Position numbers and translations under genes: made by a program. DNA of 64,000 nucleotides. Origin: an uncultured Eubacteriales bacterium (lineage in GTDB: Bacteria > Bacillota > Clostridia > Oscillospirales > Oscillospiraceae). This document shows positions 1 to 64,000 of the stretch, one piece after another. The notes under the pieces were generated by a model. The model was not told the DNA's origin. It worked only from the letters and a program-made list of their open reading frames with translations, and searched no databases. The stretch lies in the NCBI GenBank assembly GCA_900544295.1, contig UQUO01000005.1, forward strand, positions 62,001 through 126,000, given 5' to 3'. How positions within the stretch are numbered: position 1 is the stretch's first letter; every line of letters starts with the position of its first letter.

Positions 1-43
1 GGCCGGCCATTATGTGCTGGCCGGCGGCGGTTTTTACGTCCAT
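1..43 (-). CDS. N-terminus of probable beta-N-acetylhexosaminidase (NagZ, GH3), cut by window edge
   Basis: Only 14 codons are visible, from an ATG at 43-41 running off the left edge (begins MDVKTAAGQHIMAG). The GQ-x-I-x-AG pattern resembles the first conserved stretch of GH3 N-acetylglucosaminidases, where GQxxxxGF is usual. It starts 2 bases after the murQ stop, so it is the next gene of that operon. NagZ removes GlcNAc from muropeptides, the step that supplies substrates for AnmK and MurQ, so the context agrees. The identity is inferred from very little sequence. Confidence 0.45.
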   Translation of the reverse strand, partial: MDVKTAAGQHIMAG

Positions 44-45
44 GC

Positions 46-948
46 TCAATCCTCCTCGTCGAGAGCCCGGGCAACTATGCCTCCGTTTTCGGCCAGCCTG
101 CGCTCGGCTTCCTGCGCCGGCAAGCCCTTTGTCAACATGACGATGGCCGTTTTGGCCGAAAAGCTGCACTGCTCCAGGGCCTGCCTGGACTCATCCTCAC
201 TGACATTTGCAGCCGTTGAGACAATGCTTATCGCCCGGCGCACGAGCTTTTCATTCGTGGGCTTTACATCCACCATGAGATTGCCATATACTTTCCCCAG
301 GCGTATCATCGCGCCAGTGGATAGCATGTTGAGCACCATTTTCTGCGCCGTTCCGGATTTGAGCCGCGTGGAGCCGGTTATGACCTCCGGACCGGGTTCC
401 ACGCCTATTGCGATGTCCGCGGCGGCGTTCATCTGTGAGTGCTTGTTGCAGGTGACGGCGACGGTGCGTGCGCCTATTTCTTTGGCGTAGGCCATGGCGC
501 CGAGCACATATGGCGTCCGGCCGCTGGCCGCGATGCCCACCAGTATGTCCTTAGCGCAGAGCCCGAGCTCAATCATGTCCTCTTTACCGGCCGACATATT
601 GTCCTCCGCACCCTCAACGGCGCGGAAGAGCGCCGGTTCTCCGCCAGCAATGACGCCCTGCACCATTTCCGGATCTGTTGAGAAGGTGGGCGGACATTCG
701 ACGGCGTCGAGTATGCCAAGCCGGCCAGAGGTGCCGCAGCCGCAGTATATGAGCCTGCCGCCGTCTTTCAGCGCGGCGTATATGGCATCCACGGCCTCGG
801 CTATGTTATCAAGCTCCTTCTCCACAGCGTAGGCGACCTTTTTGTCCTCGTCATTTATCCTGCGCACCATTTCGAGCGTGGAGAGCCTGTCAATGCAGGC
901 GGTTTTGGGGTTGCGCTGCTCGGTCGGGAGCTGGTCGAGCTGTATCAT
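46..948 (-). CDS. murQ: N-acetylmuramic acid 6-phosphate etherase
   Basis: MurQ cleaves the D-lactyl ether of MurNAc-6-phosphate, giving GlcNAc-6-phosphate and D-lactate in cytoplasmic cell-wall recycling. The 300-residue length is normal for the family. Visible family motifs are the SIS-domain sugar-phosphate loop [10 protein letters not shown] (about residues 69-78) and the block [16 protein letters not shown] (about 102-117), which carries the family's catalytic Glu. The C-terminal part looks like the small helical tail of MurQ. The ATG at 948 has AGGAATCTGA just upstream. It is the second gene of a minus-strand operon: beta-lactamase-like hydrolase, murQ, probable nagZ. Confidence 0.95.
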
Positions 949-970
949 TCAGATTCCTACCCGCTTTCTC

Positions 971-1966
971 TCAATTTCTTTCTTCCAGAATCGCCTCGTG
1001 CACGGCGAGACGGAAGGCGTTCATGTCTGCCCGGGGCAGATGGTCATAGCAGAGGCGGTTCGTCAGCAGGGCAAGGCCGAGGCCCGCTTCGCGGTCTATC
1101 CATAAGCTGGTGCCTGTAAATCCGGTGTGCCCGCAGCCCGTCGGGAAAGCGCCCCCGGTGTGAAAGACAAGGCAGCGCCCCTCACAGCCCGGCTGGGGCG
1201 TAACGCCGCCGAGATACGGCTGCTCCGACGCAGCGAGATAGAACTCTCCCAGCCTCGCCACGGCCAGCGCCGTGCCGAAAAGCCCCGCGTGGCCGCTCAC
1301 ATCGTTCCAGAAGTAGTGAGCGTTGCCGTCGTTCGGCTCGCCCGTTACATCCCGGATGTGCGCCCGAAAGCCTGAAAATGTGAAGCCCCTCTCGGCGCAC
1401 ATCCCCTCCTCCACCGCGTTGTCGCGGCATGAGGGCACAAGATCCGGTCCGGGTCCTGGTTTGTACGCTGCGCCGAAGCCAAAGGGGTCTGTCACCTCTT
1501 CCAGCGGCCTGCCGTTCACACGGCTGAGCACAAGTCCAAGCAGCATGAAGCCGATGTCGCTGTAAACCATGCCTTCTTCCGGCCCCTGCGCATCCAGCAG
1601 CGCCTCCAGAGCCTCAAAAAAGGGCCGCCCGTCGGCGTAAAAGGGATACCAGGCCGGCAGGCCCGCCGTGTGCGTCATGAGCCTGTATAGACTCATCTGT
1701 CCTAGATAGTCCCTCAGCCTCGGCGAGGGCGGCTCCAGAATTGAGGCTGCGTCGTCCTCCAGGCGGAGTTTTCCCTCTGATATGAGCCTCAGCAGCGCCG
1801 TGGCCGTGAAGGTCTTGGTCAGCGAGGCAAGGTCAAAGCGGCGTCCGCCCTCCCCCGCCGTTGCGCCGCGGCTGAATATGCCGTCCTTGTCAAAAGCCGC
1901 CCACTCGGCATAGGGAAAGACTCCATTTTCCACCCCGCGCCGGATGAGCTTTTCCGCGGCAAGCAT
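971..1966 (-). CDS. Serine hydrolase of the beta-lactamase (class C/PBP4*) family
   Basis: A 331-residue penicillin-binding/esterase-type hydrolase. The SxxK motif is visible as SLTK (about residue 50), followed by a YSD in the position of the YxN motif (about residue 134). The third motif is not a clear KTG; an HTG near residue 270 is the best match. No signal peptide is seen, so it is probably cytoplasmic. I start it at the ATG 1966-1964, which has AAAGGGGAATTTT before it, rather than at the upstream in-frame ATG at 2005, which lacks a ribosome site. It leads the murQ operon, so a role on muropeptides or D,D-peptides is likely. Such genes often sit beside murQ in Firmicutes, but the exact substrate is unknown. 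Confidence 0.85.
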   Translation of the reverse strand: MLAAEKLIRRGVENGVFPYAEWAAFDKDGIFSRGATAGEGGRRFDLASLTKTFTATALLRLISEGKLRLEDDAASILEPPSPRLRDYLGQMSLYRLMTHTAGLPAWYPFYADGRPFFEALEALLDAQGPEEGMVYSDIGFMLLGLVLSRVNGRPLEEVTDPFGFGAAYKPGPGPDLVPSCRDNAVEEGMCAERGFTFSGFRAHIRDVTGEPNDGNAHYFWNDVSGHAGLFGTALAVARLGEFYLAASEQPYLGGVTPQPGCEGRCLVFHTGGAFPTGCGHTGFTGTSLWIDREAGLGLALLTNRLCYDHLPRADMNAFRLAVHEAILEERN

Positions 1967-2026
1967 AAAATTCCCCTTTTCTTTTGCGTGGAAATATTGT
2001 ATCATAATATTAACTGATTTAGGAAC

Positions 2027-2055
2027 ATTATATCACGCTGTGTTTTAAATCGCAA
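2027..2055 (-). promoter_or_regulatory. Sigma-A promoter of the hydrolase-murQ operon
   Basis: On the minus strand TTGCGA (2055-2050) and TATAAT (2032-2027) are separated by exactly 17 bases. They lie about 60 bases before the hydrolase start, in an AT-rich gap between divergent genes. Confidence 0.65.
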
Positions 2056-2116
2056 CTGTGCATAGTGTAACGATTAGCGCCACAGTTTTTTAACATTACG
2101 GCGAGAGGTGAGCTTC

Positions 2117-3315
2117 ATGCTGATAGACTTTGCAGGCAAAGCCCGGCGCCGAATAGTCGGGCTGATGTCCGGCACCTCGGTGGACGGCATCGATGCGGCG
2201 CTGGTGGAATTCTCCGGGCCGCAGGACGCGCCGGAACTCCGGCTGCTGGCGTTTGAGAACCGCCCTTTCCCTGAGTCTGTGCGTGCGTGCATATTCGAAC
2301 TTTTTGACCCGGCCAATGCGACGGTGGACAGGGTCGGCAAAATGTCCTATGTCCTCGGCGGGCTCTACGCGGAGGCGGCGCTCTCCGTCATCGCGGCGGC
2401 GGGACTTACCCCGGCGGAAGTGGACGCCGTGGCCTCCCACGGCCAGACTATCTGGCACGCCCCGGATGAGGAGGCGTTCTGCGGCCTGCCCGCGCGCTGC
2501 ACGGTGCAGATAGGCGAGGGCGCTGTGATAGCCCAGCGGACGGTCTTGTAACTGTCTCAGACTTTCGCGTCGCGGATGTCGCGGCGGGCGGTCAGGGCGC
2601 GCCGCTCGTGCCGTTTACGGAGTACCTCTTATATAAAAGCATGGACAGGACGCGGCTTTTGCAGAATATCGGCGGCATAGGCAACATGACCGTCCTGCCC
2701 GCAGCCTGCGCGCCGGAGGCGGTGTACGCCTTCGACACCGGGCCGGGCAACATGCTGATAGACGCCGTGGCCAGCGCCGCGACAGGCGGGCGCGAGCGCT
2801 ACGACGCAGGCGGCGCGATGGCCGCGCGCGGCCGCGTGGACGAGGCGCTGCTGGACAGGCTCAAGGCCGAGCCTTACTATTTCCTGCCCCTTCCGAAGTC
2901 CACGGGCCGGGAGCTTTTCGGCGCACAGTATGCCGAGGGCATCTTCGACTGGGGCCGAGAGCACGGCCTGGGCTGGGACGACCTCGCCGCGACGGCAACG
3001 GAGCTGACCGCCTGGTCGATAGCCGACGCCTACGAGCGCTATGTCCTGCCGAAATACAAAGCCGCCGAGCTGCTCGTCGGCGGTGGAGGCAGTTATAACA
3101 AGACCCTCCTAAGCCGCCTCTCCGCGCGCTTTGAGCGCTTTGGGGTCGAGGTCAAAACTCAGGAGGATCTGGGGTTCAGCAGCGACGCCAAGGAGGCCGT
3201 GGCCTTCGCCCTTCTGGGCGACCGCTGCCTCGCGGGCCTGCCGAACAGCCTGCCCGCCGTCACCGGTGCGGCAAATGCCGCAATTATGGGCAAGATTTCC
3301 CTGCCGCCTCGGTGA
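2117..3315 (+). pseudogene. anmK: Anhydro-N-acetylmuramic acid kinase, frameshifted
   Basis: AnmK phosphorylates and opens 1,6-anhydroMurNAc to MurNAc-6-phosphate, the substrate of MurQ. The family signature GLMSGTSVDGIDAA is near the N-terminus and VASHGQTIWH follows. The reading frame then ends in TAA at 2549-2551. The next frame continues the family sequence without loss (TVSDFRVADVAAGGQG, then NIGGIGN, DTGPGNML and VGGGGSYN) to 3315. Adding one G at the GG of 2542-2543 restores an unbroken protein of about 399 residues, a little longer than the usual 370-390. The start could be ATG 2117 (spaced 6 bases from AGGTGA) or GTG 2108. This is either a young one-base deletion or a sequencing error. 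The end overlaps the convergent neighbour by 32 bases. Confidence 0.85.
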
Positions 3316-4018
3316 GCGGCACGGCGGAGCCGATATCAAAGGCGGGCATATCAGTCAAAAACAGCGGCTCAACGCCGCGCCCGCGCAGGAAGCGCTCAAT
3401 TTCCGGCCAGTCCGGGTGATGATCAAGCCTCCCCGTGAAGGCCAGAACGTCCGGCGCGCTTTTGAAGGCCGCGCCGCCGATGAAGCCGGTGTCGAAGCCG
3501 GGCAAATCAACATATCCGGGCCGTATCCTGAGCACGTCCAGGCCGTGCCGGGCTGCGGCCCTCGCTATACCTGCGTCGGAGGTGATAACGCTGTGCGCAT
3601 CCACTACGCAGGTGCAGCACTTGGCATAGCCCTGGCGCACGTCTACGCGCTCGAAGCCCGCGACGCCGGCCTCGGAAATGCGGAAGTTGTGTATGCAGAA
3701 GCGTCCTACGACGCAGGCGCACAGCCTCGCATCCGCCGGGTACTCCCTCCCCTGTCCCGTTACTTTAACGGCGTCCAGCCCGATATCCGGCAGCCTGTCC
3801 AAATATGTAAGCACCCTGTTTCCGCCCAGGTGCAGCAGCACGAGGTCGGCGTGGCCGGAAAGGCGCGGGTCAACGGCGAGATTGTCTGGAAGCCAGAGCG
3901 GGATCATGCCCAGCTTTTGCAGCGGTTTTTCGAGGATTTCGCGGTATTTTTCACCCAAAGCGCACAGCCCCACCTTCCCTTGCGGCAGGTGGGGCGTTTC
4001 TATGAAGCGGGCGCTCAC
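3284..4018 (-). CDS. DUF6873-type GME-fold protein, function unknown
   Basis: 244 residues. It resembles the clostridial family listed as DUF6873, predicted to share the fold of guanidino-group-modifying enzymes (arginine deiminase-like). Possible active-site elements are VVDAHSVITSDAGIA (about residue 137), the FDTGFIGGA segment and DIGSAVPL near the C-terminus. No signal peptide or membrane segment is seen. The GTG start at 4018 overlaps the radA stop as GTGA, so translation is probably coupled to radA. The 3' end overlaps the anmK 3' end on the other strand by 32 bases. Family assignment is from memory of the pattern; no substrate is known. Confidence 0.6.
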   Translation of the reverse strand: MSARFIETPHLPQGKVGLCALGEKYREILEKPLQKLGMIPLWLPDNLAVDPRLSGHADLVLLHLGGNRVLTYLDRLPDIGLDAVKVTGQGREYPADARLCACVVGRFCIHNFRISEAGVAGFERVDVRQGYAKCCTCVVDAHSVITSDAGIARAAARHGLDVLRIRPGYVDLPGFDTGFIGGAAFKSAPDVLAFTGRLDHHPDWPEIERFLRGRGVEPLFLTDMPAFDIGSAVPLTEAAGKSCP

Positions 4019-5376
4019 CCGAGCGCCTCCCGGATGGCCTCGCGCACGTTTTTGACGCTGATGAGCTCCAGGCCCTTTGGCCGGAACACGTCTCCTTTCA
4101 CATGGGCTGGGATGATGCAGCGCTTGAAGCCCAGGCGGGATATCTCCGAGAGCCTGTGGTTGAGCTGGTTAACGGAGCGCACCTCCCCGGAAAGGCCGAC
4201 TTCACCTACGGCGGCGAGGTCGGAGCCGATGGCCACGTCCTTCCAGCTGGAGGCGACGGCCAGGAGCGTGGCAAGGTCGGCGGCCGTTTCATCCAGCTGC
4301 AGGCCGCCCACGACGTTTATATAAGCGTCGCAGCCCGCAACGCTCATGCCCCCGCGCTTTTCAAGCACGGCGAGCAGCAGCATGGCGCGGTTGTAGTCGA
4401 TGCCGTTGGAGTTGCGGCGGGAGTTGCCGTAGCCGGACTGGGCCACAAGGGCCTGTATCTCGGCCAGGATGGGCCGCGTGCCCTCCATGACGCAGGTGAC
4501 GCAGGTGCCGGGCGTGTCCAGCGGGCGGCCGGAGAGCATGGTCTCCGATGGGTTCGGCACCTCGCGCAGGCCGGTGTCGGCCATCTCGAAAACGCCTATC
4601 TCATTCGTCGAGCCGAAGCGGTTCTTCGCCGCGCGGAGTATGCGGTAGCTCATGGACTGCTCGCCCTCGAAGTAGAGCACGCAGTCCACCATGTGCTCCA
4701 GCACCTTCGGGCCGGCGATGCTGCCCTCTTTGTTGATATGTCCCACTACAAATGCGGTAAAGCCGTCGGCCTTGGCAAGACGCATGATGGACATCGTACA
4801 CTCCCGCACCTGGCTGACGCTGCCGGGCGCGGCGGCTATCTCGGTGTCGAACATGGTCTGAATGGAGTCCACTATGACAACCGTCGGCTGTACCGCCTCG
4901 ATCTGCGTCTCTATCTCCGCGAGCTGGGTCTCCGCGAGGACGTAAATTTCGCCCTCGGAGACGCCCAGGCGCTGGGCGCGCATCTTGAGCTGACGGCGGC
5001 TCTCCTCGCCCGTCACATAGAGCACCCGCTCCGAACCTCCGACGAGTCCGCACAGCTGCAGGAGCAGCGTGGACTTGCCAACGCCGGGCGCCCCGCCAAC
5101 GAGGACGACAGAGCCGCGCACGGCCCCGCCGCCAAGCACACGGTCAAGCTCGCCGACGCCGGTGGTGAAGCGTATCTCCTCCTGCGTGTCCAGCTCCGAG
5201 AGCAGCTTGGGCTTGCCGCTGCCGTGCTTCGAGGCCGCGGCGGCGGCCTTGCCGGACTTGGCCTGCGCCGGGGCCTCGACAAGCGTGTTCCAGGCCCCGC
5301 AGGCGGGGCATTGGCCCGACCACTTGGCCGTCTCGTTGCCGCACTCAGTGCAGTAGAATAAGGTCTTTTGTTTCAT
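4015..5376 (-). CDS. radA: DNA repair protein RadA
   Basis: RadA is a hexameric RecA-like ATPase that promotes branch migration in recombination. The 453 residues show the expected order: a four-Cys zinc finger (CTECG...CPACG, residues 9-27), a RecA core with Walker A GGAPGVGKST, the RadA-specific KNRFGSTNE motif, and a C-terminal Lon-protease-like domain (VVGGLQLDETAADLA) whose catalytic Ser is absent, as is usual. I start at ATG 5376, which gives MKQKTLFYCTECG and the family's normal length; the same frame stays open upstream for 158 codons, but that stretch lies inside the amidase gene. ATGA overlap with the amidase stop; GTGA overlap with the next gene. Confidence 0.96.
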   Translation of the reverse strand: MKQKTLFYCTECGNETAKWSGQCPACGAWNTLVEAPAQAKSGKAAAAASKHGSGKPKLLSELDTQEEIRFTTGVGELDRVLGGGAVRGSVVLVGGAPGVGKSTLLLQLCGLVGGSERVLYVTGEESRRQLKMRAQRLGVSEGEIYVLAETQLAEIETQIEAVQPTVVIVDSIQTMFDTEIAAAPGSVSQVRECTMSIMRLAKADGFTAFVVGHINKEGSIAGPKVLEHMVDCVLYFEGEQSMSYRILRAAKNRFGSTNEIGVFEMADTGLREVPNPSETMLSGRPLDTPGTCVTCVMEGTRPILAEIQALVAQSGYGNSRRNSNGIDYNRAMLLLAVLEKRGGMSVAGCDAYINVVGGLQLDETAADLATLLAVASSWKDVAIGSDLAAVGEVGLSGEVRSVNQLNHRLSEISRLGFKRCIIPAHVKGDVFRPKGLELISVKNVREAIREALG

Positions 5377-6101
5377 AACACCATTCCGTCTTGCCCCGCC
5401 TCGTATTGCAGATAGGATGCCAGCAGCAGGGCGGATATTTTGAGCTGATAGCCCTCGGTTTGCAGCAGCGCCGCCTCGCCCGGGTTTGAAAGGAAGCCGC
5501 ACTCCACGAGTATCGAGGTACACTTCGCAGCGCGCATGAGGTAAATATCCTCCGAGATGGGCGCTGCAACGCGGCGGCTCTGGGGGCAGAGGGCTTCCGT
5601 GAGGTTCTTGTGTGCCAGCTCGCCCAATTCCCGGCTGCCCTCCGGCTTGCCGTAAAGCACCTGGCAGCCGGACGGCCGCGTGTCCGGGAAGAAGTTCTGA
5701 TGAATGCTGACCAGCACAGCATCCTCCTGAGCGTTTATAAGCTCGACGCGCGCCTTCTGGTCCGACTGCTTGCGCTGGGCCGTGGTGGAGGCGCTCTCGG
5801 GGTAGGCTATTTCCTGGCTCTCCCGCGTCATGACGCACTCGACGCCGCACAGGCCCGCTAGGGCCTCCAGCTTCTGCGCTATGGCAAGGTTTATGCCGCT
5901 TTCCGGCACGCCCTCAGCCGTAGTCGCGCCGCCGTCCTCCCCGCCGTGGCCGGCGTCTATTATGAGCACGCGCCCGCTCTCCGCCTGTGCCGAGGCGGGT
6001 TCCGCCTCCTCATAAAACGGAGGCAGGCTGAACGCGAAAAACACCAGCAGCAGCGCCGCCAGCAGCGGCAAAACGTCCTTAAGCCGGACAGAAATAGCCA
6101 T
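5373..6101 (-). CDS. N-acetylmuramoyl-L-alanine amidase (CwlD-like)
   Basis: A 242-residue Amidase_3 protein that cleaves the bond between MurNAc and the stem peptide. One N-terminal membrane segment (about residues 9-28) leads or anchors it outside the cell. Zinc-ligand and catalytic motifs are visible: IIDAGHGGEDGG (first His), ESGINLAIAQKLE (Glu ligand), SIHQNFF (second His) and ILVECGFLSNPGE (catalytic Glu). The size and single short domain match CwlD, which makes muramic lactam in the spore cortex together with PdaA. Sporulation genes elsewhere in the window fit, but a vegetative amidase is possible. Its stop overlaps the radA start (ATGA). Confidence 0.85.
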   Translation of the reverse strand: MAISVRLKDVLPLLAALLLVFFAFSLPPFYEEAEPASAQAESGRVLIIDAGHGGEDGGATTAEGVPESGINLAIAQKLEALAGLCGVECVMTRESQEIAYPESASTTAQRKQSDQKARVELINAQEDAVLVSIHQNFFPDTRPSGCQVLYGKPEGSRELGELAHKNLTEALCPQSRRVAAPISEDIYLMRAAKCTSILVECGFLSNPGEAALLQTEGYQLKISALLLASYLQYEAGQDGMVL

Positions 6102-6148
6102 AGCACATCACCCCTCCCTCAAACTCTATGCGGGACGGGCTGTTTTAA

Positions 6149-7339
6149 CTACTCTGCCAGGAATTTTTCCAGCCTGTCGAGGCCCTCCTTGATGTTCTCC
6201 ATCGAAGTGGCGTATGTCCAGCGTACAAAGTTTTTGATGCCAAAGCCCGAGCATGGCACGACGGCGACAAGGCCCTTTTCCAGGAAGGCGACGCCAAAAT
6301 CGTCGTCATTTTCGATGAGCCTGCCGCCGAGGGTGCGGCCTATGAGCTTTTCAATGTTCATCATGACGTAGAAGGCTCCGTTCGGCGTGATGCAGCTGAC
6401 GCCGGGGATGCTGTTCAGGCGGGAGACGAGATAGTTGCGCCGCTCCTCAAACACCTTGCGCATGGCCTCGATCGTCTCCTGCGGACCGCTCAGCGCCTCG
6501 ACGGCGGCCCACTGGCTGACCGTGGAGGGTGCGCCGGTGCTGTGGCTGAGGTAGTTGGACATGACCTTGGCGAGCTCTTTGTTCGCCGCGGCGTAGCCTA
6601 TGCGCCAGCCTGTCATGGCGTAGGACTTCGATACGCCGTTTATGAGTATAGTGCGCTCCTTTATCTCGTCGCCCAGGGAAGCGAAGCTGGTGAACTCCAG
6701 TCCGTCGTAAAGGAGCTTGTAGTATATTTCGTCCGCGATGACGTAGAGGTCGTGCCGCAGGCAGACCTCAGCCAGGGCCTCCAGCTCCGGCTTCGTGTAG
6801 AACATGCCGGTGGGGTTCGAGGGGTTGTTGAGCATGACGGCCTTGGTCTTAGCCGTCACTGCCGCCTCCAGCTGAGCGGGCGTTATCTTGAAGTGCTGCG
6901 CCTCCTCAGCGAGCACCGGCACCGGCACGCCGCCGAGCATGGAGACCATCTCACAGTAGCTTACCCAATACGGCGCAGGGACAATGACCTCGTCGCCGGG
7001 GTTCAGCAGCGCGGCAAGGGCGACATAGACGTTGTGCTTAGCGCCGCTGGCGACGACTATCTGCGTCCAGTCATAATCGAGGCCGCAGTCGGCCTTCAGG
7101 CGCGCAGCGGCGGCACGGCGCAGCTCCGCTATGCCTGCGGCGGGGGTGTATTTGGTCTTGCCCTTGCGTATCGCGTCCACGCCGACGTCCTGGATGTTCA
7201 CGGGCGTCTCAAAATCCGGCTCGCCCGCGCCGAAACCGATGACGTCCAGCCCATCCGCGCGCATCTGCTTTGCCATGGCGTCTATGGCCAGGGTGGTAGA
7301 GGGGTTCACGTTCTTAGCAAGTCTTGAAAGCTCTTTCAT
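6149..7339 (-). CDS. Pyridoxal-phosphate aminotransferase, class I/II (aspartate-type)
   Basis: 396 residues, fold type I. The PLP-lysine motif is clear (NGVSKSYAMTGWRIGY, Lys near residue 238), as are NPSNPTG (about 174-180), the DEIYYKLLYDG segment and the C-terminal FVRWTYATS block with the substrate-carboxylate Arg. This pattern is typical of AspB/AspC-like enzymes that transfer the amino group of aspartate to 2-oxoglutarate, though many paralogues use aromatic or branched substrates. It is a single gene with its own promoter facing vanR. Confidence 0.88.
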   Translation of the reverse strand: MKELSRLAKNVNPSTTLAIDAMAKQMRADGLDVIGFGAGEPDFETPVNIQDVGVDAIRKGKTKYTPAAGIAELRRAAAARLKADCGLDYDWTQIVVASGAKHNVYVALAALLNPGDEVIVPAPYWVSYCEMVSMLGGVPVPVLAEEAQHFKITPAQLEAAVTAKTKAVMLNNPSNPTGMFYTKPELEALAEVCLRHDLYVIADEIYYKLLYDGLEFTSFASLGDEIKERTILINGVSKSYAMTGWRIGYAAANKELAKVMSNYLSHSTGAPSTVSQWAAVEALSGPQETIEAMRKVFEERRNYLVSRLNSIPGVSCITPNGAFYVMMNIEKLIGRTLGGRLIENDDDFGVAFLEKGLVAVVPCSGFGIKNFVRWTYATSMENIKEGLDRLEKFLAE

Positions 7340-7370
7340 CTGACGTACCTTCCACTAAAAAATATACCTA

Positions 7371-7399
7371 ATTATAATCCCTCTCCCCTCCCCTTGCAA
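7371..7399 (-). promoter_or_regulatory. Sigma-A promoter of the aminotransferase
   Basis: TTGCAA (7399-7394), 17 bases, TATAAT (7376-7371) on the minus strand. The palindromic TTGCAA is also positioned to act as the -35 of the divergent vanR promoter. Confidence 0.65.
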
Positions 7400-7422
7400 C
7401 CACTAATGCGCTTGTGTTAAAC
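7394..7422 (+). promoter_or_regulatory. Possible vanRS promoter sharing its -35 with the divergent gene
   Basis: TTGCAA (7394-7399) is followed after 17 bases by TTAAAC (7417-7422), a poor -10 with a TGTG extension in front. The transcript would begin about 18 bases before the vanR start. The weak -10 would fit a promoter needing an activator, but this is inference. Confidence 0.35.
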
Positions 7423-7447
7423 TGGACAAAACCAGCAGGAGGACAAT

Positions 7448-8149
7448 ATGTCTCAGAAAATACTCATAGTTGACGACGAGGTCGAAATAGCCGACCTTGT
7501 TGAGCTATATCTCAAAAGCGAGGGATATACGGTCCGCAAGTTCTACAGCGGGCGCGAGGCGCTCGACTGCGTGAACTCGGAGGAGCTGGACCTCGCCATC
7601 CTGGACGTTATGCTGCCGGACATGGACGGTTTCACGCTCTGTGCGCGCATACGCGAGGAGCACTTCTGGCCCATAATCATGCTGACGGCCAAAGTCGAGG
7701 ACATGGACAAGATAATGGGCCTCACGATAGGCGCGGACGACTATATCACAAAGCCCTTCAATCCCCTGGAGCTGATGGCGCGTGTCAAGACCCAGCTGCG
7801 CCGCTACACGCGCTACAATCAGGCCGAGGCAGCGCCTCAGAAGCTCCCGGATACAGAGCGGGATATCCGCGGCCTCGTCATAAACCGAGAAACTCACAAA
7901 TGCACGCTTTACGGCAAGCCAGTGCAGCTCACACCCATCGAGTTTTCGATACTCTGGTATCTCTGCGAGAACCAGGGCCGCGTCGTCTCTTCCGAGGAGC
8001 TCTTTGAAGCCGTCTGGGGAGAGAAGTTCCTGGACAACAACAACACGGTCATGGCGCACATTGGCCGCCTGCGCGAGAAACTGTGCGAGCCGCCGCGCAA
8101 GCCGCGCTTTATAAAGACCGTCTGGGGAGTGGGGTATCAGATTGAATAG
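7448..8149 (+). CDS. vanR: VanR-type response regulator (OmpR/PhoB family)
   Basis: 233 residues: a receiver domain with acidic DDE pocket, phospho-acceptor Asp in AILDVMLPDMDG (residue 54), Thr in MLTAK and Lys in YITKPF, then a winged-helix DNA-binding domain ending in FIKTVWGVGYQIE. It heads vanS, with the vanS start inside its last codons, and precedes vanG, vanXY and vanT, which makes the VanR assignment secure by context. It should activate the resistance genes when phosphorylated. AGCAGGAGGACAAT sits before the ATG. Confidence 0.9.
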   Translation: MSQKILIVDDEVEIADLVELYLKSEGYTVRKFYSGREALDCVNSEELDLAILDVMLPDMDGFTLCARIREEHFWPIIMLTAKVEDMDKIMGLTIGADDYITKPFNPLELMARVKTQLRRYTRYNQAEAAPQKLPDTERDIRGLVINRETHKCTLYGKPVQLTPIEFSILWYLCENQGRVVSSEELFEAVWGEKFLDNNNTVMAHIGRLREKLCEPPRKPRFIKTVWGVGYQIE

Positions 8150-9248
8150 CAGGAAAAAGCCCGCCTTCCGCAGGTCGCTGACGCTTGGCGTCCTAACCCG
8201 CTTTATCATGACCTGCGTGCTTTTCACGCTGGGCAGCTTTGTCGCGCTCTATCTGGGCATGTTCGTCTGCTATCTCCTGCCCTGGAACGGCGGCATTTTG
8301 TACGGCATCCTCATCACAATACGCGATAACGTAGTCTTTTTCATGGGCCTCTTCCTGGTCTGCGGCTACGTTGTCATCTTCCTCATCTATTGGGGCAAGA
8401 CGCTCGGCTACCTGGGCGACGTCGTGCGCGCCACGGAGCAGATATACAAGGGCGGGGACGGCCCCGTCATCCTGCCCGCAGCGCTGCACGACATCGAAAA
8501 CCAGATGAACCAGATAAAAAGCGACATGCTCGCCTCCCGCCGTGCCGCCGAGGACGCGGAAAAGCGCAAAAACGACCTGGTCGTTTACCTGGCGCACGAC
8601 CTCAAAACGCCGCTCACCTCAGTTATCGGCTACCTGACCCTGCTCCAGGACGAGCCGGAGCTGACAGCCGCACAGCGCGCGCGGTATACGGGCATAGCCC
8701 TGGACAAGGCAGAGCGGCTGGAGGACCTGATAAACGAGTTTTTCGACATCACGCGCTTTTCCCTCACCAGCGTGACGCTGGAGCGGCGGAGCGTGAATCT
8801 CAGCCTGATGCTGGAGCAGATCGCAGACGAATTTGCGCCCATGCTCCGCGAGCGCGGGCTCACCTGCGCAGTCAGCGCGCCGCCCGGCGTCATGCTAAAC
8901 TGCGACCCGGACAAATTACAGCGCGTCTTTGACAACCTCCTGCGCAACGCCATGAATTACAGTTACCCGGACAGCGAGATCAGCGTCAGCCTCCGCGTAG
9001 AAAACGGCCGGGCTGAGATCGCTTTCGCAAACCACGGAGACACGATACCGGCTGAGCAGCTCGAACGGCTTTTCGAGCAGTTTTACCGCCTTGACTCCGC
9101 GCGCACGAGCCGCACAGGCGGTTCCGGCCTCGGACTTGCCATAGCCAAGGAGATAGTCGAGCTCCACGGCGGGCATATAAGCGCCCAAAGTGCGGACGAG
9201 CGTATAGTCTTCAACGTCTCCCTGCCCCTCGGCGTGAGAAAATCGTAA
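8142..9248 (+). CDS. vanS: VanS-type sensor histidine kinase
   Basis: 368 residues. Two membrane segments (about 16-45 and 53-85) enclose a very short loop, so there is little room for an outer ligand domain. A linker follows, then the H-box YLAHDLKTPLTS and the ATP-binding N box (NLLRNAMNY) and G box (TGGSGLGLAIAKEI). The TTG start at 8142 overlaps the vanR stop by 8 bases. The small sensor loop matches VanS of D-Ala-D-Ser types, where the signal is thought to be glycopeptide or envelope damage. Confidence 0.88.
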   Translation: MNSRKKPAFRRSLTLGVLTRFIMTCVLFTLGSFVALYLGMFVCYLLPWNGGILYGILITIRDNVVFFMGLFLVCGYVVIFLIYWGKTLGYLGDVVRATEQIYKGGDGPVILPAALHDIENQMNQIKSDMLASRRAAEDAEKRKNDLVVYLAHDLKTPLTSVIGYLTLLQDEPELTAAQRARYTGIALDKAERLEDLINEFFDITRFSLTSVTLERRSVNLSLMLEQIADEFAPMLRERGLTCAVSAPPGVMLNCDPDKLQRVFDNLLRNAMNYSYPDSEISVSLRVENGRAEIAFANHGDTIPAEQLERLFEQFYRLDSARTSRTGGSGLGLAIAKEIVELHGGHISAQSADERIVFNVSLPLGVRKS

Positions 9249-9300
9249 GAATTAAGTCAGGAAATCACATGCTTTTGTACAGCCTACGCGGATAAATTCC

Positions 9301-9342
9301 GGCCCGTGTTCTGATAGGATAAGACCTGTCGGAACACGGGCC
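9301..9342 (+). promoter_or_regulatory. Terminator-like hairpin in the vanS-vanG gap
   Basis: GGCCCGTGTTC (9301-9311) and GAACACGGGCC (9332-9342) are a perfect 11-base inverted repeat around a 20-base loop, followed by TTTAATTT. The vanG ribosome site AAGGAGG begins 12 bases later. It could end vanRS transcription or attenuate readthrough into the resistance genes. The 120-base gap has no convincing promoter that I can see. Confidence 0.6.
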
Positions 9343-9368
9343 TTTAATTTACCAAGGAGGTTTCAAAT

Positions 9369-10424
9369 ATGGACAGGAAACTCAAAATCGCTGTGATTTT
9401 CGGCGGCTGCTCGCCTGAATATCCGGTGTCGCTGGAATCGGCGCACTCGGTCATAGTCAATCTGGACCGCGAGAAATACGAGCCGGTGCTGCTCGGCATA
9501 ACCCGGGGCGGCGAGTGGTTCCGCTTCCTCGGCGGCGCGGAAGCTCTGGAGGACGACAGCTGGCACCGCGACCGCTCGCAGTGCATCCCCGCCGTTATTT
9601 CCCCGGACAGGGACTTGCACGGCCTGGTTGAATTCCGCATGAACGGAGTGCGCACCACGCGGCTCGACGCTGCCTTCCCCGTCCTGCATGGACGCAACGG
9701 TGAGGATGGAACCGTCCAGGGCCTCTGCGAGCTGGCAGGCATCCCCGTCATCGGCTGCGGCACCCTGGCCTCCGCCCTGTGCATGGACAAGGACAGGGCG
9801 CACAAGCTCGCCTCCCTCGCGGGCGTGGAGGTGCCCAGATCCGCCTGTTTCTCCGGCCTGCCCTCCCAGGCGGAGCTGGAGACGCTGACGCGCAGTCTGA
9901 CCTTCCCCGTATTCGTAAAACCGGTTCGCGCCGGCTCATCCTTCGGCATCACAAAGGTGGAAAACCCCGCGAACCTGCGCGCCGCCGTGAGGGATGCCCT
10001 GCGCTATGACCGCGAGGTGATCGTCGAGGAGGCCATAGCCGGCTTTGAGGTCGGCTGCGCCGTCATGGGTAACGCCGAACTCACCACGGGCCGCGCAGAT
10101 GAGATCGAGATACAGGGCGACCTCTTTGACTACACGGAAAAGTACAACCTCATCACCTCGAAGATCCACATGCCCGCCCGCGTTGACGCAGAGACGGAGC
10201 GCCGCATCCAGGACACCGCGAAAAGCATCTACCGCGCCCTCGGTTGTCGTGGCTTCGCCCGGGTGGACATGTTCCTGGAGCCTACCGGGCGTCTGGTGTT
10301 CAATGAGGTCAACACGATACCCGGTTTCACGTCCCACAGCCGTTTTCCCAACATGATGCGCGGCATCGGATTCGAGTTTCCGGCTCTGCTGGACGAGCTA
10401 GTGTCCTTTGGCCTGGAGGTCTGA
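9369..10424 (+). CDS. vanG: D-alanine--D-serine ligase, VanG type
   Basis: A 351-residue ATP-grasp ligase that makes D-Ala-D-Ser, giving peptidoglycan precursors with low vancomycin affinity. The N-terminal IAVIFGGCSPEYPVSLESA matches VanG closely (Ddl has GGxSxEhxVS). The central grasp motif FVKPVRAGSSFGITKV and the metal-binding ending FNEVNTIPGFT are present. In the omega-loop region it reads TEKYNLITSKIHMPA, as in VanG-like ligases and unlike the EKG of D-lactate ligases VanA/B. Together with a racemase and a VanXY peptidase this supports D-Ser rather than D-Ala-D-Ala specificity. Excellent ribosome site. Confidence 0.92.
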   Translation: MDRKLKIAVIFGGCSPEYPVSLESAHSVIVNLDREKYEPVLLGITRGGEWFRFLGGAEALEDDSWHRDRSQCIPAVISPDRDLHGLVEFRMNGVRTTRLDAAFPVLHGRNGEDGTVQGLCELAGIPVIGCGTLASALCMDKDRAHKLASLAGVEVPRSACFSGLPSQAELETLTRSLTFPVFVKPVRAGSSFGITKVENPANLRAAVRDALRYDREVIVEEAIAGFEVGCAVMGNAELTTGRADEIEIQGDLFDYTEKYNLITSKIHMPARVDAETERRIQDTAKSIYRALGCRGFARVDMFLEPTGRLVFNEVNTIPGFTSHSRFPNMMRGIGFEFPALLDELVSFGLEV

Positions 10425-10427
10425 ACC

Positions 10428-11153
10428 ATGCGCGGCGGCATACACAGCGGGCTGCTCGTCCTTGTGAACGCAGAGCACCCGATACGCGGCGCGGAGCGCC
10501 CCGTCCTGGCCCCCGCCCTGCCGGGCAGCGAAGTTCTGCTCGATGCACGCGCCGCGGCCATGCTGACTGGCCTTGTCTCGCGCCTGAGGGCAGCGGGCGA
10601 AATAGTCCCCGTCAGCGGCTGGCGCTCCATGCGTGAGCAGCAGGAGATCTGGGACAGTTCCCTGCGCGAGAACGGCGAGGACTTCACGCGCAAATACGTC
10701 GCCCTGCCCGGCTGCTCAGAGCACCAGACAGGCCTCGCCATCGACCTCGCCCTCCGGGCCGAGGAGATAGATTTTATCCGCCCCGCCTTTCCCTATGACG
10801 GCGTATGCGGCCAGTTTCGCGCCCTAGCGGCGGACTACGGCTTCATAGAGCGCTACGAGGCCGGCAAAGAGCGCGTCACCGGCATCGCCGCCGAGCCCTG
10901 GCACTTCCGCTACGTCGGGCGGCCCCATGCGCGGCTCATGCGCGAGCGCGGCCTCTGCCTGGAGGAATACGTCGAGCTGCTGCGGACCTTCCACTACCCC
11001 GGCCGACTGCTGGAGGCCCGCGGAGAGGCCTACGAGGCCGAGATCGGCTTCGCCGGGGCGCGTGACAGCTTCGCCCTGCCGGACGCGCCCTATCAGGTCT
11101 CCGGCAACAACGTGGACGGCTATATCTACACCCTTTGGAGAAAACCGGCATGA
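10428..11153 (+). CDS. vanXY: VanXY-type D,D-dipeptidase/D,D-carboxypeptidase
   Basis: A 241-residue zinc peptidase of the VanY/VanX group. It removes normal precursors ending in D-Ala-D-Ala so that only the altered ones remain. The zinc ligands are visible in CSEHQTGLAIDLA (His and Asp) and in EPWHFRYVG (Glu base and His). The SGWRSMREQQEIW motif precedes them. No signal peptide or membrane anchor is present, as in cytoplasmic VanXY of the vanC/E/G types and unlike membrane VanY. It starts 3 bases after vanG and its stop overlaps the vanT start (ATGA). Confidence 0.9.
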   Translation: MRGGIHSGLLVLVNAEHPIRGAERPVLAPALPGSEVLLDARAAAMLTGLVSRLRAAGEIVPVSGWRSMREQQEIWDSSLRENGEDFTRKYVALPGCSEHQTGLAIDLALRAEEIDFIRPAFPYDGVCGQFRALAADYGFIERYEAGKERVTGIAAEPWHFRYVGRPHARLMRERGLCLEEYVELLRTFHYPGRLLEARGEAYEAEIGFAGARDSFALPDAPYQVSGNNVDGYIYTLWRKPA

Positions 11154-13228
11154 AAACGGCAAGAACACTCTCGGGAATCGAGTATTTCCGCCTTGCGGCT
11201 GCGTTTTTGGTCGTCGCAATCCACTGTTCCCCCCTTACGACCTACAGCGAAACGGCGGACTTCATCCTCACACGCGCCGTGGCCCGCGTGGCGGTCCCGT
11301 TCTTCTTCATGGTCACGGGCTTTTTCGTCCTCGGCAGGCCCGAAAAGCTGCGGCGCTTTTTAAAGCGCACGGCGCTGCTCTACCTCGCCTGCATACTGTT
11401 ATACCTGCCTCTGAACCTCTATTCCGGCGCACTCAGCGGCCTAACGCCCGTCGGGGCGCTGCGGGAGCTGCTCTTCGAGGGGACCTTCTACCACCTCTGG
11501 TACTTCCCCGCCGTGCTGCTGGGCGCGGCCATAGCCTCGCTGCTAATGCGCACTCGCGCGGGCCTCGCCATCGCGGCAGCGCTCTACGTGTTGGGCCTGC
11601 TCGGGGACAGCTATTGGGGCCTTATAAGCGGCGTACCGTGGCTTTCGGACGTCTACGAGGTCATTTTCAGCCTCGTAGGCTATACGCGCAACGGGCTGTT
11701 TTTCGCCCCGCTCTTCCTGCTGCTCGGCGCGAGGCTGCGCGGGCGAGAGGCTTCCGGCAAGGGCGAGGCGGCGGGACTGGGCGCGGCCCTCGCGCTCGTG
11801 CTCTGCGAGGCGCTCCTCCTGCGGCATCTGGGCTGGCAGAGGCATGACAGCATGTACGTTTTCCTGCCCGCCGTCATGTATTTCCTGTTCAGCCTGCTGC
11901 TCGCGCCGCGCGGCGAGGCCCCGGGCTGGCTCTCGCCATTTTCCATGCTAGTCTACGTGCTGCACCCCTGGGTCATCGTGCTCATGCGCGGGGCGGCGCG
12001 GCAGTTGGGGCTCTGGGGTCTGCTTGTCGAGAACAGCCTGGGCCACTATCTGGCCGTCTGCGCCGGTTCCGCGGCGGCAGCGGCGGTGCTGCTGCTCATC
12101 TGGGCGCGGCTGAGGCCCGCGCGCCCCTCGGACACGGCCCGCGCCTGGGTCGAGGTGGACTCCGCCGCGCTCCGGCACAATGCAGAGAACCTCCGCGCCC
12201 TCCTGCCCGTTGGCTGTGAGCTGATGCCCGTCCTCAAATGCGAGGCCTACGGCCACGGCCTGGTCAAAACGGCGCGGCTCATGAGCTCCATGGGCATCCG
12301 GGCCTTCGCCGTCGCCTGCGCCGCAGAGGGCGTGGAGCTCCGGCGCGCCGGGATAAGGGGCGACATCCTCATCCTCGGCTGGACGGCCCCCGAGAGCTTC
12401 CCCTGCCTCTCGCGCTACCGTCTGACGCAGACGGTGACAGAACCCGCTTACGCGCGGCAGCTTTCGGCTTATGGCAAGAATATCGACGTCCACATCAAGA
12501 TCGACACCGGCATGCACCGCCTGGGCATTGATTCCGAGGACATCGCCTCCGTCGAGGAGGTGTTCACCCTGCCCCACCTGCGCGTGCGCGGAATGTACAC
12601 GCACCTGTGCGTCTCCGACGCGCTGGACGAGGCGAGCCGTGCCTTCACAGAGGCCCAGCGCCGCCGCTTTTTCGCACTTGCGGAGGAGCTATGCCGCCGC
12701 GGATACTGCGTCGGCAAGCTGCACACGCAGAGCAGTTACGGCCTGCTGAACTACCCCGACGCCCGCTGCTCCTACGCGCGCGTGGGCATAGCCCTCTACG
12801 GCGTGCGCAGCTTTCGCGGGGACGACGCGGCCTGCTGGCCGGGCCTGGAGCCCGCGCTCAGCCTCAAGGCCCGCGTGGAGCAGGTGCGCAGCGTCAAAGC
12901 CGGCGAGGGCCTGGGCTACGGCCTGGCCTATACCGCCCCGCGCAAGAGCCGCATCGCGGTACTGCCCATCGGCTACGGCGACGGCTTCCCGCGCGCCGCC
13001 GAGGGAGCCTGCGCGCTGATAAACGGCAGCCGCGCGCCCGTCGTGGGCCGCGTCTGCATGGACCAGCTGTTCGTAGACGTCACCGACTGCGGCGAGGTGC
13101 GTCCCGGCGACACCGTGACCCTCATCGGCCCCGGCCTGCCCTGCGAGGAGCTGGCTGAAGCCTGCGGCACCATATCCAACGAGATCCTCAGCCGCCTCGG
13201 CAAACGCCTGCCCAAGGTCTGGCTGTGA
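11150..13228 (+). CDS. vanT: VanT-type membrane serine racemase
   Basis: A 692-residue fusion. The N-terminal half (about 1-325) is an acyltransferase-3-like domain with about ten membrane helices, thought to import L-Ser in this family. The C-terminal half is a fold-III PLP alanine racemase-like domain with the cofactor Lys in VLKCEAYGHG (Lys about residue 363), RVGIALYGV, and the catalytic-Tyr region GYGLAYTAPR. It makes the D-Ser used by VanG. I start at ATG 11150, which overlaps the vanXY stop and has GGAG 11 bases upstream, rather than at the in-frame ATG 11135. Last gene of the resistance operon. Confidence 0.92.
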   Translation: MKTARTLSGIEYFRLAAAFLVVAIHCSPLTTYSETADFILTRAVARVAVPFFFMVTGFFVLGRPEKLRRFLKRTALLYLACILLYLPLNLYSGALSGLTPVGALRELLFEGTFYHLWYFPAVLLGAAIASLLMRTRAGLAIAAALYVLGLLGDSYWGLISGVPWLSDVYEVIFSLVGYTRNGLFFAPLFLLLGARLRGREASGKGEAAGLGAALALVLCEALLLRHLGWQRHDSMYVFLPAVMYFLFSLLLAPRGEAPGWLSPFSMLVYVLHPWVIVLMRGAARQLGLWGLLVENSLGHYLAVCAGSAAAAAVLLLIWARLRPARPSDTARAWVEVDSAALRHNAENLRALLPVGCELMPVLKCEAYGHGLVKTARLMSSMGIRAFAVACAAEGVELRRAGIRGDILILGWTAPESFPCLSRYRLTQTVTEPAYARQLSAYGKNIDVHIKIDTGMHRLGIDSEDIASVEEVFTLPHLRVRGMYTHLCVSDALDEASRAFTEAQRRRFFALAEELCRRGYCVGKLHTQSSYGLLNYPDARCSYARVGIALYGVRSFRGDDAACWPGLEPALSLKARVEQVRSVKAGEGLGYGLAYTAPRKSRIAVLPIGYGDGFPRAAEGACALINGSRAPVVGRVCMDQLFVDVTDCGEVRPGDTVTLIGPGLPCEELAEACGTISNEILSRLGKRLPKVWL

Positions 13229-13232
13229 TCGG

Positions 13233-13261
13233 TTGACCGGCCGGCCCTGATATGGTAATAT
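13233..13261 (+). promoter_or_regulatory. Sigma-A promoter of the small membrane protein
   Basis: TTGACC (13233-13238), 17 bases, TAATAT (13256-13261). It begins just after the vanT stop, so the next gene is probably not part of the van operon. Confidence 0.6.
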
Positions 13262-13293
13262 GTAATCACATCATGTTATCTGGAGGTAAGGCC

Positions 13294-13584
13294 ATGGCTG
13301 AACTGCTCATTGCGGCGAATCTGCTGATGCTGGCCTGCCTTGCAGAGTGCGTTTTCGGCAGGAGGCTGCTGCTCAGGGCCATATGCGGCGGGCTTTCTTC
13401 GGTGTTTTCGGGCCTGAGCGCCGGACTGTTGGTGCATCTGTACAGCCTAAGCGGCGGCCCGGACGCCGGCCGGAGCTTTTTGCAGCTCTATCTGCCCGTA
13501 GCGGCGTATGTCCTGATCTTCATCTGCGGCGCATTCCTGCTCATCAAAAACGCGCTGGCGCGCGAGGCGGAGCCTGACATCTGA
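13294..13584 (+). CDS. Small membrane protein, unknown function
   Basis: 96 residues with three predicted membrane helices (about 3-20, 26-52 and 64-88) and a short charged tail. I recognise no family. The ATG at 13294 follows TGGAGGTAAG, a good ribosome site, while the frame stays open upstream to 13252 without one. It has its own promoter and a strong terminator, so it is a single-gene unit between vanT and spoIVA. Confidence 0.7.
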   Translation: MAELLIAANLLMLACLAECVFGRRLLLRAICGGLSSVFSGLSAGLLVHLYSLSGGPDAGRSFLQLYLPVAAYVLIFICGAFLLIKNALAREAEPDI

Positions 13585-13592
13585 AAAACGGG

Positions 13593-13623
13593 ACCGGCCC
13601 GGTGGAAAACCCACCGGGCCGGT
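13593..13623. terminator. Bidirectional terminator between the small membrane gene and spoIVA
   Basis: Arms ACCGGCCCGGTGG (13593-13605) and CCACCGGGCCGGT (13611-13623) around a 5-base loop. T-rich runs flank both sides when each is read on its own strand, so it can stop both converging genes. Confidence 0.9.
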
Positions 13624-13626
13624 TTT

Positions 13627-15105
13627 TTACAGTATGATGCAGATGAGCCCGCCGCTGCCCTCGTTCACGATGCGCTGCATCGTGTTGCGCAGTTTGTTCT
13701 GGACGCTGGGCGGCATGCGCTTGATTTTTGCCTCCAGGCCCTCCTCGGCTATGTCGTAGAGTGATTTGCCGAAGATGTTCGACTCCCAGATGCGGCTGAC
13801 GTCGCCGTCGAAGCCCTGGAGCAGGAAGCCCATTATCTCATCCGAGGCCTTCTCTCCGCCGAGGGCCGGGGTGACCTCCGTTTCGATGTTCGTCATCATC
13901 ATGTGTATGCTCGGCGCCGAGGCCTTGAGGCGCACGCTGTAGCGTCCGCCGCTGCGGACTATCTGCGGCTCCTCCAGCTTCAGCTCGTCGGGCAGGGGCA
14001 TGACTACGCCGTAGCCCTTCTCGCGCACGTCGCGCAGGGCCTCGCTGACGTGGTCGTAGTCGGCCTTGATGTCCTTTATGTGCGTCAGCAGGGTCATGAG
14101 GTCGCCGTCGTCGTGTATCTCGAAGCCTGACTGCTCGCTTATCGTGTCGTAGTAGAGGCTGCGCGGCAGCTCCAGCTCCGCCATGACCTTGCCGCTGCCC
14201 ATATCCACCTTCTTCACGCCTGCGGCGCTGACGTCCTCGCGCTCGCCCAGGGCGTCCATGATGCCGAAGGCGTCCCGCACACGGCTCATGTGCTGCACGG
14301 CCTCGGCGATGCCCTCGAAAATGCCCGCTTTCAGCGGTGCGTCCGCGGGCAGGGCGTCGAGCCAGGAGGGCAGGTAGATGCCCAGCTCCGCTATCGGGAA
14401 TTCGTAGAGCGCGAACCTGAGTATGTCGTCTATGTCCTCGCCCGTGAGGTCGAGGCAGTTCACGCAGACGCAGGTGACGCCGTATTTGTCTGCCAGCTCC
14501 GCCCTCAGCGCCTGCGTGGCGTCGGAATCCGGGTCAGCGCTGTTGAGGACCAGCACAAAGGGCTTGCCGATGGCCTTCAGCTCCGCCACGACGCGCTCCT
14601 CCGCAGGGACATAGCCCTCGCGCGGGATGCCGCAGATGCTGCCGTCAGTCGTCATGACGACGCCGATGGTCGAGTGCTCGGCGATGACTCGGCGCGTACC
14701 CTCCTCGGCGGCGCGGCTCATACAGACCTCCTCGTCGAACCAGGGCGTGGCGACCATGCGCTCCGCGCCGTCCTCGAACTGGCCGGAGGCCCCGTCAACC
14801 ATGTAGCCCACGCAGTCCACAAGGCGCACGGAGAACGACACGCCCCCGTCGAGCGTCACGTTCACTGCATCCTCCGGCACGAATTTCGGCTCCGCCGTCA
14901 TGATGGTGCGGCCCGAGCCGGACTGGGGAAGCTCATCCTTGGCCCGCTCCCTGGCATATACGTCCTCTATGTTAGGTATGACCAGCGTTTCCATGAATCT
15001 GCGGATGAACGTGGACTTCCCTGTCCGCACCGGGCCGACCAGCCCCAGATATATGTCCCCGCCGGTGCGCTGGGCCATGTCCTGATAAATGGAAGTGTTT
15101 GTCAT
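13627..15105 (-). CDS. spoIVA: Stage IV sporulation protein A
   Basis: A 492-residue cytoskeletal ATPase that polymerises on the forespore to form the basement layer of the spore coat. The N-terminal Walker A GPVRTGKSTFIRRF (about residues 23-36), the PNIEDVYARERAKDELPQSG block and the DCVGYMVDGASG segment are typical. The length matches the family. It is made in the mother cell under sigma-E, and a sigma-E-like promoter precedes it. This gene is strong evidence that the organism forms endospores. Confidence 0.97.
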   Translation of the reverse strand: MTNTSIYQDMAQRTGGDIYLGLVGPVRTGKSTFIRRFMETLVIPNIEDVYARERAKDELPQSGSGRTIMTAEPKFVPEDAVNVTLDGGVSFSVRLVDCVGYMVDGASGQFEDGAERMVATPWFDEEVCMSRAAEEGTRRVIAEHSTIGVVMTTDGSICGIPREGYVPAEERVVAELKAIGKPFVLVLNSADPDSDATQALRAELADKYGVTCVCVNCLDLTGEDIDDILRFALYEFPIAELGIYLPSWLDALPADAPLKAGIFEGIAEAVQHMSRVRDAFGIMDALGEREDVSAAGVKKVDMGSGKVMAELELPRSLYYDTISEQSGFEIHDDGDLMTLLTHIKDIKADYDHVSEALRDVREKGYGVVMPLPDELKLEEPQIVRSGGRYSVRLKASAPSIHMMMTNIETEVTPALGGEKASDEIMGFLLQGFDGDVSRIWESNIFGKSLYDIAEEGLEAKIKRMPPSVQNKLRNTMQRIVNEGSGGLICIIL

Positions 15106-15138
15106 GTTCCGCCCTCTTTTCCCGTGAACTCATGTTAG

Positions 15139-15168
15139 AGCCTATGAGGACGTGTATAAAATTATGAC
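15139..15168 (-). promoter_or_regulatory. Sigma-E-like promoter of spoIVA
   Basis: On the minus strand GTCATAA (15168-15162) and CATAGGCT (15146-15139) are 15 bases apart, close to the sigma-E consensus (ATA-type -35, CATACAAT-type -10). The -35 overlaps the end of the upstream terminator. Confidence 0.55.
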
Positions 15169-15194
15169 CGGACGGGCAAAACCCGTCCGGTCAT
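15164..15194 (-). terminator. Terminator of the second two-component operon
   Basis: A perfect 13-base inverted repeat, ATGACCGGACGGG (15164-15176) and CCCGTCCGGTCAT (15182-15194), with a 5-base loop. On the minus strand it is followed by AATTTTATA. Confidence 0.8.
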
Positions 15195-15213
15195 TATCGC
15201 TTGCACCATTATA

Positions 15214-16896
15214 TCACGCCAGCGGCAGGCGTATCTCGGCTTTGAAGAGGTCGCCGTCCGTACTGATGGAAAACTCGCCGTGCTGCAGCTCCGTGAGGCT
15301 CTTGGCGATGTTGAGGCCGAGGCCGCTGCCCTCGGTGGAGCGCGAGGCGTCGCCGCGGACGAAGCGCTCCATGAGCTCGTCGGCGCTGACGTTCAGCGCG
15401 GCGCGCGAGATGTTCTTCATCGAGATGACCGCCTCGCTCCCCTCGACGCGCACGTCTACGTAGACGCGCGTCTCGGGCAGGGCATATTTCACCACGTTGT
15501 TGAAGAGGTTGTCGATGACCCGCCAAAGCAGCCGCCCGTCGGCCATTATCACCGGCATGGGCTCGGGGATGTTTATCACCGTGTTGAGCCGCCCGGCCTC
15601 CAGCTTGGCGCTGTACTCACCGAAACTCTGGTTTATGATCTCCTGCGTGTTCGTCGGCGCGAGGTTCACGCTCATGTTTCCGGTGGAGGCTTTGGAGGCT
15701 TCGACAAGGTCCTCCGTCAGCTTCTTAAGCCTGTGGGACTGGCGGTCGAGCACCGCGAGGTATTCCCTGCGTTCCTCTTCCGTCCCGGCCTTTTGCAGCA
15801 GGTCCACGTAGTTTATTATAGACGTCAGCGGGGTCTTGATGTCGTGCGAGACGTTGGTTATGAGCTCGGTCTTTAGCCTCTCGGACTTCATGCGCTGGGC
15901 GACTTCTTTGGCGAGGCCGTCGCCGATGCTGTTGAGGTTCTCGGCGTGGGACTTGAACTCCCAGTACATGCGTCTGGTGTCGATTTTCTCGTTGTAGTTG
16001 CCCTCGGCGAGCTGCTGCCCGGCCTTTTTGATGCTCTTCATCTGCCACGCGCCGAAGATGGCGGCGGCGTAGATGACGATGGCGTAGAAAAGCCCAATGA
16101 GCAGCCAGCCCCCGCTCTGGTCGTACATCAGTATGAAGAGTATGAACCCGATGGTGAACAGCCCCAGCATTATGAGCGCCGTGCGCCAGACTATGGGTAT
16201 CATGCGCCCGAAACGCCCGATGCCGTGCCAGACGGCCTTGACGACGCGCCAGATGAGGCGCAGGATGCGGTATATGACGGTGTTCCGCCACCACTTGCCG
16301 CACTTGACGCGCGTTGCGAAGCTCAGCAGCAGCGCGAGGACGAGGCCGAAGGCAAAGCAGACAACGGCCAGCAAAAATAACGCTGCCTGTATCTCCATCA
16401 GATAGTTGTATGCGTTATACCGGACATAAATGCCGAACCTGTTTTCAAAGTAGCTTTCGGCCAAGAACAAATCAATGATGATAACAGCCGCAGCATAGAT
16501 GTCAAGCGGAATACGGTCAACCATATTCAGCCTGGGCTCTGTCTCGCCCTTTCTGTGTCCCGCCGCGCAAAACAGGAAAACCATGCAGGCCAGCGCCAGC
16601 GCCAAAAAGACTATGCCGACCAGCACGCTTACAGCGTAAAGGCCAGATGCAAACTTCGCAAGGCCGTATACTATTTCCCAGCCCTTGAGCCCTCTGTCAA
16701 TGCTGTCAAGTACGCCTTGATAGTCAGAAGCGCCGCCCATAGCACTCAGAATAAAGCATATAACGCAGGCTATAACGAAAATCAGCGACACATATAGCAG
16801 CACGATTGCGCCGACCTTGGCCCAGGTGCTGTGCGTGAGCTTCACGCGCTCCTTCGGCGGTTTTTCGGTCTCAACGGGTATTACTTCGTCGTCCAT
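15214..16896 (-). CDS. Sensor histidine kinase with two membrane clusters
   Basis: 560 residues. Three to four membrane helices lie in residues 25-190, two more at about 230-290. Then come a HAMP-like linker (QLAEGNYNEKID), the H-box VSHDIKTPLTS, the N box VIDNLFNNVVKYA and the G box GSGLGLNIAKSL. The arrangement, with a long loop between the two membrane clusters, is seen in many clostridial envelope-stress kinases. The ATG at 16896 shares a base with the regulator stop (TGATG); a GTG one codon earlier is possible. It pairs with the OmpR-type regulator immediately before it. Signal unknown. Confidence 0.87.
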   Translation of the reverse strand: MDDEVIPVETEKPPKERVKLTHSTWAKVGAIVLLYVSLIFVIACVICFILSAMGGASDYQGVLDSIDRGLKGWEIVYGLAKFASGLYAVSVLVGIVFLALALACMVFLFCAAGHRKGETEPRLNMVDRIPLDIYAAAVIIIDLFLAESYFENRFGIYVRYNAYNYLMEIQAALFLLAVVCFAFGLVLALLLSFATRVKCGKWWRNTVIYRILRLIWRVVKAVWHGIGRFGRMIPIVWRTALIMLGLFTIGFILFILMYDQSGGWLLIGLFYAIVIYAAAIFGAWQMKSIKKAGQQLAEGNYNEKIDTRRMYWEFKSHAENLNSIGDGLAKEVAQRMKSERLKTELITNVSHDIKTPLTSIINYVDLLQKAGTEEERREYLAVLDRQSHRLKKLTEDLVEASKASTGNMSVNLAPTNTQEIINQSFGEYSAKLEAGRLNTVINIPEPMPVIMADGRLLWRVIDNLFNNVVKYALPETRVYVDVRVEGSEAVISMKNISRAALNVSADELMERFVRGDASRSTEGSGLGLNIAKSLTELQHGEFSISTDGDLFKAEIRLPLA

Positions 16897-17597
16897 CACT
16901 TTTTGCCCTCCATCTTGTAGCCCTGGCCCCAGACGACCTTTATGTAGCGCGGCTCGCTGGGGTTTATTTCGATTTTCTCCCTGAGGTGGCGGATATGGAC
17001 TGCGACGGCGCTCTCCGAGCCGTAGGCGTTCTCGTTCCAGACGAGCTCGTATATCTGGGTGGACGAAAAGACACGGTTCGGGTTTCGCATCAGCAGATGG
17101 AGGATGTTGTACTCGATGGGCGTGAGCTGCACGGGCTCGCCGTCCACGGTGACGGATTTCTCGGCGTCGTTGAGCTCCACGCCGCCGATTGTGATGGTGT
17201 CCTTCGGCTGCTCGCGCTTCTGCTGGCCGCCGAGGCGTGTATAGCGCCGCAGCTGGCTCCGCACGCGGGCCTGCACCTCTATGGGGTCGAAGGGCTTCGT
17301 CACATAGTCGTCCGCGCCCACGTTGAGCCCGAGCACCTTGTCGGAGCTCTCGCTCTTGGCCGTGAGCAGGATGACGGGGATGTTGTACTCCTCCCTGAGC
17401 TTGGCCGTCGCGGCGATGCCGTCCATTTCCGGCATCATGACGTCCATGAGCACGAGGTCGATTTCATGCTCCTTAACGCAGTCCAGCGCCTGCTTTCCCG
17501 TGAACGCGGTGTATATCTTGTAGTCCTCGTTCGACAGGTAGATTTTCAGCGCCGAGACGATATCGACGTCGTCGTCGCAGATCAGTATGTTGGCCAT
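16896..17597 (-). CDS. Response regulator, OmpR/PhoB family
   Basis: 233 residues: receiver domain with Asp in LVLMDVMMPEMDG, Thr in LLTAK and Lys in VTKPFDP, then a winged-helix domain ending in IKVVWGQGYKMEG. It is similar in plan to VanR but is a separate system, not linked to resistance genes. Three direct TTTAAG repeats lie upstream and may be its own binding sites, which would mean autoregulation. Confidence 0.9.
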   Translation of the reverse strand: MANILICDDDVDIVSALKIYLSNEDYKIYTAFTGKQALDCVKEHEIDLVLMDVMMPEMDGIAATAKLREEYNIPVILLTAKSESSDKVLGLNVGADDYVTKPFDPIEVQARVRSQLRRYTRLGGQQKREQPKDTITIGGVELNDAEKSVTVDGEPVQLTPIEYNILHLLMRNPNRVFSSTQIYELVWNENAYGSESAVAVHIRHLREKIEINPSEPRYIKVVWGQGYKMEGKK

Positions 17598-17616
17598 ATC
17601 CTCACCTCACGGCTAC

Positions 17617-17674
17617 ATTGTACAACAGGGCCGATTTAAGATAAAAGTGGGCAAATGTTTAAGAAGGGTTTAAG
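17617..17674 (-). promoter_or_regulatory. Promoter region with direct repeats before the response regulator
   Basis: On the minus strand CTTAAA occurs at 17674-17669, 17663-17658 and 17640-17635, spaced 11 and 23 bases, about one and two helical turns. A TACAAT -10 lies at 17622-17617 with no good -35. Direct repeats about 11 bases apart upstream of a weak promoter are typical OmpR/PhoB-family operators. Confidence 0.5.
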
Positions 17675-17677
17675 TTT

Positions 17678-18448
17678 TCACAGGTAAAAGCGCTCCGGCT
17701 GCGCGTGGGAAGATACACGCACGTCCAGCCCGGGGAAATCCTCGCCCAGCCAGCGGCAGAGCACCGGCACCACGACGTTTTCCGTCGGATAATGCCCGGC
17801 GTCGATGAGGTTTATGCCCTCCTCGTTGGCCCAGATGAACTGGTGGTGCTTGACGTCGGCGGTGAGGAAGGTATCGCAGCCCTGCGCGAGGGCCAGTAGG
17901 ATGTCGCCCGCGCCGGCGCCGCCGCAGATGCCGAGTTTGCGCACGGGCTTTTCCGGCCCGGCGTAGCGCAGCCCGTTCGCGCCCAGGGCGGTCTTGACTT
18001 TATTGAGGAAATCGCGAAACGGCAGCTCCTCCGGCAGCTCGCACAGGCGGCTGATGCCCTCCTCGGCGTTCAGTATGCCCGTCACACGCGCGCCTATAGC
18101 CTCGGCCAGCGCGTCGTTCACGCCGCCGGTCGCGGCGTCGAGGTTCGTGTGCATGCAGATGGCCGACATGCCCGCCTCGATGATGGCGAGGAACTTGCGC
18201 CCCGTCATGTCCGCCTCCGTCACGGCTTTGAGGCCCTCGAAGGTCAGCGGATGATGCGAGACGATGAGCTCCGCGCCCAGCGCCTTCGCCTCAGCGATGA
18301 CGGCGTCCGTGATGTCCAGCGTCACGAGGACGCGGCGCGCTTCCCTATCCCCTCGCCCCGCGAGGTGGCCGACGTTGTCGAAGCCCATTTTCAGCTCCAC
18401 CGGCGCGCGCAGGGCCAGCTTTTCAAAAATCTCGCTTACTTTTGCCAT
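17678..18448 (-). CDS. Nif3-like dinuclear metal protein (DUF34)
   Basis: 256 residues, the short form without the PII-like insert found in about 370-residue members. Metal ligands are visible in VSHHPLTF (His-His near residue 65), CMHTNLDAA (about residue 98-106) and the C-terminal DVKHHQF. Family members form hexamers with two metals per subunit; the true substrate is unsettled and a GTP cyclohydrolase role has been suggested. It directly follows trmK with zero spacing (TGAATG), a pairing conserved across Firmicutes. Confidence 0.92.
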   Translation of the reverse strand: MAKVSEIFEKLALRAPVELKMGFDNVGHLAGRGDREARRVLVTLDITDAVIAEAKALGAELIVSHHPLTFEGLKAVTEADMTGRKFLAIIEAGMSAICMHTNLDAATGGVNDALAEAIGARVTGILNAEEGISRLCELPEELPFRDFLNKVKTALGANGLRYAGPEKPVRKLGICGGAGAGDILLALAQGCDTFLTADVKHHQFIWANEEGINLIDAGHYPTENVVVPVLCRWLGEDFPGLDVRVSSHAQPERFYL

Positions 18449-19120
18449 TCAAAGCTCCTTTCTCATGTCGAGCAGGCGCTTGAGGGTGCGGCGCTGCTCA
18501 AAGGTGTCGCGCCGCTTTTCGGCGCTCTCCATGCCGTCGATGGCGCGCTGCACGGTAGCTATCCTCGCGTCCAGCCAGCGCGGCAGCAGTGGGTCGCCCG
18601 AGGCGCGCAGGGCGTCCTCTGCGAAGATCGGGCCCTCCGCCCCGCCGCGCGCAGCCAGGACGACGTAGAGCCGCTCACCCTCGGCGGCAAGCGCGGCCCC
18701 TTCAAGGCCGTAGCCTGTTATGCGCAGCCAGACGCACAGCTCGTCCAGCTTTGACTGCGGCTGCAATACCAGCCTCGCGCCGCCCAGCGTCCAGGGCGCG
18801 CGGCGAAGGATGCCCTCTATGGTTTCCCCGCCCATGCCGGCGATTATGACGGCGTCCGCCGCCTCCGCACCGGGAAAATCCAGCCCGTCGCATAGCTCGA
18901 AGCGTATACGCTCCGCGAGGCCGTACTCCTCCGCCGTTGCCACGGCGCTGGAGAGCGGCCCCTTTCTGATATCCGTCGCCGCGATGCGCGCGGCCATTTC
19001 GTTTTGCAGCAGCCAGACGGCCAGGCGGCCGTGGTCCGTGCCTACGTCCACGGCAAAGCGGCTCTGCCCCGCCATGCGCGCGGCGGTTAGGAGCCGGGGG
19101 GTAAGTTTGACTTTGTCCAT
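18449..19120 (-). CDS. trmK: tRNA (adenine22-N1)-methyltransferase
   Basis: 223 residues. TrmK makes m1A at position 22 of tRNA. The SAM-binding motif VDVGTDHGRLAVWLL is at about residues 24-38 and the conserved VIIAGMGGETI at about 78-88. A C-terminal helical tail is typical of the family. I start at ATG 19120; the open frame runs further upstream, but only through the terminator of the preceding gene. Operon with the Nif3-like gene. Confidence 0.92.
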   Translation of the reverse strand: MDKVKLTPRLLTAARMAGQSRFAVDVGTDHGRLAVWLLQNEMAARIAATDIRKGPLSSAVATAEEYGLAERIRFELCDGLDFPGAEAADAVIIAGMGGETIEGILRRAPWTLGGARLVLQPQSKLDELCVWLRITGYGLEGAALAAEGERLYVVLAARGGAEGPIFAEDALRASGDPLLPRWLDARIATVQRAIDGMESAEKRRDTFEQRRTLKRLLDMRKEL

Positions 19121-19130
19121 AGTATTAAAA

Positions 19131-19152
19131 AAAGCCGGCCTCAGCCGGCTTT
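19131..19152 (-). terminator. Terminator of the DUF1858 gene
   Basis: AAAGCCGGC (19131-19139) and GCCGGCTTT (19144-19152) with a 4-base loop. On the minus strand it is followed by seven T. Confidence 0.85.
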
Positions 19153-19158
19153 TCCCTT

Positions 19159-19362
19159 TCAGCACATTGCGAGGTACGCCTTGAGGTCCGCGAGGAACTG
19201 GTCGGGGTCCACCTCGTGGGCGTAGCAGGCCTGCTCAAGCGTCTCGCCGCTGGCGAGGGCGCAGCCCATGCAGTGCATGCCGATGCTCTGGAAAGCGGGC
19301 ATCGCCTGAGGCGCGTTCTCAAGTATCTCGGAAATCATCGTGGTCTTTGTGATCTCGAACAT
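19159..19362 (-). CDS. DUF1858 small redox-disulfide-type protein
   Basis: 67 residues, the stand-alone domain described as hybrid-cluster-protein-associated redox disulfide. The CxxC is in GMHCMGCALA (about residues 28-37). The helical remainder matches the family size. The role is probably thiol redox or sulfur handling in anaerobes, not established. Ribosome site GGAGGGAAAACG before ATG 19362. Confidence 0.85.
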   Translation of the reverse strand: MFEITKTTMISEILENAPQAMPAFQSIGMHCMGCALASGETLEQACYAHEVDPDQFLADLKAYLAMC

Positions 19363-19394
19363 CGTTTTCCCTCCAAAGATGACTAAAAATTAAA

Positions 19395-19424
19395 ACGATT
19401 GGGCGCCTGAAGGCGCCCAATCGT
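19395..19424 (-). terminator. Terminator of the zinc-ribbon gene
   Basis: A 13-base perfect repeat, ACGATTGGGCGCC (19395-19407) and GGCGCCCAATCGT (19412-19424), followed on the minus strand by TTTTAATTTTTAG. Confidence 0.9.
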
Positions 19425-19444
19425 CTTTACGGCAGTACGCTTGT

Positions 19445-19732
19445 TCAGGCGTTGTCCTGCTGCTCGCGGATCTTCGCGAAGCACTCGCTGCAGTACACGG
19501 GACGGTCGGACTTGGGCTCGAAGGGAACCTTCGCCTCGCCGCCGCACATGGCGCAGACAGCGGTGAAGAACTCACGGGGACCGCGGGCCGCGTTCTTGCG
19601 GGCGTCACGGCAGGGCTTGCAGCGCTGGGGCTCGTTCTGGAAGCCGCGCTCCGCGTAGAACTCCTGCTCGCCGGCGGAGAAAACGAACTCCTGGCCGCAC
19701 TCTTTGCACACTAAGACTTTGTCTTCAAACAT
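19445..19732 (-). CDS. Zinc-ribbon domain protein
   Basis: 95 residues with four CxxC pairs: CKECG, CKPC, CAMCG and CSEC, enough for two zinc sites. The first half (DKVLVCKECGQEFVFSAGEQ) matches the probable zinc-ribbon family zf-trcl that is common in Firmicutes. No enzyme motif. It may bind RNA or act as a small regulator; there is no direct evidence. Single gene with its own terminator. Confidence 0.85.
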   Translation of the reverse strand: MFEDKVLVCKECGQEFVFSAGEQEFYAERGFQNEPQRCKPCRDARKNAARGPREFFTAVCAMCGGEAKVPFEPKSDRPVYCSECFAKIREQQDNA

Positions 19733-19779
19733 TTTGTACCCTCTCTTTTGATGATTCTCGCCTTTCGGCTTTATTGCGC

Positions 19780-20403
19780 TCAGCTCCTGCTGATATCGCC
19801 AAGGAATGGTTGTCTCGCCAGTTTGCGGCGGATACGCTGCACGGCGTTGTCAACAGCCTTCTCCGTGCGCCCGACGGCTTCGGCTATCTGTCGGTAGGAA
19901 AGCCCGTCGAGGAAGTGGAAAAGGACCTCGGTCTCGAATACGGACAAGCACCGTGAAAAGGTGGAATAAAACTCTTTTTCGCTCTCTCTGGCAAGAACCT
20001 GTTCCTCAGGGGTACGCCTGAAAATCTCCGGCTGGGTCGCTGGGCCGACTTGGGATTCTTCTGAGAGGATGATATATTCCAATGACACGCCGTCATTCAG
20101 CGGGCCATGTTTCTTACGTGAGGCGGCCTTGACGGCCTCCAGGACGCGGTTGCGTATGCAGGTTTCCGCATAGGTTTTGAAAGACGCGCCGGAGCTCTCA
20201 TCGAAGCGCCGGATGGCGGAAAGCAAGCCGAGCATGCCCTCCTGAATGAGGTCCTCGCTGTCCCCACCCGCAAGAAAATACGGGCGGGCGCAGACACGCA
20301 CCGTGCGGGCGTAACGCTCGATAAGCTCCTCTTCCGCGCTCGCATCACCCTTGGCGGCGAGACTCCACAGATCAGTATCTGAATAAACGGTATAATCAGT
20401 CAT
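19780..20403 (-). CDS. sigH: RNA polymerase sigma factor, SigH (Spo0H) type
   Basis: 207 residues. Region 2 reads GDSEDLIQEGMLGLLSAIRRFD, with SFKTYAETCIRNRVLEAVKAA following; this is the SigH pattern (YFLxGxDxEDxxQEGMxGL). Region 4 has the helix-turn-helix LSYRQIAEAVGRTEKAVDNA. SigH drives early sporulation and post-exponential genes in Bacilli and Clostridia. The SigH assignment rather than another small sigma-70 factor rests on motif resemblance and length. It has its own sigma-A promoter. Confidence 0.85.
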   Translation of the reverse strand: MTDYTVYSDTDLWSLAAKGDASAEEELIERYARTVRVCARPYFLAGGDSEDLIQEGMLGLLSAIRRFDESSGASFKTYAETCIRNRVLEAVKAASRKKHGPLNDGVSLEYIILSEESQVGPATQPEIFRRTPEEQVLARESEKEFYSTFSRCLSVFETEVLFHFLDGLSYRQIAEAVGRTEKAVDNAVQRIRRKLARQPFLGDISRS

Positions 20404-20421
20404 ATCACAATCTGCTTTATG

Positions 20422-20449
20422 ATTATATTACAAACTTTTGGAAAGTCAA
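20422..20449 (-). promoter_or_regulatory. Sigma-A promoter of sigH
   Basis: TTGACT (20449-20444), 16 bases, TATAAT (20427-20422) on the minus strand, about 20 bases before the start. Confidence 0.75.
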
Positions 20450-20504
20450 GACAAATTGTCGATTTTATGCTCAAATTCCGATAATTTTTATAAGTTGTTT
20501 CATT

Positions 20505-21551
20505 TCAGAGCGAGAGCTGCTCGTGCTCCGGCTCCGGGAAAGCCAGGCCCAGGTGCTCGTAGGCGCGGCGGGTGGCGCAGCGGCCGCGCGGCGTGCGCGT
20601 CAGGTAGCCGTGCTGGAGCAGATATGGCTCGTAGACGTCCTCCAGCGTCACAGCCTCCTCGTTTATCGTGGCTGCGAGAGTGTCCAGGCCCACGGGACCG
20701 CCGCCGTAGAATTCGATTATGCTGCGGAGCATACGGCGGTCAAGCGCGTCAAGGCCCTCCTTGTCCACTTCAAGCCTGAGCAGGGCGTCGTTGGCCACCT
20801 CGCGGGTGATGACGCCGCCGGCATTCACCTGGGCGAAGTCGCGCACGCGCCGGAGCATGCGGTTTGCGATTCGCGGCGTCCCTCGTGAGCGTGAGGCTAT
20901 CTCATCCGCGCCGTCCGGCTCGATGTCCACTCCGAGTATACCGGCGCTGCGGGTTATGATGCTGCGCAGCTCCTCTGTGGTGTAGAGTTCCAGCCTGAGG
21001 GTAACGCCGAAGCGGTCGCGCAAAGGCGCGGTGAGCTGGCCGGAGCGAGTCGTCGCTCCAATGAGGGTGAAACGCGGCAGGTCGAGGCGTATGGAGTTTG
21101 CCGAGGGGCCCTTGCCGATGATGATATCGATGGCGTAGTCCTCCATCGCGGGGTAGAGTATCTCCTCCACCGTGCGGTCGAGGCGGTGTATCTCATCGAC
21201 AAAAAGTATGTCGTTCTCCTGCAAATTTGTCAGCAGCGCTGCGAGGTCTCCCGCCTTGCCGATGGAGGGGCCGGAGGTTATCCGCATGTTGACGCCCATC
21301 TCATTGGCTATGACAGCGGCCAGAGTTGTTTTGCCAAGTCCCGGGGGGCCGTGGAGCAGCACGTGGTCAAGCGGCTCACCGCGCATCTTGGCGGCCTTTA
21401 TGAACACCTCAAGATTCTCCTTGACCTTCTTCTGGCCGATGTACTCCCGCAGGGTGCGCGGGCGCAGGGAGAACTCGGCGGAGTCCTCCGGCAGTATGGT
21501 CGTAGAGGTAATGTACCTCTCCTCAGCCTCGTCGGAAAAGCTGATGCTCAA
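20505..21551 (-). CDS. ruvB: Holliday junction helicase motor RuvB
   Basis: A 348-residue AAA+ ATPase that drives branch migration with RuvA. Walker [12 protein letters not shown], Walker [11 protein letters not shown], the sensor region [18 protein letters not shown] and the C-terminal winged helix ending in [18 protein letters not shown] are all visible. TTG start at 21551 with a GAGGTGA ribosome site. It starts 11 bases after the ruvA stop. Confidence 0.97.
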
Positions 21552-21562
21552 GCGTGTTCACC

Positions 21563-22162
21563 TCACTTCATCATGTTTTTCAGCGCGGCTTTTATTATCT
21601 CCTCCGTGCTGAGGGCGGAGACGTCCACTCCCTTGAGCGCGTAGTTTATCTCCGCCGGGCCGTAGCCCAGCACGCCGAGTGCCGCGGCGGCGTCCGAGAG
21701 CTTGTCCTCCCCCGCCGGCACGGCGGCGCCGGGGCGCACGGGCAGCTCGAAATCCGCGCTCTCCTTGGCGAGCTTGTCCTTCAGCTCCAGTATGACGCGC
21801 TGGGCGATCTTCTTGCCTATTCCGGGCGCGACGGTCAGGGCCTTCTCATCGCCAGAAAGGATGGCCATGGTCAGTGCCTCAGGCGTGTGCGCCGAGAGTA
21901 TGGAGAGCGCCGCCTTCGGCCCCACGCCGGAAACGCCTATGAGCAGGTCAAAACTGCGCTTCTCGCTCTTCGTTGCAAAGCCGAAAAGCTCAAAAGCGTC
22001 CTCCCTGACGCTCTCGGAGATGTAGAGCTTGGCCTTCTCGCCGTTTTTGAGGCGCGAGAGGGTATTCAGGCTGGTATTCACCAGATATCCCACGCCATTG
22101 CAGTCTATAACGGCCATACCCTGGCCGAGCTCGGCTACCTTGCCGTCTAAATGGTAGAACAT
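21563..22162 (-). CDS. ruvA: Holliday junction DNA-binding protein RuvA
   Basis: 199 residues: N-terminal OB fold (MFYHLDGKVAELG), two helix-hairpin-helix motifs (LLIGVSGVGPKAALSIL and VAPGIGKKIAQRVILEL) and the flexible C-terminal domain III that touches RuvB. The start overlaps the ruvC 3' end by 16 bases. Confidence 0.97.
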   Translation of the reverse strand: MFYHLDGKVAELGQGMAVIDCNGVGYLVNTSLNTLSRLKNGEKAKLYISESVREDAFELFGFATKSEKRSFDLLIGVSGVGPKAALSILSAHTPEALTMAILSGDEKALTVAPGIGKKIAQRVILELKDKLAKESADFELPVRPGAAVPAGEDKLSDAAAALGVLGYGPAEINYALKGVDVSALSTEEIIKAALKNMMK

Positions 22163-22662
22163 GTGCTGCCTCCTGTTTTGACCGCCATGAGCGAGGTCGC
22201 GCTGCGCGCATGGCAGAGCGCTATAGCCACGGCATCCGCCGCGTCGTCCGGCTTGGGCGGCGCGTTCAGCCGGAGTATGCGCTTTACCATGTCTATGACC
22301 TGGCTCTTCTCCGCGCGTCCGTAGCCCACAACGGACTGCTTTACCTGGAGCGGTGTGTACTCATACACCGGCAGCCCCGCGTGATAGCAGGCCAGGAGTA
22401 TAACTCCCCTGCCCTGAGCCACCGAGATGCCGGTGGTGATGTTGGTGTTGAAAAAAAGCTCTTCAATGGCCGCAACGTCCGGCTTGAAGGTGCGTATGAC
22501 TTCGCCCATGTCGGCGTATATCCTGTCCAGGCGGCTTGAAAGGCTCGTCCCTGCAGGGGTGGTTATCACTCCGCAGCGGACGTAGCTCTGCTTTCCCCTG
22601 TCCGAGTCGATAACGCCGAAACCGACTATGGCGATGCCTGGGTCAATACCCAAAATGCGCAT
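22147..22662 (-). CDS. ruvC: Crossover junction endonuclease RuvC
   Basis: 171 residues. The catalytic acids are visible in GIDPGIAIVGFG (Asp7), in AAIEELFF and in KPDDAADAVAIALCH. It resolves Holliday junctions made accessible by RuvAB. I start at ATG 22662, which gives the family-standard MRILGIDPG; a TTG at 22680 in frame is an alternative. The gene order ruvC-ruvA-ruvB is usual. Confidence 0.96.
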   Translation of the reverse strand: MRILGIDPGIAIVGFGVIDSDRGKQSYVRCGVITTPAGTSLSSRLDRIYADMGEVIRTFKPDVAAIEELFFNTNITTGISVAQGRGVILLACYHAGLPVYEYTPLQVKQSVVGYGRAEKSQVIDMVKRILRLNAPPKPDDAADAVAIALCHARSATSLMAVKTGGSTCSTI

Positions 22663-22692
22663 ATTCCGCCCCGCTTTCAAAACATTATTTTA

Positions 22693-23439
22693 TCACAGCC
22701 CCACGCCGTTATCAAGGCCGCGAAGCAGCGCGCCCAGCGCAGCCCAGGAACCGACCTTCAGGTGTTCGCAGCGCGGCGGATGCGGACACTCGGGCTTATA
22801 CGTACACCTGAGCGGGCATTTGAACCACACAGGATACAGCCCGGAGCGCGCGGCTCCCTCGACATCGCACTCCACATCGTCGCCGGCGAACCAGCAGTCT
22901 GCGGCGTCCAGGCCCGCAAGGCCCAGGGCGCGGCGGAAGATGTGCTCAGAGGGTTTTCTGAAAACACACTCGCTGGAGGCGACGATGAACTCAAACCGGT
23001 GGAAGGGCAGGCACTCGTTTATGCGTCGGATGAGCGTAGCTCCCGAAAAGGAGAGGTTGCTTATTACCCCCGTCCTGATACCGAGCTCAGCGCAGAGGCC
23101 CAGAAAGTCCTCTATCCCCTCCATGGGGAAAATCGGCTCCGTAGCGCACCAGCGGATGTACTCCAGCTCCTGCATGGAGACGTCAAAACGCAGGCCCAGG
23201 GCGTCGAAGATGCTCTCGTCCAGCTTTAGTCCGTCCGTTTCAAGTTCGAGCGGACGCATGGCGGCAAAGAGGCCGGCGTAGACCCCGCGGCTGTACTCAT
23301 ACAGCTGCTCCGCCGTGATGCCGTGCGGGTTTTCTACGGCGTGCTCCATGGCGGCGCGCCAGCCGCGGGCGTAGTCTTGCTCCGGCTCGTAGCAGAGCGT
23401 GTGGCCGTAGTCGAATATCATCATTTTGGGTTTCCTCAT
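22693..23439 (-). CDS. HAD-superfamily hydrolase with altered motif I
   Basis: 248 residues with the HAD-IA plan. Motif I reads FDYGHTL, so the nucleophile Asp is present but the usual second Asp (DxDxT) is replaced by Gly. Motif II is ISNLSFSG (Ser/Asn), motif III Lys lies near FRKPSEHIF and motif IV is WFAGDDVECD. A helical cap lies between motifs I and II. Substitutions at the second Asp are known in phosphonatase-like HADs, so activity may differ from ordinary phosphatases. ATG 23439 follows GGAGGG. The gap to ruvC is only 30 bases. Confidence 0.8.
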   Translation of the reverse strand: MRKPKMMIFDYGHTLCYEPEQDYARGWRAAMEHAVENPHGITAEQLYEYSRGVYAGLFAAMRPLELETDGLKLDESIFDALGLRFDVSMQELEYIRWCATEPIFPMEGIEDFLGLCAELGIRTGVISNLSFSGATLIRRINECLPFHRFEFIVASSECVFRKPSEHIFRRALGLAGLDAADCWFAGDDVECDVEGAARSGLYPVWFKCPLRCTYKPECPHPPRCEHLKVGSWAALGALLRGLDNGVGL

Positions 23440-23493
23440 GCCGCAGCCCTCCTCTGCGCACCATTTTACCATGCCATGCCGCGGCGCGCAACG

Positions 23494-23526
23494 CAAAACC
23501 GGCGCGGTCCACCCGTGCCGGTTTTG
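23494..23526 (-). terminator. Terminator of spoIIM-xerD
   Basis: CAAAACCGGC (23494-23503) and GCCGGTTTTG (23517-23526) with a 13-base loop. The T-run of the arm acts as the U tract on the minus strand. Confidence 0.7.
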
Positions 23527-23541
23527 TGTATTTCCTCTCTC

Positions 23542-24438
23542 TTATGCCCTCGGGTGCGCCTTGTTGTAGACGTCCTTGAGCTGTTTTTTTACGATGTGTG
23601 AGTACACCTGCGTGGAGGAGATATCCGCGTGTCCCAGCATCTCCTGTATAGAGCGCAGGTCTGCGCCGTTTTCGAGCAGGTGCGCCGCAAAACTGTGACG
23701 CAGGGTGTGCGGGGTGATGTCCTTTTCAATGCCCGCTTTTTTCTGATAGGTCTTGATTATTTTCCAGAAGCCCTGGCGGCTCATGCGTTCGCCGCTGATG
23801 TTCACAAAGAGCGAGGGCTCGTCCGGCGCGGCCACCATCTGCGGGCGGATGAACTCGACATACTCGGACAGCGCCTTGATGGCTGCGGGGTACAGGGGTA
23901 TCATCCTCTCCTTCTCGCGGCTGCGGCAGCGGATGAAGCCTGCGGGGATGTTCACGTCTGTCACATCAAGGGAAATGAGCTCGCTGACGCGGATGCCTGT
24001 GGCGTACAGCAGTTCGAGCATTGCCCTGTCACGATAGCCCTTCATGTCCGTACACTCGGGCTGTTCTAGCAGCAGCTCCACTTCCTTGCTTGTAAGGATC
24101 TGCGGCAGCTTCTGAACAGCTTTCTCCGGCACGAGGCCGGCAGCCGGGTTGTGCGTGACGGCTCCCTTACTCAGCAGCAGAGAATAAAAGCTCTTGAGCG
24201 AGGCGATGCAGCGGCTGACCGTGGCGGGAGACTTTCCGTTATGGCGGAGCCAGGTGATGTAGGCCGAAAGGTCGTCATCCTCCAGCTCGGTAAAGCCGGG
24301 CAGGTCGTGCGCCGACACGTAGTCTCCGAACTGCCTGACGTCTCTCATATAGGAGGCGAGCGTGTTGGCCGAGGCTTTTTTGACTTCGGCCAGATATTTT
24401 TCAAATTCCCCAAGACAGACGGAATCCTGCAAATTCAC
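23542..24438 (-). CDS. xerD: Site-specific tyrosine recombinase XerD
   Basis: 298 residues, the typical XerD length. The N-terminal SAM-like core-binding domain is followed by the catalytic domain with ATGIRVSEL (Arg), HTLRHSFAAHLL (His-x-x-Arg) and GHADISSTQVYSHI (His, then the nucleophile Tyr). It resolves chromosome dimers at dif. I start at GTG 24438, preceded by GGGAAAGGGGG, rather than at the longer open frame. It follows spoIIM by 17 bases. XerD and XerC are alike; context and size favour XerD. Confidence 0.88.
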   Translation of the reverse strand: MNLQDSVCLGEFEKYLAEVKKASANTLASYMRDVRQFGDYVSAHDLPGFTELEDDDLSAYITWLRHNGKSPATVSRCIASLKSFYSLLLSKGAVTHNPAAGLVPEKAVQKLPQILTSKEVELLLEQPECTDMKGYRDRAMLELLYATGIRVSELISLDVTDVNIPAGFIRCRSREKERMIPLYPAAIKALSEYVEFIRPQMVAAPDEPSLFVNISGERMSRQGFWKIIKTYQKKAGIEKDITPHTLRHSFAAHLLENGADLRSIQEMLGHADISSTQVYSHIVKKQLKDVYNKAHPRA

Positions 24439-24455
24439 GGCGCCCCCTTTCCCTC

Positions 24456-25049
24456 TTAAATCAGCAGCCGCACGAGCGGCGGAACGGCGTAACACTCCAC
24501 GGCTGCCGCCGCGAAGAGCATCAGCGCCGCAGCAAGCGCCCTGTCCTCCCCGCGCCTATAGCGGGGAGGCAGAGGCCGCCTTGCGTAGTTCGACAGGAGC
24601 CGCGCTGAAAACAGCTCTCCGCCGAAGGCGACGACAAACAGGCTTGGCACAGTCAGGAGCGCAGGAAGCCCCAGCACGACCAGGACAAGCGCCGTCCCCT
24701 GCTCCGGATAGGCAGAGGCGACACAGGCGGCCGTGCAAGAGAGCGCGAAGCCCCTGAAGGCAAGCGTCGCCGGTATGAGCAGCACCCCGGCAAGCGAGGT
24801 GGAAAAAAGTAAAACAAGGAGGTGATACTTGGCGCAGGAAAAAAGCAGGGAAAAATAGCCATCGGCGCCATACACGCTGCCATCTCCGGGCAGGACGCCC
24901 TCGGCCGCCGACTCTGCCGAGCCGAGGAGCGAGCCCCCTGCCGCGCCGGCAAGAAACGCCGCGCACAGCAGAAGCAGCACCAGCGCCTCTCCGCCCTGCC
25001 TAACAAGGCGGGCGGTATCTATATGTGGAAAGCGGCGCGCCGGCTTCAC
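24456..25049 (-). CDS. spoIIM: Stage II sporulation protein M (SpoIIM-like)
   Basis: A 197-residue membrane protein with five predicted helices (about 20-42, 68-92, 98-116, 119-145 and 170-195) and a GxxxGSLLG motif after the first helix, as in SpoIIM. With SpoIID and SpoIIP this protein helps remodel peptidoglycan during engulfment. The GTG start at 25049 is the first available after an in-frame stop. The pairing with xerD is common in Clostridia. The assignment is by topology, size and context rather than strong motifs. Confidence 0.7.
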   Translation of the reverse strand: MKPARRFPHIDTARLVRQGGEALVLLLLCAAFLAGAAGGSLLGSAESAAEGVLPGDGSVYGADGYFSLLFSCAKYHLLVLLFSTSLAGVLLIPATLAFRGFALSCTAACVASAYPEQGTALVLVVLGLPALLTVPSLFVVAFGGELFSARLLSNYARRPLPPRYRRGEDRALAAALMLFAAAAVECYAVPPLVRLLI

Positions 25050-25353
25050 CGGGCCTCACCCGGGCGGCGCATGGGGATAATGCCGCAATTTACATAATTC
25101 AAGTAGGCACAATATAATACAAATTCCATCAGTAATCAAGTCCTTTGTCAAAATAAGTGCATTTTTGTGAATTATGCCTATGCATTATGTTAACAACATT
25201 ATGTCAACCTTGCCAACTGCGCCCTTGAAAAATCCTTGGAATTACAGGCACAATCACAATATTTAGTGAGATGTATTTCGCTTGATAACAACATCTTGGT
25301 AATCATATTTCAATTATGTCTACCAGTCAGCAATATTACTGATTGTTATCACC
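25050..25353. repeat. AT-rich gene-free island with four alternating 11-base repeats
   Basis: About 300 bases without a gene, markedly AT-rich among GC-rich neighbours. A motif of form RYAGRCAYAAT occurs four times in alternating orientation: GTAGGCACAAT (25103-25113), inverted copy (25171-25181), ACAGGCACAAT (25244-25254) and inverted copy (25313-25323), about 70 bases apart. Two copies of TTATGTYAAC lie at 25185-25194 and 25199-25208. It precedes spoIIM. It may be a regulatory region or a remnant mobile element. Confidence 0.5.
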
Positions 25354-25782
25354 TTATCTTCTGCGCCCGCGCTTTTTGCGTTTTGCCGCTCTCCTGTTGA
25401 GGCACAGCGCCCCGCCGAAGAGGCCGCCTGCAACCGCGGCTATTGCATGGCGCAGGCAGTCGGCGGACAGAGCAGCCTCGCCCTCGGCCATCAGCGAGCC
25501 GACAGCCAGCAGCGCAGCGAGCACAGCCCCGGCTATGAGTCCTGAGGCCAGGGCGGACTTGCCCCTCTTTTTAGCCGCAGCCGCTCCGCCTATTGCTGCG
25601 CCCAGAAACACGCAGGCGATAAGCAGCTCGTCGACCAGCGCATAAGGCAGTATCTGCCTTTCGAGCAAAACGGCCAGCAAGTACATGAGCGCGGCGACAG
25701 CTACGGCGGCGAGCAGCGGCCCGAGGGTATACCAGTTCAGGCCCGTGCTCTTCTTCCCTTTTCTTTCGACACTAGTCTGCAT
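25354..25782 (-). CDS. TIGR04086-family membrane protein
   Basis: 142 residues with four predicted membrane helices (about 17-42, 50-68, 77-97 and 105-128) and a very basic tail (KRKKRGRRR). Size and topology match the TIGR04086 family, found in Clostridia close to yajC and tgt as here. Function unknown. Its ribosome site lies in the 3' arm of a strong hairpin (25786-25838), so its expression may depend on that structure. Confidence 0.7.
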   Translation of the reverse strand: MQTSVERKGKKSTGLNWYTLGPLLAAVAVAALMYLLAVLLERQILPYALVDELLIACVFLGAAIGGAAAAKKRGKSALASGLIAGAVLAALLAVGSLMAEGEAALSADCLRHAIAAVAGGLFGGALCLNRRAAKRKKRGRRR

Positions 25783-25785
25783 AAA

Positions 25786-25838
25786 AAATTCCCCCCGACG
25801 CGGATGTTTTGTACATCCTATTTCGTCTGGGGGAATTT
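25786..25838 (-). promoter_or_regulatory. Terminator-like hairpin that contains the next gene's ribosome site
   Basis: Outer arms AAATTCCCCC (25786-25795) and GGGGGAATTT (25829-25838), middle GACG/CGTC and inner GGATGT/ACATCC pairs form a long stem. On the minus strand the 3' arm is GGGGGGAATTT, continuing into a T-run that ends at the ATG of the TIGR04086 gene. It therefore looks both like the yajC terminator and like a structure that hides the ribosome site. Confidence 0.7.
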
Positions 25839-25857
25839 AATGACTTGGCCGAGGGGC

Positions 25858-26277
25858 TTATTCGCCCTTGCCCTCGTCTATCTTGTTCTCCTCGCCCGAG
25901 GTCTTGGCGGCGTTCTTCTTGCTCTTGGCAGCCTTGGCGGCGGCCTCCTGCGCGGCACGCTGCTTCTCCTCGCGCACGTTGGAGGATATCGCCCACTTGG
26001 TAACCTGCATGCGGACGCGGTCCTCGCCGGTCTCGAAGGTGATGGTGTCCTCTGTGACCTGGACGACTTTACCCATTATGCCGCCGATAGTGACGATCTC
26101 GTCGCCGATGCTGATGTTGTTGCGCATCTCGGTGAGCTTCTTCTTCCGCTTGTTCTCCGGACGGATAAGGAAGAAGTAGAACACCACAAAGATGATGACG
26201 AGGAACAGAATCGACGACATACCGCCAAGGCCGCCGGCAGCCGTGCTGGCGTCTGCTGTAAGGAAATTGTGTAACAT
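25858..26277 (-). CDS. yajC: Preprotein translocase accessory subunit YajC
   Basis: 139 residues: one membrane helix (about 20-42) ending in FYFFLIRPENKRKKK, then the small cytoplasmic domain ISIGDEIVTIGGIMGKV typical of YajC, and an Ala/Lys-rich tail. It associates with SecDF-YidC. I start at ATG 26277, preceded by GGAGGTTATCAA; the longer frame lacks a ribosome site. It follows tgt, a conserved tgt-yajC order. Confidence 0.95.
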   Translation of the reverse strand: MLHNFLTADASTAAGGLGGMSSILFLVIIFVVFYFFLIRPENKRKKKLTEMRNNISIGDEIVTIGGIMGKVVQVTEDTITFETGEDRVRMQVTKWAISSNVREEKQRAAQEAAAKAAKSKKNAAKTSGEENKIDEGKGE

Positions 26278-26349
26278 TTGATAACCTCCAACCTGCGAAA
26301 ATGTACAGCGTGTCAATTATAACCTCATATTCTCCCAAATGCAAGAAAA

Positions 26350-27480
26350 TTATATCCTTGAGTCCAAAATCTTCGCATATCGCTCCCTGAAGGCTGCGAA
26401 GCGCCCCTCGTCCAGGGCCTGCCTGATACGGCTCATCAAATCGTTATAGAACCAGAGGTTGTGCGTAACGGCAAAACGCATGGCCAGCATTTCCTCCGCT
26501 TTGAAGAGGTGCCGCACATAGGCGCGGGAGTAGCGGCGGCATACGGGGCAGCCGCAGCCGGGGGCGATCGGGCCCTCGTCCCGCTCATATTTGGCGTTTT
26601 TGATGTTTATGATACCTTCCCAGGTGAAGAGGTGGCCGTGCCTACCATTGCGCGCGGGCATAACGCAGTCGAAGAAATCCACGCCGCGCCAGACGGATTC
26701 GATGATGTTCCCCGGCGTACCGACGCCCATGAGGTAGCGGGGCCTGTCCTTCGGCATGTGTTCCTCGACGGCCTCAATGGTGTCGTACATCTCCTGAGCC
26801 GTCTCGCCCACAGCGAGGCCGCCTATGGCGTAACCGGGCAAATCGAGCTCCGCTATGCGCTTCATGTGCTCGATGCGGATGTCGTGGAAAACCGCGCCCT
26901 GGTTTATACCGAACAGCACCTGGCCAGGATTCACGGCGTCCGGCTCAGAATTATACTCTGTAAGCGCCCGCTTGCAGCGCTCAAGCCAGCGGACGGTCCT
27001 GTCGCAGCTCTGGCGGACGTATTCATAGGGCGAGGGTATCTTGATACACTCGTCAAAGGCCATGGCGATGTCGGAGCCGAGGTTCGACTGTATCCTCATG
27101 CTCTCCTCCGGGCCCATAAAAATGTGCCTGCCGTCCACGTGGCAATTGAAGCTCACGCCCTCCTCCTTTATTTTTCGCAGCTCGGCCAGGGAAAAAATCT
27201 GAAAGCCGCCGCTGTCCGTGAGGATAGGCCCGTCCCAGGTCATGAAGCGGTGCAGACCGCCGAGGCTTTTTATGAGCCCGTCGCCCGGGCGGACGTGGAG
27301 GTGATAGGTGTTGGACAGCTCGATTTGGCAGCCTATATCCTTCAAATCCTTTGCAGAGAGCGCACCCTTTATCGCGCCCTGCGTGCCGACGTTCATGAAC
27401 ACCGGCGTCTGCGCCGTGCCGTGCGGACAGCTGAATTCCCCGCGCCGCGCGAGGCCTTCGGTTTTTAAAAGTCTGAACAT
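26350..27480 (-). CDS. tgt: tRNA-guanine transglycosylase
   Basis: 376 residues. Tgt exchanges the wobble guanine of tRNAs with GUN anticodons for preQ1. The active-site motif DSGGFQIFSL (about residues 90-99), the nucleophile Asp in WRGVDFFDCVMPARNGRHG and the zinc site CGCPVCRRYSRAYVRHL are all present. QueA, which acts next on the same base, lies at 34.5-35.5 kb. Confidence 0.97.
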   Translation of the reverse strand: MFRLLKTEGLARRGEFSCPHGTAQTPVFMNVGTQGAIKGALSAKDLKDIGCQIELSNTYHLHVRPGDGLIKSLGGLHRFMTWDGPILTDSGGFQIFSLAELRKIKEEGVSFNCHVDGRHIFMGPEESMRIQSNLGSDIAMAFDECIKIPSPYEYVRQSCDRTVRWLERCKRALTEYNSEPDAVNPGQVLFGINQGAVFHDIRIEHMKRIAELDLPGYAIGGLAVGETAQEMYDTIEAVEEHMPKDRPRYLMGVGTPGNIIESVWRGVDFFDCVMPARNGRHGHLFTWEGIINIKNAKYERDEGPIAPGCGCPVCRRYSRAYVRHLFKAEEMLAMRFAVTHNLWFYNDLMSRIRQALDEGRFAAFRERYAKILDSRI

Positions 27481-27550
27481 AGCCTGCCTCCAATTCCGTG
27501 TAAAAACGACTATATCCCGCCTCCGTCAAATTGTCAACCGCGTTTTGCAC

Positions 27551-27580
27551 TTGCGAAGGCAGGATATAGTGTGATAGAAT
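27551..27580 (+). promoter_or_regulatory. Sigma-A-like promoter of the DtxR-family regulator
   Basis: TTGCGA (27551-27556), 18 bases, TAGAAT (27575-27580), about 38 bases before the TTG start. Confidence 0.45.
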
Positions 27581-27618
27581 ATGAAGAAATATTAACCGCC
27601 AGGTGAGGTGACACACCC

Positions 27619-27999
27619 TTGAAGATCCAGGAATCCGCCGAAAACTACCTTGAAACTATACTCATCATACACAACCGCCAGGGAAACGTCCGCTCCATAG
27701 ACATCGCAAACGAGTTGGGTTTTTCCAAGCCTAGCGTCAGCGTGGCCATGAAAAACCTCAGGACCAACGGATATATCGAAGTTGACAAAGAAGGCTTCAT
27801 AACCCTTTTGGACAAGGGCCGGGAGATAGCCGACAAGATATATGAGCGGCACACGCTGCTCTCTACCTGGCTGGTCCGCATGGGCGTCAGCCCCGAGGTA
27901 GCAGCCGAGGACGCCTGCCGTATAGAGCACGTCATCAGCGCCGAGACATTTGAGCGCCTTAAGGAGCATGTTTCCGCGCAGGACGAGGCCGGGCAATAA
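27619..27999 (+). CDS. DtxR/MntR-family metal-dependent regulator
   Basis: 126 residues: an N-terminal winged helix (SIDIANELGFSKPSVSVAMKNL) and the metal-binding dimerisation domain with ERHTLLSTWL, EDACRIEHVIS and a final helix. There is no SH3-like third domain, so it resembles MntR more than IdeR in size. It should bind DNA when loaded with iron or manganese. The TTG start at 27619 follows AGGTGAGGTG. A nearby operon (28.5-29.9 kb) has two DtxR-like palindromes in its promoter, a plausible target. Metal specificity cannot be told from sequence alone. Confidence 0.9.
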   Translation: MKIQESAENYLETILIIHNRQGNVRSIDIANELGFSKPSVSVAMKNLRTNGYIEVDKEGFITLLDKGREIADKIYERHTLLSTWLVRMGVSPEVAAEDACRIEHVISAETFERLKEHVSAQDEAGQ

Positions 28000-28027
28000 A
28001 AAAGAGAGGGTCTCCCCTCTCTTTTTT
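27998..28027. terminator. Bidirectional terminator between converging genes
   Basis: AAAAAAGAGAGGG (27998-28010) and CCCTCTCTTTTTT (28015-28027) with a 4-base loop; A- and T-runs allow it to work both ways. Confidence 0.9.
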
Positions 28028-28032
28028 GTTTT

Positions 28033-28491
28033 TCACCGTTCGAGCCAGTTCTTGATGCGGCGGAAATAGAGCCTGTCGCCGAGGATGAGGCTCACGACCA
28101 GGAGGGCTATGCCCCCACCGATGAGCATGCCGAAGCCGGCGAGGCTGTCGTAAAAGATGCGCGGCAAATGCCTGCCCCAGATGTGCGGCGGCAGGACCTC
28201 CAGCAACCAGAGCAGCAGCTTGCCCAGCCCCAGGAAGAGCACTACCGTGATGAGCAGCGAGAGCCACTTGTCCTTGCCGGGGCAGTCTGGCCGCTTGAGC
28301 CAGTTTTGCAGCCGCTCCCCGTATAGCAGATAGCCCAGGACGAGGCTTATTATGACGAGGACGACGTAATAGCCCAGGCCCAGCACCTCCGGAACGTGCC
28401 TCGGGAGCTTCATCAGCGGGACCAGCAGCCTGTTCAGGACGAAGAACGCGCAGACCGCGATAAATACCGGAACGGTTTTGTCTCTGGACAT
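28033..28491 (-). CDS. Four-helix membrane protein, unknown function
   Basis: 152 residues with four predicted membrane helices (about 8-28, 38-58, 77-97 and 117-140). Both halves carry a similar ending, RLQNWLKRPD and RIKNWLER, after a GYLLYGE or GDRLYF turn, which suggests an internal duplication of a two-helix unit. I recognise no family. It converges on the DtxR-family regulator and follows the flavodoxin by 63 bases. Confidence 0.65.
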   Translation of the reverse strand: MSRDKTVPVFIAVCAFFVLNRLLVPLMKLPRHVPEVLGLGYYVVLVIISLVLGYLLYGERLQNWLKRPDCPGKDKWLSLLITVVLFLGLGKLLLWLLEVLPPHIWGRHLPRIFYDSLAGFGMLIGGGIALLVVSLILGDRLYFRRIKNWLER

Positions 28492-28554
28492 ACGGGCGCC
28501 TCCATTCCTTGGTATTTCCAGTATACCACATCCCTGGAGGCAGCGTCAATATTG

Positions 28555-28977
28555 CTAGGCCAGAGCCTTCCCCAGCGCCTCGCAGGCGGCCCTGGCGGCG
28601 GCGTCGGGCGCGTCGGCGCAGATGACGCTCTCGCAGGCGAGCGCGGCGCCGTAGCCCTTCGCCGTCGCTTCCCAGGAGCGCATCCACTCCCCGTCGCCCC
28701 AGCCGTAGGAGCCGAAGAGGGCCGTTTTTTTGCCCTTCAGCGCGGCCTTGCAGGCCGAGAACATGGGCTCAAACTCGTCTTCCTCCAGCTGCTCCGCGCC
28801 CATGGCCGGGCAGCCGAAGGCCGCGGCGTCATATTCAGCCAGCTTTTCCGGACTGAACTCGGCGGCGGTAAAGAGCTCCGCCTGTGCGCCCGCAGCCTGC
28901 GCCCCGGCGAGGACGCTGTTTGCCATGGCCTCGGTGTTGCCCGTGCCGCTCCAGTAGACTATTGCGATTTTGCTCAT
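28555..28977 (-). CDS. Flavodoxin
   Basis: 140 residues. The FMN phosphate loop is visible as YWSGTGNTEAMA (residues 8-19), with the isoalloxazine-binding segments CPAMGAEQLEEDEFEP and FGSYGWGDGEWM. Flavodoxins replace ferredoxin as electron carriers when iron is scarce. It is the last gene of a three-gene operon (DUF2325, DUF3793, flavodoxin) with DtxR-like operators, which supports low-iron expression. ATG 28977 follows AAAAGAGGT; the frame is open further upstream without a start signal. Confidence 0.93.
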   Translation of the reverse strand: MSKIAIVYWSGTGNTEAMANSVLAGAQAAGAQAELFTAAEFSPEKLAEYDAAAFGCPAMGAEQLEEDEFEPMFSACKAALKGKKTALFGSYGWGDGEWMRSWEATAKGYGAALACESVICADAPDAAARAACEALGKALA

Positions 28978-29003
28978 GCGTTTACCTCTTTTCAATGTAT
29001 TTG

Positions 29004-29561
29004 TCAGGCGCAGACAGTGAGCTGCTGCACCGATCTGCCCTCGCTCCAGAGCCGCGAGTATACATCCCGGCACTTCCGAAAGCGTGAGAACAGACGTGCG
29101 GCCTCAGCCTCGTCGCCGTATACCTGCCACCAGCCGGTGAGCTTGCTGTTTTGCCCCCTGTTCTTGATGTATCCCAGCACATCGCAGAGCGGATAACCCA
29201 AAAACAGGCCGATCTCGTGCGGGAACTCCGCAGACTCACAAAAGCGCTCGCGCAGTCGCTCAATGGCATACCCCGGTTCAGCCGAGGCGTAGCCGCATTG
29301 CGCCAGCAGCTCCGCCGCGCCCGCAGTCTCAAGGTCTCGCCGCAGCTGCGAGTGACGATACATATACACAAGCGCCCTGTGTCCGTTGTAGCGCAGCAGC
29401 GTTATCGAGACGCCCTTGTCTCTGAGCCTGGAATTCCACAAGCCGATCTGCCGGAGCAGCTCACCCGGCTCTGTGGTATCCACGCAGAAGAGCGTGCCGG
29501 TCTTGAGGCTGGCCAGCGTCGGTGCGCCCTGCTCTATCATGTATTTTTCCAGCGGCGCCAT
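29004..29561 (-). CDS. DUF3793 family protein
   Basis: 185 residues, cytoplasmic, no membrane segment. Motifs seen in this clostridial family are YRHSQLRRDL, FPHEIGLFLGYPLCDVLGYI and WWQVYGD. Members are usually found beside DUF2325, flavodoxin or Feo-type genes, so a role in metal-limited redox metabolism is likely though unproven. Several Cys and His are present but no classic binding motif. It begins 3 bases after DUF2325. Confidence 0.82.
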   Translation of the reverse strand: MAPLEKYMIEQGAPTLASLKTGTLFCVDTTEPGELLRQIGLWNSRLRDKGVSITLLRYNGHRALVYMYRHSQLRRDLETAGAAELLAQCGYASAEPGYAIERLRERFCESAEFPHEIGLFLGYPLCDVLGYIKNRGQNSKLTGWWQVYGDEAEAARLFSRFRKCRDVYSRLWSEGRSVQQLTVCA

Positions 29562-29564
29562 CTC

Positions 29565-29852
29565 TCACACCGCCGCACAGTGTTCCATGAGCGCCGCACG
29601 CAGGGCAGTACCGCTGCTGGTGAGCACCCGCGCAACGGGCACGTCGTTCTTCTTCGCCTCGGCGATGACGCTCAGCGCCATCTTGTGCGAGACCGTGCTT
29701 ATAAAAAGTATCAGCAGGTCTGGTGTACCTACCTTCTTTTTAAGGGAGCCGTTCTCCTTCGTAAAAACCTTGGCCTTGCAGCCGTGCTCACGGCAAATGC
29801 TCTCGTACTTGCCCGCCATACACTCGTTCCCGCCCACTATGACTACGCTCAT
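29565..29852 (-). CDS. DUF2325 family protein
   Basis: 95 residues. The pattern MSVVIVGGNECMAGKYESIC followed by DLLILFISTVSHKMALS and a closing SSGTAL segment is DUF2325, a small Rossmann-like domain of unknown function. I start at ATG 29852 with AAAGGTG upstream; an ATG at 29858 and a GTG at 29861 are in frame. First gene of the operon under two DtxR-like palindromes. Confidence 0.85.
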   Translation of the reverse strand: MSVVIVGGNECMAGKYESICREHGCKAKVFTKENGSLKKKVGTPDLLILFISTVSHKMALSVIAEAKKNDVPVARVLTSSGTALRAALMEHCAAV

Positions 29853-29868
29853 ATTCATCACCTTTCCT

Positions 29869-29887
29869 AGTTAGTCTGGGCTAATCT
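29869..29887. promoter_or_regulatory. DtxR-like operator A
   Basis: AGTTAG, 6 bases, then CTAATCT: an imperfect palindrome resembling iron-box sequences (TTAGGTTAGsCTAACCTAA). It lies between the transcription start and the DUF2325 gene. Confidence 0.5.
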
Positions 29888-29902
29888 ATGCGCTTAAAAA
29901 AT

Positions 29903-29920
29903 AGTTAGTGCTATCTAACT
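29903..29920. promoter_or_regulatory. DtxR-like operator B
   Basis: AGTTAG, 6 bases, CTAACT: a perfect interrupted palindrome, just downstream of the -10 and covering the expected transcription start. A bound metal-loaded repressor would block initiation. Confidence 0.6.
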
Positions 29921-29926
29921 TGCAGA

Positions 29927-29958
29927 ATTATATTACTACATCCCTGTGCGCAGGTCAA
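29927..29958 (-). promoter_or_regulatory. Sigma-A promoter of the DUF2325-DUF3793-flavodoxin operon
   Basis: TTGACC (29958-29953) is followed after 17 bases by TAATAT (29935-29930), or after 20 by TATAAT (29932-29927), on the minus strand. Confidence 0.6.
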
Positions 29959-30036
29959 GTATTTTTTTGCCGCGGCCTGTTTTGATGCAAATTTGATACA
30001 AGCCCGTGTTATCCTGGCGGAAAAGGGGGCGTATAC

Positions 30037-32013
30037 ATGAAAAAACTCATCTCCTGGCTGCTCCTGTGCGCTCTTTTGCTCTCTCTCGCAGCCTGCGGAA
30101 GCAGTGGACAGGTCGTCTCGCCAACATCGGATTCCGGCGACTGGGGCGGGCGCGGGCAGCCCTTCGCGCTGAAAAGCGTGGAGCTTCCGGGTCAGGCGCT
30201 GGGACTCGCCGCCTGCGGCGATGCGCTCTGCGTGCTCGTCCAGGGCGAGGCCCGCGCGCTCTACAGTGTCGAGGACGGGCAGCTTGTGCAGCTGGGCTAT
30301 TCCGAGGCAGACGGCGCGGCGGGACGCATGACGGCGGATGAGTCCGGTGTCTGGCTCACGCTTATCGGTGCAGATGGCTCTGGCCCGCGCCTGGCACACT
30401 ATCCGCTGGACGGCAACAGCGCAGACGCTTACATTGAGCCGGACGCGCAGGACTGCACTCGCCTGGCCTATGGCAGTGGACTGATCTGGCTCTATGACAG
30501 CGCCCTTGGGCGGCTGCTGGCGCTGAAGCCGGACGGGACCGAGTCGCTCCGCTTGGAGCTGGACGAGCCGGTCTACAGTCTTGCGCCCATTGAAAACGGG
30601 ACAATGGCCCAGAGCCGGGAAACGCTGCTGCGCTGCACGGCGAATGGCGTCGCCGATGCCGGGGCCTGCTCCGGCTCAATTTGGTCCTCGGATGACGGCG
30701 GCTGGCTTGAAACAGATGCCGACGGTCTCTGGCACAGCACTGAAGCCGGGCGCGAGGCCGTGGCCATCTGGGCCGAGTGCGGCATCTCGCTGTCTGACAT
30801 CACAGCGCTCACACCGCTTGACGGGAGCTACGCCCTCATAAGCGGCGACGCGCTATGGCTGCTAGAGCCCGCCGCGCCGGATGACATTGAGCCCCGGCGC
30901 GAGGTGTCAGTCTACTGTCTCGACCCGGGCGCCGATGACTTCCTCGGCCCGGTGCTCGCCGCCGTCAACGCCGCGGAGCCTGCGCTCTACGCCTACACGC
31001 TGCACGACCCGGACGCGGACATGGAGACGCGCATCTCTACGCTCGCGGCGCTCTATGCCTCCGGTGAGGGGCCGGAGCTCATCTGCCTGGGCGGCATCGA
31101 CCCGCTGGACTACATTGGCTCAGGCTGGTTTGCGGATATCTACGACCTTATGGAGAGCCAGGGCGGCATGAGCCGCGACGAGCTGGTTGCACCGGGACCC
31201 TACGAGCTGGGCGGCGCGCTCTACTCCCTCCCCGCCGCTTTCGGCATCAGCACCATGCTGGGCCGCGAGAGCCGCTTCGGGCAGTATTACAGCCTCTACG
31301 CTCCCGACATCATAGACCTCGACAGTAAAATAAGCCCCGATCAGGTCCTCAGCCGGGATGAGCTGTACAGCCTGATATGCACCACCCTCGCGGCGCGGCT
31401 CCGCCTCGGCGAGCTGCCTGAGGCGGAGTCGCTGACGGCGCTGCTCGAACTGGCGGCAGAGCCTAGGAAAACATCCGAATACATCCCGCCCGAGGAAGCC
31501 TTCGGGGCGGACATGGTAATGCTGGGCTACCAATATCTCTACAATGCCCGCTCCCTCGCGGAAGCCGAGGCCGCGGCGGGCTGCGAGCTCTGGCCGGTGG
31601 GCGCGCCCACGGCGGACGGGGCCTGCGGCTCCGCGGCGAGGACGCTCATAAGCTGGGCCGTCAGCGCCGCCTACGCGGAAAACGGCGACGGCTGGGCGCT
31701 GCTCCAGGCCCTGCTCCGTCTGCCCGAGGCGAATGTTTTCGCTGAGACGCCCATGTACCGTCAGCTGTTCGAGGCCCAGCTGCAAGAGTTATCCTTCCCG
31801 GACGAGGAGTTCCTGCCCGCCGTCACCGAGCGGCAGCGTGACTGCTTTCTCGGCCTGCTGGACGAGCTGGAGCTGGCCGCATACACGACCTCGCCCCTGC
31901 TCGATATCGTCTCCGAAGAGGGCGTGGCGCTGCGTGCGGGCGCTCAGACGCCCGAGGGCGCGGCGCAGCTCATCCTGGAGCGTGCGGCACTGTACCGGTC
32001 AGAGCATGGCTGA
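30037..32013 (+). CDS. Lipoprotein: propeller-like domain fused to a solute-binding-like domain
   Basis: 658 residues. The signal peptide ends in the lipobox LAAC (Cys at about residue 21), so it is tethered outside the membrane. Residues about 45-290 contain repeats of the form DGxxxxLxxY...WLT that look like beta-propeller blades. From about 295 (EVSVYCLDPG) to the end the pattern follows extracellular solute-binding proteins (LAALYASGEGPELICLGG, FADIYDLME, YSLPAAFGI). No ABC permease or ATPase is adjacent. The assignment is from pattern only; it may be a binding or sensor lipoprotein that is not part of a transporter. Confidence 0.75.
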   Translation: MKKLISWLLLCALLLSLAACGSSGQVVSPTSDSGDWGGRGQPFALKSVELPGQALGLAACGDALCVLVQGEARALYSVEDGQLVQLGYSEADGAAGRMTADESGVWLTLIGADGSGPRLAHYPLDGNSADAYIEPDAQDCTRLAYGSGLIWLYDSALGRLLALKPDGTESLRLELDEPVYSLAPIENGTMAQSRETLLRCTANGVADAGACSGSIWSSDDGGWLETDADGLWHSTEAGREAVAIWAECGISLSDITALTPLDGSYALISGDALWLLEPAAPDDIEPRREVSVYCLDPGADDFLGPVLAAVNAAEPALYAYTLHDPDADMETRISTLAALYASGEGPELICLGGIDPLDYIGSGWFADIYDLMESQGGMSRDELVAPGPYELGGALYSLPAAFGISTMLGRESRFGQYYSLYAPDIIDLDSKISPDQVLSRDELYSLICTTLAARLRLGELPEAESLTALLELAAEPRKTSEYIPPEEAFGADMVMLGYQYLYNARSLAEAEAAAGCELWPVGAPTADGACGSAARTLISWAVSAAYAENGDGWALLQALLRLPEANVFAETPMYRQLFEAQLQELSFPDEEFLPAVTERQRDCFLGLLDELELAAYTTSPLLDIVSEEGVALRAGAQTPEGAAQLILERAALYRSEHG

Positions 32014-32016
32014 GCG

Positions 32017-34377
<2,361 letters not shown>

Positions 34378-34413
34378 TCAAGGAAAATTCGGCACTTTCA
34401 ACGTACCTGTATC

Positions 34414-34442
34414 ATTGTATGCCGCCTCCGCCCCATTGTGAC
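34414..34442 (-). promoter_or_regulatory. Mother-cell (sigma-E/K-like) promoter of the collagen-like gene
   Basis: GTCACAA (34442-34436), 14 bases, CATACAAT (34421-34414) on the minus strand. CATACAAT equals the sigma-E -10 consensus and also fits the sigma-K pattern CATAnnnT. It lies about 60 bases before the start. Confidence 0.6.
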
Positions 34443-34454
34443 GGCACAAAAAAA

Positions 34455-34478
34455 CCGCCCCCTGCATGTAGGGGGCGG
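34455..34478 (-). terminator. Terminator of queA
   Basis: CCGCCCCCT (34455-34463) and AGGGGGCGG (34470-34478); on the minus strand it is followed by TTTTTTTGTG. Confidence 0.9.
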
Positions 34479-34494
34479 CCCATGGTCATTTTAT

Positions 34495-35517
34495 TCAGCT
34501 GATAAACATCGCGTCACCAAACGAGAAGAAGCGGTAGCGCTTTTCAACGGCCTCCTTGTATGCCGCAAGGACATGTTCGCGGCCGGCGAGAGCGGAGACA
34601 AGCATTATCAGAGTGCTCTCAGGCAGGTGGAAGTTAGTAATGAGGGCGCCGAGGCACTTAAATTTGTAGCCGGGGTAAATGAAGATGTTGGTCCAGCCGG
34701 ATTTGGCATCCATCGTACCGTCTTCATTGGCAAAGCTCTCGACCGTGCGGCAGGAGGTAGTGCCGACGCAGACGATTCTGCCTCCCGCACGCTTTGTCTC
34801 GGTTATTATACGCGCCGTCTCCTCCGGAATGATGCAGAATTCGGAGTGCATCTCGTGCTCCTCGATGTCCTCCGCCTTCACAGGGCGGAAGGTGCCGAGG
34901 CCGACGTGCAGCGTGACGAAGCATTCACGCACTCCCTTTTCAGCAATCTTAGCCAGTAGCTCTTTGGTAAAATGCAGGCCCGCCGTCGGCGCGGCGGCGC
35001 TGCCCAGCTCGCGGGAGTACACGGTCTGGTAGCGCTCCCCGTCCTCCAGCTCCGCCTTGATATACGGAGGCAGAGGCATACGTCCCAGGCGCTCCAGCAC
35101 TTCGAGGAATATGCCGTCGTACTTGAACTCGATAATGCGGTTTCCACCCTCCGCGACCTCAAGAACTTCGGCTTCGAGCTCGCCGCCGCCGAAGATGAGG
35201 CGCGTGCCGGGTTTCGCCTTGCGTCCCGGGCGGGTCATGCACTCCCAGCGCCCGCCGCCGAGGTCGCGCAGAAGCAGGACTTCCACCGCCCCGCCCGTCT
35301 CCCGCGCGCCCATGAGCCGCGCGGGCAGCACGCGCGAATCATTCATCACCAGGCAGTCGCCGGGGCGGAGCAGCTCAGGCAGCTCGGAAAACACGCGATG
35401 CTCCGTCGCGCCGCTGACCTTATCCAGGCAAAGCAGCCGCGAGGCGTCCCGTCGCTCCAGCGGCGTCTGCGCGATGAGCTCTTCGGGCAGATAGAAACTA
35501 AAATCCGATGTCTTCAT
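34495..35517 (-). CDS. queA: S-adenosylmethionine:tRNA ribosyltransferase-isomerase
   Basis: 340 residues. QueA transfers the ribosyl part of SAM to preQ1 at position 34 of tRNA, forming epoxyqueuosine. The start [29 protein letters not shown], the block [25 protein letters not shown] and VGLGTFRPV are diagnostic. It follows the SpoIID gene by 16 bases, so it may be cotranscribed. Confidence 0.97.
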
Positions 35518-35533
35518 GCGCTGTGCCTCTGTA

Positions 35534-37261
35534 TCAATAGGTATAGGTAGCCGACGCGAGGGTGATGTCGGTGTAGTAGAAGTTGACTATCTGGTCGTAG
35601 GTAAAGCCGTAAGTCTTGGCCATGGCGTAGGCGCCGAACTGGCTCATACCGAGGCTGTGGCCCCAGCCGCTGCCGATGAAAGTGACGCTGTCGCCATTTT
35701 CGCTTATCTCAAAGGAGATGCTCTTCAGGCCCAGCGTAGAGGTGCAGAATTCATAGCAGGCCTTCCCGCTGAAGCTGGCGCTGCGGCCGTTGGAGTCCGT
35801 GAGCTTCATGCCGATGACGTTGCCGGTGTCGGAGTAAGTGATCTCGATGCTGTCCGCAGAGGCGATGGAGAAACCAAGGGTATTCGCCTTTTCAGCCAAC
35901 TGGCTGCGTGTCAAGGTGTCGGTCCAGCTGCTGTTGGCGTTTATGCTCGCGGCAGCAGCCTCAAAGCTGTCCACCTTGCCGCGCAGATAGCCCACGGCGT
36001 TGCCTGTGATGTTCTCGCTGTCCTCCGTCGCGCCGCCGTTGGAGGAGCAGTACATGGCTGAAATAGGCTCGCCCGCGTAAAGTATGTAGATGCCGGCGGT
36101 CTGTTCCACAGCGGCGTCCGAGGTACTTGTCGCGCCGGTGAGTCCGCGGTAGACCTGGCTGTAGGTGTCGTTCGTCACGTCAAAGCCGTAGTAGGAGTTG
36201 GCGTTGAAATGGCTTGCGGCGTAGGTGCGGGCGCAGAGGGCCTGGGCCTTGAGGGCCTCTATGGGCCAGCTGCCGCTCATCTCGTAGGGGATGACGCCTT
36301 TGACGTAGTCCTCGATGTCAACTATGTTTATGACAGTGAGCTTGTCTCCGCTGCGGCGGACGTATTCAAAGTCGCCGTGGTAGCGGTAGCCCTTGAACCA
36401 GGTGACGGCAGGCTCATAGCTGGTCTGCGGGCTGACGGCGAGGTTCAGATCCTTGCCGCAGTCGAACTCAAATAGTATGGTCCCGTCCGTCGTGCGGCAT
36501 ACTGTGACGCAGTACTGCGAGGCGGTGTAGACCTGGCCGCCGGTACCGGACCAGCTGAGGGCGGCCTGCGCCTCGGCGGAGGTAGCATAGCTGCCGTAAA
36601 GGGCGTAATAAGCGCCGTTGTAGTAGGCCGGGAAACCGCCGTATTGCGAAGCGGCGTTGGCCGCCTCCTCAAAGCTCATGTAGCTGCCCGGCAGGAGGAT
36701 GTGGTAGCAGCCGAGGCTCGCGCCGCTGCTGATGGTGACGTTTTTGTCCATCGCCATGGTTATGGCCGTCTCGGTTGTGTAGCCGACCTGGTGAAAGATG
36801 CGGTTGGAGTCGTAATACCCGAAGAGATAGCCGCTGCCGACATCGTTTTCAAGGTTGGCGGACTCAAGCGTACTGTTGCGGATGCTGCTCGTGCCGTCGT
36901 AGTAGTAGAGGCCGACACGGAACTTGGAATAGGGCAGGCTTATCCGCCCGGTCACGGAAAGGTGCTCCGGCGTAGGCGAGACCTCGTCCCTGCCCGGGCG
37001 AGTCGAGGAGCCGGAGGAACCGGAGCTGCCGCCCACGGTGGTAAGGCCGTCCGCCGTCATGACAGCGGCGTCACCCGAAACAAAAGAGGTGCCGCCCTCC
37101 CCTATCGCGTAGGCTGAGCCGAGGCCCCCGGTCAGGACGCTGTTCGAGTCGTTAACATAGATATCCCCCGCAGCGGCCGCCGGAACAGCCGGAAATAGCC
37201 CCGCGATGAACAGCAGGGCCAGTATAAATGCGGGTATGGCGTTCAATCTCTTCATTTTCAT
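35534..37261 (-). CDS. Secreted SpoIID/LytB-domain lytic transglycosylase
   Basis: 575 residues. A signal peptide (about 1-32) is followed by a Gly/Ser-rich stretch, a SPOR-like segment (about 175-225, [22 protein letters not shown]) and the SpoIID domain. The catalytic Glu is in [39 protein letters not shown] and [17 protein letters not shown] are typical. SpoIID cleaves glycan strands during engulfment; the longer LytB-like forms with extra domains may act in vegetative cells, and the sigma-A promoter here agrees with the second. ATG 37261 follows AAAGGTGAAC. Confidence 0.88.
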
Positions 37262-37282
37262 TTGTTCACCTTTTGACGTTTG

Positions 37283-37311
37283 TTGACTGGCATAAATGCA
37301 GGTGGTAAAAT
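37283..37311 (+). promoter_or_regulatory. Distal sigma-A promoter candidate of asd-dapA-dapB
   Basis: TTGACT (37283-37288), 17 bases, TAAAAT (37306-37311). A transcript from here would have a leader of about 150 bases. Confidence 0.5.
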
Positions 37312-37363
37312 ATTAAATTGCTAAAGGGCCAACAGGTTATTGCCTTTTTCGACTTATTATGTC

Positions 37364-37392
37364 ATTATAAAGGCTGATACAGAGAATTGCAA
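37364..37392 (-). promoter_or_regulatory. Sigma-A promoter of the SpoIID gene
   Basis: TTGCAA (37392-37387), 17 bases, TATAAT (37369-37364) on the minus strand. Confidence 0.6.
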
Positions 37393-37414
37393 GCGTTATG
37401 TCACCCGGTATTAT
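37387..37414 (+). promoter_or_regulatory. Proximal promoter of asd-dapA-dapB sharing a palindromic -35
   Basis: The same TTGCAA (37387-37392) is followed on the plus strand after 16 bases by TATTAT (37409-37414), giving a leader of about 48 bases. Confidence 0.5.
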
Positions 37415-37467
37415 TTAACTGGCCGGTGAATATACTGTTTCGCATGGCTGAAAGGAAGGAATTTGGC

Positions 37468-38553
37468 ATGGAGAAACTCAAAGTCGGAGTCATCGGAGGA
37501 ACCGGCATGGTCGGCCAGCGCTACGTGACGCTGATAGCCAACCACCCGTGGTTCGAGCTGGCCGCCATCGCGGCGAGCGCCCGCAGCGCGGGCAAAACCT
37601 ATGAGGAGGCCGTGGGCGCCAAGTGGGCTCTTGACGACCCCATGCCTGAGTGCGCGAAGAAGCTCGTCGTCAAGAACGCCGCGGACGTCGCGGACGTGGT
37701 AAAAGACGTCGATTTTGTCTTCTCCGCCGTCGATATGAAGAAAGAGGAGATCCTCGCGCTTGAGGAGGAGTATGCCAAGGCCGAGTGCCCCGTCGTCTCC
37801 AACAACAGCGCCAACCGCTGGACCCCGGACGTGCCGATGGTCATACCCGAGATAAACCCGGAGCATTTCGCCGTCATCGCGGACCAGAAGAAGCGCCTTG
37901 GCACCAAGCGCGGCTTTATCGCCGTCAAGTCCAACTGCTCCATCCAGAGCTATGTTCCCGCCCTCTCCCCCTTCAGGGATACCTTCGGCCTCGACAAGAT
38001 CCTTGTCTGCACCTACCAGGCAATATCCGGCGCAGGCAAGACCTTCAAGACCTGGCCCGAGATGGTCGATAACGTCATCCCCTACATTGGCGGCGAAGAG
38101 GAGAAGAGCGAGCAGGAGCCCATGAAGGTCTGGGGCCGCGTGGAAAACGGCGTCATCGTGAACGCGAAAAAGCCGCTCATCACCGCCCAGTGCCTGCGCG
38201 TCGCCGCAGCGAACGGCCACATGGCCGCAGTGTTTGTGAGCTTCGACAAGAAGCCCACGATGGACGAGATGAAGGCCGTCTGGGCGTCCTATAAGGGCCG
38301 CGCCCAGGAGCTGGAGCTGCCCAGCGCGCCGAAGCAGTTCCTGCGCTATTTCGAGGAGCCTGACCGTCCGCAGACGAGGCTCGACCGTATGAACGAGGGC
38401 GGCATGCAGATAAGCATCGGCCGCCTGCGCCCCGACACGCAGTATGACTACAAGTTCGTCTGCCTCTCTCACAACACCCTGCGCGGCGCCGCCGGCGGGG
38501 CCGTCGAGCTGGCCGAGCTGCTCTGCGCCGAGGGTTATATAAGCGCAAAATAA
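37468..38553 (+). CDS. asd: Aspartate-semialdehyde dehydrogenase
   Basis: 361 residues. It reduces aspartyl phosphate to aspartate semialdehyde for lysine, threonine, methionine and diaminopimelate. The NADP loop GVIGGTGMVGQRYV (about residues 6-19) and the catalytic Cys in VKSNCSIQSYVPAL are visible. The length and the C-terminal GRLRPDTQYDYKFV place it with the yeast/archaeal-type Asd rather than the usual E. coli type. ATG 37468 follows GGAAGGAATTTGGC; the frame is open further upstream without a good start. First of three genes. Confidence 0.93.
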   Translation: MEKLKVGVIGGTGMVGQRYVTLIANHPWFELAAIAASARSAGKTYEEAVGAKWALDDPMPECAKKLVVKNAADVADVVKDVDFVFSAVDMKKEEILALEEEYAKAECPVVSNNSANRWTPDVPMVIPEINPEHFAVIADQKKRLGTKRGFIAVKSNCSIQSYVPALSPFRDTFGLDKILVCTYQAISGAGKTFKTWPEMVDNVIPYIGGEEEKSEQEPMKVWGRVENGVIVNAKKPLITAQCLRVAAANGHMAAVFVSFDKKPTMDEMKAVWASYKGRAQELELPSAPKQFLRYFEEPDRPQTRLDRMNEGGMQISIGRLRPDTQYDYKFVCLSHNTLRGAAGGAVELAELLCAEGYISAK

Positions 38554-38581
38554 GCCCTAACATCTGAAGGAGGTTTGTAAA

Positions 38582-39472
38582 ATGGCCAAGACACCGATAT
38601 TCACCGGCTCATGTACCGCCATAGTCACGCCATACCTCGAAAACGGCGTCGATTACGAGAAATATGCCGAACTCATCGACTTCCAGTACGAGGGCGGCAC
38701 CTCCGCCATCCTCGTCTGCGGCACGACGGGCGAGAACCCGACGCACACCGAGGAAGAGCACAACAAGCTCGTCGAGCTCACCGTAAAGAAATGCGCCGGG
38801 CGCATGAAGACCATCGTCGGCGTCGGCGGCTATAATACCGCCCACGTCCTGGAGCAGGCCAAGCAGGCCGAAGCCTGCGGCGCGGACGGCATCCTCATGG
38901 TCACGCCCTACTATAACAAGAGCACCCAGAAGGGCCTAATAGAGCACTTCACCTACGTCGCTGACAGGGTCAGCGTGCCGATGATCCTCTACAACGTCCC
39001 CGGCCGCACCGGCATAGGCATCAAGCCCGCCACCTACAAGGTCCTCTCCAAGCACCCGAACATCAACGGCGTCAAGGAGGCCAGCGGCAACATCGCCGAA
39101 TTCGCCCTCACCCGCTCCATATGCGGGGATGACCTGGTGTTCTGGTCCGGCAACGACTCAGACACCGTGCCGATGATGGCTCTTGGCGCCGTTGGCGTCA
39201 TATCCGTGGCCTCGAACATCATCCCCAAGGACGTGGCTAAGCTCTGCGAGCTGGGCCTCGCGGGCGACTTCAAGGCCGCCGCCGCGGAGTATTTCCGCCT
39301 GGCCGACTTCTTCGACAAGCTCTTCATCGAGACGAACCCCATCCCCGTCAAGACCGCCATGAACGTTGCGGGCATGAACGTCGGCAAGCTGCGTCTGCCC
39401 CTCGTTGATATGGACCCGGCCAACCTTGAAAAGCTCAAGGTCTCCATGCGCGGCGTGGGCCTCGAAGTGTAA
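38582..39472 (+). CDS. dapA: 4-hydroxy-tetrahydrodipicolinate synthase
   Basis: A 296-residue TIM barrel condensing pyruvate with aspartate semialdehyde. Visible motifs are GTTGENPTHTEEEH (about 45-58), the catalytic Tyr in ILYNVPGRTGIG and the Schiff-base Lys in INGVKEASGN (about residue 164). It supplies diaminopimelate for the wall and dipicolinate for spores. Starts 28 bases after asd with a GGAGG site. Confidence 0.96.
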   Translation: MAKTPIFTGSCTAIVTPYLENGVDYEKYAELIDFQYEGGTSAILVCGTTGENPTHTEEEHNKLVELTVKKCAGRMKTIVGVGGYNTAHVLEQAKQAEACGADGILMVTPYYNKSTQKGLIEHFTYVADRVSVPMILYNVPGRTGIGIKPATYKVLSKHPNINGVKEASGNIAEFALTRSICGDDLVFWSGNDSDTVPMMALGAVGVISVASNIIPKDVAKLCELGLAGDFKAAAAEYFRLADFFDKLFIETNPIPVKTAMNVAGMNVGKLRLPLVDMDPANLEKLKVSMRGVGLEV

Positions 39473-39498
39473 TTCACAGATACAAAGAGGGAATCCAT

Positions 39499-40266
39499 AT
39501 GCTAAAGATGATAGTCTCCGGCTGCAACGGACACATGGGCCAATGTGTCGTGTGCGGCTGCGCGGAGCTGGAGGGCGTGGAGATAGTCGCGGGCTTCAAC
39601 CGCACGCCGGTGAAGAAGAACTGCTTCGAGGTCTATTCCGACCCCATGAGCTACGAGGGACCGGCGGACGTCGTCGTGGATTTCTCGAACCCCGCGAACC
39701 TTGACGGGCTGCTGGAGTTCTGCCTGCTGAGGAAGATACCCATAGTCCTGTGTACGACGGGTTACTCTGAGGAGCAGCTGAAGGACATTGAGAAAGCCGC
39801 GGCGCGCATACCGGTGTTCAAGTCCGGCAACATGTCGCTGGGAATAAACCTCATGATGCAGCTCGTGAAGCGGGCCTCCGCCGTGCTGGGCGAGAGTTTT
39901 GACGTCGAGATAGTGGAAAAGCACCACCGCCGCAAGGTGGACGCGCCGAGCGGCACGGCCCTGATGCTGGCAGACGCCGCCGCCTCTTCCCTGCCCTATA
40001 AAGCCGAGGAGGTCTTCGAGCGGCACAGTGTCCGGCAGCCTCGACGGCGCGAGGAGATAGGCATCTCCTCCATCCGCGGCGGCACCATCGTCGGCGAGCA
40101 CGAGGTCATCTTCGCCGGGCATGACGAGGTGTTCGAGATGAAGCACTCGGCGCTCTCCCGCGAGGTCTTTGCCAGCGGCGCAATAGCCGCGGCGAGGTTT
40201 ATCGCCGGGGTAAAGGCTCCGGGCATGTATAACATGGACGACTTGCTCAGAGATGTCATGAAATGA
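39499..40266 (+). CDS. dapB: 4-hydroxy-tetrahydrodipicolinate reductase
   Basis: 255 residues. N-terminal nucleotide loop GCNGHMGQCV; the family signature EKHHRRKVDAPSGTA (about 138-152) holds the catalytic His and Lys. It reduces the DapA product with NAD(P)H. The final gene of asd-dapA-dapB, followed by a terminator. Confidence 0.96.
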   Translation: MLKMIVSGCNGHMGQCVVCGCAELEGVEIVAGFNRTPVKKNCFEVYSDPMSYEGPADVVVDFSNPANLDGLLEFCLLRKIPIVLCTTGYSEEQLKDIEKAAARIPVFKSGNMSLGINLMMQLVKRASAVLGESFDVEIVEKHHRRKVDAPSGTALMLADAAASSLPYKAEEVFERHSVRQPRRREEIGISSIRGGTIVGEHEVIFAGHDEVFEMKHSALSREVFASGAIAAARFIAGVKAPGMYNMDDLLRDVMK

Positions 40267-40272
40267 AAAAGG

Positions 40273-40298
40273 CGCCCTCCGGGAGTTCCCGGAGGGCG
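40273..40298. terminator. Terminator of asd-dapA-dapB
   Basis: CGCCCTCCGGG (40273-40283) and CCCGGAGGGCG (40288-40298) with a 4-base loop, then TTGCTTTT. The gap to the converging HD gene is small, so it may serve both. Confidence 0.85.
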
Positions 40299-40316
40299 TT
40301 GCTTTTATATCTTATT

Positions 40317-40862
40317 TCACTCCGCAGTCATGGCTTCGAGCGTCATGGCGGCGAGCTCAGGCATCGTTATTCCCAGTAGCTCCGCCCCCTTGGCAATGAT
40401 GTCTCTGGAACAGCCTGCGGCGAACTTCTTGTCCTTGAACTTTTTCATAACGGACTTCGCGTCCATGCCTTCAAAACCAGTGGGGCGCATGAGGGAAGCG
40501 GCCCAGATGAGGCCCGTGAGCTCGTCCGTAGCAAAGAGTATCTTCTCCATATAGCGCTCCGGCTCGGCGTCGCTGCATATCCCCCAGCCGTGACTGACTA
40601 CGGCGTGAACAACGCCTGCGTCTATGTCCAGCTCGCGCAGCAGCACGTCAGCGCGCCTGCAGTGCTCCTCGGGCCATTGCTCGAAGTCTATGTCGTGCAG
40701 GATACCGACTGCCTGCCAATAGTCCTCCATGCCCGGGTCATACTTGCCGGCCAGGTAACGCATGACCTTGCCGACGGTCTCAGCGTGCTGGATGTGGAAG
40801 GCTTCTTTATTGTAGCGCTTGGTCAGTTCGAGGGCCTGTTCCGGCGTGGGAATATAGCTCAT
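40317..40862 (-). CDS. HD-domain protein (putative phosphohydrolase)
   Basis: 181 residues. The HD metal-site pattern is visible: His in HIQHAETVG (about 23-31), His-Asp in VGILHDIDFE (about 52-61), a His near VVSHGWG and Asp in FATDELTG. Related small HD proteins hydrolyse nucleotides or act as HDIG-type domains; the substrate is unknown. ATG 40862 follows GGAGGTAAGGAC. Single gene. Confidence 0.85.
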   Translation of the reverse strand: MSYIPTPEQALELTKRYNKEAFHIQHAETVGKVMRYLAGKYDPGMEDYWQAVGILHDIDFEQWPEEHCRRADVLLRELDIDAGVVHAVVSHGWGICSDAEPERYMEKILFATDELTGLIWAASLMRPTGFEGMDAKSVMKKFKDKKFAAGCSRDIIAKGAELLGITMPELAAMTLEAMTAE

Positions 40863-40924
40863 ATGTCCTTACCTCCACAAAACTTGATTGCATAATATTA
40901 CGCCAGTTTTGCGGAAAATGCAAG

Positions 40925-43495
40925 CTATTTCCCATCCTTATACCCGCACACGGCGCGGTTTGACACGGCGTCGAGCCAGCAGCGCAGGCCCTTCGGCTCC
41001 GTCACGCGGAACATATGGGCAAGCTCCGGCATGTTCGGGCATATCTCCGGAAACTTGTCTGGAAGCTCATCAAGCAGCTCCGGGCGGTAGCTGAGGGTGC
41101 GGCGGTCGTTCCATATGGCGCAGTAGAAGATCTCCGCCTCTACGAGGTCCTGGAACATGTGGCTGCCGTAGCTCAGCTCCGGCATGTAGCCCGCCCTGTC
41201 GTCCGACACCTCGCAGACCCCGGCAAAGCCCGAAATGTCCGCAAAACTGCACGGCACGCCCAGCTCCGGAGAGCTGGTGCCGAGCCTGCCCGGCGCGAGC
41301 AGGAGGATTTTCTTGTCCTTGCCCTTATAATAGCGGTTTATAAGCCCCACAGCTGTGGCGGCCATTCGTTTTTTGGAATAGGGATATTCGTAGTACGCCT
41401 TGGCGTCTATTTGGATAACGACGTCGATGTCCGTCACCGTGGACATGCCCATGGAGGAGTCGTCCAGGCTGAAGAAGGTGTCCTCCTCCGGTAGCTCCGG
41501 CACCACCACCTTGCCGCCCGGCTGGCCAACGTATAGCGGGCGGCATTGGAGCAGGTTTATGACAAAATCGCCGTATTCGTCCGTGTTGACGGCGTATTCG
41601 ATGTCAACCGGCGTGCCGTAGACGTTTTCCAGCGTCTTGAGCAGGGACTGCATGATTTGCGGGAAGCGCGTGCGCTCCAGCAGGCCCTGGCAGCTTATGA
41701 ACCAGACCTCGTCGCGGATGCCTATTTCACGCAGGGAGGCTTCGGCCTCATAGTCGCGCTCGAACATCAGGTCGTGAAACCAGTCGGGCAGGAAGTGGTG
41801 GACGACGTCCATGCTTACGCTGCGGAAGGCCTGGCGTTCGCGGTCGATGACGTCCACGTTGTGCTGGGAGAAGCGGTGCATATCCGCGACATTTGCGTGA
41901 GTGCGCGCAGCCGGGCGGTCGAGGTTTACGAGCCGCGGGTAGTCGTCCTCCGTCCTGTCCACCGCCTTGGTGCCGAGGCCGACGACAAGGCGAAGCATGC
42001 CCGCCGTGGGGTCGGCGTCGTGGCTGGTCTTGTAAAGGCAGCGGCTGTAACCCACGCCCGCGACTCCGGGCAGGTAGTACGGCCCGGCCCAGGAACCTGA
42101 GACGCGCTGGACGAGGATGGACATCTGCTCGTCCTTCTTCTCCAGCCCGCGCTGGAGGCGGTATTCCAGGGCGGAAATGTCCATTGTGCTGGCGTAGACC
42201 TTGCGCACTGCGTCTTCAAAGGCGGCCAGGCGCTTTTCCAGCGGCCCGAAGTTCACGCAGAACACGGACTCATACTTCCCCGCAAAGGCGTTGCCGAAGC
42301 CGTCCTCAAGAAAGCTCGAAGAGCGTACTATGATGGGGCTCTGCCCGTAGTACGAGAGCATGGCCTTGAACTGTTCGCGTATGTTCTCCGGGAAGCTGCC
42401 GGAGAGCAGGGCCTGCTTGAGCTCCTCCGCCTTGGCAAAGTAGCCCTCTTCAGTGCGCTGCTCTATGCGGGTCTTCCAGCAGTTGTTGCTGACGATGTAT
42501 GTGTAAAAGACATCGGAGCCTATATAGAATGAGTCATGCGGCTCGTTGTGCTCGCGGAAGTCCGGCAGGCAGACGTCGGCTATTTTGCGGGCCAGCAGCA
42601 TGCCGCAGGCTTTGCCGCCTATGGCGCCGCTGCCTATCATGCGGTCGCGCAGGGAGAAATAGTCCTTCGGCTCGAACAGCTGGTGGATGAGCTTTTGGAC
42701 GTGAGGGTCCTTGGACATCATGCTCTCAAGGATCTTGCGCTCAGTCTCGTCCCGGAACTTGCCCCGGCCGAATTCCAGCTTGGCCAGGGCGAAAAAGCGG
42801 TCGTGGCTGTCCAGGTTCTGGTCCTGCGTGTGGGCCGAGATGTCGTCCAGCAGCTTGTAGTAGCGGCTGAGGGCAACGCCGCCGTCCAGGGGCTTGAACG
42901 GGCCTCCGCTGCGGCTGACGTGCGGCAGGTAGATGTTGACGGACTCGCGGTCCATCGCCTTGAGCGTGTGTATGTACACAGCGCTGTCGCTGGTGTATAC
43001 GTCTATCAGCACCTGTGTCGTGTCGCGGATGCTGGCCATTGTCTCAAACGAGTGACGCCCGCGTATGACCGGGAAATAGGCCACAGTGTTCAGCTCATAG
43101 AGGTAGGGACAGGTGACGCGGAAGAAATTGCCCATCATCTGGTCCGTGTGCCAGGCGACCTGAAGCTCTGACAGGCAGTCGAAAATGTAAAATGCGCCCT
43201 CCCCTTCCTCGGTTATGCGGTTGTAGATGTTAACGGTGAAGGGCTCAAATCCCTGCATGGGGTCGAACTCAAATACCTTCAAGCCCGGTCCGGGGCTGAA
43301 CATACTCTCATGCCGCGTGTAGTGCATGTAAATAAGGTTGCGTCCATCCTTCATCGCCTGCCTTGCGAAAGCCTCCGCAAACAGGCGGTATTCATCCAGT
43401 CCCGACACCTGCCAGACCACGTTGTCGCCCATGCGGATGTAGTCGAACACCTCGTCCACACCGGGATATCCGCTCGGTATCCTCTCAAAAGCCAC
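40925..43495 (-). CDS. PEP-synthase/PPDK ATP-binding-domain protein with degenerate KaiC-like N-terminus
   Basis: 856 residues. The N-terminal part (about 1-210) starts SGYPGVDEVFDYIRMGDNVVWQVSG, shaped like a KaiC/RecA-type domain, but the P-loop GxxGxGKT is missing. From about 270 it has the PEP synthase/pyruvate phosphate dikinase ATP-binding domain: GSGAIGGKACGMLLARK, PIIVRSSSFLEDGFGNAFAGKYESV and, later, INLLQCRPLYV. The phosphohistidine and PEP-binding domains of true PPDK are not seen. So it may phosphorylate another partner or act as a regulator. GTG start at 43495 after AAAGGGAGG. Confidence 0.8.
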   Translation of the reverse strand: MAFERIPSGYPGVDEVFDYIRMGDNVVWQVSGLDEYRLFAEAFARQAMKDGRNLIYMHYTRHESMFSPGPGLKVFEFDPMQGFEPFTVNIYNRITEEGEGAFYIFDCLSELQVAWHTDQMMGNFFRVTCPYLYELNTVAYFPVIRGRHSFETMASIRDTTQVLIDVYTSDSAVYIHTLKAMDRESVNIYLPHVSRSGGPFKPLDGGVALSRYYKLLDDISAHTQDQNLDSHDRFFALAKLEFGRGKFRDETERKILESMMSKDPHVQKLIHQLFEPKDYFSLRDRMIGSGAIGGKACGMLLARKIADVCLPDFREHNEPHDSFYIGSDVFYTYIVSNNCWKTRIEQRTEEGYFAKAEELKQALLSGSFPENIREQFKAMLSYYGQSPIIVRSSSFLEDGFGNAFAGKYESVFCVNFGPLEKRLAAFEDAVRKVYASTMDISALEYRLQRGLEKKDEQMSILVQRVSGSWAGPYYLPGVAGVGYSRCLYKTSHDADPTAGMLRLVVGLGTKAVDRTEDDYPRLVNLDRPAARTHANVADMHRFSQHNVDVIDRERQAFRSVSMDVVHHFLPDWFHDLMFERDYEAEASLREIGIRDEVWFISCQGLLERTRFPQIMQSLLKTLENVYGTPVDIEYAVNTDEYGDFVINLLQCRPLYVGQPGGKVVVPELPEEDTFFSLDDSSMGMSTVTDIDVVIQIDAKAYYEYPYSKKRMAATAVGLINRYYKGKDKKILLLAPGRLGTSSPELGVPCSFADISGFAGVCEVSDDRAGYMPELSYGSHMFQDLVEAEIFYCAIWNDRRTLSYRPELLDELPDKFPEICPNMPELAHMFRVTEPKGLRCWLDAVSNRAVCGYKDGK

Positions 43496-43595
43496 GTTCT
43501 CGCCTCCCTTTTTGTCTGCTTTGCATATATTCTACTATATACCCGCCCGAATTTCACCACATTTTTTACATTTTTTCGCCGCGCCGCCAAAAAAA

Positions 43596-43619
43596 GGCCC
43601 CGCGCCTGCGCGCGGGGCC
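43596..43619 (-). terminator. Terminator of the zinc-ribbon/lipoprotein operon
   Basis: GGCCCCGCGC (43596-43605) and GCGCGGGGCC (43610-43619) with a 4-base loop; on the minus strand TTTTTTT follows. It ends the five-gene operon. Confidence 0.9.
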
Positions 43620-43664
43620 CGGAGGGGATGGGCCAAAGGCCGCTTGGAGGGGTCGGCTCTTTGG

Positions 43665-44420
43665 TCAGGAGTATTTTTCGCCTATGTAGATGCCCATGTT
43701 TCCGCCCTGGCAGACCATCTCGAACATCGCGCCGCCGCTGTTGAAGGCGCGGACGGCGTAACGCCCGCCGGACGCGGTCTGGTCGTCTATCGTCTCGTCC
43801 ACCGTGAAGCCCGCGGCCCTGACGTCGGCGTAGTAGAGCTTGCCCTGCTCCACCGTGACTCCGGCGTAGTAGACGGCCCAGTTGCTGCCGCCGCGGTTCT
43901 CGACGCGGCTGAGGGCGCCGACGCCCGGCTCGGGGATAAAGGCGGCGTACCCCGTCCCGGGGAAGCTGAGTTCATCGGTTTGGAGGTCGTCCCCGCCGAT
44001 GTTTATGACGTCGTCCCAGTCCGTGCCGCTTATCACGCCGCCGGACGGCGTCACGGCCGCCGGGCTCTCCCTGCCGCCGAACACGCCCGCCAGCCAGAGC
44101 ACTATCACGACGGCGATCAACGTTACGGCGGCGATGGCGGCTATGATGATAGCGTTCCTGCCTGCTCCGGCCTTCTTTGCGGGCTTTTCTGGCCGCGCGG
44201 GCCTCTGGCCCGCCGTCTGCGCCGCGCCGCCGTCACGCTGGGGCGCGCCGCACTTGGGGCAGAAGGCCGTGCCCGGCCTGAGCTGAGCTCCGCATCTCGC
44301 GCAGAAGGCCGCGGCCTCCTGCTCCTGCGGGGCGGGCTCCACATACTTGGCGCCGCACTCGCAGCAGAACAGCTCTCCGTCCTGTAGCTCCGCGCCGCAT
44401 TTGGGGCACATCCTTGACAT
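43665..44420 (-). CDS. Double zinc-ribbon membrane protein, unknown function
   Basis: 251 residues. Two zinc ribbons lie at the N-terminus (CPKCG...CCECG and CARCG...CPKCG, residues 5-60), then a basic linker, one membrane helix (about 90-112) and an outer domain (about 125-251). The ribbons would be in the cytoplasm and the rest outside. The outer domain reads like a small beta-rich fold with no motif that I know. ATG 44420 follows AAGGAGGTAAGACG. Last of five genes. Confidence 0.75.
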   Translation of the reverse strand: MSRMCPKCGAELQDGELFCCECGAKYVEPAPQEQEAAAFCARCGAQLRPGTAFCPKCGAPQRDGGAAQTAGQRPARPEKPAKKAGAGRNAIIIAAIAAVTLIAVVIVLWLAGVFGGRESPAAVTPSGGVISGTDWDDVINIGGDDLQTDELSFPGTGYAAFIPEPGVGALSRVENRGGSNWAVYYAGVTVEQGKLYYADVRAAGFTVDETIDDQTASGGRYAVRAFNSGGAMFEMVCQGGNMGIYIGEKYS

Positions 44421-44432
44421 CGTCTTACCTCC

Positions 44433-45761
44433 TTAATTTGTGAGCGGCAGCAGCCCCAGCGCCGTTGCGAGGCCGCAGTTGAGCACATAGCAGCCTCCGC
44501 TGCCGTCCCCGTAGCCGTTCTGTATGTAGTCCAGCCACTCCTGCTGGGTCTTGTAGGTCACTATGCTGTCCACGTTTTCGCCGTCCAGGGGCAGGATGGT
44601 CGTCTCGATGAGGTAATACTCGCCCGTGTTGGGCCAGGCCTCCACCGCCACCTGCGCGTGGCCGGGCGGGAAGATGAGAAAGACGTTCATGCCCGCCGAT
44701 TGCAGCGCGCTGGCGATGGTCAGCGAGGTCTCGATGCACACGCCGCTCTTGCTCGAGAGCGTGTCGTCCGGCAGCTGCACGCGCTGGAGCATCTTGTCCC
44801 CGCTCCGGCTCATGGAATACCAGGCGTTGTTGTAGCGCACGCCCATCTCGCTCATAGCGCCCTGCAGGGCCAGGGCCTGGTAATAGGTGTTCAGCTCGAT
44901 GTTGCTGCCAAAGAGGCCGGAGTCCTGATAGCCCTGCATCATGTCGAACTGCCCGCCCGTGTAGCCGGTAATGAAGTCCACCGCGTTGCGCTTCAGCTCC
45001 AGCACGCCCGGCGACTCCGGCGTGAGGAAGGAGAGGTAGTAGTCCCAGCTGGACACGCCCAGCACGGGGTCGTAGTTTATCATGTCGAACTTGCTCATTA
45101 TCTGGATGGGCAGGGTGTCCTGTATGACGGGCTTGCCGCTGTCGATGTCCGTCACGGAGAAGACTATCTGCGCCTGCTTGGCCGAGCCGAGGCTCAGCTC
45201 TCCCGTCAGCACGGGCGGGTGGATGTAAAACTGCGTCAGCTGGCTGCCCAGGGTGAATTTCTGCTCGTACACCTGCGTGAAGCCCGGCACCTCCGCCCTT
45301 ATCATCACGTCCCGCTCCCCGCCCTCGCTGGTGGCGCGCACGAGGAGGATGTAGTCCGTAGTGTTGTAGAGCGAGGGGTAGATGGAGTCCACGGCCTCGT
45401 AGTCTATCTCTATCTCGGGCTCGCGGGACATGTAGCTGTAGCTCACGGCCGGAAGCTCGCCCGCGGGGCGCAGGCTCTCGATGTAGGGCAGGCCCCAATA
45501 CCAGCCCGCCGCGCCCAGGCCGCCCAGCAGCACGAGCACGATGAGCGCCGTCACGAGCCGCCTCAGCCCGCGCCTCGGCCGCCGCTCCTTGACGGCGGCC
45601 GGCGCAGAGGGCTGTTCAGCGACTGGCGCCGCGGCGGGTTCCGGGATGGGTTCTGCTATCGGCTCCGCGACCGGCTCGGGGTGGCGCACCTCGGCGCCGC
45701 ACTGGGGGCAGAAGCTCTTGCCCTCGCGGAGCGGAGCGCCGCATTTGCCGCAATGCTTCAC
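44433..45761 (-). CDS. Zinc-ribbon membrane protein with transglutaminase-like outer domain
   Basis: 442 residues. A zinc ribbon (CGKCG...CPQCG), a Pro/Glu/Ala-rich linker, one membrane helix (about 75-97) and a large outer domain. Its last third has SKSGVCIETSLTIASALQSAG and, later, PPGHAQVAVEAW, the Cys and His pattern of transglutaminase-like cysteine enzymes, with an acidic residue after. I start at GTG 45761 (spaced 8 bases from GAGGGGG); a GTG at 45779 overlapping the preceding stop is possible. Enzyme activity is inferred from these motifs only. Confidence 0.7.
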   Translation of the reverse strand: MKHCGKCGAPLREGKSFCPQCGAEVRHPEPVAEPIAEPIPEPAAAPVAEQPSAPAAVKERRPRRGLRRLVTALIVLVLLGGLGAAGWYWGLPYIESLRPAGELPAVSYSYMSREPEIEIDYEAVDSIYPSLYNTTDYILLVRATSEGGERDVMIRAEVPGFTQVYEQKFTLGSQLTQFYIHPPVLTGELSLGSAKQAQIVFSVTDIDSGKPVIQDTLPIQIMSKFDMINYDPVLGVSSWDYYLSFLTPESPGVLELKRNAVDFITGYTGGQFDMMQGYQDSGLFGSNIELNTYYQALALQGAMSEMGVRYNNAWYSMSRSGDKMLQRVQLPDDTLSSKSGVCIETSLTIASALQSAGMNVFLIFPPGHAQVAVEAWPNTGEYYLIETTILPLDGENVDSIVTYKTQQEWLDYIQNGYGDGSGGCYVLNCGLATALGLLPLTN

Positions 45762-45775
45762 AACGCCGCACCCCC

Positions 45776-46636
45776 TCACATCGCCCGGAGCAGCGCGGCG
45801 CAGTTTTCCGCCAGCTCCGTGCCCAGCTCGCCGACCCAGCCGCCCAGGCGCTCGCCCACCTTCTCGTACTGGAGGTTGAAGTCCCGCGTCAGCATGACGC
45901 TGTAGTCGTAGTTCTCCTTCTCCACCCGCACGAGCATATAGATGCCCGCGGCGAGGCGCAGGGGGTCGTTCAGCTGCACGCCTATGTACTGCTCGTTCAG
46001 GATGGCCATGAAGTGGGAGAGGCGGCTGATGTACAGCTTGTAGGTCTCGGCCATGAAGGCCGGGCAGTCCAGCTGCGACATGGCCGTGCTCGCCTCGTCC
46101 ACGGCGTAGTAGAGGTCGTAGATCCTGTCCTTGTCCGTGTCGTAGGCAGAGGCGTCAAAGGAGGACAGGGGCTGCGCGACCTCGTTAAAGGCGAAGTAGA
46201 AGTCCATGATGTCCGCCATATCCTCCAGCGCGCTCTCCACCTCGGAGAAATACTTCGCCGCCGCCTCGTAGGTGAGGTCAACGCTCTCCTGCCCGCAGGG
46301 GCGCAGGGACGAGGCCCAGGCGGAGTAAGCCGCGACCGTCTCGAGATAGCCCGCCAGCTCCGCCTGCTTCTGCCTGACCTCCTCGGTTTTGTCCTCGGGG
46401 ACGTAGGTCTCGCCGTTCTGGCGGGCGGCGTCGTTTTCCTCTATGTTCTTTTCGGAATTTGTGACCTGCCATTCAATTATGGCGTTGACGCTGCCTATCA
46501 TCTGCGCCGTAGAGGCGACGCGGTCCCTGACGCCCTCGACGTTCGCCCGCTCGGCGCTGTACCCGGCGGGCGCGGCGGAGGCGCAGCCCGTCAGCAGCAG
46601 GCAGAGTATCATCGCCGCAGCTGTGACTCGTTTCAC
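45776..46636 (-). CDS. Lipoprotein, unknown function (helical)
   Basis: 286 residues with lipobox LTGC (Cys at about 18). The rest is mostly helical, with several heptad-like stretches (about 30-120) and no motif that I recognise. GTG start at 46636 after GAGGTGGAAT; the frame extends upstream into the previous gene but without a ribosome site. It lies between two zinc-ribbon proteins of the same operon, so all are likely parts of one envelope complex or pathway. Confidence 0.7.
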   Translation of the reverse strand: MKRVTAAAMILCLLLTGCASAAPAGYSAERANVEGVRDRVASTAQMIGSVNAIIEWQVTNSEKNIEENDAARQNGETYVPEDKTEEVRQKQAELAGYLETVAAYSAWASSLRPCGQESVDLTYEAAAKYFSEVESALEDMADIMDFYFAFNEVAQPLSSFDASAYDTDKDRIYDLYYAVDEASTAMSQLDCPAFMAETYKLYISRLSHFMAILNEQYIGVQLNDPLRLAAGIYMLVRVEKENYDYSVMLTRDFNLQYEKVGERLGGWVGELGTELAENCAALLRAM

Positions 46637-46647
46637 ATTCCACCTCG

Positions 46648-48114
46648 CTATGTATAGAGCTCCTGCCAGTTTGTCGGAACGTTCAGGGAGTCGTTCGTGA
46701 CATAGATGTCGCCCGAGTCCGTCTCGTAGACGTGGTCGTAATACGTTGGCACCTTGACGGTGCTGCCGTCGGAAGTCGTGTAGTCGTCGCGGTCGTAGAT
46801 GTAGTCGCTCCACATGTCCGTGACCCGGTCGTTCGTGTCCGAGCTGCTGCTGTAGTCGTTCATGAGCTGGCTCTGTATCTCCGTCGCCGCCTGTATCTGG
46901 TTCGTGAGCTGCTGCGCCAGGAGGTTCTCGATGTAGGCGCGGTACTGCTCCACGAGGTAGTAGAACTCCGGCGATACGCTGCTGTTGGACACGAAGGTCA
47001 GAAACTCGTTCTGCATCGACGTGAGCGCCTGCTCGCTCTCGGCCGTGAAGATATAGGTGAAGGGCACGCACCAGTATATCTCGTTCACCGTGATGGAGCT
47101 GTTCTGCACCACCCACGAGGTCTGGTAGGCCCAGACCAGCGTGAACACTTCGATGTACTCCGTCTGCCCGCTCTGCGTCGTGACCGCGTACCTGTTGTCC
47201 ACCACCGTGCTCTCATAGCCGACGAGGTTCGCGCTCATGCCCAGGTTCGCCAGGGACTGCACCAGCGAATAGCCCGTCTGATAGGCGTGCTGCTCCGCGG
47301 TGGATTTGAGCGCGCTGAGGCTCTGCGAATCTATGCTGCTCGAGCTCAGCTTCTGCGCGCCCGTACAGCCTATGCCCGAGAGCATCATCTCGACAAACTG
47401 CTCCGCCGTGCGGTACTGCCGGTGTATCCTGTAGGTCGTCGGGTCGGTCTCGTTCTCGCCGAGGGAGTTGAAGATGCTGTCCGTCTGGTAGTAGCTCATG
47501 GTGCTGATGAGCTGGAAGCTGCGCTGCCCGTCGGGCGAGACGGCGCTCAGCTGCGTCATGCCGGGATAGTTGCCGTAGCTGCTCCACTGCACCTGCTCCG
47601 ACACCTGCCAGTCGTCCGGCGCCGTTATCCGGCCCACGACCATGTTGAGGCCCGAGTCCGTCAGCCGGCTCACGCGCATGAAGGTGCCGCGCTGCCGCAG
47701 TTCGGCCTCGCTTAGCGTGCCTCCGCCGCTGTCCGGCTGCGGCTGGGATGTGGCCGGCGCCGTGCCGGGCTTGGAGGCGCCGCCGGCTCCACTGCCGCTG
47801 TCGCCGTCCTGGGGCGTGCCTGACTGGCCCTGCCAGGTCGGCGCAGGCTCGCTGCCGCGCCCGTCCCTGTTACCCAATGTCACGCTCAGCACCACGACCA
47901 GCACGACCACGACAAGGCCGATCGCGCATGCTATGAGCGCGCGCTTGCTGCCGACCTTGCGGCGCCATCTCGCCTTCACCTCGGCGCTGGCTGCGGCCCA
48001 GATCTCGCTGCCGCTCAGCCTGCTCCGCTTCGGGCTGCTCACCGGAGCGCCGCATTTCGTACAGAATGCCGCCCCGTCGGGCAGCTGCGCCCCGCATTTC
48101 GTACAGAAGCTCAT
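46648..48114 (-). CDS. Zinc-ribbon membrane protein with large outer domain
   Basis: 488 residues. A zinc ribbon (CTKCG...CTKCG, residues 4-23), one membrane helix (about 60-82), a low-complexity Gly/Ser/Pro linker (85-130) and a 350-residue outer domain rich in Tyr, Ser and Gln, ending in YETDSGDIYVTNDSL. I recognise no family. I start at ATG 48114, next to the preceding stop and after AAGGGTG; a GTG at 48123 is in frame. Confidence 0.72.
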   Translation of the reverse strand: MSFCTKCGAQLPDGAAFCTKCGAPVSSPKRSRLSGSEIWAAASAEVKARWRRKVGSKRALIACAIGLVVVVLVVVLSVTLGNRDGRGSEPAPTWQGQSGTPQDGDSGSGAGGASKPGTAPATSQPQPDSGGGTLSEAELRQRGTFMRVSRLTDSGLNMVVGRITAPDDWQVSEQVQWSSYGNYPGMTQLSAVSPDGQRSFQLISTMSYYQTDSIFNSLGENETDPTTYRIHRQYRTAEQFVEMMLSGIGCTGAQKLSSSSIDSQSLSALKSTAEQHAYQTGYSLVQSLANLGMSANLVGYESTVVDNRYAVTTQSGQTEYIEVFTLVWAYQTSWVVQNSSITVNEIYWCVPFTYIFTAESEQALTSMQNEFLTFVSNSSVSPEFYYLVEQYRAYIENLLAQQLTNQIQAATEIQSQLMNDYSSSSDTNDRVTDMWSDYIYDRDDYTTSDGSTVKVPTYYDHVYETDSGDIYVTNDSLNVPTNWQELYT

Positions 48115-48115
48115 A

Positions 48116-48895
48116 TCATGCACCCTTGTAAGTGTCGATGACTATCTGCGCCATCGCGCCCCAGATGCCGCGGACGTAGAGGGCCTTGCCCGTCGCGGCG
48201 TCGAGCTCGATCTCCACGAGGCAGGGCCAGTTGTACTCGTCGGTGTAGGTGAAATAGTAGTAGTTCGGCTCGGAGACGATGCTGGAGTCGAAGGTGTAGC
48301 CGTTGCTCGAGAGCACCTGCTTGCACTCGTCTAGGGTCATGCCCACCGTCGCGCCGCCCACCTTGATTATCGAGGTCGGGTCGGTCACGGCCACGAGCTG
48401 CACCGTCCAGTTGCCGTCAAAGGGGTCGACGAAGAACATGAACAGGACGTTCGAGTAGGAGAGTATCTCCGTCTGCACCGTCCCGGCGTCCTCGTAGCCG
48501 GGCAGGCCGCAGGTGGAGTAGTCGAGGGTGCTGTCCACGGCCACCCTGTCCTGCGGCTCGCCGAAGTACTCGATGAGCTCGTCGGGAGTGAGCGGGTAGC
48601 CGGAAAAGTCCAGCCAGTCGTAGAGGAAGTCGTCCAGGTTTACCTCCTGGCCACCGCCCTCGCTGCCGCCGTCGTCCGGCGCGGCGCTGGGCTGCGCGTC
48701 GGTGGGCGCGGGCTCGGAGCTGGGCAGGGGCGCGACGGAGGGCGCCGCCGAGGGGGTCGGGGCCGGGGGCGGGGTGACTCCGCCCACGTCGCCCAGGGCG
48801 CCGCCGATCTCCTCCGGCTCAGTTTTGCCGCAGGCGCTCAGCGCGCCCAGCAGCATGACAAGCGCAAGGGCAAGTGCAAGGCTTTTCTTTTTCAT
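48116..48895 (-). CDS. Lipoprotein, first gene of the zinc-ribbon operon
   Basis: 259 residues with lipobox LSAC (Cys at about 22), a Pro/Ala/Ser-rich spacer (about 40-85) and a globular part. The globular part has LDDFLYDWLDFSGYPLTP and VGMTLDECKQVLSSNGYTF, the second reminiscent of small outer domains in which a helix-turn follows a VG-x-T-x-DE motif. ATG 48895 follows GGAGGACAAC. It heads a five-gene unit reaching 43665. Function unknown. Confidence 0.72.
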   Translation of the reverse strand: MKKKSLALALALVMLLGALSACGKTEPEEIGGALGDVGGVTPPPAPTPSAAPSVAPLPSSEPAPTDAQPSAAPDDGGSEGGGQEVNLDDFLYDWLDFSGYPLTPDELIEYFGEPQDRVAVDSTLDYSTCGLPGYEDAGTVQTEILSYSNVLFMFFVDPFDGNWTVQLVAVTDPTSIIKVGGATVGMTLDECKQVLSSNGYTFDSSIVSEPNYYYFTYTDEYNWPCLVEIELDAATGKALYVRGIWGAMAQIVIDTYKGA

Positions 48896-49050
48896 GTTGT
48901 CCTCCATATTCAGCAAGGTTTCTGACACGGGCCGGGCGGGCCGCCGCGGAGGGCGTATCGGTCCGGCGCGGGAGCTCAAACCTCCCCCACTTAAGTATAT
49001 TATCAAAGCCTTTGCTCCGCCAGTTCGGAAAACGCGAGGGGCGCAGCGGC

Positions 49051-49073
49051 CGGGGTTCGGAATACGAACCCCG
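49051..49073. promoter_or_regulatory. Nine-base palindrome, possible operator
   Basis: CGGGGTTCG (49051-49059) and CGAACCCCG (49065-49073) around 5 bases, without a T-run. It lies between two divergent units and about 30 bases before the -35 of the MFS-like/LuxR pair, so a regulator site is more likely than a terminator. Confidence 0.5.
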
Positions 49074-49102
49074 CCAAACCCCTCTCCTGCGGACGTCGGC
49101 GC

Positions 49103-49131
49103 TTGATGCGCGGCGGTTTTTGTTATATAAT
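49103..49131 (+). promoter_or_regulatory. Sigma-A promoter of the membrane-sensor/LuxR pair
   Basis: TTGATG (49103-49108), 17 bases, TATAAT (49126-49131), about 34 bases before the start codon. Confidence 0.65.
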
Positions 49132-49165
49132 TACATGATATGTGTAACAGGGCGGTGAGCAGAGA

Positions 49166-50317
49166 ATGGTTCAGAATAGATACGCGCGCTTGGCTCCGGG
49201 CCTGTTTTTCGCTGTTTACCTCCTGGCATTCCTGCTCATCGAGTTCGCCGTGAACGACAATGCCGCGATGCTGTTCGGCGCAAAGAGCGTGAACGGCATC
49301 TACTCCGCCGGGCTCTGCTGCACGGCGCTGGGCTATCTGGCCTTCCCGCTCCTGCGCAGGCTCACCAAGGGCGAGCGGGCTAGGCTGCTCGTCTTGACGC
49401 TTATCTGCCTGCTGCTCGTCGCCTCCGTCGTTCCTCTCATGCTCGCGCCCAGGCCCTTCTTCCTGCCCTGCGCCTTTCTCAGCCTGCTCTGCGCAGGGTA
49501 TATCGGCGGCATGGCGCACTACTTTCTGGCGCTCGCGCTACAAAACTCGCGCTGCACCGGCCGCGTCGTCGGCTTCGCCATTGCCGTGGAGAGCCTGCTG
49601 CAGTTTTTCATCCAGTCCTATCTTGAAACGGCCCCGCTGCTCATCGCCTCAGTCGCCGTCTGCGTGGCCGCCATCTTCTTCATCGTCCGTTTCCCGCCCG
49701 GCGACTGGGTGCTGGACAATCCCCTGCCCTACGGCGAGGGCGGCGTCCCGCCCGGGCGCAAGCTGGCCGTCGCCGGGGCGACGGTCTGCCTCATGTCGGT
49801 CATAGTCTCCCTGGACGACACCATCGCCGTCTTCCTGCACGCGGAGGGCAGCGTCGACCTCACGGGCGTCGTGCGCCTGTCTTACGCCGGGGCCGTCCTG
49901 CTGTTCGGCTTCGTCGCGGACATCAAAAAGCGGGCCTACCTCCCTTTCATGGCGGCCTGCGTGCTCGCAGGCTCCACGCTGATGTTCGCCTTTCTCGACA
50001 GCCCGGAGACCTATTCTATAAACGCCGTGCTGCTCTACATACTCTCCGCCTCGAGCGTCGTCTATCTCACCGTCGCCTTCCTGGACCTCGCGCCGAGGAC
50101 GGCGCACCCGGAGCTCTGGGCGGGCATGGGGCGCGTCCTGCGCTCCTTCTCCGTCGCGGCGACGGCGGTGCCCTTCATCCGGCTTTACGACGCGGCGGGG
50201 CACGCGGTGATGATGGCCGTGGCCTTTGCGGCGACGGTGGCGGTGCTGGTGCTCTTCTTTGCGGACGGGCAGTTCTCCCCCGGCAGGGCGGAGTCCGCGG
50301 CCCGCGCCCGGGCGTGA
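49166..50317 (+). CDS. Twelve-helix MFS-like membrane protein, sensor half of a LuxR system
   Basis: 383 residues with about twelve predicted membrane helices and little else. It resembles the membrane half of the MFS-LuxR regulators of gut Actinobacteria and Clostridia, in which twelve helices are fused to a C-terminal LuxR helix-turn-helix. Here the DNA-binding part is a separate overlapping gene. No transport motif is obvious, so a sensing role is more likely. The stop overlaps the next start as GTGA. Confidence 0.75.
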   Translation: MVQNRYARLAPGLFFAVYLLAFLLIEFAVNDNAAMLFGAKSVNGIYSAGLCCTALGYLAFPLLRRLTKGERARLLVLTLICLLLVASVVPLMLAPRPFFLPCAFLSLLCAGYIGGMAHYFLALALQNSRCTGRVVGFAIAVESLLQFFIQSYLETAPLLIASVAVCVAAIFFIVRFPPGDWVLDNPLPYGEGGVPPGRKLAVAGATVCLMSVIVSLDDTIAVFLHAEGSVDLTGVVRLSYAGAVLLFGFVADIKKRAYLPFMAACVLAGSTLMFAFLDSPETYSINAVLLYILSASSVVYLTVAFLDLAPRTAHPELWAGMGRVLRSFSVAATAVPFIRLYDAAGHAVMMAVAFAATVAVLVLFFADGQFSPGRAESAARARA

Positions 50318-50544
50318 GCGGGCTGGCCGGGTTCGCGGAGAAATACGGCCTCACGCCCCGCGAGACGGACGTCCTCGCCGCCGCGCTGTACAATGACAAG
50401 GCCCCCAAGGAGATCGCCTACGACCTTCAGATATCCGAGCGCATCGTCCAGCGCTACTTCAACTCCATTTACGAGAAGACAGGCACCCAGGGCCGCGTGG
50501 GACTGACGCTGCTCTACTCCGGCTTCACGATAAACGAAGACTGA
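50314..50544 (+). CDS. LuxR-type DNA-binding protein, small
   Basis: 76 residues, almost exactly one LuxR helix-turn-helix domain (YGLTPRETDVLAAALYNDKAPKEIAYDLQIS...VQRYFNSIYEKTG). There is no receiver or other input domain. The GTG start at 50314 overlaps the stop of the membrane protein (GTGA). Either the two act as coupled partners, or one missing or extra base has split a fusion protein. Neighbouring genes on the other strand are the xdh genes, a possible target. Confidence 0.8.
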   Translation: MSGLAGFAEKYGLTPRETDVLAAALYNDKAPKEIAYDLQISERIVQRYFNSIYEKTGTQGRVGLTLLYSGFTINED

Positions 50545-50567
50545 GCGTTCGTGACACGAACGCTCAG
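50541..50567 (+). terminator. Terminator of the membrane-sensor/LuxR pair
   Basis: CTGAGCGTTCGTG (50541-50553) and CACGAACGCTCAG (50555-50567) followed by TCTTTTCC; the stop codon of the LuxR gene lies in the left arm. Confidence 0.75.
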
Positions 50568-50592
50568 TCTTTTCCACTCTGCCGAGCAGGGC

Positions 50593-51078
50593 TTATTTTC
50601 CCAGGGTCTCGTCCAGGGCGCGGCGCACGGCTCGGAAGATGTTCTCGTAGCCCGTGCAGCGGCAGAGGTGTCCGGCAAGCTGCTTGCGGAGCTGCTCGTC
50701 CGTCAGGTCCTCGCCGCGGTTCAATATCTCCTGCCCCGTCAGCAGGAAGCCCGGCGTGCAGAAGCCGCACTGGATGGCGCCCTCGTCCACAAAAGCCTGC
50801 TGTATGGGCGAAAGGCTCCCGTCCGGGCCGCTCAGGCCGTCAACGGTGAGGATGTCCTTCCCGTCCGCCCATGCGGCAAGGTAGATGCAGGAGTTGTAGG
50901 TCTCCCCGTCAATGAGCACGGTGCAGGCACCGCACTCACCTACCTCGCAGCCTTTTTTCACGGAGGTGAGCGAAAAGTCGTCCCTCAAAAGGTCGGTCAG
51001 CGAGGCGCGGACGTCCACCATCTTGTCCACCGCCCTGCCGTTTATCGTGCAGCGTATGCGTTTGAACTGTCTGTCCAT
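50593..51078 (-). CDS. Molybdenum hydroxylase iron-sulfur subunit (XdhC-like)
   Basis: 161 residues with two [2Fe-2S] sites: the ferredoxin-type CEVGECGACTV...C (about 43-66) and the helical CGFC...CRC (about 102-140). It passes electrons from the molybdenum centre to the FAD subunit. The start ATG 51078 shares one base with the stop of the FAD subunit (ATGA). Last gene of the three-gene operon. The family includes xanthine, nicotinate and other hydroxylases. Confidence 0.93.
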   Translation of the reverse strand: MDRQFKRIRCTINGRAVDKMVDVRASLTDLLRDDFSLTSVKKGCEVGECGACTVLIDGETYNSCIYLAAWADGKDILTVDGLSGPDGSLSPIQQAFVDEGAIQCGFCTPGFLLTGQEILNRGEDLTDEQLRKQLAGHLCRCTGYENIFRAVRRALDETLGK

Positions 51079-51959
51079 CACAGCCTCCCTCCCGCTCTCT
51101 CGACGCTCTCGCACAGTGCGCGGAAGGCGCACTCCTCCGCCACGTGCAGGCGGAAGGCGCGGCTGGCGCGCCATGAATCGCGCGGGCTTATCTCGGCCAC
51201 GGCGGCGCGGGCAAACTCGCGTGCTGTCTCCTCCGTGCAGGGCGCGCCGGCGAAGGCGCGCTCCGTCTCCGGGCAGCGGCTGGGTACAGGTCCCGCCACG
51301 CCGTAGGCTATGCGCACGCGCTCCAGACTCCTGCCGTCCTCCGAGAGCCGGGCGTTTACGGAACAGCCCAGGGTGGAGATGTCCAGCGCCTCGCGCGTGG
51401 AATACTTGATGTAGCGCCCGAAGCAGCGCTCCCAGCTCTCGCGCGGGATGTATATCGCGGTCAGCAGCTCGTCCGGGCCCACGTCCGTCCTGCCCGGCCC
51501 GAGGTAGAATTCGGCGATGCCGAGCCGCCTTGTGCCGCCCGCGCCCGTGAGCTCCAGCTCCGCGTCGCAGGCGAAAAGGGTCGGGGCCGTGTCGGCGGAG
51601 GTGACGCCGTTGCAGATATTCCCGCCGACGGTGCCGATGTTGCGTATCTGAGGCCCGCCGACCTCGTCCGCCGCCTCGCCCAGGACGGGCATCCGCTCCC
51701 TTATAAGCGTATCGGCTGCGAGCTGTGAAAAGCTCGTGAGCGGCCCGATCTTCAGCGTCCCGTCCGGCATTTCGCAGACGCCAGCGAGCTCCGCAATGCC
51801 GCGGATGGAGATGAGCTCCGCGCCCGTGAGCTTGCCGTCCCGTATCTTCACGAGCAGGTCGGAGCCGCCCGCGATCAGCCTCGCCTCCGGGTGGGCGCGG
51901 CGGAGCTCGATCGCCTCCGCGACGGAGGCGGCCTCGTACAGTGCCGTTATATCATACAT
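51078..51959 (-). CDS. Molybdenum hydroxylase FAD subunit (XdhB-like)
   Basis: 293 residues of the CO dehydrogenase FAD-binding type. The FAD motif ARLIAGGSDLLVKIRDG (about 25-41) and the second motif IRNIGTVGGNICNG (about 106-119) are clear. It overlaps the large-subunit end by 8 bases and the iron-sulfur subunit start by one base, so translation is coupled. Confidence 0.92.
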   Translation of the reverse strand: MYDITALYEAASVAEAIELRRAHPEARLIAGGSDLLVKIRDGKLTGAELISIRGIAELAGVCEMPDGTLKIGPLTSFSQLAADTLIRERMPVLGEAADEVGGPQIRNIGTVGGNICNGVTSADTAPTLFACDAELELTGAGGTRRLGIAEFYLGPGRTDVGPDELLTAIYIPRESWERCFGRYIKYSTREALDISTLGCSVNARLSEDGRSLERVRIAYGVAGPVPSRCPETERAFAGAPCTEETAREFARAAVAEISPRDSWRASRAFRLHVAEECAFRALCESVERAGGRL

Positions 51960-54243
51960 CGGCTTTGCCTCCTTCCTGCGCCCTGAAAAGGGCTTCCGGC
52001 GTTATGGGTATGGCGTTGAAGGCCAGGCCCGTGGCCTGCAATATCGCATTGCGTATGGCCGGCGCAGGCGGGCAAGCCGGCGGCTCGCCCAGGGCCTTGG
52101 TGCCGAAGGGGCTGGTGGGCTCCGCGTTCTCGCAGAAGAGGGCCTCCATGCGCGGGTGGTCCATAAAGGTGAGCAGCTTGTAGTCGAGCAGGTTCGCGTT
52201 CAGCGGCCTGCCGGTTTTCTCGTCAAACAGAAGCTTTTCCGACAGCGCGTAGCCCAACCCCATCGACATGCCGCCGTGTACCTGCGCCTCAGCGAGCTTG
52301 GGGTTCACCAGCTTGCCGCAGTCGTGTACGTTCATAAGGCGCAGGACCTTGACCTTGCAGAGCTTCATATCCACCTCCACCTCGGCATAGGAACAGCCGA
52401 AGGAGTAGGCGTTGGACTTTATCTGTGCCGTGGCCTCGGCAGTGATGTGCCGGCTGTCCTCCATCGAGTACAGCGCCTCCGTCGCCAGCTCCGCGAGGGA
52501 CATGAGCGCCTCGCCGTCCGGCGTGCGGATCAGCTTGCCCTCCACGAGGTCGAGGTTCGAGACGGGCAGGCGCGTCAGCTTGTGGGCGTAGTTCAATATC
52601 TTCTCCCGCAGGATGCGGCCCGTCTTGCTGATGGCAAAGCCGCCCACATAGGTCTGGCGCGAGGCGTAGGCCCCGCTGCCGTAGGGGGTCACATCCGTGT
52701 CCTGCGACGAGACGACGTGAACGCTCCCGAAGGGGACGCCCACAGCGTCGGCGGCCATCTGTGCGTAAACAGTGTCGCAGCCCTGGCCTATCTCAGTCTC
52801 ACCAGTCTGCACCTGGATGGAGCCGTCCTGATTGAGCACCATGCGGCAGGACGAGGACTCCAGCGAGATGGGCCAGACGCCGGTGTTGTACCAGTAGAGC
52901 GCCATGCCCACGCCCCGGCGGATATCCCCCGTCTGCGGCTTTGAATACTCGGCGTGCAGCCGCTCAAAGTCCGTGGCCTTTGCGCCCGCCTCCATGCAGG
53001 CGCGGAAGCTGTCGCTCCAGTTGACGTTTTTGGAAAACTCGTCCTTGTAGCCCTTGGGCATGGCTATCCTGCGCCGCAGCTCCAGCGGGCTCATGCCCAG
53101 GGCCTTGGCCACGTCGTCGATGTGCGCCTCCCCGGCGAAGGTGGCCTGGGGTATGCCGTAGCCGCGCATCGCGCCCGCGGGCGGGAGGTTGGTGAAGGCG
53201 GTCCAGGCGTCGCACTCCACGTTCGGGCAGGGGTATATCTGCGGGAAGGAGTTCATCCCCTTGGCGGCGATGCCGTGCCCGTGGGAGGCGTAGGCGCCCT
53301 GATTCGACCAGCACTCCAGCTTTCGCGCGGCAAATGTGCCGTCCGGGCGCACCCAGGAAATGATGTGGCTGCGTATGGCGTGGCGGACGCGGTTGCAGTG
53401 GAAGGTCTCCTCCCGCGTACACTCTATGCGCACGGGCCTGCCGCCGAGCTGAGTGGTCAGCCAGGCGCAAAGCGGCTCATACAGCGCGTCCTGCTTGTTG
53501 CCGAAGCCGCCGCCTATGTAGGGCTTGATGATGCGCACCCGCCCCCAGGGAATGCCCAGGGCCTGGCCGACGATGCGGCGGACGATGTGCGGTATCTGTG
53601 TGGAGGTGACGACCACGACGCGGCCGCCCTCCATATAGGCCCAGCAGTTGTGATTTTCGATGTGGCAGTGCTGGACGGTGGGCGTGTCGTACCAGCCTTC
53701 GACCTTGATGAGCCCCGGCTCCTTGATGGCCGCCTCGTAGTCGCCCATCCTCACGCTGCTGTGACCGAGGACATTCCCCGGGAAAGCCTCGTGCAGCTGC
53801 GGCGCGCCCGGCTCCATTGCCTTCTGGACGTCAAGAACGAAGGACAGCGGCTCGTACTCGACCTCTATCTCTCGCAGGGCCTTCTGCGCCGTAAGCTCGT
53901 CCTGCGCGACGACCACGGCGATCTCGTCGCCCCAGAAGCGGACGTGGTCCGTGAGCAGCAGCCTGTCCGCCACGTCCTGGTGCTCCGGCTCCGTAGACCA
54001 GGGGTGGCCCGCGGTCGGGAAATAATTCTTCGGCACATCGAAGCAGGTGAAGACTGCCTCGACCCCATCCATCGCCCGCGCTTTCTCAGCATCGATGCGC
54101 TTTACCAGCGCGTGGGCCTTCTCCGCGTGAAGTATCTTTGCCGTCAGCGCCCTCCTGTCGCAGAGGTCGGCGGCGTACATGGCGCGGCCTGCGGCCTTGT
54201 CGCGCGCGTCCACGCGCGGCACGGATCTGCCAACATAGCTCAA
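51952..54243 (-). CDS. Molybdenum hydroxylase large subunit (XdhA-like)
   Basis: 763 residues. Molybdopterin-contact motifs are visible: GGGFGNKQD, GAMRGYGIPQ, GETEIGQGCDT and the catalytic-Glu region GTKALGEPPACPPAPA. Alignment by eye places it in the xanthine dehydrogenase/aldehyde oxidase family; purine hydroxylase activity is probable but not fixed by sequence. TTG start at 54243 after GGAAGGGGGAGC. It heads an operon with the FAD and iron-sulfur subunits. Confidence 0.92.
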   Translation of the reverse strand: MSYVGRSVPRVDARDKAAGRAMYAADLCDRRALTAKILHAEKAHALVKRIDAEKARAMDGVEAVFTCFDVPKNYFPTAGHPWSTEPEHQDVADRLLLTDHVRFWGDEIAVVVAQDELTAQKALREIEVEYEPLSFVLDVQKAMEPGAPQLHEAFPGNVLGHSSVRMGDYEAAIKEPGLIKVEGWYDTPTVQHCHIENHNCWAYMEGGRVVVVTSTQIPHIVRRIVGQALGIPWGRVRIIKPYIGGGFGNKQDALYEPLCAWLTTQLGGRPVRIECTREETFHCNRVRHAIRSHIISWVRPDGTFAARKLECWSNQGAYASHGHGIAAKGMNSFPQIYPCPNVECDAWTAFTNLPPAGAMRGYGIPQATFAGEAHIDDVAKALGMSPLELRRRIAMPKGYKDEFSKNVNWSDSFRACMEAGAKATDFERLHAEYSKPQTGDIRRGVGMALYWYNTGVWPISLESSSCRMVLNQDGSIQVQTGETEIGQGCDTVYAQMAADAVGVPFGSVHVVSSQDTDVTPYGSGAYASRQTYVGGFAISKTGRILREKILNYAHKLTRLPVSNLDLVEGKLIRTPDGEALMSLAELATEALYSMEDSRHITAEATAQIKSNAYSFGCSYAEVEVDMKLCKVKVLRLMNVHDCGKLVNPKLAEAQVHGGMSMGLGYALSEKLLFDEKTGRPLNANLLDYKLLTFMDHPRMEALFCENAEPTSPFGTKALGEPPACPPAPAIRNAILQATGLAFNAIPITPEALFRAQEGGKADV

Positions 54244-54279
54244 GCAGCGCTCCCCCTTCCGTGATCCATATCTTCTTAT

Positions 54280-54308
54280 ATTATATCCTTAGTCGGTTCG
54301 ACCTGCAA
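54280..54308 (-). promoter_or_regulatory. Sigma-A promoter of the three-gene molybdenum hydroxylase operon
   Basis: TTGCAG (54308-54303), 17 bases, TATAAT (54285-54280) on the minus strand. Confidence 0.65.
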
Positions 54309-54316
54309 CAACATCC

Positions 54317-54345
54317 TTGACGCGCGGCGGCTTTACCTCTATACT
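54317..54345 (+). promoter_or_regulatory. Sigma-A promoter of mocA
   Basis: TTGACG (54317-54322), 17 bases, TATACT (54340-54345). Back to back with the opposite promoter; the two -35 elements are 8 bases apart, so one regulator could act on both. Confidence 0.7.
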
Positions 54346-54373
54346 TTTACCAGCAAATCTTGGGAGGCGTTGC

Positions 54374-54952
54374 ATGGAAAGGCCGCAAATAGGCTGTATA
54401 CTCATGGCTGCAGGAGCCTCGGCGCGTTTCGGCTCGGACAAGCTGGCAGCGGAGCTGGGCGGGCGGAGCCTGCTGCGCCGCGCCTGCGAGGCTGTGCCTG
54501 CCATGCGCTTTCGCCGCGTCTGCATTGTGACGGCGCGTGCCGAGGGCGAGGCGCTGGCGCGCGAGTTCGGCTTTCAGCTGGTGCGCAACGACCGGCCGGA
54601 GCTGGGCGCGAGCCTGACGGTGCGCCTCGGACTCTCTGCCCTTCAGGACTGCGACGCCGCGCTCTTCATGACCGCCGACCAGCCGCTGCTGCGGCGCGAA
54701 ACGGTGGAACGCCTTCTGGACGCCTGGTCGCGCGAGCCGGGGCGCATCGCCGCTCTCGCCCACAGCGGCGTGCGCGGGAACCCGGTCGTCTTCCCAGCCG
54801 CCTGCTTCCCCGAGCTGATGACCCTGGAAGGCGACCGCGGCGGCTCCGCCGTGATAAAGCGCCACCCCGGGTCCCTGCTGCTGTTAGAAGCCGAGGCTCG
54901 TGAGCTTATGGATGTGGACTATTTATCAGACCTTGAAAGCCTGAAGGAGTGA
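54374..54952 (+). CDS. MocA-like molybdopterin nucleotidyltransferase
   Basis: 192 residues. The nucleotide-binding start LMAAGASARFGSDKLAAELGG and the metal motif MTADQPLL are those of MocA-type enzymes, which add CMP to molybdopterin for hydroxylases of the xanthine dehydrogenase family. Position between two such hydroxylases supports that role over other sugar-nucleotide transferases. ATG 54374 follows GGGAGGCGTTGC. Its stop is 6 bases before the next start. Confidence 0.88.
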   Translation: MERPQIGCILMAAGASARFGSDKLAAELGGRSLLRRACEAVPAMRFRRVCIVTARAEGEALAREFGFQLVRNDRPELGASLTVRLGLSALQDCDAALFMTADQPLLRRETVERLLDAWSREPGRIAALAHSGVRGNPVVFPAACFPELMTLEGDRGGSAVIKRHPGSLLLLEAEARELMDVDYLSDLESLKE

Positions 54953-54958
54953 GAGAAA

Positions 54959-56407
54959 ATGAAGCGTATCACGGCAATTCTGCTATGTTTCCTGCTGGTT
55001 TTTTTCGTCTCCGCCTGCGGTTCAGTGGTTTCCCCCTCCCCCGCCGCCACGGCAGCCGTACCTCAGACGCCCGAGCCCACCCCGGCGCCGGACTACAGCC
55101 TCCAGGCCGCGGAGGCTGCAAACACCTGCGTAGTCAATATGTTCACCCTCGGTTACGACGACGCACGGGTCACACGCTTCGACTTCAACTCCGACGGCGT
55201 GGAGGACTGGCTGGTCTTCAAGCAGACTGAAAACCCCCAGGGCGCGTGGCTGACGCTCGACGGCTCTGAGCCTGCCTACTGTCCCGTCATCCTCTATGAT
55301 TCCAGCGCGGCCGGGGACATACACCTCTACTATTCCGCCCCCCTCGGGACTGCGGTCTTAAATAAGTTTTACTCCACCGCGGGCTATTCCGAGTCCGTAT
55401 ACTACGGCTTTGACGGCTTCGTCGGCGCTGAGCTGGCCTATTTCAAGAGCAGCTGGGATGAGGGCGACGCCTGGCAGCTCCAGGGTGTGATGTGTACCCA
55501 GGAGGAGATGGACGCCTACATAGCCTCTCTTTCGCTCAGCGAACCCGGCGAGAGCGTCTCCGTCAGCGGATACCGTGAGTTCAGTCTCGACCTGCCCTCG
55601 GAGGCGCTGGGCGATGTCGCGCGAAAGCTGGACGCCATGTCTTTCGCCTCCTGCCTGGCCTCCGGCGACATTGACGGCGACGGGCAGGCGGATTACATGT
55701 TCCGGCTCAGCCGCGAATACTACGGCGTCGAGTGCCTGGGCGAGCTCTATCTCATGAGCGGCAGCATGCTTACGGATTATGACAGCTACGCCGCAGGCAC
55801 ATGGACGGACTGTTGCCTCGTATTGAGCTCAAACAGCGGCAGCCCCAAGGGCTGCGTGGTATTTGACCACTTGGACTATGAGGCTCGTTTCCGCGAGGCA
55901 GTCTTCGCCTCCGGTGCCGAGCTTGCGGGCCTCGGCGCGGATGGGCAGTACAGGCTGCGCCTTTATTCCGACCTCATGTCCGAGACCGCAGGCGGCTGGC
56001 TGGCCTATGCTGAGCTCATGCAGCGCGTGACCGTCACCGACGAGGCGCTTCGTGCATCGCTCGGCGATGAGTACGACGTGAGTTACGGAGACGGATACGA
56101 ACGAATATATGCCGAAAAGGCGGACTTTATCTATTACCGCCACTCCGAAGATGAGCCCTGGACGGTCTGCTATATGTCCGAACTCGCAGCAACGGACCGC
56201 ATCGCCTCCGGCGTTGTCTTTGTCCCGGACACGGCGGGGTTTGACGACTGGTACTGCGAGACGATGTTCGGCATCGCCCGTGAGGTCGCCACTTTGCCGG
56301 AGCTCTTCGACATGCCCGGCGTTTTCCCCTCGCTTTACAGCGAAGAGGTACTTGTAGATGTATCCGGCGGCGAAATAACGCTCGTCACGCTCCCCTACTC
56401 GCCGTAA
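54959..56407 (+). CDS. Lipoprotein with calcium-binding-like loops, unknown function
   Basis: 482 residues. Lipobox VSAC (Cys at about 20), Pro/Ala-rich spacer (25-48), then a repeat-bearing outer domain. DFNSDGVEDW (about 80) and DIDGDGQADY (about 239) look like EF-hand or FG-GAP type calcium loops. It follows mocA by 6 bases and is probably cotranscribed, but nothing in it points to molybdenum. I do not recognise a family. Confidence 0.75.
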   Translation: MKRITAILLCFLLVFFVSACGSVVSPSPAATAAVPQTPEPTPAPDYSLQAAEAANTCVVNMFTLGYDDARVTRFDFNSDGVEDWLVFKQTENPQGAWLTLDGSEPAYCPVILYDSSAAGDIHLYYSAPLGTAVLNKFYSTAGYSESVYYGFDGFVGAELAYFKSSWDEGDAWQLQGVMCTQEEMDAYIASLSLSEPGESVSVSGYREFSLDLPSEALGDVARKLDAMSFASCLASGDIDGDGQADYMFRLSREYYGVECLGELYLMSGSMLTDYDSYAAGTWTDCCLVLSSNSGSPKGCVVFDHLDYEARFREAVFASGAELAGLGADGQYRLRLYSDLMSETAGGWLAYAELMQRVTVTDEALRASLGDEYDVSYGDGYERIYAEKADFIYYRHSEDEPWTVCYMSELAATDRIASGVVFVPDTAGFDDWYCETMFGIAREVATLPELFDMPGVFPSLYSEEVLVDVSGGEITLVTLPYSP

Positions 56408-56413
56408 AATGCA

Positions 56414-56448
56414 AAAAGCCCCCGATTCGTGAGGAATCGGGGGCTTTT
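56414..56448. terminator. Strong bidirectional terminator
   Basis: AAAAGCCCCCGATTC (56414-56428) and GAATCGGGGGCTTTT (56434-56448). It stops the lipoprotein gene and the converging hydroxylase gene. Confidence 0.95.
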
Positions 56449-56456
56449 CAGCGCTT

Positions 56457-59036
56457 TCAGTGCTTCTTGCTGTAATATGTGTCCTCCAGCGGGAGGCTGG
56501 TGCGGAACTTGCCGTCGCGGAAGTAGTATGCGCCCTGAACGGCGGGGGCCGTCGGGATGGCGGATATCTCGCCTATGCCCTTGGAGCCGTAGGCGAAGGG
56601 CAGCAGCTCGTCCTTCTCGACGTAGATGGCATGGATATCGGGGATCTGCGTAGAGTGCAGCAGGCCGAGAGTGCCGTAGCGAGCCGTGGGAACGCAGTCC
56701 TCCAGCGGAAAAGTCTCGGTCAGGGCATAGCCCATGCCCATGAGCACGCCGCCCTCAATCTGGCCCTGAATGGAGGTGGGGTTCACGACCCTGCCGGAGT
56801 CGTGCGCCGCATAGACCTCCTTGACCTTGCCCTCGTCGTCGAGCACGACAACGTGTGCGGCGAAGCCGTAGGCCACGTGGCTCTTCGGGAAGGGCACGTC
56901 CGCGCCGAGCTTGTCGGTGGGGTCAAAGAACTCCGCAAAATACTCCTTACCCTCCAGCTTGGAGAGGTCTCCGCCCGCCTCGTCGAGGTCCTTTTTTAGG
57001 TCCACGGCGGCCATGCGCACGGCCTCGCCGGTGATGAGGGTCTGGCGGGAGCCGGAGGTAGTGCCGGAGTCGGGCGAGAGCTCGGAGTTGCTGCCCATGT
57101 TCTTCATCTGGGACAGCGGCAGGCCCGTGGTCTGGGCCAGCTCCTGCAGGAAGATGGTGGCGCAGCCCTGGCCGATGTCCGAGGCCGCGGAGTAGAGCTG
57201 GACAACGCCGTCGTGTACCTCAAGACGGCAGCGGCCCTTGTCGGGCAGGCCGACGCCGACGCCGGAATTCTTCATGGCGCAGGCAATGCCGACGCGGCCG
57301 GGATTGGCGTCATAGGCGGGCTTGACGGCCAGCAGGCACTCCTTGAGCGCCGTGGAGACGTCAGCTATCTGCCCGTTGGGCAGTACCTTGCCCGGCTCGA
57401 TGGCGTTGCGGTAGCGGATCTCCCAGGGGGAGATGCCGACCTTCTCGGCCAGGAGGTTTATTATGCTCTCAAGCGCAAATTCGCTCTGCGTAACGCCGAA
57501 GCCGCGGAAAGCGCCCGCGGGCGGGTTGTTGGTGTAGTAGCTGTAACCACGAATGTCGGTGTTCTGGTAGCAGTAGGGGCCGACGGAGTGGGTGCAGGCG
57601 CGCTCCAGAACGGGGCCGGAAAGCGAGGCGTAAGCGCCGGTATCGAAGTATATCTCACAGTCGAGGCCGGTGAAGATGCCATCCTCGTCGCAGCCGAGAG
57701 TGAAGGTGGCCTCCATGTAGTGGCGCTTCGGGTGGAAGTTGATGGACTCCTGCCTGGAGAAGCGGAACTTGACGGGCCTTCCCACCTTCAGCGCGCAGAG
57801 CACGGCCACGTGCTGGGCGGAGACGTCCTCCTTGCCGCCGAAACCGCCGCCGACGTATTTGTTCTCGACCACGACGCGGCGCTGTTCCCAGCCGAGCATG
57901 ATTGCAATCTCCTTGCGGGTGTCGTAAACGCCCTGGTCGGAGGTGTAGACCTTGACGCCGTCCTTGTACGGGAAGGCGACAGCACACTCGGGTTCGAGGA
58001 AAGCGTGCTCGGTGAAGGGGGTGACGAAGCTCTTCGTCACGGTGTACTTGGACTCCGCCAGCGCCTTCTTGGCGTCGCCGCGTACGACGTGGCGCTGCTG
58101 GCAGAGGTTGCCGTTGGGGTGCAGCTTCGGCGCGCCCGGGGCCTTGGCCTCCTGGACGTTGCGCACGGGCTCAAGGACCTCATAATCGACCTTCACGAGC
58201 TTGCGGGCCTTGTCAACTATCTCCTGCGTCTCGCCGACGACGAGGCAGATGGCGTCGCCCACCATGCGGGTTATATCGCCCTTGGCTATCATGACGTCCC
58301 AGTCCTGCTGAATGTGTCCGACCTTGTTGTTCGGCACGTCCTCCGCCGTCAGGACGGCGAGGACGCCGGGGAGCGCCTCGGCCTTGGAGGTGTCTATGTC
58401 CAGTATGCGGGCCCGGGCGTACTTGGAGCGCACCGCGCCGCCGTAGACCATGCCCTCCATCTCGATGTCGTCGCAGTACTCGCCGTAGCCGAGGACCTTC
58501 GGGCGCACGTCGGTGCGGAAGGCACGCTGACCGACGCCGAACTCGTCGCCCTTTTCAAGCTCGGGGTCAATTTCAGCGTCGCCGCGCAGGATGGCGGCCG
58601 CGAGGGTGATGCCCTCGATTATCTTTTTGTAGCCGGTGCAGCGGCAGATGTTGCCGCGCAGGGCGACCTTTATCTGGTCCTCGCTGGGGTCAGGCACCTT
58701 GTCTATGAGCGCCTTGCCGGCCATGACCATGCCCGGTATGCAGAAGCCGCACTGGACCGCGCCCACCTTGCCGAAGGCATAGACAAAGGCCTCCTGCTCG
58801 TCGTGGGTCAGGCCCTCGACGGTGACTATGCTGCGGCCCACGGCCTTCTTGGTCGTGAGGACGCAGGACTTGACGGCACGGCCGTCCACAATGATAGTGC
58901 AGGTGCCGCAGGCGCCCTCGCTGCAGCCGTCCTTGACGGACTTGAGGTTCAAATCGTCGCGGAGATAGCGCAGGAGGGGCTTGTCCTCTGCGGTGCTGCG
59001 GGTAATTCCGTTTACTTTGAATACGTACTCAGCCAT
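56457..59036 (-). CDS. Selenium-dependent-type xanthine dehydrogenase, single chain
   Basis: 859 residues with [2Fe-2S] domains and the molybdenum domain in one chain and no FAD domain. Residues about 1-150 hold CSEGACGTCT and CGFC...CRCTG; the rest holds GGGFGGKEDVSAQH, GAFRGFGVTQ, SDIGQGCATIF and the catalytic-Glu region GSKGIGEISAIPTAP. This plan matches TIGR03311-type selenium-dependent xanthine dehydrogenases, where selenium is a cofactor ligand and not selenocysteine. ATG 59036 follows GGAGGTGGACAC. It lies 19 bases downstream of the RnfB-like gene. Confidence 0.85.
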   Translation of the reverse strand: MAEYVFKVNGITRSTAEDKPLLRYLRDDLNLKSVKDGCSEGACGTCTIIVDGRAVKSCVLTTKKAVGRSIVTVEGLTHDEQEAFVYAFGKVGAVQCGFCIPGMVMAGKALIDKVPDPSEDQIKVALRGNICRCTGYKKIIEGITLAAAILRGDAEIDPELEKGDEFGVGQRAFRTDVRPKVLGYGEYCDDIEMEGMVYGGAVRSKYARARILDIDTSKAEALPGVLAVLTAEDVPNNKVGHIQQDWDVMIAKGDITRMVGDAICLVVGETQEIVDKARKLVKVDYEVLEPVRNVQEAKAPGAPKLHPNGNLCQQRHVVRGDAKKALAESKYTVTKSFVTPFTEHAFLEPECAVAFPYKDGVKVYTSDQGVYDTRKEIAIMLGWEQRRVVVENKYVGGGFGGKEDVSAQHVAVLCALKVGRPVKFRFSRQESINFHPKRHYMEATFTLGCDEDGIFTGLDCEIYFDTGAYASLSGPVLERACTHSVGPYCYQNTDIRGYSYYTNNPPAGAFRGFGVTQSEFALESIINLLAEKVGISPWEIRYRNAIEPGKVLPNGQIADVSTALKECLLAVKPAYDANPGRVGIACAMKNSGVGVGLPDKGRCRLEVHDGVVQLYSAASDIGQGCATIFLQELAQTTGLPLSQMKNMGSNSELSPDSGTTSGSRQTLITGEAVRMAAVDLKKDLDEAGGDLSKLEGKEYFAEFFDPTDKLGADVPFPKSHVAYGFAAHVVVLDDEGKVKEVYAAHDSGRVVNPTSIQGQIEGGVLMGMGYALTETFPLEDCVPTARYGTLGLLHSTQIPDIHAIYVEKDELLPFAYGSKGIGEISAIPTAPAVQGAYYFRDGKFRTSLPLEDTYYSKKH

Positions 59037-59055
59037 TGTGTCCACCTCCGTTTGC

Positions 59056-59598
59056 TCAAAGCTGCGGCCCGAGAATGCCGAAAGCGTCCTTTATGACGCC
59101 CCTCGGGCACTTCGAGGCGCACATGCCGCAGGAGACGCAGAGGCTCTCGTCTATGACAGGGTGGTTGTCCTCAAGCCTGATGGCCCCCATGGGGCAGTTT
59201 TTCACGCATATTCCGCAGGCGATGCAGCCCGCATCGCAGACCTTGCGGGTCTCCGGGCCGCTGTCGCGGCTGCTGCACGAGACGACGATGTTCTGTTCCG
59301 CCGGCACGAGGCGGATAATGCCCTGCGGGCAGGCCTTGACGCACAGTCCACATCCGATGCACTTCGACCTGTCCACCTCGGCAACGCCCTTTGCGCCGAC
59401 CTTGATGGCTCCCAGCTTACATGCCGCGGCACAGCTGCCCAGTCCCAGACAGCCCCAACGACATTCCAAAATCCCCCCGGGATAGTCCGCAAGCGCCTGG
59501 CGGCAGTCCCCTGTCAGCGCCTCGCGCGGCACCTTGCGCTTTGCGAGCTCGCCCCCGGAACAGCCGACAGCCGCCACCTTTTTTGCCTTCTGCGCCAT
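59056..59598 (-). CDS. RnfB-like multi-[4Fe-4S] ferredoxin
   Basis: 180 residues resembling the C-terminal part of RnfB: a conserved leading Cys cluster (CRWGCLGLGSC...C), two classic 4Fe-4S motifs (CIGCGLCVKACP, CVSCGMCASKCP) and a CIACGICVKNCP in between. It lacks the N-terminal membrane segment of RnfB and so is soluble. It probably takes electrons from the hydroxylase just downstream, which has no FAD domain. I start at ATG 59598; an ATG at 59637 is in frame but lacks a ribosome site. Confidence 0.87.
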   Translation of the reverse strand: MAQKAKKVAAVGCSGGELAKRKVPREALTGDCRQALADYPGGILECRWGCLGLGSCAAACKLGAIKVGAKGVAEVDRSKCIGCGLCVKACPQGIIRLVPAEQNIVVSCSSRDSGPETRKVCDAGCIACGICVKNCPMGAIRLEDNHPVIDESLCVSCGMCASKCPRGVIKDAFGILGPQL

Positions 59599-59754
59599 TG
59601 TCAGTCGCCCCTTCCACCTCAGCTTAAATTTTTTCATTAGAGCACAAATTCTTTTAGATTATCATACTATAAACAAACACAAAACACAAGGGGTCAGGCT
59701 GAGTTTTTTTGTAAATTCCGTGATTCTTTTTAGAAGTAAACGCCATGCTTAAAA

Positions 59755-59778
59755 CGCCCGCCCGTTTCCGGGCGGGCG
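59755..59778 (-). terminator. Terminator of the SLH protein gene
   Basis: CGCCCGCCCG (59755-59764) and CGGGCGGGCG (59769-59778) with a 4-base loop; on the minus strand TTTTAAG follows. Confidence 0.85.
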
Positions 59779-59796
59779 CTTGGTTCATGTGTTGTT

Positions 59797-61890
59797 TTAC
59801 GCTTCGAGATAACGCATGATGAGCGTCGCTGCGGCGGCGCGGCTGGCGCTCGCCGCAGGGCTCACAGCGCCCGTCTCGTCGCCCTCGACGAGGCCGGTGG
59901 CCCAGGCCCAGCACATGGCTTGCTGTGCCCAGGCGCTGATGCTGCCCGCGTCCGGCACACGGCTGAGGTCAGCCGTATACACTGGCTCGCCCGCGAGGCG
60001 CCACAGCATTGTAACGAACTCCTCACGCGTGATGGCCGCGTCCGGGTTCTCGCCGTCGGAGACTCCCTTGGCCGCAGCCCACTCCTGGGCCTTGGCGTAC
60101 CAGCTCGCACCGCCGTCGGTGTCCACGCCGCTGGCGCGGGCAAGGATGGTCCAGACCATGGCGCGGGTCAGCGTGCCGTTCGGAGCGAAGGAGCCCTCCG
60201 CGACGCCGTCCATGAGGCCCTTGGCGCAGACGTATTCCACAGCCTCGTAATACCAGTCGGAAGCGGCGACGTCGCCGAAGTCCACGGCGGGCGTCTCAGG
60301 CTTCGGCTCCGTGGGCTTGCTCTCTGGCTGGCCCGGCTCCGTCGTGCCGCCCTGTGACCCGCCAAAGCCGGGAAAAGTGCCCGAGTCGGGATGGGACACC
60401 CAGGAGGCGGTAAAAGTCATGTTGCCGTCCACCTTGACGCTGTCGCCGGCGCTGTAGCTCTCGCCGCCGCACTGCCAGCCGTGGAAGGCGTAGCCGCTCC
60501 TGTCTGCGTTGGGAAGAGTCGTGTTTTCGCCCTTGATGACGTTGTAGTATTTGGCAACGTCGCCGTAGCCGTAGTCAAGGGTGACGACCCAGTTGTTCGG
60601 CATCTGACCGCCGCCGGAGACGAGGCCCTCGGTCTCTCCGTTTTCGTAGTATGTGCCTTTGTTGTCCAGTGTACCGCCGATGACGACCTTGCCGTTATTC
60701 GTCATCGTCGCGCCCGCCTCGACCGTGAGCATACTGCCCTCGGGTACAGTAAGCGTGCTGCCCTCAGGTACGGTGAGAGTGGCACCCGCAGGTACGACGG
60801 CGCCGTCCGGGGCCTTCGCGCTGCCCTCTACCGTGCCGGCCGTGCCGTTGAACACGACGTTGTTCGAGGCGTCAATGCCCTCATAGCTGCTGCAATCCAG
60901 CCAGCAGTTGTTGATGTTCACTTTTCCTCCTATGCTGCGGCCAACAGCTTTGGCGGTTGAAGTGAACACGCAGTCGTGTATGTTCAAATCTTCGTGTCCC
61001 ACGGCGACGGCGTAGTCGCTCTCGGCCTTGACTGTGACAATGCCGCCGCTGATGTTCACACCATAGTCGGCATAGACTCCGGCGTAGATCGCGTAGTTCT
61101 CGCTCGTTACGCCGCCGCTGTAGGCGTAGAGGCTGCCGCCGCTGATGCTTATGTCGCCGTCGCAATACGCCGCATAGTCCCCGGCGGCGTTGAGGAGCAC
61201 CTCGCCGCCGGAAATATTCAACTGATATCCAACGCTCAGCGCCTTGCCCTGGACGCCCGTGGTCCTTGCCTCCAGCTTGCCGCCGCTGACGTTCAGGGTG
61301 TTGGCTTTGATGGCGTTTTTGTTGTTCGCGTTTGTGACGTGCAGCTGGCCTCTATCGGATACAGTCAGGGTACCGTTGACGTTCACCGCCTCAGAATCCG
61401 CCCGATGCTCAATGTTCACCACGGCGGTACCCCAGACGTTGAGGTCATAACTGGTGTGGATAGAGAAGCCCTGGCTGCAATAGATTTTGACAGTGCCGCT
61501 TTCAAAGTTAATATTGCTCATCGCGGCCACTGCGGACATGGCCTCTTCGCCCGTGTATGTCAGCTCAAGCGTGCCGCTGCCTTTGAGCGTCAGCCTGCCC
61601 CTGGACACAATGCTGCCGCCCACCTTATTGTTGCCGGTGAATTCCACGGCGGCAGAACCGGAAACTTCGTTGAATATTATGGAGCCGACCACAGCGTTAT
61701 TCAGCTTCAGGGTGTTGCTCCCCTCGTCGTAGGAGACCGTGCCGTTGCCTAGCACGTCCGCGGCGTTGTCGCTCGTAACCTGTGTGTTGCCGACAAAAAC
61801 GCCGTATTCAATAGCGGCCATCGCCCCAGCGGGCAGAAGCGATACGCAGAGGACGAGGGACAGGAGCAGGACCAGCAGCTTTTTTCTCAT
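59797..61890 (-). CDS. SLH-domain surface protein with beta-helix and InlB-like repeat
   Basis: 697 residues. Signal peptide (about 1-26), then an extended region of short repeats such as NISGG, NVSGGKLE and DISISGGSLY (about 60-360), the signature of a right-handed beta-helix or Cthe_2159-like carbohydrate-binding domain. A run of TLTVPEGS repeats follows (about 370-390), then an InlB/Flg_new type unit (GYAFHGWQCGGESYSAGD), a Pro/Glu-rich linker and three SLH repeats (about 545-697) that bind secondary cell-wall polymer. Likely an anchored binding protein; its ligand is unknown. Confidence 0.85.
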   Translation of the reverse strand: MRKKLLVLLLSLVLCVSLLPAGAMAAIEYGVFVGNTQVTSDNAADVLGNGTVSYDEGSNTLKLNNAVVGSIIFNEVSGSAAVEFTGNNKVGGSIVSRGRLTLKGSGTLELTYTGEEAMSAVAAMSNINFESGTVKIYCSQGFSIHTSYDLNVWGTAVVNIEHRADSEAVNVNGTLTVSDRGQLHVTNANNKNAIKANTLNVSGGKLEARTTGVQGKALSVGYQLNISGGEVLLNAAGDYAAYCDGDISISGGSLYAYSGGVTSENYAIYAGVYADYGVNISGGIVTVKAESDYAVAVGHEDLNIHDCVFTSTAKAVGRSIGGKVNINNCWLDCSSYEGIDASNNVVFNGTAGTVEGSAKAPDGAVVPAGATLTVPEGSTLTVPEGSMLTVEAGATMTNNGKVVIGGTLDNKGTYYENGETEGLVSGGGQMPNNWVVTLDYGYGDVAKYYNVIKGENTTLPNADRSGYAFHGWQCGGESYSAGDSVKVDGNMTFTASWVSHPDSGTFPGFGGSQGGTTEPGQPESKPTEPKPETPAVDFGDVAASDWYYEAVEYVCAKGLMDGVAEGSFAPNGTLTRAMVWTILARASGVDTDGGASWYAKAQEWAAAKGVSDGENPDAAITREEFVTMLWRLAGEPVYTADLSRVPDAGSISAWAQQAMCWAWATGLVEGDETGAVSPAASASRAAAATLIMRYLEA

Positions 61891-61922
61891 GAGTTTACCT
61901 CCATTCGTGTCGTCTGGTGCGG

Positions 61923-63074
61923 CTATTTGAGCGCTGAGAAGTAGGCCTCTATCTCGGCGCGCGCGGCCTTGCAGCTGCCCTGGAGCATGGCGTCGGAGCC
62001 GCCGCCGCGGCCTGATATGGCGGCGTTTATCTCCTTTGCGAGCGCGCGCAGCTGTCGCGTGCGGCTGCCGATGATGTACTTGTAGTCCCCGTCCCGGCCG
62101 GCAAATCCTGCGCAGAGCACGCCCGCCAGCTCAGAACCGGCGTTCACCAGCTCGCGGAGAGTCACCATGTCGATGTCTTCCTCAAAGATACAGATGCTGC
62201 CATCCGTAGGCCGCAGGACGGCGGATTTGAGCTGCAAGATCTCTCGCTTTAGGCGCGTGAGCTCCACCTTGCGTTCCTCCTGCTCGGACATTATGCGCGC
62301 GATGGCCGCGCCGGTCTCAAGCCGCTTTGCCGAGAGCGCGGCGGAAACGGCGGCGTTGTTGCGGTGCAGGGCCTCGTAGTCCGCAAGGGCCGCCTCGCCG
62401 CAGAGGATGCTCAATCGCGTCCCGCCCCGGTGACGCATGCTGTCGATTATTTTGACGACGCCGACCTCGCCAGTGTTCCCGACATGCGGCGCGCAGCAGG
62501 CGCAGCGGTCCACGCCCTCTATTTCGACTATGCGCACCTCGCCGGAGAGCTCTTTCTTGCTGCGGTATTCCATCTCCGCCAGCTCACCCGGCGAGGGCAG
62601 CAGCGTCCGCACCGGCACATTGCGCCAGACGGCGCGGTTGGTCTCCAGCTCCGCTCGGGCCAGGTCCTCGTGGCTCAGCTCGGCGTTGAAGTCTATGGTG
62701 ATGTCCTCCGCGCCCATGTGGAAACCTACGTTGTCGCAGCCAAAGAGGCGGTGTACCGTGCCGGAGAGTATGTGTTCCCCCGAATGTCCCTGCATCCGAG
62801 CAAAGCGGAGCGGCCAGTTGAGCTTTCCCTCGACCAGCGCGCCCGGCTCCAGCGGCTCCGGGACGAGGTGGACAACGTCCTCCCCCTCCTCACGCAGGCC
62901 GAGGAGATTGAGGCCCGAGAGCTCACCCTCGTCCGCCTCCTGACCCCCGCCGCCGGGGAAAAACGCCGTCCTGTCGAGCTTTACGGCCCAGCCCTTCTCA
63001 TCCCTTGCACAGGAGAGCACGCGGGCAGTGAAGCGGGCGAGATGGCCGTTCTGGTAATACAGTTTTTCAGTCAA
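61923..63074 (-). CDS. Free-standing alanyl-tRNA editing protein, long AlaX form
   Basis: 383 residues: AlaRS-like editing domain and C-terminal DHHA1 domain. The zinc-binding HxxxH is HSGEH (about residue 96-100) and the CxxxH is CACCAPH (about 193-199). The DHHA1 part includes GRGGGSDAMLQGS. It hydrolyses Ser- or Gly-tRNA(Ala) made by mistake. I start at TTG 63074, spaced 6 bases from GAGGTG; a GTG at 63083 is in frame but overlaps that site. Confidence 0.92.
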   Translation of the reverse strand: MTEKLYYQNGHLARFTARVLSCARDEKGWAVKLDRTAFFPGGGGQEADEGELSGLNLLGLREEGEDVVHLVPEPLEPGALVEGKLNWPLRFARMQGHSGEHILSGTVHRLFGCDNVGFHMGAEDITIDFNAELSHEDLARAELETNRAVWRNVPVRTLLPSPGELAEMEYRSKKELSGEVRIVEIEGVDRCACCAPHVGNTGEVGVVKIIDSMRHRGGTRLSILCGEAALADYEALHRNNAAVSAALSAKRLETGAAIARIMSEQEERKVELTRLKREILQLKSAVLRPTDGSICIFEEDIDMVTLRELVNAGSELAGVLCAGFAGRDGDYKYIIGSRTRQLRALAKEINAAISGRGGGSDAMLQGSCKAARAEIEAYFSALK

Positions 63075-63138
63075 GTCCTTCACCTCTTATACTATTAATT
63101 TTAACACAGCCCGTCCCTCGCGGCAAGCGCCGCCTTGC

Positions 63139-63167
63139 TTGACGATGGAGATGGGATATTATATAAT
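63139..63167 (+). promoter_or_regulatory. Sigma-A promoter of the last glycosyltransferase
   Basis: TTGACG (63139-63144), 17 bases, TATAAT (63162-63167), about 30 bases before the CTG start. Confidence 0.75.
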
Positions 63168-63197
63168 AAGTGGAATCAATTCCGGGAGGGATACCAA

Positions 63198-64000
63198 CTG
63201 AGGATACTCTTTCTCATAAACTTTGCGGGCAAGGCGGGGACGGAAAAATACGTCGAGAATCTCGTCCGCATCTTCTCCGCAGCCGATAACGACTGCCGCC
63301 TCGCCTACAATATCTCGGGCGAGCTGTCGGAGAAGCTGGCCGCGCGCGGCGTGCCCTGCTTCCAGATAAAGCTGGACGGCAACCCCCTCGCCGCGGCAAA
63401 GCAGCTGGCCGCCTACTGCCGGGAGCATGAAATCGAGGTAATACACGCGCAGTACCCGCGCGAGAACATCATCGCCCTGCTCTCCCTGCGGCACTACGCT
63501 GCGCCCAAGGTGGTGTATACTAACCACCTGACCATCCGCAGCGGCCTCAAGTGGCGGGTGCTCAACCGTATCTTTACCCCGCGCGACCACAAGATCATCG
63601 CCGTCTGCCGCGAGGGGCGGGACATCATGGTGCAAAACGGCGTCTGCCCGGAGCGCATAGAGGTCATCTACAACGGCGTGGAGCCGGAAAAGGCCCCCGT
63701 GCGCGACCTCTCCGTCCGTCCGGAGCTGGGCGTCGGCGAGGGTGAGTTCATGCTGACCATCCTGGCGCGCTACGCGCCGGAAAAGGGCCTCTTCTTCCTG
63801 CTGGACGCCCTGGCGGAGCTGAAAAAGCTCACGGACAAGCCCTTCCGCTGCGTCATCTGCGGCGATGGGGAGCAGTTTGACGAGGTGAAGCAGAAGGCGC
63901 AGGCCCTGGGCCTGGGCGAGACGGTCATTCAAACCGGCTTCAGGCGGGATGCAGGGCGCATCCTGCGCGCCTCGGACATCTACCTCAACACCAGCTCCTG
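63198..64000 (+). CDS. Family 4 glycosyltransferase, cut by window edge, apparent CTG start
   Basis: About 267 codons before the right edge. The N-terminal Rossmann half opens LRILFLINFAGKAGTEKY, a GT4 start with the glycine-type loop. The second half has ILARYAPEKGL and VICGDGEQFDEVKQKA, GT-B nucleotide-sugar motifs. No ATG, GTG or TTG lies in frame between the promoter and this region. GGGAGGG at 63184-63190 is spaced 7 bases from CTG 63198, so CTG is the likely start. Substrate unknown; probably wall or surface glycan. Confidence 0.78.
   Translation, partial: MRILFLINFAGKAGTEKYVENLVRIFSAADNDCRLAYNISGELSEKLAARGVPCFQIKLDGNPLAAAKQLAAYCREHEIEVIHAQYPRENIIALLSLRHYAAPKVVYTNHLTIRSGLKWRVLNRIFTPRDHKIIAVCREGRDIMVQNGVCPERIEVIYNGVEPEKAPVRDLSVRPELGVGEGEFMLTILARYAPEKGLFFLLDALAELKKLTDKPFRCVICGDGEQFDEVKQKAQALGLGETVIQTGFRRDAGRILRASDIYLNTSS

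What the first reader, a model, noticed from the sequence alone, without database searches (positions are those of the whole stretch)
43665..48895. Five-gene zinc-ribbon/lipoprotein envelope operon of unknown function
Three proteins have N-terminal zinc ribbons, one membrane helix and different outer domains, one of them with a transglutaminase-like Cys-His pair. Two lipoproteins are interleaved. All are closely spaced and end at one strong terminator. The set suggests a membrane-spanning complex with cytoplasmic metal-binding ends and an outer enzymatic or cross-linking part. I cannot match it to a described system, so it is the best candidate for a new one.
Basis: partly seen in the sequence, partly recalled or inferred. 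Interest (0 to 1): 0.8.

Follow-up and report, generated by a model that had tools for sequence, protein, structure and literature searches.

The report
Anchor-swapping transglutaminase-fold envelope enzyme
This bacterial gene cluster carries an undescribed membrane-anchored protein of the transglutaminase fold, probably an enzyme, that was found with the same helper domain wherever its surroundings could be read, while the other three genes beside it look like local additions rather than parts of a conserved new machine.

Summary
The five genes are real: one minus-strand operon, 48895-43665, ending at a strong terminator. G1 and G3 are lipoproteins; G2, G4 and G5 have N-terminal zinc ribbons and one TM helix. 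G4's outer part models as an Ig-like plus a transglutaminase-fold domain; its Cys342, His368 and Glu386 are unchanged in 103 of 103 aligned rows. G2's outer domain models as a Mog1/PsbP fold.

One new five-part complex is only partly supported. In 12 of 12 genomes with a (nearly) full-length G4 relative, a G3 domain lies directly upstream of G4 or is fused to it. G1, G2 and G5 were seen with it only in the window's closest relative (1 of 12). Elsewhere it is a ribbonless lipoprotein or one ribbon-TM-G3-G4 chain; anchor type needs at least six changes on a quick tree. So a cytoplasmic ribbon is not essential to the family, and clustered ribbon-TM proteins occur elsewhere in the order.

Best reading: an undescribed family of anchored Cys-His-Glu proteins of transglutaminase fold, probably a thiol hydrolase of an envelope protein, with G3 as constant helical partner. 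Catalysis and substrate are inferred, not shown.

The parts
48116..48895 (-). G1: lipoprotein, 259 aa, unknown fold; Pro/Ser-rich linker then a conserved outer domain (about residues 88-259)
   Evidence: no Pfam or NCBIfam family at E<=0.1; 26 database relatives, 18 of which cover at least 99% of it at 78-98% identity
46648..48114 (-). G2: zinc ribbon, TM helix 60-78, outer Mog1/PsbP-like domain, conserved C-terminal tail; 488 aa
   Evidence: tail found on other proteins
45776..46636 (-). G3: lipoprotein, 286 aa, all-helical by model of a relative; homologous to the N-terminal half of fused relatives of G4
   Evidence: (E=9e-44 to P0037)
44433..45761 (-). G4: zinc ribbon, TM helix 69-87, Ig-like domain, transglutaminase-fold domain with Cys342, His368, Glu386; 442 aa
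43665..44420 (-). G5: two zinc ribbons, TM helix 90-108, small outer domain (weak DUF6591 resemblance, E=0.066, below cut-off); 251 aa
43595..43620 (-). intrinsic terminator after G5

Best explanation
G3 and G4 are the two halves of one envelope enzyme. G4 puts an Ig-like plus transglutaminase-fold catalytic unit outside the membrane, held by a zinc-ribbon/TM anchor. G3 is a lipid-anchored helical bundle that docks on it; in many relatives the two are one chain. The invariant Cys-His-Glu set most likely makes it a thiol hydrolase (protease or deamidase) of an envelope or surface protein. Shown: gene structure, fold by model, invariant residues, pairing of G3 with G4 in all 12 genomes read, exchange of anchors. 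Inferred: docking, catalysis, hydrolysis rather than cross-linking, the substrate. G1, G2 (Mog1/PsbP-like) and G5 are lineage-specific co-transcribed envelope proteins, perhaps substrate binders, perhaps passengers.
Confidence: 0.57

Rival explanations
1. The five proteins form one dedicated membrane-spanning complex, with ribbons as cytoplasmic sensors or docking sites.
For: Tight operon with one terminator; G1-G2-G3-G4 in the same order in a second copy, 68-92% identical per gene (L002), and the end of G4 followed by G5 on another contig of the same bin; listed longest contigs of 153420 for a G1 and a G2 relative and of 43872 for a G1 and a G4 relative (indirect).
Against: G1, G2, G5 not found at the loci of the other 11 genomes and the G2 outer domain absent from those 11 genomes at E<=0.001; a G2-domain relative stands alone in G920; ribbonless anchors are common.
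Confidence: 0.2
2. The Tgase-fold domain cross-links envelope or surface proteins (true transglutaminase), with G1, G2, G5 or G3 as substrates or scaffolds.
For: Fold and Cys-His set; G2's C-terminal tail is its most conserved 60-residue stretch between the two copies (97% identical with dS 0.54).
Against: No Gln or Lys donor site was looked for or identified; most bacterial superfamily members are hydrolases (recalled); at E<=0.01, 10 of 11 other genomes showed no G2 domain or tail, and in G760 only the tail turned up, on another contig.
Confidence: 0.13
3. The domain has lost catalysis and is a ligand-binding module; the pair is a structural envelope protein.
For: Glu replaces the usual Asp (recalled); no curated enzyme family reached.
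Against: C, H and E unchanged in 103 of 103 rows spanning lipoprotein and ribbon forms; a C, H, E pattern is also visible in one long ProA-like frame (L048; the pattern search listed one of the nine loci given to it).
Confidence: 0.1

Closest known systems
Transglutaminase-like superfamily (Transglut_core, Transglut_core2, DUF553; PNGase, factor XIII, LapG)
   Same: Fold of the C-terminal domain by model, Cys-His-acid order, extracytoplasmic as in LapG
   Different: No curated profile reached; Glu as third residue; N-terminal Ig-like domain and constant helical G3 partner; ribbon-TM or lipid anchor
NF058533 'anti-phage protein ProA'
   Same: A stretch related by sequence (residues 192-373 of G4, E=3.2e-13)
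   Different: The ProA model is 1903 long; G4 scores 48 bits against a cut-off of 1500, is 442 aa, anchored and exported, and lacks the rest of ProA
TcaA-type zinc-ribbon/TM envelope proteins (NF053815)
   Same: N-terminal zinc ribbon then TM (G2, G5)
   Different: Only the ribbon-TM part matches (18.4 and 20.1 bits against 550); different outer domains
Mog1/PsbP/LpqN/DcrB fold (for G2)
   Different: Ribbon-TM anchor and extra conserved C-terminal tail; mean model confidence only 72; no such Pfam hit
LapD/LapG inside-out signalling (starts of the abstracts of PMC3032545 and PMC4359373, seen in the listing)
   Same: A transglutaminase-fold thiol protease outside the membrane, controlled or held by a transmembrane protein
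   Different: No c-di-GMP domain hit; the cytoplasmic part is a zinc ribbon and is dispensable in the family

Membership tests
Transglutaminase-like superfamily (G4) | Tgase-like fold | tested here: met
Transglutaminase-like superfamily (G4) | Cys-His-Asp(Glu) catalytic residues in order | tested here: met
   C342, H368, E386 in 103 of 103 rows; Glu, not Asp; geometry in space not measured
Transglutaminase-like superfamily (G4) | Score above a curated Pfam cut-off | tested here: not met
   DUF553 19.6 bits against 20.5; Transglut_core2 18.0 against 23.5 for P0037
ProA (NF058533) | Curated score cut-off and length about 1900 aa | tested here: not met
   48.1 bits against 1500; 442 aa
TcaA (NF053815) | Curated score cut-off over the whole protein | tested here: not met
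   18.4 (G2) and 20.1 (G5) bits against 550
Mog1/PsbP-like (G2 outer domain) | Mog1/PsbP fold | tested here: met
Mog1/PsbP-like (G2 outer domain) | Recognised by a PsbP/Mog1/DcrB/LpqN sequence profile | tested here: not met
   No such Pfam or NCBIfam hit at E<=0.1
Lap system | LapG-family protease with c-di-GMP receptor LapD | tested here: not met
   No LapG or LapD profile among the hits at E<=0.1 for the five proteins; fold resemblance only
Known anti-phage systems | PADLOC profile hit | tested here: not met
   For the five proteins only one chance-level hit, E=0.08, to G4

The most novel reading that the evidence does not exclude
An inside-out surface-processing switch of Clostridia, working like LapD/LapG but built differently: the cytoplasmic zinc ribbon of G4 senses a partner or metal state and, through the TM helix and the G3 bundle, gates a Cys-His-Glu enzyme that cuts or joins an envelope protein presented by G2's Mog1/PsbP domain and conserved tail.
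Probability: 0.08. Interest if true: 0.75.

Novelty: new variant of a known kind. Interest (0 to 1): 0.42.

Why it matters
The family has 240 database relatives at E<=0.001; the few that carry an organism name are Bacillota, such as Christensenellales and Lachnospiraceae. It has no family name in Pfam or NCBIfam and, as far as my searches reach, no study. The fusions reduce a five-protein puzzle to one testable protein: a fused relative with one candidate catalytic cysteine. If active, it would add an anchored thiol enzyme to the known envelope-processing enzymes of these bacteria.

Tried and rejected

Literature: nine searches. Five returned no paper; in the listings of the others I saw nothing on this family. 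The library lacks most subscription papers. I saw listings only, plus passages of PMC7159879. What ProA is beyond its NCBIfam name I could not learn.

Rows dropped: 13 of 132 proteins were left out as chimeric or N-terminally incomplete (one of them, P0069, would have been a lipoprotein without G3), then 16 near-copies were thinned, leaving 103 of 119 for the tree; P0036, P0051 and L074 were labelled ribbon by hand (L074 checked). Anchor labels rest on simple motifs. The tree is a quick one without bootstrap; 27 of 98 inner branches are open. The G3 profile was built from ten sequences that include the window, L002, L059, L073 and L075, and P0039 and P0102, which share their core with L086 and L058; P0035, P0037 and P0106 are the others. 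L040, L072, L074, L087, L088 and L089 were not in it. Of the 13 (of 391) and 17 (of 188) matching genomes had only a partial match and were not counted, 8 of those 10 are frames of 1814-2056 residues, which I take to be ProA-like without having scanned them.

Full report
What is there. The operon lies on the minus strand. G1 (48895-48116) and G3 (46636-45776) have lipoboxes; G2 (48114-46648), G4 (45761-44433) and G5 (44420-43665) start with zinc ribbons and have one TM helix with the positive charges on the ribbon side. Gaps are 1, 11, 14 and 12 bases and an 11-pair stem with a T run closes the unit. Against the diverged relative copy all five genes have dN/dS of 0.17-0.50.

What the core is. 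G4 matched 240 proteins (the best 120 listed). In an alignment of G4 with 23 of them, P0037, P0039, P0102 and P0106 have no zinc ribbon but begin as exported, lipoprotein-like chains with about 280 extra residues. That extra part is G3: P0003 against P0037 gives 32% identity over 285 aligned columns, E=9e-44; against P0102 E=7e-29. So the 'interleaved' lipoprotein G3 is a domain of the same protein in other bacteria.

How firm the pairing is. A G3 profile found G3 in all 12: directly upstream in G001, G1130, G1131 and G1133, fused in G228, G645, G760, G1149, G1175, G1207, G1208 and G1209. G1130 repeats the window's arrangement, a G3 lipoprotein followed by ribbon-TM-G4; in G1131 and G1133 the separate G3 has no lipobox that I could see. 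At these loci G1, G2 and G5 turned up only in G001; several loci are short or lie near contig ends, so G1 and G5 are less well tested than G2. The G2 outer domain is missing from the other 11 genomes at E<=0.001; G760 has a tail-only match at E=0.004. It matched in 3 of 400 genomes of the family of G001 and 3 of 382 of the class, one of the three being G001 each time and some weak or tail-only. In G1175, G1207, G1208 and G1209 the fused gene stands among genes that look unrelated, such as mutS/mutL-like and hydrogenase-like ones (by eye).

Anchors are exchangeable. Of 119 classified rows, 71 are ribbon forms without fused G3, 17 ribbon-TM-G3-G4, 27 fused lipoproteins and 4 unclear; none is a lipoprotein without G3, one chimeric record (P0069) having been dropped. 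On a quick tree of 103 rows the anchor type needs at least 6 changes and fusion at least 5. For most ribbon forms without fused G3 I have no neighbourhood, so a G3 beside them is shown only for the genome loci. The cytoplasmic ribbon is therefore one of two ways to hold the protein at the membrane.

Baseline. The ribbon-containing profile hit 327 of 394 genomes of the order, and in the listed rows at least five other genomes (G039, G079, G080, G197, G212) have two or three such matches within about 3 kb (the list is cut). Several ribbon-TM proteins side by side are therefore not by themselves a sign of a complex.

How it most likely works. G4 displays the Ig plus Tgase unit outside; the G3 bundle packs with it as in the single-chain relatives; the enzyme acts on an envelope protein. 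Hydrolysis is favoured over cross-linking on general knowledge of bacterial members (recalled), not on data here. G1, G2 and G5 may bring substrates or be passengers.

Novelty. No curated family reached beyond the ribbons, no solved relative of G4 by sequence and no paper found in nine searches. I file it as a new variant of the transglutaminase-like superfamily, not as a new kind of system.

Noticed in passing
49166-50544 (+): Divergent multi-TM protein followed by a LuxR-type HTH protein; a TM-LuxR gene also diverges from the fused enzyme in L058 and L072, but the TM halves do not align.
   Followed up: partly
46651-46850 (-), G2 tail; L090, L092, L064: The last ~65 residues of G2 form a conserved tail also found at the C-terminus of other proteins, one of them with a zinc ribbon and no TM helix that I could see.
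   Followed up: partly
40925-43495 (-): 856-aa protein with a PPDK ATP-binding domain (292-656) and an unassigned N-terminal part, just past the operon's terminator.
   Followed up: no
50593-54243 (-): Xanthine dehydrogenase subunits XdhC, XdhB, XdhA next to the LuxR-type gene.
   Followed up: no
L001, L002, L041 (genome G001): One metagenome bin holds pieces of two diverged copies of the operon (96-100% and 68-92% identical per gene), so it is either a mixed bin or has two copies; the other 12 of 13 genomes searched in its genus lack the G2 domain.
   Followed up: partly
database proteins P0069, P0265, P0006: Records joining G1 with G4, G1 with G5, and G3 with G4; probably assembly artefacts, possibly real deletions.
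   Followed up: no
L040 6628-7911, L058 8858-10204, L072 7435-8787: A second conserved lipoprotein follows the fused enzyme in three genomes; it has a 'LPEGW'-type stretch reminiscent of PsbP-like proteins but no profile support.
   Followed up: partly
P0120: Relative with half a zinc ribbon followed by a TM and a lipobox-like Cys, possibly an intermediate between the two anchor types.
   Followed up: no
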